From assembly GCF_000204035.1 (NCBI RefSeq), contig NZ_GL883086.1, positions 988,866 through 1,034,402 on the forward strand: a stretch of DNA of 45,537 bases, given 5' to 3'. A program made the translations under genes and the position numbers. This DNA is from Brevundimonas diminuta ATCC 11568. GTDB lineage: Bacteria > Pseudomonadota > Alphaproteobacteria > Caulobacterales > Caulobacteraceae. This document shows positions 1 through 45,537 of this stretch, one piece after another. The notes beneath the pieces are model-generated. The model saw only the letters and a program-made list of their open reading frames with translations. It was not told the origin of the DNA and made no database searches. How positions within the stretch are numbered: position 1 is the stretch's first letter; every line of letters starts with the position of its first letter.

Positions 1-1
1 C

Positions 2-259
2 GGCGCCGTGGTCACGGAAGGCCAGTCCGGCGGCGCCCTGACCGTGCCGTCCGAGGCGGTGCAGACGGTCGACGGCGCCACGGTGGTCTTCATCAAGACC
101 GATCACGGATTCCGCGCCCAGCCTGTGCTGGCCGGACGTCGAGCCGGCGGCTCCACGGAGATCCTGCGCGGCCTGACCGGGACCGAGCGCGTCGCCTCTA
201 CCAACGCCTTCCTCCTCAAGGCCGAACTGGCCAAGGGCGAAGCCGAGCACGGCCACTAA
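2..259 (+). CDS. RND efflux periplasmic adaptor, C-terminal end (CzcB/CusB-like), partial
   Basis: Only the last 85 residues are in the window; the gene starts upstream. The visible part fits the membrane-proximal end of a membrane fusion protein: a beta-rich stretch (PSEAVQTVDGATVVFIKTD) followed by a GRRAGG turn and a helical tail ending in GEAEHGH. In the family this protein joins the inner-membrane RND pump to the outer-membrane channel. Assignment relies heavily on the neighbour: a heavy-metal RND permease starts 11 bases after the stop, behind a ribosome site (gggagggg). The two are almost certainly cotranscribed. CzcB and CusB cannot be told apart from this fragment. Confidence 0.85.
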   Translation, partial: GAVVTEGQSGGALTVPSEAVQTVDGATVVFIKTDHGFRAQPVLAGRRAGGSTEILRGLTGTERVASTNAFLLKAELAKGEAEHGH

Positions 260-270
260 GGGAGGGGATC

Positions 271-3200
271 ATGTTCAAAGCCATCATCGAGGCGTCCGTC
301 CGCTTCCGCTGGTTCATCGTCCTGGCCACGACGCTGGTCGCCGCCTGGGGCCTGTTCCAGTTGACGAAGCTGCCGATCGACGCCGTGCCCGACATCACTA
401 ACCGCCAGGTGCAGATCAACACCGTGGCCCCCGCCCTGGCCCCCGAACAGATGGAGCGCCAGGTCACCTACCCGCTGGAAACGGCCATGGCCGGGATTCC
501 AGGCCTTCAGAGCACCCGCTCCCTCAGCCGCAACGGTTTCAGCCAGGTGACGGTCATCTTCACCGACGCCACCGACATCTACTTCGCCCGCCAGCAGGTG
601 GCCGAGCGGATGGCCCAGGCGCGCGAAAACCTGCCCGAAGGCGTCGAGCCCGGCCTGGCTCCGATCACCACGGGCCTGGGCGAAGTCCTGATGTGGACCG
701 TCGACTTCAAGCCCTTCGACGCCAAGGCGGCGCGAGCTGGAAAGCCTGGCTGGCAGCCCGATGGCGCCTATCTGACGCCCGAAGGCGATCGGCTGGCGTC
801 TCCCCAGGCGCAGGCGACCTATCTGCGCACTGTGCAGGACTGGATCATCGCGCCCCGGATGCGGACCGCGCGCGGTCTGGCGGGCGTCGACGTGAACGGC
901 GGCTATGTGAAGGAATACGCCGTCCGACCCGACCCGGCTCGCCTGGCGGGCTACGGTCTGGGCCTGGGCGACCTGATGCAGGCGCTGGAGCGCGCCAACA
1001 CCCAGGCGGGGGCCGGATACGTGCAGCGCGCGGGCGAAGCCCTGACCGTCCGCACCGACGCCTTGGCCCAAACCGTCGAGGATCTGGCTCAGGCGCCCGT
1101 GGCTAACCGCAACGGCCTGGTCGTGCGCGTCGCCGATGTGGCGACCGTGGAAATGGGCCAGGCGCCGCGCCTGGGCGGGGCCAGCCGCGACGGCCATGAA
1201 GCGGTCATCGGCACCGCCCTGATGCTGGCCGGCGAGAACAGCCGCACCGTGGCCCAGGCCGCCGCCGAACGGCTGGAAGAGATCGGCGCCAGCCTGCCGC
1301 CCGACATCGTGGCCGAGCCGGTGCTGAACCGCAGCGCCCTGGTCAACTCGACCATCAAGACGGTGGCCAAGAACCTGACCGAAGGCGCCCTGCTGGTCAT
1401 CGTCGTGCTGTTCCTGCTGCTGGGGAACATCCGCGCGGCGACGATCACGGCCCTGATGATCCCGATCAGCTTCCTGTTCGCGGTCATCGGCATGAACCGC
1501 TTCGGCATCAGCGGAAACCTGATGAGCCTAGGGGCGCTGGACTTCGGCCTGCTGGTCGACGGCGCCGTGGTGGTGGTCGAGAACACCCTGCTGATGCTCA
1601 GCCAGCGCCGGGCGGATCTGGGTCGGGCCCTCACCCGACACGAACGCCTGGACGTCGCCGCCGGCGCCGCGCGGCAGATGGTCAAGCCCGCCGCCTTCGG
1701 CCAGCTGATCATCCTGCTGGTCTTCACCCCCCTGCTGATGCTGGAAGGAGTCGAGGGCAAGACCTTCATCCCCATGGGCGCCACGGTCATGCTGGCCCTG
1801 GTCGGCGCCTTCATCTTCTCCTTCACCTTCGTCCCAGCCATGACGGCCCTGCTGGTGCGAGATCCCAAGACCGTCCACGTCGACGAGAACGGCGAGGCGG
1901 AAGAGCATGAGACCTTCCTGCTGCGCCACGCGCGCCGCTGGATCGAACCGGCCATCCGTTCCGCCGTGTCGCACCCCAAGACGGTGCTGGCGGCGGCGCT
2001 CGGCGCCCTCGTCGTCGGCGGGTTCGCCTTCACCACCCTGGGCCGAGAGTTCATCCCGACGCTGGACGAGGGCGATATCGCCATGCAGGCCCTGCGCGTG
2101 CCCTCGGCCTCGCTGGAGCAGTCCCTCGCCATGCAGATGGCGCTGGAGCGGGCCATCAAGGCCCAGCCCGAGGTGAAGACCATGTTCTCGCGCACCGGCA
2201 CGGCCGAGGCGGCGGTGGACCCCATGCCGCCGAACATCTCGGACGCCGTCATCGTGCTGAAGAAGCGCAAGGAATGGCCCGATCCGAAGCTGCCGAAGGA
2301 GGAGTTGATCGCCCGCATCGAAAAGGCCTCCGCCGCCCAGTTGGGCAACAGCTTCGAGTTCAGCCAGCCGATCGAACTGCGCTTCAACGAGCTGATCTCC
2401 GGGGTCCGCACCGATCTGGCGGTCATGGTCTATGGAGACGACTTCACCCAGCTTCAGGCCACGGCGGATCAGGTCGCCAACGCCCTGCGCGACACGCCCG
2501 GCTCGGCCGACGTGCGGGTGGAGCAGGCGTCGGGCCTGCCGACCCTGACGGTCAGCGTCGACCGCTTCGCCGCCGCCAACTACGGCCTGTCGGCGGCCGA
2601 CGTGTCCGAAGCCGTCTCGGCGGCCATCGGCGGCGCCGAGTCTGGGCAAATCTTCGAGGGCGACCGCCGCTTCGACGTCGTGGTCCGTCTCGACGACGCC
2701 CAAAGGAACGACCCCGCCGCCCTGGCTGCCCTGCCGGTCACAACCGCGACCGGGGTGACGGTGCCCCTGTCCTCGGTCGCCCGCATCCAAGTGGCGGAAG
2801 GTCAGAACCAGATCAGCCGCAACAACGGCAGCCGCCGCATGGTGGTTCAGGCCAATGTGCGCGGCCGCGATCTGGGCGGCTTCGTCGGCGACGCCCAGGC
2901 GAGAGTTCAGCAACAGGTTCAAATGCCGGCCGGCTATTCCCTGACCTGGGGCGGCCAGTTCGAGAACCTGAAGCGGGCCGAGCAGCGCTTGGGCCTGGTC
3001 ATCCCCGTGGTCTTCGTCCTGATCGGCATCCTGCTGTTCATGGCGTTGGGATCGTTCGCGGAGGCCGGGCTGGTGTTCGCCTGCGTGCCGCTGGCCCTCG
3101 TCGGCGGGGCGCTGGCCCTGCTGCTGAGGGGGATGCCCTTCTCCGTCTCGGCGGCGGTCGGCTTCATCGCCGTGTCCGGCGTCGCGACCCTGAACGGCCT

Positions 3201-3492
3201 GGTGTTGATGCAGGCCATCCGCGAGCGGCTGCAGGCAGGCCAGATTCCGCGTGACGCGGCCCTGCTCGGCGCCTTCAGCCGTCTGCGCGCGGTGCTGACC
3301 ACGGCCATGGTCGCCATCGTCGGCTTCATCCCCATGGCCATCGCCTCGGGCGCCGGCGCCGAGGTGCAAAAGCCCTTGGCCACCGTGGTCATCGGCGGTC
3401 TCCTGACCGCCACCGCCCTGACGCTGCTGGTTCTGCCGACCTTCGCGGCCAAGGCGGTCAGGCATCGCAAGGCGGAAGGGATCGAAGACTGA
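271..3492 (+). CDS. czcA: Heavy-metal RND efflux permease, CzcA-like
   Basis: This 1073-residue inner-membrane pump has the usual length of heavy-metal RND transporters, which export divalent cations by proton antiport. An N-terminal membrane helix (about 10-32) leads into a large periplasmic loop, then a helix block at about 365-530, a second periplasmic loop and a final helix block at about 905-1065. Helix 4 carries DFGLLVDGAVVVVEN, with acidic residues D424, D430 and E437 all present; this DFGxxxDGA signature is typical of Zn/Co/Cd CzcA pumps, not the Cu/Ag CusA type. The downstream gene overlaps its stop (TGATG at 3490). Substrate is inferred from the motif and the cluster. Confidence 0.95.
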   Translation: MFKAIIEASVRFRWFIVLATTLVAAWGLFQLTKLPIDAVPDITNRQVQINTVAPALAPEQMERQVTYPLETAMAGIPGLQSTRSLSRNGFSQVTVIFTDATDIYFARQQVAERMAQARENLPEGVEPGLAPITTGLGEVLMWTVDFKPFDAKAARAGKPGWQPDGAYLTPEGDRLASPQAQATYLRTVQDWIIAPRMRTARGLAGVDVNGGYVKEYAVRPDPARLAGYGLGLGDLMQALERANTQAGAGYVQRAGEALTVRTDALAQTVEDLAQAPVANRNGLVVRVADVATVEMGQAPRLGGASRDGHEAVIGTALMLAGENSRTVAQAAAERLEEIGASLPPDIVAEPVLNRSALVNSTIKTVAKNLTEGALLVIVVLFLLLGNIRAATITALMIPISFLFAVIGMNRFGISGNLMSLGALDFGLLVDGAVVVVENTLLMLSQRRADLGRALTRHERLDVAAGAARQMVKPAAFGQLIILLVFTPLLMLEGVEGKTFIPMGATVMLALVGAFIFSFTFVPAMTALLVRDPKTVHVDENGEAEEHETFLLRHARRWIEPAIRSAVSHPKTVLAAALGALVVGGFAFTTLGREFIPTLDEGDIAMQALRVPSASLEQSLAMQMALERAIKAQPEVKTMFSRTGTAEAAVDPMPPNISDAVIVLKKRKEWPDPKLPKEELIARIEKASAAQLGNSFEFSQPIELRFNELISGVRTDLAVMVYGDDFTQLQATADQVANALRDTPGSADVRVEQASGLPTLTVSVDRFAAANYGLSAADVSEAVSAAIGGAESGQIFEGDRRFDVVVRLDDAQRNDPAALAALPVTTATGVTVPLSSVARIQVAEGQNQISRNNGSRRMVVQANVRGRDLGGFVGDAQARVQQQVQMPAGYSLTWGGQFENLKRAEQRLGLVIPVVFVLIGILLFMALGSFAEAGLVFACVPLALVGGALALLLRGMPFSVSAAVGFIAVSGVATLNGLVLMQAIRERLQAGQIPRDAALLGAFSRLRAVLTTAMVAIVGFIPMAIASGAGAEVQKPLATVVIGGLLTATALTLLVLPTFAAKAVRHRKAEGIED

Positions 3493-4091
3493 TGAGCGGC
3501 GGCCTCGGAGCGGAGGCGGTCCAGCGCCGCACCCTGCTGGTGGTGTTGGTCCTCAACGCCGCTCTCTTCGTGGGCCTCGGAGTCGGCGGCTTGCTCGCCG
3601 ACTCCAGCGCCCTTCTCGCCAACGCCGTCGACAACGGCTCCGATGCAGCCGTCTATCTGATCGGTTTCCTCGCCGTCGGCCGGGCGATGATCTGGAAGAC
3701 GCGCGCAGCCTGGCTATCGGGGATCATGCTGCTGATCTTCGCGGCCGGGGTGCTTGCAGACGTGGCGCGGCGCTGGATCGTCGGGACCGAACCCGTCGGC
3801 TGGACCATGATGGGTCTGGCCGTCGTCGCGGCGGTCGTGAACCTGATCTGCCTGATGCTGATCAGGCGTCAGGACAGCGACGACGTCAACATGCGCGCCG
3901 CCGAAACCTTCAGCTTCAATGACTTCGCCTCGAACGGCGGCATCCTCGTCGCCGGAGGCCTGGTCATGGCGCTAAACCAGGCATGGCCCGACCTTCTGGT
4001 CGGGCTGATCGTGGCGGCCATCGCCCTCAAAGGCGGTCTCGACATTCTCAAGGACGCCCGGGGCGTCGCCAATAAGGGACAAGCCCAATGA
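3492..4091 (+). CDS. Short cation diffusion facilitator-like membrane protein
   Basis: The 199-residue protein is predicted to have six membrane helices. It resembles the membrane domain of CDF exporters (CzcD family), which are normally around 300 residues. The paired metal-site motifs are recognisable: DNGSD in helix 2 (after LADSSALLANAV) and NDFASN in helix 5. The cytoplasmic C-terminal metal-sensing domain of full CDF proteins is absent; the chain ends soon after helix 6. It starts inside the czcA stop codon and overlaps the next gene by four bases (ATGA), so it is translationally coupled within the metal operon. Whether this short form transports by itself or acts as an accessory is unknown. 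Confidence 0.85.
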   Translation: MSGGLGAEAVQRRTLLVVLVLNAALFVGLGVGGLLADSSALLANAVDNGSDAAVYLIGFLAVGRAMIWKTRAAWLSGIMLLIFAAGVLADVARRWIVGTEPVGWTMMGLAVVAAVVNLICLMLIRRQDSDDVNMRAAETFSFNDFASNGGILVAGGLVMALNQAWPDLLVGLIVAAIALKGGLDILKDARGVANKGQAQ

Positions 4092-4717
4092 ACGCCCCGG
4101 GCCGCCGCTCGGCCGCTCCGATCGATCTCCGCTCGGTTCAGCGGTGGCGCAAACTCTTCATTCTCGTGGGCCTCTTCGCCCTTCTGGCCTGGACGCTGAT
4201 GGTGAAGGCCGAGCCACGGCTCGAACACGCGGTCGAGCATCTCGGTCTGATCGCCATCATGCTCTGCATCATCGGCCGCGCCTGGTGCTCCCTCTATATC
4301 GGTGGCCGCAAGAAACAGGAGATCGTGACGAGCGGCCCCTACTCCCTGTGCCGCAACCCCCTCTACGTTTTCAGCTTCATCGGCGCCTTCGGAGCCGGGG
4401 CGATGTCCGGCAGCCTGTCGGTCGGGCTGGTGTTCGTCCTTGCCTGCTGGATTGTGTTCCGCACCGTCGTCGGCCGGGAGGAGCGCTACCTGAGCGAGAC
4501 GTTCGGGGAGACCTACGACGCCTATCGGCGGCGCACCCCGCGCTTCATGCCGAACCCGAGGCTCTGGCGTGATGAGGCCGAGCTTTGCATTCGTCCGACC
4601 TTCTTCGTGCGCACGATCCAGGACGGACTGTTCTTCCTTCTCGCCGTTCCGCTGTTCGAATTGCTCGAAGCGGCGCAGCAGTTCGGCTGGTTCGGCGCCG
4701 TCCTGCAATTGCCTTGA
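4088..4717 (+). CDS. Isoprenylcysteine carboxyl methyltransferase (ICMT)-family membrane protein
   Basis: A 209-residue integral membrane protein with about four hydrophobic helices. The ICMT/PEMT-like signature is clear: GPYSLCRNPLY (RNPLY at 89-93), then REERYLSETFGETYDAYRRRTPRF, matching the family's S-adenosylmethionine-binding C-terminal region. Bacteria lack prenylated CaaX substrates, so the true methyl acceptor is unknown. ICMT-like genes are often found inside czc-type metal operons, and this one overlaps the CDF-like gene by four bases. A role in metal stress or membrane lipid methylation is an inference from position only. Confidence 0.85.
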   Translation: MNAPGRRSAAPIDLRSVQRWRKLFILVGLFALLAWTLMVKAEPRLEHAVEHLGLIAIMLCIIGRAWCSLYIGGRKKQEIVTSGPYSLCRNPLYVFSFIGAFGAGAMSGSLSVGLVFVLACWIVFRTVVGREERYLSETFGETYDAYRRRTPRFMPNPRLWRDEAELCIRPTFFVRTIQDGLFFLLAVPLFELLEAAQQFGWFGAVLQLP

Positions 4718-4727
4718 GCAAAACCTC

Positions 4728-4898
4728 ATGGAACGCGCGCGCCTGGTGACATCCTTGACGGCTATACTAGCCGCAATCGCCTTTCTCGCCGGCGGCGCCG
4801 TGCAGGCCGCTTCCCTTGAAGCCGAGGCGAAGCGCGCCGCGCCGCAGATCGGCCCTCCACCCGCCCCCGTCTCACCTCCGGAGTTCAGACATGCCTAA
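4728..4898 (+). CDS. Small exported peptide of 56 residues, unknown function
   Basis: A short frame begins with ATG 10 bases after the methyltransferase stop and ends by overlapping the start of the metal ATPase (catgcctaa: ATG at 4891, TAA at 4896). It has a textbook signal peptide (basic MERAR, hydrophobic core to residue about 26, cleavage near AVQAAS). The short mature tail is proline-rich (IGPPPAPVSPPE) and ends in HA. The signal sequence and the 8-base overlap with the next gene argue that it is real. No strong ribosome site is visible. I do not recognise the family. A periplasmic metal-binding or linker role is possible, but the mature part holds only one histidine and no cysteine. Confidence 0.5.
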   Translation: MERARLVTSLTAILAAIAFLAGGAVQAASLEAEAKRAAPQIGPPPAPVSPPEFRHA

Positions 4899-7401
4899 CA
4901 CGGTCAGAATGGACATCCCCGTCCTGCTGCCGGAAGCCCCCGACGCGTCCGACGCCTGCGTCGAACGCCTCGTCAAGCGGCTCAGCAGCGCACCCGGCCT
5001 GTTCCAAGTCCATGTCGCCGAAACGAACGGCGCATCTCAACTCTGCCTCCACTACGACCCCGCTGCGCTTTCTCCAGCGGACGTCAGGCGCAAGGCGTTG
5101 CAGGCGGGCGCCGAGATCAGCCAGCGATTCGGCCATCTCATCGGTTGGGTGGAGGGCGTACGCCACGCCCGCCATGCCCGCAGGCTCGAAGCCGCCCTGG
5201 CCGAAGAACCCGGTGTTCTCGAAGCGGCTCTGGACGTGGCGGGCGCCTTGCGCCTGGAGTTCGATCACACTCGGACTAGCCGGGACGCCCTTCAGCAACG
5301 CCTCGCGGACCACAGGCTGAGATTTTCCCATTCTCCCTTCCCGCCCCCGCCCGAACGATTTGAACCCGAGAAAGGCGATCACGACCACGAAGGAACAGGC
5401 GAACATGCCGATCACGATCATGCCCATGGCGGGGTTTTCGGCGCCAACACCGAGCTCGTCTTCGCCCTGGGATCCGGCAGCGCGCTCGGCATCGGTTTCG
5501 CCCTGGAGAAACTGGTTCCGGGACTTTCCGGATGGGCGCCGCTGACGCTCTTCCTCGTCGCCTATGGGCTCGGAGGCTTCTTCACGGTCCGCGAAGCCAT
5601 CGAGAACCTGAAACGCGGGCGTTTCGAGATCGACACCCTGATGTTGGTGGCGGCGGCGGGCGCGGCGGCGCTAGGCGCATGGGCGGAAGGAGCTCTACTC
5701 CTCTTTCTGTTCAGCCTGGGCCACGCGCTCGAACACTACGCTATGGGCCGCGCCAAACGGGCCATTGAGGCTCTGGCCGAACTGGCCCCGCGCACGGCGA
5801 GAGTGCGGCGGGGAGACGACCTCATAGAGACGCCGGTGGAACAGCTCGAGATCGGTGACGTGATCGTGGTGCGACCCAATGAACGCCTGCCCGCTGACGG
5901 CTTCGTCCTCTTGGGCACGACCAGCATCAACCAGGCTCCGGTCACAGGCGAAAGCATGCCGGTGGACAAGCAGCCGGTCGCCGATCCCGCAGAGGCGCGA
6001 TCGGGGCGGTCCTCGATCGCCAATACCTCGGCCGTGTTCGCCGGCACCATCAACGGCGCCGGCGCCATCGAGATCGAGACCACACGCAAATCCAGCGACA
6101 CCACCCTTGCCAAGGTGGTGCGGATGGTGAGCGAAGCCGAAACTCAGAAGTCGCCCACTCAAAGGTTTACCGACAAATTCGAACGCATCTTCGTGCCCGT
6201 GGTGCTCGGGCTCGCCTTCGTCCTGCTGTTCGCCTGGGTCGTGATCGACGAGCCCTTCCGCGACAGCTTCTACCGCGCCATGGCGGTGCTGGTCGCCGCC
6301 AGCCCCTGCGCCCTGGCCATCGCCACGCCTAGCGCCGTTCTGTCCGGGGTGGCGCGCGCAGCTCGGGCGGGCGTTCTGATCAAGGGCGGCGCCCCCTTGG
6401 AAAACCTCGGTTCACTCAACGCCATCGCCTTTGACAAGACCGGCACCCTGACGGAAGGCCGTCCGCGCATCACCGACATCATTCCCGTCCAAGGAACCCG
6501 CGAAGCCGATCTTCTGTCGGCGGCCGTCGCCGTCGAGCGCCTCAGCGACCATCCCCTGGCCGCCGCCATCGCGCGCGATGGCGCAGAACGTCTCGGCCAG
6601 TTCACCCCGTCTCCCGCCTCAGACCTCAGAAGCCTGACGGGGAAAGGCGTCACCGCCCGATGGGCGGGCGAGACGATCTGGATCGGCAAGCCCGAAATGT
6701 TCGGGGCGGACGGCGTCGCGCCGCTCAGCGACGAGACGACGCTCGCGGTCACCCGGCTGCGGCTCGAAGGGCGCACCCTGATGGTCGTCCGCGCCGGCGC
6801 GCGCGATCTCGGCGTGATCGGTCTTCTGGACACGCCCCGGCCGGCGGCCAGAGCGGCCTTGGCCGCGCTGCGCGATCTGGGCGTGCAACGCATGATCATG
6901 ATCTCCGGCGATCATCAGAAGGCCGCCCAGGCCATCGCGGGACAGGTCGGGCTTACTGAGGCTTGGGGCGATCTCATGCCCGAAGATAAGGTGGACGCCA
7001 TCAAGCGGCTTCGAGAGGAGACGAAGGTCGCTATGGTCGGCGACGGGGTCAACGACGCTCCCGCCATGGCGACCGCCACCGTCGGGATCGCCATGGGCGC
7101 CGCCGGCTCGGATGTCGCGCTGGAGACCGCGGACGTCGCTCTGATGTCCGACGACCTCGCCCAACTGCCCTTCACGGTCGGCCTAAGCCGGCGAACGCGG
7201 AGCGTCATCCGGCAAAACCTGGTCGTCAGCCTCGGCGTCGTGGCCTTTCTCGTTCCGGCCACCATCCTCGGGCTGGGCATCGGGCCCGCTGTGGCGGTCC
7301 ACGAAGGCTCCACGCTGCTGGTCGTGTTTAACGCCCTGCGCCTGCTCGCCTATCAGGATCGACGCGGCACACGGCGCGCGTCGACGGAGACCCGCTCATG
7401 A
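4891..7401 (+). CDS. P1B-type heavy-metal ATPase, P1B-4 (SPC) subgroup
   Basis: An 836-residue cation-exporting P-type ATPase. I chose the start at 4891 rather than the in-frame ATG at 4816: the longer form adds an arginine- and proline-rich stretch that overlaps the upstream peptide gene. The N-terminal region ends in a histidine/aspartate cluster (about 163-180). Landmarks are TGES at 352-355 (actuator), SPC at 471-473 in the transport helix, DKTGT at 515-519 (phosphorylated aspartate), a MISGDH motif, VGDGVNDAPA, and HEGST starting at 804 in the last helices. SPC plus HEGST is the P1B-4 signature (CoaT, CtpD, CzcP), not the CPC of ZntA/CadA. Likely substrates are Co, Zn, Cd or Fe; an automatic zntA label would be imprecise. 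Confidence 0.93.
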   Translation: MPNTVRMDIPVLLPEAPDASDACVERLVKRLSSAPGLFQVHVAETNGASQLCLHYDPAALSPADVRRKALQAGAEISQRFGHLIGWVEGVRHARHARRLEAALAEEPGVLEAALDVAGALRLEFDHTRTSRDALQQRLADHRLRFSHSPFPPPPERFEPEKGDHDHEGTGEHADHDHAHGGVFGANTELVFALGSGSALGIGFALEKLVPGLSGWAPLTLFLVAYGLGGFFTVREAIENLKRGRFEIDTLMLVAAAGAAALGAWAEGALLLFLFSLGHALEHYAMGRAKRAIEALAELAPRTARVRRGDDLIETPVEQLEIGDVIVVRPNERLPADGFVLLGTTSINQAPVTGESMPVDKQPVADPAEARSGRSSIANTSAVFAGTINGAGAIEIETTRKSSDTTLAKVVRMVSEAETQKSPTQRFTDKFERIFVPVVLGLAFVLLFAWVVIDEPFRDSFYRAMAVLVAASPCALAIATPSAVLSGVARAARAGVLIKGGAPLENLGSLNAIAFDKTGTLTEGRPRITDIIPVQGTREADLLSAAVAVERLSDHPLAAAIARDGAERLGQFTPSPASDLRSLTGKGVTARWAGETIWIGKPEMFGADGVAPLSDETTLAVTRLRLEGRTLMVVRAGARDLGVIGLLDTPRPAARAALAALRDLGVQRMIMISGDHQKAAQAIAGQVGLTEAWGDLMPEDKVDAIKRLREETKVAMVGDGVNDAPAMATATVGIAMGAAGSDVALETADVALMSDDLAQLPFTVGLSRRTRSVIRQNLVVSLGVVAFLVPATILGLGIGPAVAVHEGSTLLVVFNALRLLAYQDRRGTRRASTETRS

Positions 7402-7850
7402 AACGTATCAGCGGCCTCGCCATCATCGTCGTCTTCCTCGCTTTCTCAGCCTTCCTCTTGGGCGTGGTGACAAAGCGGGGGTCAACCGCCATCGATACAG
7501 CCGGCTCCGTCGACGCGCGCCCCATCGACGAACATGCCGGCCATGGCGACAGGCCCCAAGACAGCGCGGCGACCCGTTCCTTCAAGGAAGCGAACGAGCG
7601 GCTGCATCAGGCCATGAACATCAACTGGAGCGACAAGGCCGATGCGGACTTCATACGCCTCATGATCGCCCACAGCGAAGGCGCCGTCGCCATGGCCCGC
7701 ATCGAGCTCGAACAGGGATCCGACCCTGAAGCCAAGGCGCTCGCCGAAGATGTGATCCGCAGCCGGGACGCTGAAATCCTCCGCATGCGCATCTGGCTGG
7801 CACAGCGCCAAAGGGCGGAAACGCTCGAGGGCGCCAGGCCCGGGAACTGA
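7398..7850 (+). CDS. DUF305-family membrane-anchored protein
   Basis: The 150-residue protein has an N-terminal hydrophobic anchor (about 5-25) and a helical domain with the DUF305 pattern: DADFIRLMIAHSEGAVAMA, then ALAEDVIRSRDAEILRM. DUF305 proteins are ferritin-like helical bundles, often beside copper or other metal resistance genes; some members (CopM) bind copper in the periplasm. The usual paired histidines of the family (MxxHHxxA) are here reduced to one (AHSEGA), so metal binding may be weaker. A separate DEHAGHGD stretch lies just after the anchor. It overlaps the ATPase stop by four bases (ATGA) and belongs to the same operon. Confidence 0.85.
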   Translation: MKRISGLAIIVVFLAFSAFLLGVVTKRGSTAIDTAGSVDARPIDEHAGHGDRPQDSAATRSFKEANERLHQAMNINWSDKADADFIRLMIAHSEGAVAMARIELEQGSDPEAKALAEDVIRSRDAEILRMRIWLAQRQRAETLEGARPGN

Positions 7851-7853
7851 GGG

Positions 7854-8327
7854 ATGAGGCGCAGGAAGTCTCCCATCCGAGGTCAGACTATCGCCTGGCG
7901 GCCTGGACGCTACGGCAAGCGGCTGCGGTCATATCGTATCCGCAGGAACACCAAACCCCGGCCGGTTATGGACAGCGTATACGCGAGCTTCAACGGCCTC
8001 GTGGGAGCAGGGGTGGTGCTCTATCTCGGCATCGTCCTGTTCAACGCGACCGGCTTGCCGCTCTACATCACTTACGGCGCAGCTCTCCCCCTGGTCGCGC
8101 TCGCCTGCGTGCTGCTGGCGCCCCGCGGCCGGACGATGCTGATCCTGAGCTTGCCATTCGCGGTGCTCTGGATCGCGGGAACCCTGTTTCTCTACGTGAC
8201 GCGTCACGACATGAACCGGTCGCCTCACAATCACCCTTCCTCCGCTGCATCCGCGCAGCAGGCCGCCGAGCCCGTCGAGCGACGCGTCGCACCTCCCGGA
8301 CGTTCCGGGCCGGTGTCCGTCAATTAG
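7854..8327 (+). CDS. Small membrane protein, unknown function
   Basis: The frame begins four bases after the DUF305 stop, next to a gggaactgaggg stretch. It gives 157 residues: a very basic, arginine-rich leader, then three hydrophobic helices (about 45-65, 70-88 and 95-113), then a polar tail rich in Ser, Ala and Pro. An alternative start at 7968 would remove the basic leader and leave a 119-residue protein; homologues would decide. I do not recognise the family. Its position as last gene of the metal operon suggests an accessory role, but nothing in the sequence shows metal binding apart from a few histidines (RHDMNRSPHNHP). Confidence 0.65.
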   Translation: MRRRKSPIRGQTIAWRPGRYGKRLRSYRIRRNTKPRPVMDSVYASFNGLVGAGVVLYLGIVLFNATGLPLYITYGAALPLVALACVLLAPRGRTMLILSLPFAVLWIAGTLFLYVTRHDMNRSPHNHPSSAASAQQAAEPVERRVAPPGRSGPVSVN

Positions 8328-8393
8328 CGGTCACCGTCAGAGAAGCCCCTAGCGAGATCCAGCGTATCGACGTTCAAGATCAGGAGGACCGAC

Positions 8394-8825
8394 GTGACCG
8401 AGCTGCAGGCGAAGCTGGATTACAATCGAGCCATCGGCCGACGCATCCGTGACCGACGAAAGGCGCTGGGCTTCAGCCAGGCCGCGCTCGGCAGCAAGGT
8501 CGGCTTGTCATTCCAACAGATCCAGAAGTATGAGAAGGGCCTGAACGGCCTTGCAGCCGTGCGCCTGGGCCAGCTGGCGCTGGCGCTGGCCACAACGGTT
8601 CCGCGACTCCTGGGGCTGGGGGAAGAGGACCACCCGGCGTCAGACGAACAGCGTCATCGTCTGCTTCAGGCCTGGGAGAGATTGACGCAAGCGCAGCGCG
8701 AGCCCCTGCTGCGGTATGTCGAAGCGCTCGCGCTGTCGCCATCCTCTGCGACGACAGCGGTCGAGACGACGCACATTGGCGCGGAGGCCGACGTCGATCC
8801 GACGGCGACGAGCGATAAGAAATAA
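8394..8825 (+). CDS. XRE-family helix-turn-helix regulator
   Basis: A 143-residue protein starting at a GTG (8394) with a clear ribosome site (aggagg) eight bases upstream. An HTH_3/Cro-C1 domain covers about 11-70: IGRRIRDRRKALGFSQAALGSKVGLSFQQIQKYEKG, with the canonical recognition turn and the QIQKYEKG ending common in alphaproteobacterial members. The C-terminal half is helical, then low-complexity (Ser/Thr/Ala). It is a DNA-binding transcription factor of unknown target. It sits between the metal operon and the catabolic island and need not belong to either. Confidence 0.92.
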   Translation: MTELQAKLDYNRAIGRRIRDRRKALGFSQAALGSKVGLSFQQIQKYEKGLNGLAAVRLGQLALALATTVPRLLGLGEEDHPASDEQRHRLLQAWERLTQAQREPLLRYVEALALSPSSATTAVETTHIGAEADVDPTATSDKK

Positions 8826-8883
8826 GGCTTGTTCGGATGACCGGCTTGGAGGTTCCCCCTTGGAGCACCAACCGCTGAAGTTC

Positions 8884-9837
8884 TCAGCCCGCGTCCCCAG
8901 CACCGTCAGCTTGACTCAAATGCGCTTTGCATCTCCCCAAAACCGCATCGGAATGCCTGATGACGGTAGATATGAACGACGCGAGCGTGGGACTGACTGC
9001 CTGGTTACGACGCGTAATGATCCCCACCGACCGTTTCAGCGAAGGTTGCGACAACGATCTCCAAACCAGGCCGGACGCGGCGGTCAGTGGCATGGCCAGG
9101 CGCGGCAGGGCCGAAACGCCCAAGCCGTTCAGCACCAGGGCCCCGACTGTAGCCATCTGTGAACACTCATAGAGCGGCTTGACCGGTGATCGCACCTGGA
9201 CGAAAGCGGCGTCCGTCATCAAGCGCACGCTGCTGTTGGACGCCATTGCAATGAAGGGGCGCATCTCGAAATCGCGCCAGGAAACGCGCGGGCCCACGGC
9301 CATGGGATCGTCCTCACGACAGACCAGGCCAAAACGGTCCAAGCCAATCTCCTCATAGTTGAAGAGATCATCCTTGATCGGCCGCAATGCCAAACCCAGA
9401 TCCGCTCTCCCCTGAATGACTGCCTCAGCGATGTCACCCGACAGCGCGTCGATCAGTTCAAACTCGACATCCGGCGCAGTCTCGCGAAAGGCCGAGATGG
9501 CGCGAGGCAGCACAGTCGCCGAAAGGGACGGCAAACTGGCCACAACGATACGGCCACGCGCGCCCGAAGCCAACTGATCAAGAGAGTCCAGCCCCGCCTC
9601 GACCTCTCGCAGCACCCGCTCGGCGATCGGCAGCAGGTGACGACCATAGCTGCTCAACGCAACAGTTCTCGTGTCCCGATCGAACAATCGAACTCCCAAC
9701 CGGTCCTCCATCAGCTTGATCGTGCGGCTAAGCGCCGGCTGGGAAATACCACAATGTTCAGCGCAAAGGCTGAAACTGCCGTGTTCTGCGACGCCCCGGA
9801 ACAGCCGCAACTCCCGCAGTTCGATCTGATGCGACAT
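8884..9837 (-). CDS. LysR-type transcriptional regulator
   Basis: A 317-residue LTTR. The winged HTH covers about 5-65 (ELRLFRGVAEHGSFSLCAEHCGISQPALSRTIKLMEDRLGVRLFDR), followed by a linker helix and the periplasmic-binding-protein-like effector domain (about 95-300). The start is supported by gaaggga about ten bases upstream on the minus strand. It is divergent from the AtuA-transporter-tannase genes and shares a 91-base promoter region that contains an ATAG-N11-CTAT dyad. By the usual LTTR arrangement it probably controls that operon in response to a pathway compound. The effector cannot be read from sequence. Confidence 0.95.
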   Translation of the reverse strand: MSHQIELRELRLFRGVAEHGSFSLCAEHCGISQPALSRTIKLMEDRLGVRLFDRDTRTVALSSYGRHLLPIAERVLREVEAGLDSLDQLASGARGRIVVASLPSLSATVLPRAISAFRETAPDVEFELIDALSGDIAEAVIQGRADLGLALRPIKDDLFNYEEIGLDRFGLVCREDDPMAVGPRVSWRDFEMRPFIAMASNSSVRLMTDAAFVQVRSPVKPLYECSQMATVGALVLNGLGVSALPRLAMPLTAASGLVWRSLSQPSLKRSVGIITRRNQAVSPTLASFISTVIRHSDAVLGRCKAHLSQADGAGDAG

Positions 9838-9887
9838 AGTCCGCGCTCCCTTCGATCTATGCTAACGATGAATAAGTTGATCAGGCA

Positions 9888-9906
9888 ATAGTCATTGTAA
9901 TTCTAT
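9888..9906. promoter_or_regulatory. Candidate LysR binding box (ATAG-N11-CTAT)
   Basis: In the divergent gap between the LysR gene and the AtuA gene the sequence reads ATAG, 11 bases, CTAT. This is an inverted repeat with the T-N11-A geometry of LTTR operators. It lies 23 bases upstream of the AtuA start codon, so it could cover the -10 region and serve autoregulation and activation together. The assignment is by pattern only. Confidence 0.5.
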
Positions 9907-9928
9907 AAGCGACGCGAAACATAGCGTC

Positions 9929-11263
9929 ATGTCCGATGCATACATCCGCGAAAAATCAGCTGTAAGAATCGGATCCGGAGCCGGCTTCTCCGGCGATCGG
10001 ATCGAGCCGGCGGTCGTTCTGGCCGAATATGGCCGGCTGGACTATCTGGTCTTCGAATGCCTGGCCGAGCGCACGATCGCACGAGCCGTCCGATCACGCA
10101 TGGCCGATCCCGATGGCGGGTACGACCCTCTGCTGATTGAGCGCATGACGGCTGTCCTGCCCACCTGCGCACGCCAGAATACGCGCATCATCAGCAATAT
10201 GGGGGCGGCCAATCCCGTGGGCGCGGCCCGCGCGACGGCTGCAACAGCGCGAGGTCTAGGCTTGAGCGGCCTGAAGATCGCAGCCGTGATCGGCGACGAC
10301 GTTCTGCAGATCGCCACGACACATGGCGCTCTCGACGGGTTGGCGGAGCGGGCGATCTCCGCCAACGCCTACATGGGCGCTGAGCCTGTAGTGGAGGCCC
10401 TGGCCGCAGGCGCTGACATTGTTCTGACGGGCCGGATAGCGGATTCCTCGCTGTTCCTGGCTCCGGCAGCGTTCGAGTTTGGCTGGGCTTTCGACGATTG
10501 GGAGAAGCTAGGTCGAGGCGCCATCATGGGGCATCTTCTGGAATGCGCCGGACAGGTCACCGGCGGCTATTTCGCGGACCCCGGCTACAAGACCGTGGAG
10601 GGCCTGGCCCGGCTCGGCTTCCCGCTCGCGGAGGTTTCGCCCGATGGAAGCCTCATCGTGACCAAAGTCCCAGGTACAGGCGGCGCCGTGACCGTGGCCG
10701 GCGTGAAGGAGCAGCTTCTGTATGAACTGCACGATCCTGGCAATTACCTGAGTCCCGACGTGACAGCCGACTTCTCCAGCGTGATCGTGCACCAAGCCGG
10801 ACCGGACCGTGTTTCGGTCGAGCGCGGCGGCGGCCGCAAGCGCCCTGATCAACTCAAGGTTTCGGTAGGCTATCAGGACGGCTTCGTCGGCGAAGGGCAA
10901 ATCTCATATGGCGGGCCGGGGGCGCAGATGCGCGGCCGGCTGGCGCTCGACATCATGCGGGAACGTCTGGATATGATGGGTGATGAAATCCTGGAGACGC
11001 GGTTTGACCTGATCGGCGTGGATTCGCTCCTGCCAGGTTCGACACGCAGAGACGACGCCGGCGAAGTTCGCGCCCGCATCGCGGCGCGCACACGAACGCT
11101 TACCGGCGCCCGCCAAGTGGGCCGAGAGGTAGACGCCCTTTACACAAACGGACCGGCAGGCGGCGGCGGCGTTTTCCAGACCGCCTATCCGGTGATCGCC
11201 ATGACCTCGACCCTTCTGGATCGAAGCCTGGTCCGTCCGGATATCATCTGGGAGACCACCTGA
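9929..11263 (+). CDS. AtuA-family (DUF1446) catabolic protein, main domain
   Basis: A 444-residue protein matching the AtuA/DUF1446 family from its start: VRIGSGAGFSGDRIEPAVVLAE, with LDYLVFECLAERT and NMGAANPVGAARAT following. AtuA is required for growth on acyclic terpenes (citronellol, geraniol) in Pseudomonas, but its reaction is not established and family members occur in many catabolic clusters without terpene genes. None of the other atu genes (carboxylase, dehydrogenases) are here. The C-terminal ferredoxin-fold domain of long AtuA proteins is a separate downstream gene, overlapping by one base (TGATG). No clear ribosome site precedes the ATG. Cytoplasmic; the exact substrate is unknown. 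Confidence 0.9.
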   Translation: MSDAYIREKSAVRIGSGAGFSGDRIEPAVVLAEYGRLDYLVFECLAERTIARAVRSRMADPDGGYDPLLIERMTAVLPTCARQNTRIISNMGAANPVGAARATAATARGLGLSGLKIAAVIGDDVLQIATTHGALDGLAERAISANAYMGAEPVVEALAAGADIVLTGRIADSSLFLAPAAFEFGWAFDDWEKLGRGAIMGHLLECAGQVTGGYFADPGYKTVEGLARLGFPLAEVSPDGSLIVTKVPGTGGAVTVAGVKEQLLYELHDPGNYLSPDVTADFSSVIVHQAGPDRVSVERGGGRKRPDQLKVSVGYQDGFVGEGQISYGGPGAQMRGRLALDIMRERLDMMGDEILETRFDLIGVDSLLPGSTRRDDAGEVRARIAARTRTLTGARQVGREVDALYTNGPAGGGGVFQTAYPVIAMTSTLLDRSLVRPDIIWETT

Positions 11264-11574
11264 TGCGATTGCGCGAAATCGCTCACTCGAGAACCGGCGA
11301 CAAGGGCGACATCTCCAATATCTCGGTCATCGCCTATGATCCGGCCGATTATGAACTGCTGGTTCGGGAGGTCACCGTCGAGCGCGTCGGAGCGTGCCTG
11401 GGAGGCACGGTGCAGGGTGAAATCGACCGTTTCGAGATCCCCGGCCTGAGCGCTCTCAATTTCGTTCTGCACAAGGCCCTGGGCGGCGGGGTGACCCGGT
11501 CCCTCGCGCTCGACGCCCACGGCAAAAGCCTGAGTTCCTATGTGCTCGCGATGGAGATCGACAAGAGCGCATAA
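11263..11574 (+). CDS. AtuA-associated small protein (ferredoxin-like fold domain)
   Basis: A 103-residue protein that matches the C-terminal domain of fused AtuA proteins: it opens with LREIAHSRTGDKGDISNISVIAY, the conserved SGDKG/TGDKGD glycine turn of this family, and ends soon after LSSYVLAMEI. It begins in the stop codon of the AtuA gene, so the two subunits should be made in equal amounts and probably form one complex. Function is unknown beyond that partnership. Confidence 0.88.
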   Translation: MRLREIAHSRTGDKGDISNISVIAYDPADYELLVREVTVERVGACLGGTVQGEIDRFEIPGLSALNFVLHKALGGGVTRSLALDAHGKSLSSYVLAMEIDKSA

Positions 11575-11674
11575 CATTGAAGTCTTAGACGTCTCCCGGC
11601 GAATAACGACGCCCCGACGGCTCAGCAGCCGGCGAGGAAGCGTCGGCGGCCGGTAAGGAACAGGGAGGAGCGGT

Positions 11675-13012
11675 ATGGACCTTGCGCTGCAGGGCTTTTT
11701 GACGATCGGCGCCTTTCTGGGGCTGATCCTCTTTGCGCGCGTGCCGGTGACGGTGGCGCTGATCCTAGTTCCCCTGATCAGCGTCTTCATCGGCGGCCAG
11801 GCGGAGGACGTCGGCGTCATGGCGGTCGACGGACTGAAGACCGTGGCGCCCGTGGCTGCCATGATGATGTTCGCCATCCTGTATTTCGGCCTGATGATCG
11901 ATGTCGGCCTGTTTGAACCCTTGGTGAAAGGGCTGTTGCGGCTGGTCCAAGACGATCCCGTCAGGCTGTGCGTTGTCACCGCCATCCTCCCCATGCTGGT
12001 GGCGCTGGACGGCGACGGAGCAACGACCTTTCTGATTTCGGTGACCGCCCTTCTGCCGGTCCATCGTCGCCTAGGCGTCAAGCCGCTCGTCCTGCCCACC
12101 ATCATCGGACTGTCTGCCGGCGTGATGAATCTCCTACCCTGGGGCGGACCGACCGCGCGGGCCATGAGCGCCCTCGAGGCCGGAGTGGACGAGATATTCA
12201 CGCCTGTCGCCCCGGCCATGCTGGCCGGGATCGCCTGGGTCCTTTTGGCAGCCGGCTTCCTCGGCTGGCGCGAACGCAGGCGGCTGGCCCCGGCGGGGGG
12301 GCTTCGAAACAACCGCCCTCCGCCGGAAGTCGGCGCGTCTGAGATCGACGGCTCCGCGCCGGCGGGACGCATGAACGCCCTGTTCTGGATCAATCTCGGC
12401 CTGACGGTCCTGCTCGTCGTCCTGCTGTTCCAGGACCTCTACGCCCAATGGGTTCCCCTGCCCAAGATGCCGGCGCCGCTCTTGTTCATGACGGCCTTCG
12501 TTATCGCCCTGCCTATCAACCGCCGCACGGCCAAGGCGCAGCAGGAACAATTGGCCGCCCACGCCGGGAATGTGGTGATGGTGATTACCATGATATGCGC
12601 CGCTGGCGTCTTCGCCGGAATAATGAACGGGGCCGGATTGATCACCGCCATGGCCCAGGCCGCGGCGACGAATATGCCGGCCTTCGCCGTTCCCTGGTTG
12701 AGCGGCATCGTCGCCGTCACCGGCATGCCGATGAGCCTCGTCTTCACGCCCGACGCCTATTATTTCGGCGTCCTGCCCGTTTTCGCGGAAACGGCCGCTG
12801 CCGTGGGCCACGACCCGGCTGCGATCGGCCGAGCGGCCATTCTGGGCCAGATGACCACCGGCTTCCCGCTGAGCCCGCTGACCGCCTCGACCTTCATCCT
12901 CATCGGTCTGTCCCAGGTCAGCCTGCGCGATCACCAGAAACACATGTTCCTCTGGGCGTTCGGAACAACCCTGGTGATGACCGCCGTCGCCGCCCTGACG
13001 GGCGCGCTGTGA
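11675..13012 (+). CDS. CitMHS-family citrate/carboxylate transporter
   Basis: A 445-residue inner-membrane transporter with about 11-12 hydrophobic helices split by a cytoplasmic loop (about 195-235). The LDGDGATTF motif around residues 111-119 and the GLSAGVMNLLPWGGPTAR stretch are characteristic of the CitMHS (citrate-Mg2+:H+) family. Members take up citrate, often metal-complexed, or other polycarboxylates. A strong ribosome site (gggaggag) precedes the ATG. A 100-base gap separates it from the AtuA pair. The tannase-family hydrolase follows 25 bases after it, suggesting that the imported molecule could be an acid freed from an ester outside the cytoplasm. Confidence 0.9.
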   Translation: MDLALQGFLTIGAFLGLILFARVPVTVALILVPLISVFIGGQAEDVGVMAVDGLKTVAPVAAMMMFAILYFGLMIDVGLFEPLVKGLLRLVQDDPVRLCVVTAILPMLVALDGDGATTFLISVTALLPVHRRLGVKPLVLPTIIGLSAGVMNLLPWGGPTARAMSALEAGVDEIFTPVAPAMLAGIAWVLLAAGFLGWRERRRLAPAGGLRNNRPPPEVGASEIDGSAPAGRMNALFWINLGLTVLLVVLLFQDLYAQWVPLPKMPAPLLFMTAFVIALPINRRTAKAQQEQLAAHAGNVVMVITMICAAGVFAGIMNGAGLITAMAQAAATNMPAFAVPWLSGIVAVTGMPMSLVFTPDAYYFGVLPVFAETAAAVGHDPAAIGRAAILGQMTTGFPLSPLTASTFILIGLSQVSLRDHQKHMFLWAFGTTLVMTAVAALTGAL

Positions 13013-13037
13013 AACCTTAAGCCACAAGGAGCCCACC

Positions 13038-14702
13038 ATGCCCGATGACGCCACCTCCCCCGCCCCGCGACTCCACCGACGCATTGGGACCAGGCCGATG
13101 CTGGCGGGCGCCTCAGCCATTACCTTTCTGGTCGGAACTGCCGAGGCTTCCGCACCCGACAGCGCTACCCAGTGCCGCGCCATGGCCGAACAGCACCTGC
13201 CCGGCGCCCGGGTTATCGAGGCGACCGTGGTCCCCGCTGGCGAGTTGGCCGTTCCCGGACAGGCGGCCGTGGGCGACCTGCCAACATTGTGTCGCATCCA
13301 GGGTGTGGCGGAGCCGACGGATCGGTCGCGGATCGGCTTTGAGGTCTGGATGCCGCTCGCCGCCTGGAACGGACGCATCCACATGGTCGGCAACGGCGGC
13401 TACAGTTCCTCGATCCGATACAACCTGATGGGCAATCTTGTCCGTCGGGGAGACGTCGCGGTGGCGACCGACACCGGCCATGTGGGCGACGATCTGGAAT
13501 TCGGCTTCGACAATCGCGAGGCCATCGCCGACTGGGGTCATCGCGCAGTCCATGAATCCATCCGCGCAGGCAAGGCGCTGACCCAGACCTATTACGGCGC
13601 CGCGCCGCGCCAGTCCTATTTCTCCGGCTGCTCGACAGGCGGCCATCAGGGGCTGACGGCGGCCCAACGCTATCCTGGTGATTTCGACGGCATCATCGCC
13701 GGCGCGCCAGGGGCTAACCGCACCAACTTGAATTTCGGCTTCCTGTGGCAATTTCTTCAGAACCATGCGCCAGGAGACAACCTCAATCCGATCCTCACCC
13801 GTGCCGACCTTCAACTGGTCAGCCGGAAGGCGCTTCGCGACTGCGACGGCCTGGACGGCGTCGCCGACGGGATAGTGGTCGACCCGCGCCGATGCACCGT
13901 CGATCTGGCGGACCTGCGTTGCCGACCGGGCGAGGAAGCCGCGACCTGCCTGACGGATCGCAAGATCAGCGCCTTGAGCGGCATGCGTCAAGGCGCCCGG
14001 CGCGCGGACACGGGCGAGACCATCTACCCCGCCTGGCCGGTCGGCAGCGAATATGTCGAGGGACAGGGTCTGGCCGAGGGCTGGGACGTCTACTGGGCCA
14101 ACCCGCGCAAGCCGGACGAGCCGCAGCGCATCGACTATTTCCGCCGTTGGTCGCTGAACGACCCGGAATGGAACTGGTGGAGCTTCGACTGGTCGACCGG
14201 GGTGGATCGGATTCGCGCCGCCATGGCGCCGCTGACGGACGCGGTGAACCCAGACCTGTCGGCCTTCCGGGCGAGAGGCGGCAAGCTCATCCTGTTCATC
14301 GGCTGGCAGGACCCCGTGGTGTCCGCCTATGACACGATCGACTATTTCGACCGGGTGATCGATACGGCCGGCGGCGACGTCTCCGACTTCGCCCAACTGT
14401 ATCTCGTCCCCGGCATGGGCCACTGCGCCCTGGGCGGCGGCGCCACCAACTTCTCGACCTCGACTCGCAACTCTATGCCGCTGGTCGCCGATGCCGATCA
14501 CGACATGAGCCTCGCTTTGGAGCGATGGGTCGAGGAGGGCGTCGCTCCCCGGCGCATCGTAGCGGCGCGCTATCGCGGCAGCACGCCGGCCAGCGGGGTG
14601 GAACTGACCCGTCCGCTGTGCCCTTATCCGGCGGTCCCCGTCTATGACGGCCGAGGCGACCCCGCCCTCGCATCCAGCCACCAGTGCCGCCCCCCGACCT
14701 AA
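13038..14702 (+). CDS. Secreted tannase/feruloyl esterase-family hydrolase
   Basis: A 554-residue serine esterase. The first 35 or so residues include basic residues and a hydrophobic core ending AEASA, consistent with export; the ATG at 13038 has an aaggag site, though the ATG at 13098 would give a more compact signal peptide. The tannase-family CS-D-HC arrangement is visible: Cys198-Ser199 in GCSTGG, Asp425 in GWQDP and His462-Cys463 in GMGHC, where the two cysteines bridge the active site. The family cleaves gallate, ferulate and related aromatic esters and includes MHETase. The actual ester is unknown. It is the last gene of the + operon with the CitMHS transporter. Confidence 0.93.
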   Translation: MPDDATSPAPRLHRRIGTRPMLAGASAITFLVGTAEASAPDSATQCRAMAEQHLPGARVIEATVVPAGELAVPGQAAVGDLPTLCRIQGVAEPTDRSRIGFEVWMPLAAWNGRIHMVGNGGYSSSIRYNLMGNLVRRGDVAVATDTGHVGDDLEFGFDNREAIADWGHRAVHESIRAGKALTQTYYGAAPRQSYFSGCSTGGHQGLTAAQRYPGDFDGIIAGAPGANRTNLNFGFLWQFLQNHAPGDNLNPILTRADLQLVSRKALRDCDGLDGVADGIVVDPRRCTVDLADLRCRPGEEAATCLTDRKISALSGMRQGARRADTGETIYPAWPVGSEYVEGQGLAEGWDVYWANPRKPDEPQRIDYFRRWSLNDPEWNWWSFDWSTGVDRIRAAMAPLTDAVNPDLSAFRARGGKLILFIGWQDPVVSAYDTIDYFDRVIDTAGGDVSDFAQLYLVPGMGHCALGGGATNFSTSTRNSMPLVADADHDMSLALERWVEEGVAPRRIVAARYRGSTPASGVELTRPLCPYPAVPVYDGRGDPALASSHQCRPPT

Positions 14703-14724
14703 GGCTCCGCAATAGGATACGGAA

Positions 14725-14756
14725 AAGCCCGAGCCCGCATAGGCGAGCCCGGGCTT
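14725..14756. terminator. Hairpin terminator between convergent genes
   Basis: The arms aagcccg (14725-14731) and cgggctt (14750-14756) pair perfectly and can extend inward through a further GC-rich imperfect pairing. On the minus strand the stem is followed by a short T run (TTTTCC), which suits the end of the hydrolase gene finishing at 14796. It may also stop transcription from the tannase side. Confidence 0.6.
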
Positions 14757-14795
14757 CTGCGTCGCCGGAAGTTTGGCGCCGATGGCCTGCAAGGA

Positions 14796-16862
14796 TCAAG
14801 GCAGGACGGGATGACGACGCGCGTTCTCAATGTAGCGGTCGGCGTCCTCCTGAAGCATAAAACGCGCCTGGACCAGCCGGCGAGCGGAAGCCTCGACCGC
14901 CGCGACATAGCCCGCCTGATCGCCATAGCGTTCCTCCAACGACGGCCGCTCGTCGCCCGCAGACACCCGGGCGGCGCGCGTCTTGTGGAACGGGATGAAG
15001 GCGCCGTTCAGATTGTCCAGATCCTCAAAATCCGGGTTGGCGGCATAGTTGAAGCCGAGATTGGTGCCCAGGGGCGCTTCAATTGCGATTCCGCGAACGC
15101 CTGCGATATCATGACCGTCGCCGTCGACCTGAGGCACCAGGATCGCATAGTCGCGTCCGAGATTGTGCGGCGGCTGATAATCCATGATCCCGCTCTCGTC
15201 CTCGGCGCGATAACGCGGGCCGAAATTCAGAAGCGGACGCTGGACATAGAGGCCTCTATACTCGAAGTCCGGGATGGATCCCTTATGGCCCTCCCCGTCC
15301 CAGACCAGACCGCGCATGGCGGGAAAGCGCAGTTGATCAGGCCTGACCAAGGTGCCGTCCTCGATGCGGGGAATGCGGCTGGCCGGCGGCTCGCGTCCGT
15401 CGACGACCCATTCCTCCAGCGCCAGGAACAGGGCCCTTTGGTGAGAGTCGATGTATGTCGCCAGCGGCCCGATCGGATAGGCGGCGCGATCCGGGTTGAA
15501 GCGCGGCAGCGCGGCGTCCCGGTGCTGGGTGCTGGAGTGGAGATAGATGCGCAGATTGTCGGGCTGTTGCAGGTCCCGGAGGCCATAGGCGTCGGTCAGC
15601 CCCGAGGACCCCTGCAGCGCCCAGAGCTCTGAACTGCTCCAGCTCATGAACACCTTGGGACAGGTGTCGGACAGGCTGCAGCGGGCGAAGATTCCTCCCG
15701 TCCGGCCCGCGACATTGTCCACATAATCCGGCGCAAAGCCTCGCGGCCCGAGTTGGGCCGGCGCCGAAAAGTCCGTCCGCGCGCCCCCGCCGCCGCCCGG
15801 GATGGAGAAGCGGGCGTTCACATTGGTGAGCCGCGCCCCCACCAGGGAGTAAACGCCGTCAAACACGCGGCGCCCCCCAAGGTCCTCATTGAAACCCAGA
15901 TGGATGAAGGTCTTCATGAAGTTGCCGGTCTGCGATCGGCCGGAGCCGATGGCGTAACGAACCAGGCCGCGTGCGGGATTGGCCAAACCTTCGCGATCCG
16001 CATCCTCGTAACGCAGAAACGAGACCAGGTCGCGGATCGCCGCCAACCCCAGTCCCATAACGATGGGATCTCGGGCGGTGTAAATGATCTCGTAGAAGGA
16101 ATTCGGGTCGACGCCGCCCTTGACGCAGATGCGGGTCGGATCCGGCTTGCCCGGAAAAGGGTGGGAGGCGTCGCAGGCGGCAAAGGCCCAGTCGCTGTTG
16201 GCGATCGGAATACGAGCGTCTGAATATTTCACCCGGCGCGACAGGCGGTAATCGGGTCCGCTGTTGTCCATGGAGGCCGGGGCATAGGGTTTCATCGTGC
16301 CGTTGAACGGCCCGCCTGGCAGTCGTAGGTCCGTAGCGCCTGTCGTCGGGATCAGATCGGCGCGATAGGGACCCGTTATCGATGAGCCGTCGGGATTGCG
16401 CGCCACCGGCGCCGTAAGCGTCATCCGCTCCGGCCCGGTCTTGGGCACGTCGCCCTGCCAACCAGCGTAGAGGATGACCTCACCTCGCCGAAGAAAAAGA
16501 GGATCGGGCGGATAGTGGATCAGATTGCCCCGGTTCGGCGTGTTGTACTGAAGGACGCCGTTCGCACGCGATCCGTCCGCCGGCACATAGAGGATGAAGT
16601 CGGTAGAATACTCGACGTAGCCGCGCGCGTTGCGTGGGGCGAGGTTTAGGTCCTGAATGATGGCGTTTTGGCCTTCCGCCGGGTCGACCTCGCCGATCAC
16701 CGCCCCTTTCAACACCTGATACGCGCCGGCTCCATCCTCGCCGGCCAAGGTCTCTCGGCTATCAATTCGGAAGGTGAAGGCGGGTTCCGCCAGAGCCGGC
16801 GCGGCCGTCGTCCACAACCCGACGACCATCATAAAAGCGACGGCGGCTGTATCGCATTTCAT
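14796..16862 (-). CDS. Secreted alpha/beta hydrolase domain protein (PF20091-type)
   Basis: A 688-residue protein with a signal peptide (cleavage near ALAEP, residue 26). It matches the large alpha/beta hydrolase domain family seen in proteobacterial catabolic clusters: a beta-rich N-terminal half (VEYSTDFILYVP, GVLQYNTPNRGN) and a hydrolase core with the nucleophile motif GSGRSQTG (Ser310). Function in this family is poorly known; an esterase role on a bulky substrate is expected. Start is supported by an aagggaag site. It lies 19 bases behind the TonB receptor on the same strand, so receptor and hydrolase are probably made together, one importing and one cleaving the same compound. Confidence 0.88.
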   Translation of the reverse strand: MKCDTAAVAFMMVVGLWTTAAPALAEPAFTFRIDSRETLAGEDGAGAYQVLKGAVIGEVDPAEGQNAIIQDLNLAPRNARGYVEYSTDFILYVPADGSRANGVLQYNTPNRGNLIHYPPDPLFLRRGEVILYAGWQGDVPKTGPERMTLTAPVARNPDGSSITGPYRADLIPTTGATDLRLPGGPFNGTMKPYAPASMDNSGPDYRLSRRVKYSDARIPIANSDWAFAACDASHPFPGKPDPTRICVKGGVDPNSFYEIIYTARDPIVMGLGLAAIRDLVSFLRYEDADREGLANPARGLVRYAIGSGRSQTGNFMKTFIHLGFNEDLGGRRVFDGVYSLVGARLTNVNARFSIPGGGGGARTDFSAPAQLGPRGFAPDYVDNVAGRTGGIFARCSLSDTCPKVFMSWSSSELWALQGSSGLTDAYGLRDLQQPDNLRIYLHSSTQHRDAALPRFNPDRAAYPIGPLATYIDSHQRALFLALEEWVVDGREPPASRIPRIEDGTLVRPDQLRFPAMRGLVWDGEGHKGSIPDFEYRGLYVQRPLLNFGPRYRAEDESGIMDYQPPHNLGRDYAILVPQVDGDGHDIAGVRGIAIEAPLGTNLGFNYAANPDFEDLDNLNGAFIPFHKTRAARVSAGDERPSLEERYGDQAGYVAAVEASARRLVQARFMLQEDADRYIENARRHPVLP

Positions 16863-16881
16863 CAGCTTGCTTCCCTTGGGC

Positions 16882-19797
16882 TCAAAACGTCTGGCGAAGG
16901 GCCACGTAGAATCGACGGCCGATGACGTCGTACAGGGTGGCGTCGGTGCTGCCCGGCGTGCCGTTGATGGTGACCGGCTCGGGGTCGAAGGCGTTTATCA
17001 CGCCGAAGCGTAAATCGGTCGCCTCGCTCAGCGACCAGCGCGCCTCGAGATCGACATAGCTGGCCGCCTTTGCAGACGGAGTCGTATTGGCTGGATTGGT
17101 GATCCGAGCCGTCGCCTTCATCTCGTCGATGAAGCGATGACGCGCCATAAACTGGAAATCACCGACGTCATACCGGGCCGTCGTGACCAGCTTCCACTCG
17201 GGCCGCCCTTGGAAGCCGGCGGAGTCGCGGAAGGGGTCGCCTGTGAAACTCTGTGTTTCGTACTTCTGCAGGCGGGTCGCCACCATATTGAGCGAGAGCG
17301 AGCCCGCATCCGGAAGGCCCAGATCGACAAGGTCCGCGCGCCAGTCCGCCTGCATGTCAAAGCCCGAGGTGCGGAAGGCGGCCAGATTCAGCATGGGCTG
17401 GCGAGACGCCTGAGTGATAACGCCCGTCGCCGGGTCGCGAGCGATCTGCTGACAGTAGATATTGCTGTTCGCAAAAGTCGGATTGTTGTCGAAACACTCC
17501 GACAGGCTGCTGCCGATCGTCAACGGTCCGATCGCATCTTCGACGCTGATGTCATAATAGTCGATGGAACCGGATATGTTGCTCAGCCAGGGCGTCTGGA
17601 ACGGCGAACGGAACACCAGGCCGATCGCATAGGTGTCGGCCGTTTCGGGGATCAGGTTCAGGCCGCTGGTGGTTGTCGCTGTCACCGTGTTGATGTTGTA
17701 GACATAGCTGTCGATCAGCCCGACCGGGACGCCCTGCGCCAGACACAGCTCTCGCACCGAAGCCGCGTTTTCGCTTGCACGATAGCGCGATCGAATATCG
17801 CAGGGATCGCCTGCGCCCGTGGTGGTGGAGCCGATGGTTGAAGCCGTCTTCACTGACGGCGCAAACAGTTCGCCGGCGCTCGGCGCGCGGATGGCCCGGG
17901 CGACCCCGCCCCTGAATTCCAGCAGGTCGTTCACCCGCCAGTTGGCGGTCGCCTTATAGGTCGAGACTGTGTCGACGTCGGCGTAGTCCGACACACGATA
18001 GCCCAGGTTAAGCTCCAGGCTCCGGACCAGAGGCAGATTGGCCAGCACGGGGATCAACACCTCCCCATAAACTTCCTTCACCTGAGTCCGTCCTTGCGTC
18101 GGCATCGCCTGGTTCGGCGAAATCACGTCGCCGGAGATATGCAGAGAATCCGGGTTGAAGGCGTAGGTGTTGCGCCGGAAGGACAGGCCCGCCGCGAATC
18201 GCACCTCGCCTGCCGGCAAGGTGAGCAGACCGCCTTGCAGGTTCAGTTCGGCGTCCGTCTGGCTGTATTCGCTGGTGTCCTTGGGCGAACGCCGCAGGAA
18301 GTTCAGGCAGGAAGCAGACAGCGCGGTCATACCAAACGGATCGAACCCTCCGTCGCACAAGGACGCGCCGCCGTCTGGGGCGTTCAACAGCTGCTGGGTT
18401 CCCGACAGCGAGGTCCATCCCGTCAACTGACGCGTCTCGTCCGTCCGGCCATATGAGACGTGCCCCTGCCAGGACCAGTCGCGATACGGCAGGGCCCCGG
18501 AGAGACCCAACACCACCTGGCCGACGCCATAGCTGAGATCGGTGCGCCGAGGTCCCGCGTATAGCGTCCGTTTTTCAAACGAGAACGCAGCGTTGGGATC
18601 TGGTCGTGAAGCCAGAAGAGCGCGCAAGTCCGCCGGAATGAAGGGGTTCGTCACCGGCACGGTGAGACCGGTCGTCGCATCCGCCACCGCCGCCGCCAAT
18701 TGGGTCGTTGAATCGTAAACGGTATAGTTGAACTGCAGCTGAGCCTTGACCGTGTCGGTGAGGTCGTAGTCGACCGCGCCGAAGATCGATCCGCGCGTCT
18801 GCGGCGTCTGCAAGTAGGTGTCGACCCCATTGAAGCCGACCGAAGAACCATTGTTGGTGAAGCCCATCTCGGCGCCCGGGCCGCGATAGTTGACCACGGA
18901 ACGCCCCGTGGCGAACAAGGTGCCGTCATCATTGAAGCCGAAGGTGCTGGTAGCTTGGACGGTTCCCGGCGCCACTCCGTACTGGGCGAACACCATATCT
19001 ACGGCAGACTGGCTCGGTCGATTGGCCGACGCCGGCAACAGGCCCTGGGGGATGGTCGCCGAAGCCGTCTGCTGACGCAGATAGAAGTCACGATCCACCG
19101 TCAGGATGGTCTCGCGCCGGCCATAGCCCGCCGACAGGACCGCATGGCCGCGACCGTCGGCGAAGGCCCCGCCGGCGGTGACATCCAAACGGAGGGTTTC
19201 GTCGTCGCCCTGACCAGACAGGCCATATTGAGCGTCGATCTGAAAGCCCTCGAAACGACGGTTGAGCTTGAAGTTCACCACCCCGGCCACGGCGTCGGAT
19301 CCATAGGTCGAAGACGCGCCCCCCGTGATCACCTCGACGCCCGAAATGAGCGCGCGAGGGATGGTGGTGATATCCACGACATTGTTCCCCGAGGAGGGTT
19401 GCAGACGGCGGCCGTCCAGCAGCACCAGGGTCCGCGAAGCGCCCAAGCCGCGTAGATCCACCGTGCCCTGCGCGCTCCCGCGCAATTGACCGGAGGTCGA
19501 CGTGTTCCCTGGCGTGAACTGGGGCATCTGCGCCAGCGCGGCCTCGACCGGCGCCCCTCCGGACGCCTCGATGAATTCCTTGCCGACTGTGACGACAGGG
19601 CTCTCCGCCTGGTAGTCTCGTCGCGAAATCCGGCTTCCGGTCACTACGATTTCACCGAGCTGGGTGGCTTGGTCAGCCGGCGCGGCGATCTCCGGCGGAG
19701 TGCTGTCGGAAGCCGCCTCCTGCCCACAAACTTGAGACGCAAAAAAGACGGTTGCAAAGGCTGCTGTCGACGACAGCAGATTCTGGCGCAGCTTCAT
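16882..19797 (-). CDS. TonB-dependent outer-membrane receptor
   Basis: A 971-residue receptor. It has a signal peptide (to about residue 25, CGQEA), a TonB-box-like segment GEIVVTGSRISRRDY (about 47-61), a plug domain (about 60-185; VDLRGLGASRTLVLLDGRR, ITGGASSTYGSDAVAGVVNF) and a 22-strand barrel ending in an aromatic residue (VALRQTF). A ggagga site precedes the ATG. The plug style is that of the large alphaproteobacterial receptors for carbohydrates and plant-derived compounds rather than a siderophore-specific class. The linked hydrolase suggests an ester or glycoside-like ligand. It is divergent from the proline-racemase-family gene across a 504-base regulatory gap. Confidence 0.95.
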   Translation of the reverse strand: MKLRQNLLSSTAAFATVFFASQVCGQEAASDSTPPEIAAPADQATQLGEIVVTGSRISRRDYQAESPVVTVGKEFIEASGGAPVEAALAQMPQFTPGNTSTSGQLRGSAQGTVDLRGLGASRTLVLLDGRRLQPSSGNNVVDITTIPRALISGVEVITGGASSTYGSDAVAGVVNFKLNRRFEGFQIDAQYGLSGQGDDETLRLDVTAGGAFADGRGHAVLSAGYGRRETILTVDRDFYLRQQTASATIPQGLLPASANRPSQSAVDMVFAQYGVAPGTVQATSTFGFNDDGTLFATGRSVVNYRGPGAEMGFTNNGSSVGFNGVDTYLQTPQTRGSIFGAVDYDLTDTVKAQLQFNYTVYDSTTQLAAAVADATTGLTVPVTNPFIPADLRALLASRPDPNAAFSFEKRTLYAGPRRTDLSYGVGQVVLGLSGALPYRDWSWQGHVSYGRTDETRQLTGWTSLSGTQQLLNAPDGGASLCDGGFDPFGMTALSASCLNFLRRSPKDTSEYSQTDAELNLQGGLLTLPAGEVRFAAGLSFRRNTYAFNPDSLHISGDVISPNQAMPTQGRTQVKEVYGEVLIPVLANLPLVRSLELNLGYRVSDYADVDTVSTYKATANWRVNDLLEFRGGVARAIRAPSAGELFAPSVKTASTIGSTTTGAGDPCDIRSRYRASENAASVRELCLAQGVPVGLIDSYVYNINTVTATTTSGLNLIPETADTYAIGLVFRSPFQTPWLSNISGSIDYYDISVEDAIGPLTIGSSLSECFDNNPTFANSNIYCQQIARDPATGVITQASRQPMLNLAAFRTSGFDMQADWRADLVDLGLPDAGSLSLNMVATRLQKYETQSFTGDPFRDSAGFQGRPEWKLVTTARYDVGDFQFMARHRFIDEMKATARITNPANTTPSAKAASYVDLEARWSLSEATDLRFGVINAFDPEPVTINGTPGSTDATLYDVIGRRFYVALRQTF

Positions 19798-20301
19798 GTC
19801 ATCCTCCCACGGCGCGCTATTGTCGCGCGCTCAGATCAACCGCGTTGTTAAGACGCGGATAGAACTTGTTGGATCGAAGCTTTCGGAGATCTCGCCGCCC
19901 GGTCGCTCGACCTTTTATAAGGCCAACACGCGTGTTGCATCAGGACAAATGCTTTTTTGGTATAAGCTTATCGGATCGCCGCACCGAACGCGGACATCAC
20001 CCGGATAAGGGGCAAAAAGGCGAGCGGGGGCACCTCACGAATCCAGCCAGCGCAGGCGCTCAGGCGCATTCGAACGACTTTGACGATAATCGGCGGACCG
20101 CTCGACGAGAGCATCGTAATTCAACTCTCGGTCGTTCTCAGATCGTGGAAGAAAAGTTGCGAGCCCGTGCGCATTCTGCTCCTCATCGACGACAAGCTCC
20201 ATTTCGGCGCACGCTGAAACGGCGCAATCTGGCCGGCCCCTCCCGATCAAGGCGTGGAGCCGCCGCGATCTAACCAGGGTAAAGGAAGGATTAAGATTGA
20301 T
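19798..20301. promoter_or_regulatory. Divergent regulatory region between TonB receptor and racemase-family gene
   Basis: No convincing gene is seen in these 504 bases. It holds an inverted repeat with arms ccgcgt/acgcgg (19840-19858), a perfect 14-bp palindrome (19924-19937), and an ataagcttat palindrome (19962-19971). The half near the receptor therefore looks like a control region. The half near 20302 is GC-rich and has only the ribosome site aaaggaagga for the next gene. A minus-strand frame with an internal ATG at 20202 runs to 20035 (55 residues from that ATG) but has no ribosome site and no recognised family. Confidence 0.55.
19924..19937. promoter_or_regulatory. Perfect 14-bp palindrome, candidate operator
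   Basis: CAACACGCGTGTTG reads identically on both strands and sits 127 bases upstream of the TonB receptor start codon. Perfect operators of this size are typical of dimeric repressors (TetR, LacI or GntR type). A TetR gene lies downstream of the other divergent arm at 21398 and is the closest candidate binder. This is an inference from symmetry and position. Confidence 0.5.
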
Positions 20302-21348
20302 ATGAACGCGCCGACCGAGGCCGTCACGCTCCGCACGCTCGACATGCACACGGCCGGAGAACCTGTCCGCATCGTGGAAGCGGGCTATCCTGAGTTGGTC
20401 GGAGCGACCCTTCTCGAAAAGCGACGCGACGCGCATCGGAATCATGACCACCTTCGGCGCGCCTTGATGCTCGAACCGCGCGGCCATGCCGACATGTATG
20501 GCGTCATCCCGACCTCAGCCTGTCACCCGGACGCCGATTTCGCCGCGCTGTTCACGCACCAGGAAGGCTACAGCACCATGTGCGGTCATGCCACGCTCGC
20601 CCTGGGCCGGTGGGCGGTCGACAGCGGCCGGGTCCGGATCGGGGATGACCGCGCCAGGTTCAAGCTGGAAGCGCCTTGCGGCGTGGTGGACGTGGAAGTC
20701 TGGAAAGACGCCGAAGAGGTGCGGGTGGCGTTTGAAAGCGTCGAGGCCTATTGCCCTGAGTTGGATCAGGCGGTCGAAGTGCCCGGGTTCGGATCCGTTC
20801 AACTCGACATCGCCTTCGGGGGCGCGTTCTACGCCGTGCTTCCCGCATCGAGGCTCGGCCTGTCCCTCATGGACACGCCCTTGGCCGAACTGGCGGCGGC
20901 AGCCGTCGCAATCACCGATGCAGTGCGCGCAACCCTGCCGGTGCGACATCCTTCAGAACCCGATCTCGGCTTCCTCTACGGGACGATCCTCACCGACGAC
21001 ACGCCGCTGGGCGATCACGGCGGGCTGCCGAGCTACAATCTGTGCGTTTTCGCCGAGGGGCAAATCGACCGTTCTCCGACCGGCAGCGGCGTAACGGCGC
21101 GCATCGCACTGTGCGCCGCGAGAGGCGAGATGCAGCCAGGCCAATCCTGCGAAATTCGCGGCGTCTCCGGCCAGGGCTTCACCGGGACCCTGGCGCGAGT
21201 CTCGGAGGACGAGCGGGGGATCGTCTCACGGGTCAGGGTGGAGGGAACCTCGCATTACATCGGACGCTCGGAGTTTGTCTGCGAACCTTCAGATCCATTC
21301 GCCTGGGGCTTTGAATTGCCCGTCAAGCTAAACGCGTTGTCCAGATGA
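20302..21348 (+). CDS. Proline racemase-family protein, trans-3-hydroxy-L-proline dehydratase type
   Basis: A 348-residue cytoplasmic enzyme. I chose the ATG at 20302 because aaaggaagga lies about ten bases upstream and the longer frame (20254) adds no conserved sequence. The first catalytic position is the usual Cys94 in STMCGHATL. The second, normally cysteine in proline racemase and 4-hydroxyproline epimerase (SPCGTGT), is Thr260 in DRSPTGSGV. In this family Cys/Thr is the hallmark of trans-3-hydroxy-L-proline dehydratases, as in human L3HYPDH. So dehydration of 3-hydroxyproline is more likely than racemisation. No pyrroline-carboxylate reductase or proline pathway gene is adjacent. Confidence 0.9.
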   Translation: MNAPTEAVTLRTLDMHTAGEPVRIVEAGYPELVGATLLEKRRDAHRNHDHLRRALMLEPRGHADMYGVIPTSACHPDADFAALFTHQEGYSTMCGHATLALGRWAVDSGRVRIGDDRARFKLEAPCGVVDVEVWKDAEEVRVAFESVEAYCPELDQAVEVPGFGSVQLDIAFGGAFYAVLPASRLGLSLMDTPLAELAAAAVAITDAVRATLPVRHPSEPDLGFLYGTILTDDTPLGDHGGLPSYNLCVFAEGQIDRSPTGSGVTARIALCAARGEMQPGQSCEIRGVSGQGFTGTLARVSEDERGIVSRVRVEGTSHYIGRSEFVCEPSDPFAWGFELPVKLNALSR

Positions 21349-21397
21349 TCACGCCCTGCCCCAAACTCGATCCCTAAGCCCTTGCGAGACGCCTCCG

Positions 21398-22009
21398 ATG
21401 ATCAGAAAGGCGCGGAACCCTTCTCAACCCGGGCGCGCGGAGGGGCGCTGCAGGGATGCGGACGTCACGAGAAAGGCGCTGCTTCGGTCCGCGGCCGAAC
21501 TGTTCGCCGAACACGGATTCGACAAGGTGCGCGTGCGCGCCATAGGCCACAGGGCGAATGTGGATCCTTCCCTGATCAACCGCTACTTCGGAGGGAAGGA
21601 AGATCTTTTCTCGGAGGTCGTGAAGGCTTGTCATTCCGGTTGGCGTGACAGCTGGAGCGAACGGGTCGCCCTCGCCGAAAAACTCGTCGACGAGGCGCTT
21701 TTCGGCGACGGAGCCACGCCGCTTCTTCTGGGTGCGCACATCCTGCTCCGTTCAAGCGGCTCTGAGCGTGCGCGTCGTATTATCGACGCTACACTCGGGA
21801 CTGACGCCTACGCAGAGCTCGAAGCCTGGGTCGGAGGTGAAAACGCCGACATTCGCGCTCGGCTGCTCATGGCGACGATCGGGGGAGTCATGCTGGCGCG
21901 AGACTTGGGCGGCGATTTCGATATGTCGCCGGCAAGGCAGGACGCGCTTCGCGCCCAGCTTGTCCTTTCTCTGCAGCTCCTTCTCCACGTCAAACCGCCG
22001 AACATCTGA
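21398..22009 (+). CDS. TetR/AcrR-family regulator
   Basis: A 203-residue regulator. The N-terminal HTH covers about 24-70: TRKALLRSAAELFAEHGFDKVRVRAIGHRANVDPSLINRYFGGKEDLF. A helical ligand domain follows. The first 20 residues are basic and atypical; a GTG start near 21467 (VTRKALL) would give the more usual family length. It follows the racemase-family gene by 49 bases on the same strand and may be cotranscribed. The target could be the palindrome at 19924, unproven. Confidence 0.88.
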   Translation: MIRKARNPSQPGRAEGRCRDADVTRKALLRSAAELFAEHGFDKVRVRAIGHRANVDPSLINRYFGGKEDLFSEVVKACHSGWRDSWSERVALAEKLVDEALFGDGATPLLLGAHILLRSSGSERARRIIDATLGTDAYAELEAWVGGENADIRARLLMATIGGVMLARDLGGDFDMSPARQDALRAQLVLSLQLLLHVKPPNI

Positions 22010-22082
22010 GGGCCGCTCGACGGTATCACGCCCACGAGCATTATGAGCATCCGCGACAAATGGCCGGATATCGTAAAGACGG

Positions 22083-22449
22083 TCAGCCGCCGCTCGCCCG
22101 TGTAGGGCGCCCAGTGCATTGAGCGAAAAGTGCAATCGCCCGATCGCAAACCGCACAATGGCCAGCACAGCAATCCCGCATCAGGAAGGCCAAGAGACCC
22201 GACAAGCGCGTGAAAGCCGCGCTGTAAATAATCCAGCGCCCGGCCCGACGGCTCTCGATCAGACCAGCCGCCTCGAGTTGCCCGAGGTGAAAGGACAGGC
22301 GCGACACAGGCGCGCCCTCGAGCGCGTCAGCGATAGAGCCCAGCCCGCAGCCCCTCGGCGCCTGCAACAATCAACAAGCGCACGATGCGCAGGCGCGTTT
22401 TGTTGGAGATGGCGGCAAGCGCCTTCACCGCTTGATCTTCGTCCACCAT
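22083..22449 (-). pseudogene. arsR: ArsR-family metalloregulator broken by a frameshift
   Basis: Reading the minus strand from the ATG at 22449 gives MVDEDQAVKALAAISNKTRL, then RIVRLLIVAGAEGLRAG and a stop near 22336. The rest of the protein continues in another frame: SIADALEGAPVSRLSFHLGQ, LEAAGLIESRRAGRWIIYS, and a C-terminal cysteine cluster DCCAGHCAVC. Joined, the two parts form one complete winged-helix ArsR protein of about 120 residues. A single extra base near 22337-22342 explains the break. The intact gene would sense arsenite through such cysteines. Either the gene is dead or the base is an assembly error. It is divergent from a severed arsenite permease, its natural partner. Confidence 0.82.
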
Positions 22450-22582
22450 CGCCCCATCATTCGCCAATAATTGAAATGCCGCCCCCGCCTCCCCCACCAG
22501 TTCAGAGCGTGCGGCTTCCCCTCAACAAAGCCAAGCCGCCGGAACCAGAAGCGGCGGACGCTTCTGTCACTGGATTTAAAGT

Positions 22583-22790
22583 ATGGTGCTACAAGCCCTT
22601 CGTGATCGACTCGAGTCCGGGCAGGTCGGCATCTATTTCCTGACCGTGGCGTGCGCAGCCGTGATCGGCTGGGCCGCCCCGGGAACCGAGAGTTGGGAAT
22701 CTATCATCACTCCAGCCCTGGCGGTGATGCTATTCGCGACATTTCTCCAGGTACCTCTGGGCGACCTCGGAAGGGGATGCCCCCCACCCT
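22583..22790 (+). pseudogene. N-terminal fragment of an ACR3-type arsenite permease
   Basis: The frame starts MVLQALRDRLESGQVGIYFL and runs through two hydrophobic stretches (TVACAAVIGWAAPG; ITPALAVMLFATFLQVPLGDLGR). This is the start of the arsenite efflux permeases of the bile-acid:sodium-symporter/ACR3 fold, normally over 300 residues. Similarity stops after LQVPLGDLGR at about 22770, and the frame ends at 22801 after unrelated residues (GCPPPFLT). The remaining eight or so helices are absent from the window, so the gene is dead. It is divergent from the broken arsR, as expected of an ars operon remnant. Confidence 0.78.
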
Positions 22791-23133
22791 TCCTCACATA
22801 GCGATCATCTTGAACACCAGTGAGATCGCGACGGCCCTGTTGGTTTCGCTATACAAACTCACCGGAGATAGCCTTGCCGACATCAAAGCTGCGGTGACAG
22901 GTCGTCGTCCGGTCGTGCAGGAAGATCTATTCAGCAACGCGTTTTATGATGATGGTATTTCGCGCTTGAGAGCCATCGTCGCGTTATTGCAAAATTCCGG
23001 TGTCGAGTTCGACATCTACGAAATCGGCGAGGGCGAGCGTTATGATGACGCGGACCTCGATAGGTGCAGGATCACAAGTGAAACACTGGGAAACATCCTT
23101 TCGGGATCACAACGAGAGCCTGAGCAAACATAG
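22777..23133 (+). CDS. Orphan protein of about 118 residues, unknown function
   Basis: The frame begins right where the permease similarity ends. Its body has a regular alpha/beta look: IAIILNTSEIATALLVSLYK, LTGDSLADIKAAVTGRRPVV, ISRLRAIVALLQNSGVEFDIYEI. This resembles the ribosomal L7/L12 C-terminal fold pattern (helix with DIKAAV, glycine, strand, helix, strand), which also occurs in small standalone bacterial proteins. ATG 22777 is in frame, but TTG 22810 may be the true start. GC content falls here and codon use differs from the flanks, so it likely arrived with the segment that cut the permease. I do not assign a function. Confidence 0.5.
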   Translation: MPPTLPHIAIILNTSEIATALLVSLYKLTGDSLADIKAAVTGRRPVVQEDLFSNAFYDDGISRLRAIVALLQNSGVEFDIYEIGEGERYDDADLDRCRITSETLGNILSGSQREPEQT

Positions 23134-23475
23134 ACCTTTCAACGCTTGAAATCATAAGTTTTGGCGGCTCGGTACAGGACGAGAACCCGACTTCACGGTT
23201 TTGAGCATTAACGGTGCATCAGACCCGAACCATGCCTTCACACTCATTCGGCCAGAGATCGAGCTGACCATAATCGAAAGCGGCATGTCGGCCCAATTCT
23301 CGAAGTCTCTCTGGATATGTTATCGCAGAAGAAGCATGATACGATCAGTGGGACGCTCATCCGTACAGCCGTGAAGAATTGGGATGAGGTGAGCGAATCC
23401 TACACGTTCGAGATGCACGGTGAGACTTGCAAGGCATCATTGCGCGACACCTTGAGCGACGAAGAAGAATTCTCA
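23134..23475 (+). pseudogene. Decayed low-GC ORF fragments
   Basis: No open gene spans this stretch, but protein-like segments run on in successive frames: DLSTLEIISFGGSVQDEN (from about 23134), then PDFTVLSINGASDPNHAFTL and RPEIELTIIESGMSAQFSK (to about 23320), then VSLDMLSQKKHDTISGTLIR and AVKNWDEVSESYTFEMHGE (to about 23475). Read together they suggest one protein with two frameshifts, cut off at its end by the IS remnant. The family is not recognised. It may have been the partner of the orphan gene just upstream. Confidence 0.4.
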
Positions 23476-24122
23476 GAGTCCGTTTGAGAATGCTCAAGGA
23501 TGGACGATCCTGCGCAGCATGAGGCTTCCGAGGGCGATGTGGATCATGGCTTCGGAGACGTCGAGGCGCTGTTCGTAGTCTCGGACGAGGCGCTTCCACC
23601 GGGTCATCCAGCCGAAGGTTCGCTCGACGACCCATCGCCGGGGGAGGACCTTGAAGCGGGGCTCTTTATCGGTGCGCCGCACGATCTCTAGGACGAAGTC
23701 GCGATAGGCGGCGGCGTCCATGAGGCGGGTGCGGTCATAGGCACCGTCGGCGAAAAGGTGCTTGAGCCAGGGCCAACGCTTTCGGATGGCTGCGACGATA
23801 GTCTGGGCACCGGCGCTGTCGGAGATGTCTGCGGTGGTGAGATTCACCATCAGCAGCCTGCCCGACTGCGATATGCCGTTTGCGGCCAACGACTTTCTTG
23901 CCCGCATCGAAGCCGCGCTTTTCCGCCGCGGGCGCCTTGATTGACTGGCTGTCGACGACCGCTGCGGTCGGACTTTGCTCCCGGTTCTCGCGCTCGCGGT
24001 CAAGCATCAGCGCGACATCGTGGATCGTGCGAAACAGCAGTCGACGTACGAACCGCCGGAACCACCAGTAGACTGTTTGCCAGGGTGGGAAGTCGTTCGG
24101 CAGCATCCGCCAGTGGCGTCAG
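23475..24122 (-). mobile_element. IS5-family insertion sequence remnant
   Basis: The segment contains the catalytic part of an IS5-family (IS427-like) transposase on the minus strand, plus a short downstream end. The left boundary is estimated from the sequence after the transposase stop (gagtccgtttgagaatgctc around 23476-23495), which looks like an IS terminus. The other boundary near 24115-24122 is where transposase similarity stops, because the N-terminal 70 or so codons and the matching terminal repeat are missing. I could not find a paired inverted repeat or target duplication, so the element is probably immobile. Confidence 0.7.
23494..24106 (-). pseudogene. IS5-family transposase, truncated and frameshifted
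   Basis: From 24106 the minus strand reads MLPNDFPPWQTVYWWFRRFV, then [32 protein letters not shown], in one frame. After about 23864 the protein continues in another frame: [53 protein letters not shown] and [14 protein letters not shown] to the stop at 23494. Family members usually read HIAVDTDGRLLMVN at the join, so about eight bases appear to be lost there. In-frame reading upstream hits a stop immediately before RHWRMLP, where the N-terminal domain should be. The DDE-type catalytic core is thus split and the enzyme inactive. Confidence 0.8.
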
Positions 24123-24323
24123 ATCTCGGTGCAGTCGAACACCCTGTCCTTCGCTCAGAAGGTCATGCCGTCCGGGATCACGCTGCAGCGACAAGGGGGA
24201 CTGCTGACGCAACTGCTCGACGGGCTGGGCGCTTCAACCCTGGTCCAGTTGGACGTCGTCAAGGACGCCCAGTTGGTCCTCCACATGCCGACGCCGATCA
24301 CGGCCGCCGGTTCGTTCCGATAA
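24123..24323 (+). pseudogene. C-terminal tail of an unidentified gene cut by the IS remnant
   Basis: Immediately beyond the IS remnant a high-GC frame reads QSNTLSFAQKVMPSGITLQ, LLTQLLDGLGASTLVQLDVV and KDAQLVLHMPTPITAAG, ending at TAA 24321-24323. Codon use is like the resident genome, and the frame has no proper start: it begins at the IS edge. It looks like the last 65 or so residues of a resident protein whose front was lost. The intact hydrolase follows after 17 bases, so the two were probably an operon. I do not recognise the family. Confidence 0.42.
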
Positions 24324-24340
24324 CGACAAGGAGACAGACC

Positions 24341-25177
24341 ATGCCCTATGTGACCACCTCCGACGGCGTCGACATCTTCTACAAGGACTGGGGCCCCAAG
24401 GACGCCCAGCCGATGCACTTCCATCATGGCTGGCCCCTATCGGCGGACGACTGGGACAACCAGATGCTGTTCTTCCTGCAGCAGGGCTATCGCGTCGTCG
24501 CGCATGACCGGCGCGGGCATGGCCGTTCGGAACAGGTCGGCGACGGCCATGACATGGATCACTACGCCGCGGACGCCTCGGCGGTCGCCGAGCATCTGGA
24601 TCTCAAGAACGCCATCCACATCGGTCACTCGACCGGCGGCGGACAGGTGGCGCGCTACGTCGCCCGGTTCGGCCAGCCTCAGGGCCGCGTCGCGAAGGCC
24701 GTGCTGGTCAGCGCGGTGCCGCCGCTGATGGTCAAGGCCGAAAACAATCCCAACGGCACGCCGATCGAGGTCTTCGACAGCTTCCGCGCCGCTCTGGCCG
24801 CCAACCGGGCGCAGTTCTTCATCGACGTGCCCGCCGGCCCCTTCTACGGCTACAACCGCCCCGGCGCCGAAATCTCGCAAGGCGTGATCGACAACTGGTG
24901 GCGTCAGGGCATGATGGGCAGCGCCAAGGCGCACTATGAAGGCATCAAGGCCTTCTCGGAAACCGACCAGACCGAGGACCTGAAGGCGATCACCGTACCC
25001 ACGCTGGTGTTGGCGGGCGACGACGATCAGGTCGTCCCTTACAAGACCGGCGCCCTCATGCAGGACAAGCTGCTGCAGAACAGCAAGCTGATCATCCATC
25101 CCGGCTTCTCGCACGGCATGCTGACGGTGAACGCCGACGTGGTGAACGCGGACATCCTGGCTTTCATCAAGGGATGA
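24341..25177 (+). CDS. Alpha/beta hydrolase, non-heme chloroperoxidase type
   Basis: A 278-residue cofactor-free haloperoxidase/esterase-family enzyme. It starts MPYVTTSDGVDIFYKDWG, behind an aaggaga site; the longer in-frame ORF from 23975 is just read-through of the IS region. The oxyanion-hole segment HHGWPLSADDWDNQ and HDRRGHGRS are typical, and the catalytic triad is Ser97 (GHSTGGG), Asp228 (GDDDQVVP) and His258 (GFSHGM). Members hydrolyse esters and can make peracids; physiological substrates are mostly unknown. The gene is complete and ends before a strong terminator. Confidence 0.93.
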   Translation: MPYVTTSDGVDIFYKDWGPKDAQPMHFHHGWPLSADDWDNQMLFFLQQGYRVVAHDRRGHGRSEQVGDGHDMDHYAADASAVAEHLDLKNAIHIGHSTGGGQVARYVARFGQPQGRVAKAVLVSAVPPLMVKAENNPNGTPIEVFDSFRAALAANRAQFFIDVPAGPFYGYNRPGAEISQGVIDNWWRQGMMGSAKAHYEGIKAFSETDQTEDLKAITVPTLVLAGDDDQVVPYKTGALMQDKLLQNSKLIIHPGFSHGMLTVNADVVNADILAFIKG

Positions 25178-25493
25178 AGGACGACGTCCACATGATCCCT
25201 CCGGACGCGGCGTGGCCGTACTGGACCGGCAAAGGCGCGCCTTCCTTCGGGACGGCGCCCCGCTGCTCCCCTGACCGATTGAAAATGGCCCAAAGACACT
25301 GCGCGGACACAGAAACGCAAAAACCCTGCAAGACACTGCTCTTGCAGGGTTTTTGTTGCCTAGATCGGTATAACCAGGGAGGTTGTGGGTGCGGGAGGGC
25401 GCTGTCCTTGTTGGTATTGGCCGATGATCCTGCCCGGCGAGAAATGTCGGTGCGTCCTCCTCGGCAAACACGGTCCCGCATGAGGAACACGAT
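25178..25493. other. Intergenic stretch with one strong terminator
   Basis: These 316 bases lie between the hydrolase and the small minus-strand ORF. Apart from the perfect hairpin at 25319-25354 I see no supported gene. Frames crossing it on both strands have poor composition and no recognised motifs; a minus-strand CSSCGTVF motif near 25480 is isolated. Confidence 0.6.
25319..25354. terminator. Perfect rho-independent terminator, bidirectional
   Basis: A 15-bp stem without mismatch (aaaaaccctgcaaga / tcttgcagggttttt) closes a six-base loop (cactgc). The arms carry A5 on one side and T5 on the other, so it can act on both strands. It would end the hydrolase transcript coming from the left and any minus-strand transcript from the receptor and small ORF on the right. 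Confidence 0.92.
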
Positions 25494-25715
25494 TCAAGTT
25501 GATGAGAGATCAGGAGCCTCCCGTCGTTCCTCATAGAAGAATCGTACCATCTCAAACAAAGCCCCTACTTCTCGATTTGGCAGAAGGCAGATAGTTCGAA
25601 AAGCTTCCGCGAAGCGGAGCCACTCGGGGGATTGAAATCCTTCCCCCATAAAAACTTCGTCGAAAAGCGGCAGATAGCGCCCAGCTTGGGCGATTCGGTT
25701 TTTCGTCGTTGACAA
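25494..25715 (-). CDS. Small hypothetical protein, 73 residues
   Basis: A compact frame downstream of the outer-membrane receptor on the same strand: STTKNRIAQAGRYLPLFDEV, then FMGEGFQSPEWLRFAEAFRT and NREVGALFEMVRFFYEERRE. The sequence is amphipathic and helical, unlike random frames here. The only start that includes the whole frame is TTG at 25715, 29 bases after the receptor stop; no good ribosome site is seen, and an internal ATG would give a shorter protein. The family is not recognised. Confidence 0.42.
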   Translation of the reverse strand: MSTTKNRIAQAGRYLPLFDEVFMGEGFQSPEWLRFAEAFRTICLLPNREVGALFEMVRFFYEERREAPDLSST

Positions 25716-25744
25716 TGGTGTTGCGGCGAATGCGCTGAAGGTGT

Positions 25745-27934
25745 TCAGAAGCGCCGCTGCAACGTTAACCGCACTGCGCGACCGATGGGGTCTTGTGCAT
25801 CCCGGCCATAGCCAGGCGCTGACGCACCATCACCTAGATGTGCTTGAGGCCTTTCATCGAACAGATTTGAAACCTCCAGGCTCACTTGCAGGCCCCCAGC
25901 CCTTCGGCGCATCGCTTCAGCATCAACGGCGGATGCCGCGCGAGTAGAGGCCATCTGAAAACTCAGCTTCAAATCCATTGATGCGAATGGCTTCAACAGC
26001 AAGTCCGTCGGCCCATCGGCGCCACTCAACCGTCGCGTGCGATAACCGTCTTGCCATCGCGCTGAAGCGTTTAGCGCCCAACGCCCGCGTCGTGCATCGA
26101 TCAGCAAACGCGCGTCCTGCCTCGACACTCCGCCCCCGTCTCCCTTCAGTCGATTCAGCTCAGGGAGTCCGTTCGCCAGCGACAACGTGTTGCGCAAACG
26201 ATAGCTATGACTTAGCGACACCCGCAGAATCGTCGCTTCGTCGCCAACAGCCCCAGAGGGGCGCGGCAGATTGAAGTTCAAACTGCTGGTCAGGCCTTCC
26301 GTCAGGTTGGCGCCGAAGTTAAGCGGGCGATAATCAACAGAGATCAGCCGCCCATCCAGATCTCGACGGAATCGCTCTGGAAAGGCCGCTTCGACATCCT
26401 CTGTCAGGTCTGGCAGGGAGCCGACCCCGTTCGTCGTCCTGTCGCGTTGATAGCCCAGGTTGGCGGATAGACTCCACCGCGTGAACGGTCCCAGCGACGT
26501 CGTCAGCGAAAGACGCTCCGAGCGCGGCTGTCGCAAGTCGGGGTTTCCTCCCATGATCGGTACGATCTCCACCGCTTGGCCGTTGCGGAAGTCGAACACT
26601 ACTCGCGGCGTGTCATGATACAGGGGCTCGGACCTCAGATTGTTCGAAATGCCGTCGTTCGCAGCGGACCAGAGGCCATTAAGGCGCACCTTCTGACGCG
26701 GAACCCAGGTCAAGGCCGCGCTCATCTCATCGCCGGATCCTGCGCCCGTGTCCCGAACGCCGCCGCCTACCGTCGCCAGCAGATCGCCTAAGCCCCGCAA
26801 CACGCCTTCACGCGCGCCCGCCTTGGCCAGCGGAACGGCCAAAGAGCCCCTCGCCTCCCGAGTCTGAAAGCGGCTTGTTGCGCGGCCCTGTTCGCGCTCG
26901 ACCGTCGAGCGACTATCCATGAAATTGCCGTTGAAATTGGCGACCAGGGGACCGGCGGGCAGTTCCAGCAACGTCCGCCCGACGGATCCGCTCAGGCCCA
27001 TCATGCGGTTTTCACCACGTGTATCGCCAAAGCCGCTCTCGCGCGCTCGCGACGCCTGGCCAGTCGCATTCACCTGGACCCGCCACCCCTTCGCCTCGCC
27101 GCTGAGTCCGAAAGCTCCGCCCAGGCTGTTATTTCGCCTCAGACTCGCAACGATCTCGTCGCCGAAGCGAACGCGCGACGAGCTTTCCCTAGCCTGACCG
27201 TTCAAACTGACCACAGACGACCATTCGCCGAGCGGACGCGTCGCAGTCAGGTTCACCGCAGCCAGATCGACGCCGGGGCGCAGGGTGACCGCGTCACCCG
27301 CAAGCCTCTCGCCTTCCCCTCGATCGCGTTCATCGGCCCGCAGAGCGGTGTCGCGCAAAACGCGCGCGCCCATCTGCAAGGTCCGTTCGCCATTAATCGA
27401 CGAGCGGCGCAGATCAATTGCCAGCGACGACATTCCGCTCTGTGTCGGCCGCTGTCCGGATACCTGACCGTCATGGCTTCGAAACTGCCGCTGCAAGACC
27501 AGGTTCACCACCCTTTGCCCCGGCGCGCCTCCATAAAGGGCCCCCGCCTCGGCAGGCAGCACCTCGGCCCGAATAAGGGCGTCCGGTGGGAAACCGGTGA
27601 AGGCGCCGGGATTGGCGACGCGCTTGCCGTTGATGACAACCATAGGCGCTTCGCCGACGCCATATGCTTGACCCAGCCGCTGCAGAACCTCGCTGATGTC
27701 CCAAGCGCCCAAGGCGTCGATCTCTACGCCGTCCAGCTCGACCTCGGGCGGGACCAAGGCTGCGCCGCGGCGACCGCGAACTTCCACGTCATCGACCCTG
27801 ACCGGTTCTTCTAGAGTTTGGCGCGCGGCTTGATCGGCTGCAGCTCTCGCTACGGTGGCGCGGCCCTGCTCCGTCTGCGCGACCTCCGTCTGCCCCACGA
27901 CGGCTAGACTGACCAAGGGCAGCCACAACAGCAT
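25745..27934 (-). CDS. TonB-dependent receptor-like outer-membrane protein
   Basis: A 729-residue protein with an N-terminal signal-like hydrophobic stretch (MLLWLPLVSLAVVG). A plug domain follows (about 45-155; DVEVRGRRG, EVLQRLGQAYGV, MVVINGKRV, IRAEVLPAEAGALYGGAPGQRVVNLVL) and a beta-barrel ends in the aromatic LTLQRRF. The plug is short and lacks the usual TSxRGxG segment, placing it in the divergent receptor class of Caulobacterales and sphingomonads rather than among siderophore receptors. The ligand is unknown. The signal peptide lacks positive charges at its start, so the true start may be upstream of 27934 or the annotated ATG may be misplaced. Confidence 0.85.
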   Translation of the reverse strand: MLLWLPLVSLAVVGQTEVAQTEQGRATVARAAADQAARQTLEEPVRVDDVEVRGRRGAALVPPEVELDGVEIDALGAWDISEVLQRLGQAYGVGEAPMVVINGKRVANPGAFTGFPPDALIRAEVLPAEAGALYGGAPGQRVVNLVLQRQFRSHDGQVSGQRPTQSGMSSLAIDLRRSSINGERTLQMGARVLRDTALRADERDRGEGERLAGDAVTLRPGVDLAAVNLTATRPLGEWSSVVSLNGQARESSSRVRFGDEIVASLRRNNSLGGAFGLSGEAKGWRVQVNATGQASRARESGFGDTRGENRMMGLSGSVGRTLLELPAGPLVANFNGNFMDSRSTVEREQGRATSRFQTREARGSLAVPLAKAGAREGVLRGLGDLLATVGGGVRDTGAGSGDEMSAALTWVPRQKVRLNGLWSAANDGISNNLRSEPLYHDTPRVVFDFRNGQAVEIVPIMGGNPDLRQPRSERLSLTTSLGPFTRWSLSANLGYQRDRTTNGVGSLPDLTEDVEAAFPERFRRDLDGRLISVDYRPLNFGANLTEGLTSSLNFNLPRPSGAVGDEATILRVSLSHSYRLRNTLSLANGLPELNRLKGDGGGVSRQDARLLIDARRGRWALNASARWQDGYRTRRLSGADGPTDLLLKPFASMDLKLSFQMASTRAASAVDAEAMRRRAGGLQVSLEVSNLFDERPQAHLGDGASAPGYGRDAQDPIGRAVRLTLQRRF

Positions 27935-28040
27935 TCAATACTCCGTCGTACGCAGCACCTCGCCTGAAGGCTAATTCATATCAGGCGTCGGGTTCAGATA
28001 GATACGTTGTTGCTGAACTATCAGCGTCTAAACAAAAGAA

Positions 28041-28070
28041 ACGCCGGGAGCTCTTGCGAACCCCCGGCGT
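28041..28070 (-). terminator. Terminator after the PraB-like gene
   Basis: Arms acgccggg (28041-28048) and cccggcgt (28063-28070) form a GC-rich stem. On the minus strand it is followed by TTCTTTTGTTT, as expected for a rho-independent terminator of the gene ending at 28118. It separates that gene from the receptor starting at 27934. Confidence 0.8.
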
Positions 28071-28117
28071 CGGAAACGATGCAGTCATGGAAAAGACGAC
28101 CGCACCATCAGGCATGA

Positions 28118-28594
28118 TCAGGAAATTGTCAGGCCCGGCGAGCTCGTCAGCGTGCCCGTGATTTTGCACGGGTTCGGCGAACCAGGAATAGTGGAAGTAG
28201 GGAAATACACGCTACTGGTTCCATTGTTCCAGTTCGTCGTGATGACGCCATTGCAGCTGCCCAGGATCGAGCTGGCGCCGATGTTGGTGATGGTGATCGA
28301 ACCACCTCCGTTGGGCGTGATCGTCCAGGGGAAGCCCGACGGCGAGACCAGCAGGCCGCACTGCCAGTCGCCTGGGCTGAAGCTGCCGCCGGTGATAGTG
28401 GCCGAACTACCGTCAGCAGCCACAGTCCCGTTCAGTGACACGTTACAGTTGATGGTCGTCGACTGCTCAAGGGTCAAGGCGCCTGACAAGACAAAAGACG
28501 TACCGGCTGGACTGATCGATTGCGCCATGGCCGGAGCGGCGAAGCCCGCGATGGCCAGAACGGCGGCTGAAGCAATAGAAGCAGCTTTAAACAT
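28118..28594 (-). CDS. PraB-like secreted protein
   Basis: A 158-residue exported protein. The start at 28594 is preferred because gggaggag precedes it; the frame opens earlier (28618) without support. The signal peptide (MFKAASIASAAVLAIAGFAA) is cleaved near AMAQ. The mature part is rich in Ser, Thr and Gly and beta-strand-like (GALTLEQSTTINCNVSL, TGGSFSPGDWQCG, WTITPNGGGSITITNIGASS, SCNGVITTNWNN) with paired cysteines. The pattern matches the PraB/alkane-oxidation-activator family, small secreted proteins whose molecular role is unclear. It lies between two outer-membrane receptors and has its own terminator. Confidence 0.72.
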   Translation of the reverse strand: MFKAASIASAAVLAIAGFAAPAMAQSISPAGTSFVLSGALTLEQSTTINCNVSLNGTVAADGSSATITGGSFSPGDWQCGLLVSPSGFPWTITPNGGGSITITNIGASSILGSCNGVITTNWNNGTSSVYFPTSTIPGSPNPCKITGTLTSSPGLTIS

Positions 28595-28727
28595 GTCATC
28601 TCCTCCCAAATATTTCACCAGTTAATGGTGACGAAGACACAAGACAATTGAAACAGATGTAAGTCAAATTATAAATATGATTAATTTTATATTATTCACT
28701 TTAAATTCTATAAATCACAACAACAAG

Positions 28728-28755
28728 CGCCGCCACCTTATTAAAGATGGCGGCG
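28728..28755 (-). terminator. Hairpin terminator after the TonB receptor
   Basis: Arms cgccgcca (28728-28735) and tggcggcg (28748-28755) pair perfectly around an AT-rich loop, 13 bases past the receptor stop. On the minus strand the stem is followed by cttgttgttgtg, which is T-rich though interrupted. The surrounding 28620-28770 stretch is notably AT-rich and holds no gene. Confidence 0.7.
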
Positions 28756-28767
28756 TAGGATTTAAAC

Positions 28768-31734
28768 TTAGAATCTCTTACTTACGCTTACAGCTATCAA
28801 TCTAGGATCAAGCGTGAAAACATTCGTCGTCAAACCAGTATCATCACTATTCGTGAAGGCATCCGTGATTGGCGCGTCGTCAAACAGATTCTTGACGTAC
28901 GCTTGGAAAACCAAGCCGCTCGACATATTTTCCAGCGTAACGTTGACATTAACATTATCCCATGCCTTCAGGCGATCATATTGCGTATTATAGACGCGAG
29001 AATAACTGCTTCCCTGATAGTAGTAATCGCCGCGCAGCGTCAGATCCCAATCTCCAAGGAAGAATGTGTACTGGGCGCCGATGTTGGCGGTGATGTTCGG
29101 CGCATTGGGCAGCTCATTGCCGCTGAGATCCGCCTCAAAACCACGCCCCCCGTTCGGCGCATCCTTGAATGGATCGTAGGTGATGCCGAACAGACGCCAG
29201 AAGGGAACGCTGGAGGTGTAGTTGGGATCAAACGTCCCCGTGCGAAGCGAACCGCCGCACAGCGCCTGAAGCGCGAGCGTCTTCGTAATCTCTGGAAACG
29301 CCGTACCTAAGATTTTTTCGACATGCTTGGTCGGCGCGATGCAGTTCGACGGCACCTGCAGCCAGGGCCGCAACACCATCCAGTCAGGATTGCCCTGGGT
29401 TCGATTCATAACGTCGATGGAACCTTCACCATCGCCGATCTTGGTGTCCAGATAGCCGATGTTCGCATCCAAGCGCAGGTTAGGCGTCGGCTGGAACACC
29501 GTTTCCAGCTCCAATCCCATCATGCGCGCATCAAAGTTCTCGTTCAGCGAGATACGATCGACGATCTGCGACACCTGATAGTCGGTGTAGTCGTAATAGA
29601 AGGCGGTCAGATTCAACCGCACTTTTCCATCATGGAAGGAGTTCTTCGTTCCGATCTCAAAAGCGTTGACGTATTCCGGCTCAAACAACTCGGCCAACGG
29701 CTGATACTGGATGACCGACGGATTGATGTCGACGCGAGGCGGGTTAGCGCCGCCGCCCTTATAGCCCCGAGCGTAGGAGGCGTAGATCAGGGTGTCGTCC
29801 GTAAAGGGCGTCACCGGCTTCCAGTCCAGCACCAGTCGCCCGGTCAGGGCGCCCCACTGCTGCTTGACGTCCGGCAGCGCCGGATAGCCACGGCTGACAT
29901 AACCGCCCGACGACGGTCCCGGATTGCCGCGATCCGCACCCAGAAGGAGTTGGCTCGGATAGGGCGTGCTGATCTTGCGATCATCGGTGTAACGCAACCC
30001 CGCCGTCAGCCGCAGGTCAGACGTCAGATCCCAATACCCCTCGCCGAAGACCGCCCAGGAACGTGTATGAACAACATTCTTGCTACGGAAGTAGTTGTGC
30101 CCGTCGCCAGCCAACTGACTGATAGGCGTCGGATCGACATAGACACATTCTTTTGGAGTTTGAGGCGTACAAGGCTGCGTAACACGCCCCTGATTTACAG
30201 GAGCACCTACAACATTATTGTAATAATATTCAGCCAAGAAAGTAAAAACGTTATTAAAAACGTAGTAATCATCATTGGATTTAAAATCCAAATAATTAGC
30301 ACCGATATTAAAATTAAATCTGCCATCAAGATTTGATTGAAGTCTTAGCTCTTGAGTCCATTGGCGATTGTCAGACTTACTCAAGTCTGCAGAAATCATC
30401 CTATTGGATGTACCTAGTTGTGGATCTGTATAGTAACCACCAGGCAAAGGAGAGTTAACTATAGGCTGCCCATTAATATCAAAAAGATTGTCAGTGCTGT
30501 TGAATATAGGATTTGAAACAAATCTATTATAGTCTTGAGTTGAATAGTAACCATCCTTCGAGTACGCGGTTTGAGATATCAGCTTCAGTTTATCGCTGAA
30601 GTCATACTCTACATTAAATTGCGAAACATCGTTCTTGACCCGAAAGATTGGGTCATAACTGGTCGCTACTTCTCGCAAGTTCCGTGACTGGGTCAAACCT
30701 GCATAAGGGTCCGTTCCAAGCGGCACGCCCACCACCAGCCTTCTCGAAGCATCATAGCCAAATGACGTGGCGGCGAGAAAAATATGGGCGAACGCGCCGC
30801 CGTTCGGCGCGCCATAGGCCGCGTCATCATAGAGCGAGCCGGGCAGACATCCCTGGCTCAGACGGTTCCGGATCAGGTCGGAAGTAATATTGACCGCACC
30901 CACGCGCGTCGGCCCCGGATCCCGCGTACACAACTGCTTGCCCGTGCGGGAACGCTGATCGTCTTCCTCGAAATGCTCCCAGATAAAGCTGGTGCGGAAG
31001 CGGTCCGTCGGTTCCCAAAGGGCTGAAAAGCGCGTCGACCACATGTCGCGGTCGTTCACCTGGGTGTCGTTGAAGCTGTTGTAGTCGAACCCGTCGCGCT
31101 TGGTCGCCGATCCGGCTAGACGAACGGCGAAGGTGTCGGTGATCGGTACATTGACCATGGCCGACATGCGCCGGGTGTCATAGTTGCCCGCCTCGCCCTT
31201 GACGAAACCCTCGAAGTCAAAGCCCGGCAGGTTTGGGATCATGTTGACCACGCCGCCGGTAGCGTTGCGACCATACAGCGTACCTTGTGGCCCGCGCAGC
31301 ACCTCGACGCGGTTCACATCCAGATACTCCTGCTCGAACAGACGGTTTCGGATCAACGGCGTGTTGTTGAAACTGACCGCCACGGCCGGGTCGCTACTGG
31401 CCGAAATCGCCTTAGTCCCGACCCCGCGGATCGAGAAGTTGTACATGGAGAAGTTGGCCTTGGAGAAACTGACGTTCGGGATCGCCCGCATCAATTCCGA
31501 CCCGCCCTCGATCTTCATGGCGTCAAGGTTTTCCGCCGACAGCGCCGTCACGGCGATCGGCACGTCCTGAATCGATTGTTCACGCTTCTGGGCCGTAACA
31601 ATGATGTCGCCGACGGTGGTTGCTTCCTGTGACGGCGCGACGTCCTGAGCCAGAGCGGGGCCGGCCGCTACAGCAAGAACAACGGCAGACGCGGTGACAG
31701 CCAGACGCGCGCGATTACAGGCCGCTGAAGCCAT
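28768..31734 (-). CDS. TonB-dependent receptor
   Basis: A 988-residue receptor. I use the ATG at 31734, which follows a ggggaga ribosome site; the ATG at 31755 lies before that site. Signal peptide to about residue 30 (AGPALAQ), TonB box VGDIIVTAQKREQSIQDVPIAV, plug with SIRGVGTK and VEVLRGPQGTLYGRNATGGVVN, long barrel, final VSVSKRF. This is the FecA/CirA-like receptor type that sphingomonads and Caulobacterales use for varied organic compounds. An internal patch of about 500 bases (30180-30690) is far more AT-rich than the rest. It is divergent from the KstD-like dehydrogenase. Confidence 0.95.
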   Translation of the reverse strand: MASAACNRARLAVTASAVVLAVAAGPALAQDVAPSQEATTVGDIIVTAQKREQSIQDVPIAVTALSAENLDAMKIEGGSELMRAIPNVSFSKANFSMYNFSIRGVGTKAISASSDPAVAVSFNNTPLIRNRLFEQEYLDVNRVEVLRGPQGTLYGRNATGGVVNMIPNLPGFDFEGFVKGEAGNYDTRRMSAMVNVPITDTFAVRLAGSATKRDGFDYNSFNDTQVNDRDMWSTRFSALWEPTDRFRTSFIWEHFEEDDQRSRTGKQLCTRDPGPTRVGAVNITSDLIRNRLSQGCLPGSLYDDAAYGAPNGGAFAHIFLAATSFGYDASRRLVVGVPLGTDPYAGLTQSRNLREVATSYDPIFRVKNDVSQFNVEYDFSDKLKLISQTAYSKDGYYSTQDYNRFVSNPIFNSTDNLFDINGQPIVNSPLPGGYYTDPQLGTSNRMISADLSKSDNRQWTQELRLQSNLDGRFNFNIGANYLDFKSNDDYYVFNNVFTFLAEYYYNNVVGAPVNQGRVTQPCTPQTPKECVYVDPTPISQLAGDGHNYFRSKNVVHTRSWAVFGEGYWDLTSDLRLTAGLRYTDDRKISTPYPSQLLLGADRGNPGPSSGGYVSRGYPALPDVKQQWGALTGRLVLDWKPVTPFTDDTLIYASYARGYKGGGANPPRVDINPSVIQYQPLAELFEPEYVNAFEIGTKNSFHDGKVRLNLTAFYYDYTDYQVSQIVDRISLNENFDARMMGLELETVFQPTPNLRLDANIGYLDTKIGDGEGSIDVMNRTQGNPDWMVLRPWLQVPSNCIAPTKHVEKILGTAFPEITKTLALQALCGGSLRTGTFDPNYTSSVPFWRLFGITYDPFKDAPNGGRGFEADLSGNELPNAPNITANIGAQYTFFLGDWDLTLRGDYYYQGSSYSRVYNTQYDRLKAWDNVNVNVTLENMSSGLVFQAYVKNLFDDAPITDAFTNSDDTGLTTNVFTLDPRLIAVSVSKRF

Positions 31735-32043
31735 GAAACTTATCTCCCCAGACATCGAGCGCCCTTCCCCAGGCGCGCCGACACGTTTCCCCCGTCCCGA
31801 TTTATCATCTCACGGTTGGACGGTGCGACCGCAGGACTAAGGCCACACGATCCATCTATTCACTGATCTGTCAATACACTACTTACATCATTGTTCGATG
31901 ACGTAGCGGAAGCTTTTGCAGCTGCGTCGCTTATCTTGCGCAATGCAGCGCAGACCCAGGTATCACATTGTTCAAACTATTTTCCTTTCGCTAACATTAT
32001 TGTTAGTAATGATGAGAGCGTATTATTTTTGGGGTGCAGGCCG
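31735..32043. promoter_or_regulatory. Divergent promoter region with two dyads
   Basis: These 309 bases separate the TonB receptor (minus) from the flavin dehydrogenase (plus). Two symmetric elements stand out: TACATCAT-N6-ATGACGTA at 31884-31905 (one mismatch in eight pairs) and CTAACA-TTAT-TGTTAG at 31991-32006 (perfect). The part near 32000 is AT-rich and includes tattattttt just before the ggggtgcagg ribosome site. An in-frame extension of the dehydrogenase to 31891 exists but adds no conserved sequence. Confidence 0.6.
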
Positions 32044-33720
32044 ATGAACACGGACATCGTTATAGTCGGCGGAGGATTGGCAGGGCTGGTCGCCGCACAC
32101 GAGTTGACCCGCTCGGGCAAGTACGTCGCCCTGGTTGATCAAGAGAATGCCGCCAACCTAGGCGGTCAGGCATTCTGGTCCTTCGGCGGCCTGTTCCTGG
32201 TGAACTCGCCCGAGCAACGGCGGCTGGGCGTGCGTGACAGCTTCGACCTGGCGTGGCGCGACTGGCAAGGCAGCGCCGGCTGGGATCGCCTGGGCGCCCC
32301 CTTGGCTGAAGATGAGTGGGCTGTGCAATGGGGCCGCGCATACGTGGAATTCGCAGCCGGAGAAAAACGCAATTGGCTCAGTCGACACGACATCAAACTG
32401 ACGCCCATGGTCGGCTGGGCCGAACGCGGCGCGGGCAAGGCGCTCGGTCACGGCAATTCCGTTCCGCGCTTCCATGTCGCCTGGGGCACGGGAACCGGCG
32501 TATCCGAACCGTTCGCCTGTCGTGTGCGAGAGGCGGCCAAGTCTGGTCGACTGATCTTCTATCATCGCCATCGCGTCGATCATTTGCTGGTCGAGGCCGG
32601 GCGCGTGAAGGGGGTGTCCGGCGTGACTCTGGCGCCCGACGACGCGCCGCGAGGCGCCCCCTCCAATCGCCAGGTCATCGGCGACTTCACCCTCAAAGCC
32701 GACGCCGTGATCCTGGCGACCGGCGGCATCGGCGGCAACCATGAGATGGTCCGGCGCTATTGGCCCGAGCGGCTGGGCGCGCCGCCGGCACGCATGATCA
32801 CCGGCGTGCCCGCCCATGTGGATGGGCGGATGCTGGACATCGCGGCCAGGGCTGGCGCGCGACTCGTGAACCGGGACCGCATGTGGCACTATGTGGAGGG
32901 CGTGCGGAACTGGGCGCCGATCTGGCCCGACCATGCGATCCGCATCCTGCCGGGACCGTCGCCTCTGTGGTTCGACGCCCTGGGGCGGCGCCTGCCCTTC
33001 CCGGCCTTGCCCGGCTACGACACCATCGCCACGCTGAAATATCTGCGGACCACTCCTGATCTGGCCGAGCATGACCACTCCTGGTTCATCGTCACCGAGA
33101 CCATGATGGCCAAGGAGTTCGCCCTGTCGGGCTCGGAGCAGAACCAGGACATCACCAACCGCAACCTTCTGGGCGTCCTGCGTTCACGCCTAGGCAAAGC
33201 CGCGCCGCGAGAAGTCGCCGCCTTCCGCGACAAGGGCGCCGACTTCGTGGTCGCAGACGACCTGGATACGCTGGTCGGCAGGATGAACGGCCTGACCGAC
33301 AGACCGCTGCTGGACGCCGCCCTGATCCGCGCCCAGATCGAGGATCGAGACGCCCAGATGGCCAATCCCTACGCCAAGGACGCGCAAGTTCAGGGCATTT
33401 ACAACAGCCGGCGGTATCGCGGCGATCGTTGGGCCCGCACGTCTGCGCCGCACAGGGTGCTTGACCCGGCGGCCGGGCCGTTGATCGGCGTCAAGCTGCA
33501 CGTCCTGACGCGCAAGTCGCTGGGCGGACTGCAGACAGATCTGTCCAGCCGCGTGCTGACGCCGGACGGAACGCCGCTGGAAGGACTCTACGCCGCAGGC
33601 GAAGCTGCGGGCTTCGGCGGCGGCGGATTGCATGGTTACAATGCGCTGGAGGGCACCTTCCTGGGCGGCTGCATATTCTCGGGACGGGCGGCGGGGCGCG
33701 CGCTGGCGGGCCAGGCCTAA
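32044..33720 (+). CDS. FAD-binding dehydrogenase, 3-ketosteroid dehydrogenase-like
   Basis: A 558-residue flavoprotein. I start it at 32044 because the FAD-binding motif begins at once (DIVIVGGGLAGLVAAHELTRSG, glycines 9-14), as in homologues. The NLGGQAFWSFGGLF and ADAVILATGGIGGNHEMVRRYWP segments and the C-terminal GLYAAGEAAGFGGGGLHGYNALEGTFLGGCIFSGRAAG follow the fumarate reductase/KstD flavoprotein fold. This length and N-terminus fit the FAD-binding dehydrogenase subgroup related to KstD, whose members act on cyclic ketones or are uncharacterised. A BASS-family transporter follows 45 bases later. A steroid-like or terpenoid substrate is an inference. Confidence 0.9.
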   Translation: MNTDIVIVGGGLAGLVAAHELTRSGKYVALVDQENAANLGGQAFWSFGGLFLVNSPEQRRLGVRDSFDLAWRDWQGSAGWDRLGAPLAEDEWAVQWGRAYVEFAAGEKRNWLSRHDIKLTPMVGWAERGAGKALGHGNSVPRFHVAWGTGTGVSEPFACRVREAAKSGRLIFYHRHRVDHLLVEAGRVKGVSGVTLAPDDAPRGAPSNRQVIGDFTLKADAVILATGGIGGNHEMVRRYWPERLGAPPARMITGVPAHVDGRMLDIAARAGARLVNRDRMWHYVEGVRNWAPIWPDHAIRILPGPSPLWFDALGRRLPFPALPGYDTIATLKYLRTTPDLAEHDHSWFIVTETMMAKEFALSGSEQNQDITNRNLLGVLRSRLGKAAPREVAAFRDKGADFVVADDLDTLVGRMNGLTDRPLLDAALIRAQIEDRDAQMANPYAKDAQVQGIYNSRRYRGDRWARTSAPHRVLDPAAGPLIGVKLHVLTRKSLGGLQTDLSSRVLTPDGTPLEGLYAAGEAAGFGGGGLHGYNALEGTFLGGCIFSGRAAGRALAGQA

Positions 33721-33765
33721 GAGGGACAATCGCGCCGCCATCTGGCGCACGGGGAGAAACGACGC

Positions 33766-34629
33766 ATGGATTCCGCAATGGCCACCATCGGCCTGCCCGT
33801 CGCGCTGGGCATCATCATGTTCGGCCTGGGCCTCGGACTGACGCCCGCAGACTTCGCCCGCGTGGCCCAGAGGCCCAAGGCGGCCGGCGTGGCCCTGGCC
33901 TGCCAGTTGCTGTTGCTTCCGGTCATTTGCTTCGGGCTGGTGCTGCTGTTCCGCCTGCCGCCCGTTCTGGCGGTCGGCATGATGCTGCTGGCCGCCTCCC
34001 CAGGCGGAACGACGGCCAATCTCTACAGCCACTTGTTCCGAGGTGATGTGGCGCTGAACATCAGCCTGACAGCCATCAACTCGATCATCGCCGTCGTCAC
34101 CCTGCCCGTCGTGGTCAATCTGGCGATCGCCTTCTTCCAGCCCGGCGACCTGCATGTCGGCTTGCAATTCAAGAAGACCGTAGAGGTCTTCATGATCGTT
34201 CTGGCGCCTGTGGCGTTGGGGATGCTGGTGCGCGGATGGCGCCCTGCCTTCGCAGCCGCCATGGACCGGCCGGTGCGGATCGCCTCCATCCTGATCCTAG
34301 TGCTGGTCATCGTCGGCGCCGCCGCCTCCAGCTTCGATGTGTTGATGAGCCAGATCGGCAACCTAGCGGGCATCACCGTGGCCTTCTGCCTCCTCAGCCT
34401 GGGCGTCGGCTACGGCGTGCCGCGCCTGCTCAGGATCGAGCGCCCGCAAGCCGTCGCCAGCGCCTTCGAAGTCGGGCTGCATAACGCCACCCTGGCCATC
34501 GTCATCGCCCAATCCGTGCTGAACAGTTCTGAGATGACGCTGCCCGGCGCCGTTTATGGCGTACTGATGTTCCCGCTGGCGGCGGCCTTCGGCTTCCTGA
34601 TCACGCGCGGGAAGACCGAACCCGCCTAA
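33766..34629 (+). CDS. Bile acid:sodium symporter (BASS)-family transporter
   Basis: A 287-residue membrane protein with about nine to ten helices. Family motifs include LAASPGGTTANLYSHLFRGDVALNISLTAI (sodium-site region) and the C-terminal EVGLHNATLAIVIAQ. Members import bile acids, steroid conjugates, pantothenate-related acids and other organic anions with sodium. The ATG follows ggggag closely. It is likely cotranscribed with the flavin dehydrogenase. Its stop overlaps the tail of the convergent fadD gene by four bases (34626-34629). Confidence 0.92.
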   Translation: MDSAMATIGLPVALGIIMFGLGLGLTPADFARVAQRPKAAGVALACQLLLLPVICFGLVLLFRLPPVLAVGMMLLAASPGGTTANLYSHLFRGDVALNISLTAINSIIAVVTLPVVVNLAIAFFQPGDLHVGLQFKKTVEVFMIVLAPVALGMLVRGWRPAFAAAMDRPVRIASILILVLVIVGAAASSFDVLMSQIGNLAGITVAFCLLSLGVGYGVPRLLRIERPQAVASAFEVGLHNATLAIVIAQSVLNSSEMTLPGAVYGVLMFPLAAAFGFLITRGKTEPA

Positions 34630-36356
34630 TCCCGCAGTTCACGGCGCAGCACCTTGCCGACATTGGTCTTGGGCAAAGGCTCGTCGCGGAAGATGATGAT
34701 GCGAGGGACTTTATAGGCCGTCAGCCGCTCGCGGCAGTGGGCGACGATCATCGCCTCCGTCAGTTCGGGCGAGCGCGGCACGATGACGACCTTGATCCGC
34801 TCGCCCTGAACCGGATCAGGAACGCCGACAGCGGCTACCTCGTCCACCAGGGGGTGGGCCGCCACCACATCCTCGACCTCGTTCGGATAGACGTTGAAGC
34901 CGGACACCAGGATCATGTCTTTGATCCGGTCGACTAGCCGCACCCGGCCGTCCGCCTGCATAACGCCCACGTCGCCTGTCGCCAGCCAGCCATCAAGCGT
35001 CAGAACCTTGGCCGTCTCCTCCGGTCGGTTCCAATAGCCGCGCATGACCTGGGGGCCGCGCACGTATAGTTCGCCCGGCTCGTCGATCCCGCACCAACTT
35101 CCGTCGTCGCGACGCATCCGCACCTCGGTAGAAGGCACAGGAAGCCCGACCGTGCCGTCGAAGCCCATCGTCTCCGGCCGCTCGATATCCACATAGCCGA
35201 TGCAGACCACCGGCGAGGTTTCGGTCAGGCCATAGCCTTCGATCAGCGGCGCGCCGGTCACGCTCTGCCAAGCCTCGGCCACCGACGCCTGAGTCGCCAT
35301 GCCCCCGGCCACGGTCAGGCGCAGATCCGAGAAGTCGCGATCACGGAAGGCCTCATTCTTGAGCAACCCGGCGAACAGGGTGTTGAGGCCGGTAAAGGCC
35401 GCGAACCGCTCCTTCCTCAGCACCCACTCTACCCGCTTCGCATCGCGCGGATTAGCGATCAGGATGTTGCGTCCGCCCACGCCCACGAACATCAGCAGGT
35501 TCGCCGTCAGGGAGAAGATATGATAGAGCGGCAGCATGGTGACATTGCCCACCACCTGATCCTCAGGGATCTGGGCCATGATCCAGGCGCGCCCCTGCAG
35601 AACATTGGCGATGATGTTCCGATGGGTCAGCATGGCTCCTTTGGCCACGCCAGACGTACCCCCCGTATATTGCAGGAAGGCGAGGTCTTCCGCCTTCGTC
35701 TTGACCGGCTTCAGCGACAGTCGCCGCGCCCGACGCATCACGGCGGGCCAGCGTTCAGCCTGCGGGACGCACCACTTAGGCACCAGCTTTTCGACATGGC
35801 GCAGCAGGGCGGTGATCGCCGTCCCCTTCACCGGCCCCATCATGTCGCCCATGGCCGTGACGACGACATGGCGGATGTCCGTCCCCACGATCGCCTGTTC
35901 AAGAGTGGCGGCGAACATTTCCATCACGACGATGGCGACCGCGCCGCTGTCCTTGAGCTGATGCTGCAGCTCGCGCGGCGTGTAGAGCGGGTTGACGTTG
36001 ACCACCACCGCCCCGGCGAACAGCACGCCGAACAGCGCCACCGGATACTGCAGGCAATTCGGCATCATCAACGCCACCCGGTCGCCGGGCCGCACGCCCT
36101 GGGCCTGCAGCCAGGCGGCGAACGCCCGCGCTTCCGACAGCGCCCGGCCATAGGTCACGCCCGAGCCCATGCTGACGAATCCGACGCGTTCCGCATATTT
36201 GCGAGCGTCCGCCGCGAACAGGTCGCCGACCGAAGCCCATTGCACCAATTCGTTGTCGATCGTCGCAGGCACGTCGGGACGATAGGCGCGCGTCCAGAAG
36301 CGCTCGGCCCACAGGCGATCGGCGTCGGTCTGCGTCACATCCAGCGCCACGCTCAT
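34626..36356 (-). CDS. fadD: Long-chain fatty acid-CoA ligase
   Basis: A 576-residue ANL-superfamily enzyme that activates fatty acids or similar acids to CoA thioesters through an acyl-AMP. The start at 36356 overlaps the thiolase stop by four bases (ATGA); the longer frame to 36593 is antisense-like read-through. Signatures: P-loop YTGGTSGVAKGAMLTHRN (230-247), GYGLTETSP, the linker region TGDVGVMQADGRVRLVDRIKDMI, and the catalytic lysine K568 in TNVGKVLRREL. Last gene of the five-gene operon, it would supply the substrate for the acyl-CoA dehydrogenase at the front. Confidence 0.95.
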   Translation of the reverse strand: MSVALDVTQTDADRLWAERFWTRAYRPDVPATIDNELVQWASVGDLFAADARKYAERVGFVSMGSGVTYGRALSEARAFAAWLQAQGVRPGDRVALMMPNCLQYPVALFGVLFAGAVVVNVNPLYTPRELQHQLKDSGAVAIVVMEMFAATLEQAIVGTDIRHVVVTAMGDMMGPVKGTAITALLRHVEKLVPKWCVPQAERWPAVMRRARRLSLKPVKTKAEDLAFLQYTGGTSGVAKGAMLTHRNIIANVLQGRAWIMAQIPEDQVVGNVTMLPLYHIFSLTANLLMFVGVGGRNILIANPRDAKRVEWVLRKERFAAFTGLNTLFAGLLKNEAFRDRDFSDLRLTVAGGMATQASVAEAWQSVTGAPLIEGYGLTETSPVVCIGYVDIERPETMGFDGTVGLPVPSTEVRMRRDDGSWCGIDEPGELYVRGPQVMRGYWNRPEETAKVLTLDGWLATGDVGVMQADGRVRLVDRIKDMILVSGFNVYPNEVEDVVAAHPLVDEVAAVGVPDPVQGERIKVVIVPRSPELTEAMIVAHCRERLTAYKVPRIIIFRDEPLPKTNVGKVLRRELRD

Positions 36357-37639
36357 TTCTCGATCACGGCGACGACGCCCTGCCCCCCGGCTGCGCAGAT
36401 TGAAATTAGGCCGCGCCCCTTGCCCGCCCGGTTCAGCATGTGCGCCAGATTGCCCAGGATACGCCCGCCCGTCGCCGCGAACGGATGCCCCGCCGCCAGG
36501 GACGAGCCGTGGATGTTCAACCGCACCCGGTCGATCGGGCCCGGCGCCCGATCTAGTCCCAGCCGGGTGTGCGCATAGTCGTCGCTTTCCCAAGCCTTGA
36601 GGGTGCAGAGCACCTGGGCGGCGAAGGCCTCGTGGATTTCATAGAAGTCGAAATCCTGAAGCGTCAGCTCCAGCTTGGCCAGCATTCGCGGCACGGCGTA
36701 GGCAGGCGCCATCAGCAGGCCTTCCTCGCCGCTGACGAAATCCACGGCCGCCGTCTCGCCTGCCCTCATCCAGGCCAGGATCGGCAGTCCCCGCGCCTTC
36801 GCCCATTCCTCGCTGGCCAACAGCACTGTCGAGGCGCCGTCCGTCAGCGGGGTGGAATTGGCGGCCGTCAGCGTGCCGTTCTCACGATCAAAGACCGGCT
36901 TCATCGCCGTGACCTTGGCCGGATCGATATCAGGCCGCAGATTGTTGTCGCGCTTCAACCCGTTGAAGGGAGAGACCATCTCGTCGAACAGCCCCGCCTC
37001 ATAGGCCGCCGACATATTGCGATGGCTGCGGATCGCCAGGGCGTCCTGCTCCTCGCGCGGGATGGCCCAGTGCTTGGCCATCAGCTCGCAATGCTCGCCC
37101 ATCGACAGGCCCGTGCGCGGCTCGGCGTTGCGCGGCGGCTCAGGTCGGAAGGGCGCAGTCAATCCCGCTCGCGACAAGGCCCTCAACCGGCCCAACATCG
37201 TTTTCTCACGGTTGGCGGCCAACAAGGCCCGGCGGAAACCTTCATTCAGAGCGATCGGCGCATCCGAGGTAGTATCCACCCCGCCGGCGATCCCGACCTC
37301 GATCTGGCCCAGGGCGATCTTGTTGGCGACCAGTATGGCCGCCTCAAGGCCGGTGCCGCAGGCCTGCTGCATGTCATAGGCGGGCGTGTCGTGGCCCAGC
37401 GTAGTCCCCAGCACGCTTTCGCGCGTCAGAGCGATGTCCCGCGAGAGCTTAAGCACAGCGCCCGCCGCCACCTCGCCCAGCCGCAGGCCATGAAGGTCAT
37501 AGCGGTCGATCAGGCCCTGCAGGGCTGCTGTCAACATGTCCTGGTTCGACGCCTCGGCGTAGGCGGTGTTCGACCGGGCGAAGGGAATACGATTGGCGCC
37601 GATGATGGCGACTCGGCGCGGCGAGGACAGGGTCAGCAT
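36353..37639 (-). CDS. Acetyl-CoA C-acyltransferase (thiolase), FadI/FadA2-like
   Basis: A 428-residue thiolase that splits 3-ketoacyl-CoA with CoA. Catalytic residues are in place: Cys94 in MQQACGTGLEA, His385 in GSSLAAGHPFAATGG, and Cys415 in SICAAGGQG. The length (about 430) matches FadI-type and the mycobacterial FadA2 type rather than the short 390-residue biosynthetic class. It starts in the stop codon of the hydratase gene (TGATG) and overlaps fadD by four bases, so the operon is tightly coupled. Confidence 0.95.
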   Translation of the reverse strand: MLTLSSPRRVAIIGANRIPFARSNTAYAEASNQDMLTAALQGLIDRYDLHGLRLGEVAAGAVLKLSRDIALTRESVLGTTLGHDTPAYDMQQACGTGLEAAILVANKIALGQIEVGIAGGVDTTSDAPIALNEGFRRALLAANREKTMLGRLRALSRAGLTAPFRPEPPRNAEPRTGLSMGEHCELMAKHWAIPREEQDALAIRSHRNMSAAYEAGLFDEMVSPFNGLKRDNNLRPDIDPAKVTAMKPVFDRENGTLTAANSTPLTDGASTVLLASEEWAKARGLPILAWMRAGETAAVDFVSGEEGLLMAPAYAVPRMLAKLELTLQDFDFYEIHEAFAAQVLCTLKAWESDDYAHTRLGLDRAPGPIDRVRLNIHGSSLAAGHPFAATGGRILGNLAHMLNRAGKGRGLISICAAGGQGVVAVIEK

Positions 37640-38511
37640 CAGACGATGATCTCCAATGGGGCCAGGGCGCTCAGGCGCCCTCGCATATGAAGGCGCTCAC
37701 CCGTCGGATCGCGCACCTCGAAATCGCGATGGTTCGGCGCCGTGAATAACGCCGCCGCGCCGGGCAGCAGCAGCGGAGTGCGGAAGGAAACCTCGATCTC
37801 GGCCGCCTCCAGCCCATCGGGCGGCGTCAGGGCGGCCAGCGCCCGCGCCTGGGTCCACATGCCATGGGCGATGGCGCGCGGAAAGCCGAACAGCCGCGCC
37901 CCAAGGGCAGAGGTATGAATAGGGTTGGCGTCCCCGGACACCCGCGCATATCGACGCCCCAGATCGCCAGGAAGCGACCAAGACTGATGCTGCGCCATTT
38001 TGGCCGCCGCTTCCATCTCCGGCGCCGCAGCGCCGCACCCAGCGCCGCCGCGCTTCAAATAAAGGCTCTCGGCCTCCCACACGACCACGCCGTCCCGCCC
38101 CATCGTGGTCAGGATGCTGAACGCCTGCCCACGCTCATGCGACATCAGGCGACCGAAGCGCACATGCGGACTCAACGCCTCGCCCGGCCTCAGCCTCGCA
38201 TATTGGCGAATGCGGTTATGCAGGTGCACCAAGCCCGCCAAGGGAAAAGGAAAGTCCGAGCGCATCATCAGACGCAAATGCATCGGAAAGGCCAGGATGT
38301 GCGGCCAGGTCAGGGGCACGCCCTGAGCGGTCACGAAACCGCACAGCCGTCCGTAGATCCCAATCGCATCGGCATCCAGACGCAGCGGCAGCGCCGCTAG
38401 TTTCGCCTTCGGTAGGTTGCAGCTCCCCGTTTCACCACGCAACACGCCCCGTATCGCGCCGCCCGCCAGTTGCAGCATGGAGACCGGGGCGGCCGCCTCT
38501 GCTCCCCTCAT
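37639..38511 (-). CDS. MaoC-type (R)-hydratase, double hotdog
   Basis: A 290-residue enzyme. The ATG at 38511 has ggagggc a few bases upstream and begins 20 bases after the reductase stop (38532); the longer frame to 38610 overlaps the reductase. The catalytic Asp194 and His199 lie in GDANPIHTSALGARLFGFPRAIAHGM, the MaoC hydratase motif, in the C-terminal hotdog; the N-terminal hotdog is degenerate. MaoC enzymes hydrate 2-enoyl-CoA to the (R)-3-hydroxy form. This matches the neighbouring FabG-type reductase, which oxidises (R)-hydroxyacyl thioesters. HtdX of mycobacteria is the closest functional analogue by context. Confidence 0.9.
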   Translation of the reverse strand: MRGAEAAAPVSMLQLAGGAIRGVLRGETGSCNLPKAKLAALPLRLDADAIGIYGRLCGFVTAQGVPLTWPHILAFPMHLRLMMRSDFPFPLAGLVHLHNRIRQYARLRPGEALSPHVRFGRLMSHERGQAFSILTTMGRDGVVVWEAESLYLKRGGAGCGAAAPEMEAAAKMAQHQSWSLPGDLGRRYARVSGDANPIHTSALGARLFGFPRAIAHGMWTQARALAALTPPDGLEAAEIEVSFRTPLLLPGAAALFTAPNHRDFEVRDPTGERLHMRGRLSALAPLEIIV

Positions 38512-38531
38512 CTTTTCGCCCTCCGCATCCG

Positions 38532-39842
38532 TCAGGCCCCAAGCAGGCTCTGACCGCAGACGCGCACCACTGCGCCGTTCACGCCGCCGTTGTCCGCCTC
38601 CGCCAGCCACAAGGCGGTCTCGGCCACGTCGATCGGCTGACCGCCCTGCCCCATGCTGTTCATCCGTCGTCCCGCCTCACGAATGGCGAAGGGGATGGCG
38701 GCGGTCATGCGAGTCTCGATGAAGCCTGGCGCAATGGCGTTGACGGTGATCGCGTCGCCCGCCTCGGCCGCCAGCCGCCGCACCGCGCCGATCCACGCCG
38801 CCTTGGACAGGGCGTAGTTAGACTGGCCCTTGTTCCCCGCGATGCCGCTGAGCGAGGACACCGCTAAGATCCGCCCGTTAGGTCGGATTAGCCGGGCGTC
38901 CAATAAGGCGCGTGTCAGAGTTAGCGGCGCACCCAGGTTGACGGCCATGACGCTATCCCACTCGGTCGCCGACATTCTGGCCAGCGTGCGATCACGCGTA
39001 ATCCCTGCGTTGTGGATCACCGCGTCATAGCCGTCCGCCGCCCGCGCCGCCTCAACCAGACGTTCCGCCGCATCGGCCGCAGTTATGTCGACGCTTAACG
39101 CCTCGGCCCCGATATGCGCGGCTAAAGCACGCAAGTCAGCCTGCGCGCCAGGCGCGTCAAGCGCGGTCACTGCACAGCCTTCGGCTGCGAACAGCCGCGC
39201 CATGGCCGCACCGATCCCGCGCGACGCGCCGGTGATCAGGACTCGCCTCCGGTCAGCGGAAATCGACGTAGACGCCGCCGCGCCGATCGTAATCACCTGG
39301 CCCGAAACATAGGCCGAGCGCGGCGACAGGAAGAAGCCCAAGCTGGACGCCGCGGCCTCTTCCGCGTCCGACGCGAGCCGCAGAAGTTGCGCCGTCCCGC
39401 CCTCGCGCGCCTCCTTGGCCAGGGAGCGGACAAAGCCCTCCACTCCCCGCTGAACCGCCTCCCCCTCGGCGTCCGCCATGCTTTCGGGCGGTCGGCCGAT
39501 CACCACCATGCGACCGCAAGGTCCAAGGCGACGCACCGTCTCGTGAAAGAAGCGATAGAGGTCCGTGGCGCCGGACGCCCGGTCGATGTCGGAGGCGTCG
39601 AAGATCAACCCGCCATAGCGCGCGCCTTCATCAGGCGTCGTATGAAGATCGACGCCCCACTGGCCCGCCAGTCGATGCAGAAGCGATGACAACCGCCCGC
39701 CGCCGCCCCGCAGTAGGGGGCCGACAGGCGACGCTCCGGCCTCAGCCCTGCGGCGCAACGGCAAGGGGCGCGGCAAACCCAGCGCACCGGTCAACCAGCC
39801 GCCCATACCGCTGTTGGCGAAGTCCAGATAACGATCCGACAT
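38532..39842 (-). CDS. High-molecular-weight FabG-type 3-oxoacyl reductase (FabG4-like)
   Basis: A 436-residue protein, much longer than ordinary FabG (about 245). The N-terminal 195 residues form a degenerate Rossmann/flavodoxin-like domain. The C-terminal part is a full short-chain dehydrogenase: TGASRGIG (204-211), NAG (278-280), Ser330, Tyr343 and Lys347 (YALSK). This architecture defines the HMwFabG/FabG4 class, which works on CoA thioesters of (R)-3-hydroxyacyl chains with NAD(H). It overlaps fadE by a TGATG at 39842 and is followed by the MaoC hydratase. Confidence 0.93.
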   Translation of the reverse strand: MSDRYLDFANSGMGGWLTGALGLPRPLPLRRRAEAGASPVGPLLRGGGGRLSSLLHRLAGQWGVDLHTTPDEGARYGGLIFDASDIDRASGATDLYRFFHETVRRLGPCGRMVVIGRPPESMADAEGEAVQRGVEGFVRSLAKEAREGGTAQLLRLASDAEEAAASSLGFFLSPRSAYVSGQVITIGAAASTSISADRRRVLITGASRGIGAAMARLFAAEGCAVTALDAPGAQADLRALAAHIGAEALSVDITAADAAERLVEAARAADGYDAVIHNAGITRDRTLARMSATEWDSVMAVNLGAPLTLTRALLDARLIRPNGRILAVSSLSGIAGNKGQSNYALSKAAWIGAVRRLAAEAGDAITVNAIAPGFIETRMTAAIPFAIREAGRRMNSMGQGGQPIDVAETALWLAEADNGGVNGAVVRVCGQSLLGA

Positions 39843-42214
39843 CAGGCGGCCTGCCGCCCCTTGCCCGTCGTCCCGGGACGATCCGACGCCACCTCACGAC
39901 GGGCCAGCCCCTCCGCCAGGCCGAAGTCCTGCGGAAAGTCGTCGACCATGATCGCCTGGATCGCCACCTCGGCATAGCGTGCGATCAGCACGCTTTCGTC
40001 GGCGTCGATCAAGCCTTGCGTCTCGGCCTCTCGCGCCCAGTCCGCCAGTCGTGTGAGATCCTGCGGCGCGCGAGACAAGCGCCCGGTCCTGATCGCCGAT
40101 TTCAGCCGCGCTTCGACAGCCTCCACCTGCGGATACAGGTCGAAGGCCACGAGGACGGCGGCGATGGGATCGACCTCCAGGCTGGCGCTCCACGATCCAG
40201 CCACCAGCCGATCTCGCGCAGGGCCATGGCGCTGGATCAAACCCGCGACCTCGGCGGCGCACTTGTCGCCGGGCGTCGGCGCCTTCAGGCCGAACGGCGC
40301 CCCCGCCAGTTTCAGGAACAGGGCCGCACCCCGGCTCGGGTGATTGGCCAGCAGGTCTCGCCAGGCCGTCGTCGCACGGCTCAATGCGTCCTGCGCCGCC
40401 CAATGAATGAAAGGCAGGTCTTCGGCCGGACGCCCCTCGTCCTCGAAACGCTTCAGCGCCGCCGACAGGATGAAAAGCTGTGACAGCATATCGCCCAGTC
40501 GCCCCGTCAGAGCGCCCTTACGCTTCAAGGCGCCGCCGACCATCGCCATCGAGACGTCCGAGGCCAACGCCAGCAGGGTCGAAAGGCGCGTCGCCTGTCT
40601 GTAATAGCGACGCAATTCAGGTGCGGCGTCGCGCGGCGCCGTGATCAGCGCGCCGCCGGTCAGACTGAACCCGATCGCCCGCGCCATATTGCCCCGCACG
40701 AAGCCGACATAGCCGAACAGGGCGCGATCAAACGCCTTCAAGTCCTGCACTTCGGCTGCCCGCATCATCGGCAGGACATAGGGATGGCAACGGATCGCGC
40801 CTTGGCCGTAGATGATCAAGGTGCGCGTCATGATGTTGGCGCCCTCGACCGTGATGGCGACCGGAATCTGCTGATAGGCGCGGGCCAGGAAGTTGCCAGG
40901 GCCCATGCAGACGCCCTTGCCTCCGATCACGTCCATGCCGTCATTGACGATAATGCGAGCGCGTTCGGTCACATGATATTTGGCGATGGCCGAGACGACC
41001 GAAGGCTTCTCGCCCTGATCCAGCGCCGCCGCCGCCAACCGCCGCACGGAGTCTGTGGCGTAAAGATGCCCCGCCATCCGAGCCAGGGCCTCCTGCACCC
41101 CCTCGAAGGCGCCTATCGGCTGGTTGAACTGGCGACGGATGGCGACATAGGCGCCGACCATGCCCACGGCCAGCTTGGACATCCCCACGTTCGAGGACGG
41201 CAGGGAGATGGCCCGGCCCGCCGCCAGACACTCCATCAGCATCCGCCAGCCGGCGCCGACCTGCTCACGCCCGCCGATGATCATCTCCATCGGCACGAAG
41301 ACATCATCGCCCTCGATCGGACCGTTCTGGAAGACAGCGTTCAGGGGCCAATGGCGCCGCCCGATCCGCACGCCCGGATGCTCGCGCGGGATCAGGACGC
41401 AGGTGATCCCCGGTTCATCGCCCTGATCCAGCAGCCCGTCGGGATCAACCGCACGGAAGGCCAGGCCGATCACCGTCGCGATGGGCGCCAGGGTGATGTA
41501 GCGCTTGCGCCAGGTGATGCGGAAGCCCAGCGTCTCTCGCCCCTTCCACATGGCCTTGCAGACCACGCCGGTGTCGGTGATCGAAGCGGCGTCTGAACCC
41601 GCAAAGGGGTTGGTCAGGGCAAAGCAGGGAATCTCTTCCCCGCGCGCCAGTCGCGGCAGATAGTGGTTCTTCTGCTCTTCCGTGCCGTAGTGCAGCAGCA
41701 GTTCGGCCGGTCCGAGAGAGTTCGGCACCATCACCGACACCGCCGCCGCCGAACAGCGCGTCGACAGCTTCTGAATCACCTGGCTGTGGGCGTAGGCCGA
41801 AAAGCCCAGACCGCCGTAGGCCCTTGGGATGATCATGCCCAGGAACCCCTTGTCCCGCGCATAGGCCCACGCCTCAGGCGACAGATCCTGCCAGACGGCG
41901 GTGCTGTCCCAGTCGTTGGACAGGTCGCACAGCCGTTCGGTCTCTACGTCGAGAAAGGTCTGCTCTTCATCCGTAAGGCGTGGCGCAGGCGTCGCCAGCA
42001 GACGCTTCCAGTCCGGCCGTCCCGAGAACAACTCGGCGTCCCACCAGACGTTGCCGGACTCGATCGCCGCCTGCTCGGTCGCGCTCATACGCGGCATAAT
42101 GCGGCGAAACACGCTCATCACCGGGCGAGACAGCAAAATGAGGCGTACAGGCCGAATAAGCAGCAATACCAGCAGGGCCGCGACAGCCGCGCCCGACACG
42201 ATCCAAATCCACAT
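39842..42214 (-). CDS. fadE: Acyl-CoA dehydrogenase, FadE type
   Basis: A 790-residue enzyme with the size and layout of E. coli FadE (814). It has a hydrophobic N-terminal anchor (MWIWIVSGAAVAALLVLLLI), acyl-CoA dehydrogenase domains from about 95 (CDLSNDWDSTAVWQDLSPEAWAYARDKGFLGMIIPRAYGGLGFSAYAHSQ; FALTNPFAGSDAASITDTGV) and the C-terminal DUF1974-type extension to the end. It catalyses the first oxidation of beta-oxidation using FAD. The start is backed by ggaagga. It is the first gene of the operon, about 105 bases downstream of coq4 on the same strand. Confidence 0.95.
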   Translation of the reverse strand: MWIWIVSGAAVAALLVLLLIRPVRLILLSRPVMSVFRRIMPRMSATEQAAIESGNVWWDAELFSGRPDWKRLLATPAPRLTDEEQTFLDVETERLCDLSNDWDSTAVWQDLSPEAWAYARDKGFLGMIIPRAYGGLGFSAYAHSQVIQKLSTRCSAAAVSVMVPNSLGPAELLLHYGTEEQKNHYLPRLARGEEIPCFALTNPFAGSDAASITDTGVVCKAMWKGRETLGFRITWRKRYITLAPIATVIGLAFRAVDPDGLLDQGDEPGITCVLIPREHPGVRIGRRHWPLNAVFQNGPIEGDDVFVPMEMIIGGREQVGAGWRMLMECLAAGRAISLPSSNVGMSKLAVGMVGAYVAIRRQFNQPIGAFEGVQEALARMAGHLYATDSVRRLAAAALDQGEKPSVVSAIAKYHVTERARIIVNDGMDVIGGKGVCMGPGNFLARAYQQIPVAITVEGANIMTRTLIIYGQGAIRCHPYVLPMMRAAEVQDLKAFDRALFGYVGFVRGNMARAIGFSLTGGALITAPRDAAPELRRYYRQATRLSTLLALASDVSMAMVGGALKRKGALTGRLGDMLSQLFILSAALKRFEDEGRPAEDLPFIHWAAQDALSRATTAWRDLLANHPSRGAALFLKLAGAPFGLKAPTPGDKCAAEVAGLIQRHGPARDRLVAGSWSASLEVDPIAAVLVAFDLYPQVEAVEARLKSAIRTGRLSRAPQDLTRLADWAREAETQGLIDADESVLIARYAEVAIQAIMVDDFPQDFGLAEGLARREVASDRPGTTGKGRQAA

Positions 42215-42319
42215 GAACGATCCTTCCGCCCCAGCGACAGGCGAAGTCGCTCAGACTGTCTTCCATTGTCCTGAAAGGAGGAAACGCGGCCGCCCCGCCC
42301 GCGCTCCCTCGCTCGCGCC

Positions 42320-43105
42320 TCAGCCCTTGCCGCCCAGGTAGGCGTTTCGAACCGCCGCAGGCACGCGTTCGTAGATGTCCGGCCTGCGAATACGCAGGCG
42401 AAGCCGCGCCTGATCCAACGGTTCTGCGAGCAAGGCTTCGTAGTCCTGTCCCGGAAGCCAGGCCGCACGGCGCCCGTCGCGCCAGGCCTGAAACACCGCC
42501 CGGGCGCATGGATAGCCGGTGCGCGCTCGCGCGAACTGCACAGCGATCGCCGCCGCGATCAGGCCAAAGCCGGAGCTCCGCGTCTGCGGCAGAGAAAAGG
42601 CCACGACGCAGGCTTCGCCCAGAGCGTCGGTGTGATAGCCGGTCAACACGTGCCAGATGTCGTGCACGTCTCGCAGGCGTCGCCCGTACCAGGCGCGCGG
42701 ATGCGCGGCTTCGATCTCGCTATCCGTCACCTTGCGGCTTTCTTCAGCGAGGCCGTAAGCGGAGAAATCCTGCGAGACGATGAAATCCAGATAGGCCGCG
42801 CCGACGCTGCCTGCCGGCATGGTCTTCAACCACTCCCGATCCTGCAGTCGGTCCGCCAATTCCAAACGGCGATACGCCTGAACGCCGCCTTCGGAGGAGT
42901 TCAGCAACTTCGCATAGCCCCAGTCGACCGAACGTCCCGCCAAGGCGTTCATGATCTCGAACACCTGTTCGGTGTCATCCTTGTCCGCCACCAACCGACG
43001 TATCGCGCGCGCCGCACGAACGGGCTGAACTCTACGTTTCAGCGTGCGAGAGGCTTCGCGAAAGCCCGTTATGGCTCCACTATCATCAAGCGCCGTCGCG
43101 ACCAT
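42320..43105 (-). CDS. COQ4-family ubiquinone biosynthesis protein
   Basis: A 261-residue protein with the COQ4 metal motif HDxxH-x11-E: His148, Asp149, His152 and Glu164 in VHDIWHVLTGYHTDALGE. COQ4 acts on the ubiquinone head group (oxidative decarboxylation at C1) and scaffolds the biosynthetic complex; a bacterial counterpart activity is recorded in some alphaproteobacteria. The ATG has a ggag site 11 bases upstream. It is divergent from a TetR regulator across 62 bases and precedes fadE. The link to fadE may reflect electron entry into the quinone pool, an inference. Confidence 0.9.
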   Translation of the reverse strand: MVATALDDSGAITGFREASRTLKRRVQPVRAARAIRRLVADKDDTEQVFEIMNALAGRSVDWGYAKLLNSSEGGVQAYRRLELADRLQDREWLKTMPAGSVGAAYLDFIVSQDFSAYGLAEESRKVTDSEIEAAHPRAWYGRRLRDVHDIWHVLTGYHTDALGEACVVAFSLPQTRSSGFGLIAAAIAVQFARARTGYPCARAVFQAWRDGRRAAWLPGQDYEALLAEPLDQARLRLRIRRPDIYERVPAAVRNAYLGGKG

Positions 43106-43146
43106 GGCTTGCAGTCTCCTTGGACGACTCGTAAGACACGTTACCT

Positions 43147-43173
43147 ACATGGATGTCATTTACATAAATGTCA
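43147..43173. promoter_or_regulatory. Twin dyads overlapping the tetR start codon, candidate operator
   Basis: ACATGGATGTCA (43147-43158) and ACATAAATGTCA (43162-43173) are near-identical direct repeats, 15 bases apart. Each is an ACAT-N2-ATGT inverted repeat. A third, larger perfect dyad CATTTA-CA-TAAATG (43157-43170) lies across them and includes the ATG at 43168. The site would let the TetR protein shut both its own gene and coq4. Confidence 0.55.
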
Positions 43174-43788
43174 ATTAAAATCGCCGATAAGCCGCGCCGC
43201 CGACGGCGCTCGCCCGAGGAAGCCCGCCGCGAAGCCTTGGCGTCAGCGCGCGACCTCCTGCTCTCCGGCGGACCGAACGCCGTGACCCTGGCTGCGGTCG
43301 CGGGAGAAATAGGCGTCACCCACGCCAACCTGATCCACCATTTCGGCTCCGCCGCCGGACTGCAGTCGGCGCTCATGGGCTCGATGGTCGCCGATCTCAG
43401 CGACGCCTTGGACGCCGCAGTCGCCAGGCTTCGGACGGACGAAGGCGCTCCACTGGAGCTCATCAACGCCGTCTTCGACGCCTTTTCGACCGGCGGCGCA
43501 GGCCGACTGGCGGCCTGGATCGCATTGTCTGGCGACCTGTCCCATCTCGAACCCGTTCGAGAGGCCGTTCAGAATTTGGTTGTCGCCATCCAGGAAAAGA
43601 TCGGCCTGGGCGGCGATCGATCAGACGAGATCATCGGCTCGGCCGTTCTCTTCATTGCGCTCAGCGCATTCGGCGAAGCGCTGATCGGCGACCCTTTACG
43701 GGAGATGCTGGGTCAATCGGACGATGCCAGCCGCCGCGTCGTGGCCAGCTTGCTGCCTGCCTTCCTCACCATGCATCCACGCACGTGA
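43168..43788 (+). CDS. TetR-family regulator
   Basis: A 206-residue regulator. The basic N-terminus (DKPRRRRRSPEEARREALAS) runs into the HTH around 20-65 (ARDLLLSGGPNAVTLAAVAGEIGVTHANLIHHFGSAAGLQSALM). The rest is a helical ligand-binding domain. No ribosome site precedes the ATG; a leaderless or weakly translated start is likely. It is divergent from coq4 and shares the twin-dyad operator region. It may also control the downstream fadE operon, unproven. Confidence 0.92.
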   Translation: MSIKIADKPRRRRRSPEEARREALASARDLLLSGGPNAVTLAAVAGEIGVTHANLIHHFGSAAGLQSALMGSMVADLSDALDAAVARLRTDEGAPLELINAVFDAFSTGGAGRLAAWIALSGDLSHLEPVREAVQNLVVAIQEKIGLGGDRSDEIIGSAVLFIALSAFGEALIGDPLREMLGQSDDASRRVVASLLPAFLTMHPRT

Positions 43789-43824
43789 GATCAAAAAGAA
43801 AGCCCGACGCAATGAGCATCGGGC
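43789..43824 (-). terminator. Terminator between tetR and the lipoprotein gene
   Basis: Arms gcccga (43802-43807) and tcgggc (43819-43824) form a stem. On the minus strand it is followed by TTTCTTTTTG, a good U-run, so it ends the lipoprotein transcript (stop at 43924). It lies just after the tetR stop and could serve that gene weakly as well. Confidence 0.75.
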
Positions 43825-43923
43825 CGAAAGTCGTTTGGTGATGGTGGGTGTCCTCGAAAAGAAGACCGCCTCTTGATCAACTGGTTTGGTTAATGCTGCA
43901 TTAACGACGATCAGGCCTGAAAT

Positions 43924-44694
43924 TCATGCGCCTGCATCAGGAAACCAGGTCGTCTGGCGCGCAGCGCCTGACAACTGGCGTGTGACCCGCCACCCCTCTC
44001 CTGCTCGCTCGACCCGATCAGGGGGCGCGCCAGGGCCCGGATAGCGGAATATCCGCCCCTCTACCTCGATATCGCTCGCGCGATCTCCCACAGCAGGAAC
44101 GACAACGCTCCAACGACCATGCGAATCCGCCACGCCCTGGGCCGTTCCTCCTCCGGCTTGGACCGCGACTTTTCGGCCAGGATCAGCGCGGCCCGAGGCA
44201 ATCAGACCGCGACCGTCGCCGTCCAAAGCGTCCAAGGTCGGTCCTGGCGTCAGGCGCAGACTGGCGCCGCCGTCGGTCAACAAGGCGGCCAGACGCCCGC
44301 CTTCCCCGACCACCAGCAGACGTTGCGGTCCCGGCGTCGTCGCCTGCCCGATCTGGATCTCAGGCGTCAGAATCTGCCCGACCGCCGCAGGACCGACATG
44401 CAGCTCGAATCGCCCCTGCGCATCCGCGGCGGCGGCCACGGCAGAACCATCAGCGCCGCTGAGGATCACGCGCGCGCCAGGCGCGGCTTCTCCTCGCACC
44501 AAGACGCCTCCAGGCGTCTGGGACAACACGCTGGTGATGCGCGGCGTCGCCATCCAGTCGCCATCCTGGACTTCGGCCGTATCGGCTTCCGCATCGCTCT
44601 TGGGAGCGCCGCACGCCGAAAGCGCCGTCGCCAATCCCAGCGCCAGGCTCAAACTCAGTCGCAGGCCGATCCTTCGTTCCATCCTGTCCCGCAT
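43924..44694 (-). CDS. Lipoprotein with Ig-like/carboxypeptidase-regulatory-type repeats
   Basis: A 256-residue protein with a lipoprotein signal (MERRIGLRLSLSLALGLATALSAC): the lipobox LSAC puts the lipidated cysteine at residue 28, or 24 if the ATG at residue 5 is used. The mature part holds two beta-rich repeats of the form VRGEAAPGARVILSGADG...AAADAQGRFELHV and IASGRADPGRKVAVQAGGG...GVADSHGRWSVVV. These are carboxypeptidase-regulatory or Big-type domains. It should sit in the inner or outer membrane facing the periplasm. Specific function unknown. Confidence 0.82.
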   Translation of the reverse strand: MRDRMERRIGLRLSLSLALGLATALSACGAPKSDAEADTAEVQDGDWMATPRITSVLSQTPGGVLVRGEAAPGARVILSGADGSAVAAAADAQGRFELHVGPAAVGQILTPEIQIGQATTPGPQRLLVVGEGGRLAALLTDGGASLRLTPGPTLDALDGDGRGLIASGRADPGRKVAVQAGGGTAQGVADSHGRWSVVVPAVGDRASDIEVEGRIFRYPGPGAPPDRVERAGEGWRVTRQLSGAARQTTWFPDAGA

Positions 44695-44813
44695 CGCTAT
44701 AAGGCTGTGTGTCCAGATAGACGGCTCCGTTCGCTTGGCCCAGCCCCTTCAACCCGGCCCGCTTGGCGCTCCCCGCCTGTCTTCACTTGCCGCCCGAGGT
44801 CACCAAAGGTTCC

Positions 44814-45419
44814 ATGTCCCTGCCCTCCGTCAACATCGCCCCGTTCGAGGGCCAATCCGTCTGCCTGTTCTGCGGCTCTTCCGACGGGACCGACCCGCGC
44901 TACATCCAGGCGGCCGCGGAGTTCGGCAAGGCTGTAGCCGAGGCGGGTTGGCGCTTCGTCTATGGCGGCGGCGGCGTGGGCCTGATGGGCGCCTCGGCCC
45001 GCGCAGCGCATGACGCCGGCGGCCGCGTCGTCGGCATCATGCCCGCCTTCCTGCGCAGCCGCGAGCGCCTGTTCGACGATGTGGAGACGATCGTCGTCAC
45101 CTCCATGCACGAGCGCAAGCAGCTGATGTACGACGAATCCGACGTCTTCGTCGTCGCGCCCGGCGGCGTCGGCACGCTGGAAGAGGTCGTGGAACTGCTG
45201 TCATGGAAGCGGCTGGACCTGCACGCCAAACCCGTCATCTTCCTGAATCTGGACGGTTTCTGGGACGGCTTCTTCACCCTGATCGAACATACGGTCGAAA
45301 AGGGCATGACGCCGGCCAGCTTCCTAGAGGCCTATGTCAGCGTCGATTCGGTCGAGGGCGCGATCGAAGCCATGAAATCAGCTCAGGACACGCCCTACTT
45401 GCAACATGATCGTCGGTAA
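44814..45419 (+). CDS. LOG-family (TIGR00730) nucleotide 5'-monophosphate phosphoribohydrolase
   Basis: A 201-residue Rossmann-fold enzyme. I use the ATG at 44814 (aaagg just upstream) rather than 44763. Signatures are complete: GGGGVGLMG near residue 51, MHERK (98-102) and PGGVGTLEE (116-124), the family's nucleotide-binding and catalytic motifs. LOG-family members remove ribose 5-phosphate from cytokinin ribotides and from AMP-type nucleotides; in bacteria the physiological role is often nucleotide salvage. Confidence 0.93.
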   Translation: MSLPSVNIAPFEGQSVCLFCGSSDGTDPRYIQAAAEFGKAVAEAGWRFVYGGGGVGLMGASARAAHDAGGRVVGIMPAFLRSRERLFDDVETIVVTSMHERKQLMYDESDVFVVAPGGVGTLEEVVELLSWKRLDLHAKPVIFLNLDGFWDGFFTLIEHTVEKGMTPASFLEAYVSVDSVEGAIEAMKSAQDTPYLQHDRR

Positions 45420-45464
45420 GTAAACGTGCGTCAGTAACGCCGGTCCGTCAGGCGAGAAGCTGGA

Positions 45465-45495
45465 TTGACAGTTTTCTTAAAAAACGGCCTATGGC
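45465..45495 (+). promoter_or_regulatory. Candidate promoter at the right edge
   Basis: A perfect TTGACA (45465-45470) is followed about 19 bases later by a weak tatggc (45490-45495). A ribosome-like ggag lies about eight bases before the ATG at 45535-45537, the last three bases of the window. The gene starting there is out of view. Confidence 0.45.
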
Positions 45496-45537
45496 GATGC
45501 TGGGCGTGCGCCCCACCCTTATCGGAGACTGTTCATG

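Follow-up and report, generated by a model that had tools for sequence, protein, structure and literature searches.

TbpA is a TonB-dependent receptor, and PorA and FetA of Neisseria display variable surface loops in otherwise conserved barrels. Unlike the single exposed loops of PorA and FetA that are used for typing, the locus reported here involves four barrel strands, and its changes are not concentrated in loops. In Neisseria, tbpA and tbpB are described as recombination-hot outer-membrane receptor genes with between-species hybrids (PMC4866539). The present gene is like them in being an outer-membrane receptor gene remodelled by recombination; it differs in its circumstances, as the Neisseria genes belong to a host-antigen setting in naturally transformable pathogens, whereas here there is an environmental bacterium, one event, and no immune pressure. 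A further comparison is offered by the Pseudomonas pyoverdine receptor FpvA, a TonB-dependent receptor whose gene diverges strongly and, according to a second report, bears signs of positive selection (PMC11366639). That receptor travels with siderophore genes; in contrast, only an internal segment has been replaced in our case, and purifying selection dominates.

Among publications combining TonB-dependent receptors, Brevundimonas, and recombination, judged by their titles and the openings of their abstracts, we found no exchange of this sort, and PMC7142613 makes no mention of recombination, horizontal gene transfer, GC content, or mosaic genes. We regard the mosaic segment described below as real, clean, and of a known kind: it is an ordinary but unusually clean case of surface-receptor remodelling. 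It is of interest as a clean and datable case in which part of a TonB-dependent receptor gene was exchanged in an organism that is not among the well-studied pathogens.

An AT-rich segment in a TonB-dependent receptor gene

The gene lies on the reverse strand of a 45,537-nucleotide stretch of Brevundimonas diminuta ATCC 11568 DNA, which was analysed whole and is referred to here as the window. At 28768–31755, a frame of 995 codons is open from end to end with no stops. On the strength of this frame, of its Pfam matches, and of the predicted fold, it was identified as the gene for a TonB-dependent receptor of 995 amino acids with a plug and a beta barrel. The Pfam family Plug matched residues 62–169 with 55 bits (cut-off 23.9), and the best stretch for TonB_dep_Rec_b-barrel was 401–793, with 132.5 bits (cut-off 27). 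The AlphaFold2 model of the protein had a mean pLDDT of 86.6. When this model was compared with solved TonB-dependent receptors, FyuA was the best match (Z = 39.1, rmsd 2.3 over 618 residues), tied with FoxA (Z = 38.8) and with FhuA close (Z = 38.0); the top Foldseek match was likewise FyuA (E = 3.5e-38). Among the 25 NCBIfam models listed, no substrate model reached its cut-off. The barrel family itself gave 53 matches in one 3.37-Mb genome (G000), a large receptor repertoire.

The preliminary description of this DNA had pointed to an AT-rich patch in the barrel-coding part of the gene, in a frame that stayed open and between flanks of typical high GC. Both the patch and the open frame were borne out. 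The lowest-GC 450-base stretch of the whole window is 30211–30660 (GC 0.347; z = −5.73 relative to the window’s own 450-base stretches), and it can be assigned to the barrel part from the positions of the two Pfam matches. The description of the flanks holds in part: GC was 0.35–0.40 in 300-base windows over 30050–30649 and 0.57–0.66 in the windows immediately outside, but the stretch 28576–29025 is AT-rich as well (GC 0.387). This second stretch takes in the last receptor codons, the intergenic gap, and the start of a PraA/PraB-like open reading frame (ORF). It is mostly 80–92% identical in Brevundimonas sp. 357 and therefore lies outside the swap discussed below.

Sliding-window GC and codon analysis, which had been proposed as a check, showed that the dip is real and not due to amino acids. 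GC3 in codons 322–540 was 0.374, as opposed to the 0.767 expected from the amino acids and from the codon use of 19 other ORFs of the window (z = −14.5); amino-acid content was thereby ruled out as the cause of the low GC. The minimum 170-codon GC3 of the receptor (0.318) was lower than that of all 2000 within-gene synonymous shuffles, the lowest of which was 0.494. The best GC3 segment by likelihood is an AT-rich core at codons 401–537 (30145–30555, reverse strand). We also considered whether the receptors of this genome have a generally low GC3. Among 50 barrel-family frames of the same genome (two of the 49 others contain masked stretches), the lowest 140-codon GC3 was found in this gene (0.27), with the next at 0.49; the median minimum over the other 49 was 0.81, which rules this cause out.

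Divergence from Brevundimonas sp. 357 and the mosaic gene

The nearest relative of the receptor is that of Brevundimonas sp. 357 (93% amino-acid identity). As had been suggested in the preliminary description, the barrels of close relatives were compared for a mosaic breakpoint, and two sharp junctions emerged against 357. Between the two genes, 60-base bins were 92–100% identical at gene nucleotides 181–960 and 1621–3000 and 51–77% identical in the bins covering 961–1620; identity inside the patch was about 70%. A two-breakpoint scan against 357, the one relative sufficiently close for a sharp breakpoint test, delimited a recombinant tract at 30148–30777 (reverse strand; gene nucleotides 979–1608, codons about 327–536), with a divergence of 0.316 inside and 0.051 outside. 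The log-likelihood gain was 147.6; the maximum over 1000 permutations was 13.9. The tract is longer than the AT-rich core. On the reverse strand, 70 bases that are identical in the window and 357 end at the first junction (30776–30845, gene nucleotides 911–980), and a further 38 identical bases start at the second (30110–30147, gene nucleotides 1609–1646).

The synonymous-codon difference between the window and 357 was 0.56–0.60 in the patch and 0.10 in each flank. For 11 neighbouring ORFs of the same two genomes, it ranged from 0.17 to 0.53, with a median of 0.36. Because the value for the patch (0.58) exceeds this background median and that for the flanks falls short of it, the genome background is younger than the patch and older than the remainder of the receptor. 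Protein-level selection cannot produce such a contrast at synonymous sites. Among 296 close receptor pairs, the synonymous excess of this patch (0.60 vs. 0.10) was the largest, the median excess being 0.07. Other 600-base stretches of the aligned neighbourhood also had less than 76% identity to 357, some of them below the patch (down to 0.603 at 44248–44847); thus, low identity alone is not unusual, but the contrast within one gene is. The gene is otherwise near-identical to that of 357, the boundaries of the divergent segment are sharp, and synonymous divergence differs between segment and flanks: these are the marks of a mosaic. The earlier claim that a segment of the barrel had been replaced by recombination is well supported, in that saturated synonymous divergence is confined to the tract and ends sharply on both sides.

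We consider it quite probable that the body of the gene shares a very recent ancestor with the 357 receptor and that approximately 630 bases in its middle were replaced by homologous recombination with an allele of an unsampled relative. The incoming DNA would have been the matching segment of another receptor allele from that relative, and it would have been joined by homologous recombination at the two near-identical stretches of 70 and 38 bases. Such a swap would exchange four barrel strands along with the loops between and beside them. The incoming segment would already have been GC-poor, giving rise to the AT-rich patch; that is, the AT-richness presumably came along with the segment. Presumably the cell took up the DNA and exchanged it by ordinary homologous recombination. 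An event of this kind, spanning two conserved stretches, would account for the boundaries and the saturated synonymous sites as well as for a frame that stayed open.

That both junctions fall at stretches identical between the alleles would also be expected if the assembly were a chimera of two strains joined at conserved junctions. We regard this as highly improbable: the frame is open with no indel, the genome assembly is 95.65% complete and 0.18% contaminated in 8 contigs, the contig in question measures 2.63 Mb, and the 70- and 38-base identical stretches fall short of the read lengths commonly used in assembly.

The pattern of substitution bears on another explanation, namely a rewriting of the segment through localised hypermutation or by a diversity-generating retroelement. 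Change of the retroelement type is limited to the adenines of a short variable repeat. The change seen here is local and lies in the exposed part of a surface protein, and 54 of the 82 window-specific changes run from GC to AT, as such a process might produce. However, transitions and transversions are about equally frequent inside the tract (101 and 97; 51 and 16 in the flanks), all substitution types occur with none exclusive, and the change is mostly synonymous (pN 0.149, pS 0.79). As all bases change over approximately 630 bases, the tract was rejected as the target of a diversity-generating retroelement, and rewriting of the segment by either means seems to us scarcely credible.

Replacement in the window’s lineage, as opposed to that of 357, is suggested by comparison with B. 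bullata. A related genome, G001, has a receptor sequence equal to that of the named B. bullata locus L034, and the window’s genome belongs to this genus. The 357 gene has nucleotide identities to B. bullata of 79% in the patch and 75 and 79% in the flanks; the window’s gene has the same flank values, but only 69% in the patch. Between 357 and B. bullata, the patch had a dS of 1.00 and the flanks had 0.92 and 0.91, whereas the dS between the window’s patch and B. bullata was saturated. Patch and flanks are in agreement in 357 but not in the window; the 357 gene is therefore coherent and the window’s gene is the mosaic one. Judged by these alignments, the recipient looks like the window’s lineage. 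Trees were calculated from 37 of the 71 receptor sequences of at least 45% identity (nine identical sequences were collapsed, and three fragments were left out). The protein tree of the flanks joined the window and 357 with a support of 100 on branches of 0.006 and 0.004, whereas that of the patch placed 357 with B. bullata (support 99) and the window alone on a branch of 0.344. An AU test on the patch did not reject the window and 357 as sisters (p = 0.164), and the mosaic case rests on divergence, not on topology.

The order of events could also have been the reverse: the patch would be the resident allele of the window’s lineage, and both sides would have been homogenised with the 357 lineage, in a single exchange or in two, leaving the divergent middle untouched. 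It speaks for this order that the receptor gene moved recently between lineages, since the receptor sides differ by 0.10 at synonymous codons while the median of the 11 neighbouring ORFs is 0.36, and since identity between the two genomes is 85% for FadE and 96% for the receptor sides. However, with the patch at 0.56 and thus above the background median, a resident allele would have to predate the split of the two species, and we think the reverse order unlikely. The gene is a mosaic under either order of exchange.

A shared synonymous dip and the search for a donor

In the preliminary description, finding the patch in every orthologue, with unchanged composition, was taken to point to old constraint instead of exchange. 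The patch proved not to be the same in all, but a shallower form of it is widespread. At the same block, GC3 was below that of the flanks, with amino-acid effects removed, in 49 of 55 other relatives (mean −0.117), a set whose members are not independent, as several genomes contributed more than one copy and three sequences (L120, L164, and L172) come from one genome of the same genus as the Caulobacter set. The window’s dip of −0.385 ranked first of 56. In 11 Caulobacter sequences, the dip was weak or absent (−0.08 to +0.03). Over 21 structural segments, of which neighbouring ones are not independent, the dip was correlated with low conservation (Spearman 0.56, p = 0.009).

Given the frequency of the dip among relatives, the composition belongs in part to the general character of this receptor group. 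AT-richness by itself is no mark of import, nor was it what established the exchange. Since most relatives have a milder patch, an AT-rich one says little, taken alone, about recent transfer. The shared dip is at the same time a testable oddity: composition within a gene differs by region across many GC-rich species.

These observations are what one would expect if there had been no exchange and the region of strands 6–9, fast-evolving and under weak codon constraint, simply drifted to AT in place; moreover, the patch is less conserved than the flanks in most close receptor pairs. Drift in place may explain the shared background dip. It cannot, however, account for a tract that is saturated at synonymous sites and that begins and ends abruptly between sides at 0.10, and it fits poorly with the window’s first rank, with the Caulobacter values, and with the median dip of 0.06 across the genome’s other 49 receptors. 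As the sole cause, it is refuted by the two sharp junctions; we deem an origin of the segment without exchange very unlikely. A different and, in our estimation, doubtful idea is that the block of strands 6–9 is a standing exchange unit, whose alleles circulate as a separate pool among Brevundimonas and allied genera. Synonymous AT-richness would be maintained in this pool, with the remainder of the gene following the composition of the host. If this were true, the dip in the relatives would be what repeated earlier swaps have left behind, with the window as the freshest case.

Under replacement by an allele of an unsampled relative, the donor may simply be a relative whose dip is stronger, and AT-richness of the organism as a whole is not required. 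The patch protein was searched in 390 genomes of the family, 180 of which had a match, and the best besides itself had 79% amino-acid identity. Among 398 genomes of the order, 24 had a match at E = 1e-60 or better, and nothing was closer than 79%; among 385 genomes of the class, the sole match was the window’s own genome. On plasmids, there was no match to the patch protein, and in viral contigs, six stretches fit the search pattern and none was confirmed. No donor emerged from these collections. An identified donor is needed for full proof, but not for membership among mosaic genes.

We also asked how often the patch was more alike than the flanks in other pairs of receptors. This was so in 7 of 2485 pairs, always by a small margin, and there is thus no second clear transfer. 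Separately, two receptor copies of Glycocaulis profundi (L046 and L047) had identities of 89% (5′ flank), 65% (patch), and 77% (3′ flank); from this alignment, the pair may perhaps represent another partial exchange.

The exchanged block in the protein and the surrounding genes

In the model of the receptor, the tract comprises the second part of loop 3, strands 6 and 7, loop 4, strands 8 and 9, and most of loop 5; the outside loops were named provisionally, on the basis that long and short connections alternate. Of 211 aligned residues in the tract, 46 differ from those of 357; loops account for 28 of these (among 125 residues) and strands for 18 (among 86). The densest change was found in the first part of loop 5 (13 of 36 residues). 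A focus of change on the loops received no support from these counts.

It had been surmised earlier that the exchange altered loops for the recognition of a ligand or of phage. Changes are equally dense in loops and strands, and altered recognition of a ligand, a colicin, or phage is therefore unproven. The segment also keeps 78–79% amino-acid identity to relatives, and pN is far smaller than pS, a pattern in which purifying selection is dominant. The segment is an alternative allele, functional and conserved; its specificity may have changed, but there is no indication of this. The case marks a block of the barrel as swappable with the frame and the fold kept.

A scan of genome contigs with the whole protein yielded 60 receptor loci, in which the surroundings of the gene could be compared. 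Adjoining the receptor on the same strand is a small PraA/PraB-like ORF (28118–28618), which scored below the cut-offs of both models (for NCBIfam PraB, E = 1e-17 and 64 bits, with a cut-off of 120); similar sequence was present in 28 of the 60 loci. The divergent neighbour on the forward strand (31891–33720) encodes an FAD-binding dehydrogenase, which scored above the cut-off of the NCBIfam equivalog PRK12834 and was found in 27 of the 60. Further neighbours include genes for a transporter of the bile-acid-symporter family, an acyl-CoA ligase, a thiolase, and MaoC-like, SDR, and FadE-type proteins. If one may guess from such company, it hints at a hydrophobic acid or alkane-like substrate.

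The neighbourhood also bears on the movement of entire receptors. In Brevundimonas sp. UBA4609, 18 of 20 bins of 150 bases on the side of the dehydrogenase, transporter, and ligase (about 32655–35655) were at least 90% identical to the window, whereas identity across the receptor was 52–85%. Near-identical neighbours around a strongly different receptor at the same place suggest replacement of the whole receptor. FadE of UBA4609 is 86% identical to that of the window, similar to the value for 357. As 357 and the window are 96% identical in the receptor flanks, entire receptors also seem to move between these species.

Three features on the far side of the PraA/PraB-like ORF may be recorded. 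A 729-residue ORF at 25745–27934 had no Pfam match at E = 0.001 and, at E = 1e-6, was near the receptor in 24 of the 60 loci. Brevundimonas sp. 357 ceases to be collinear with the window at about 25848. At 23494–24003, there is an ORF resembling an IS5-type transposase, which scored just under the cut-off of its model.
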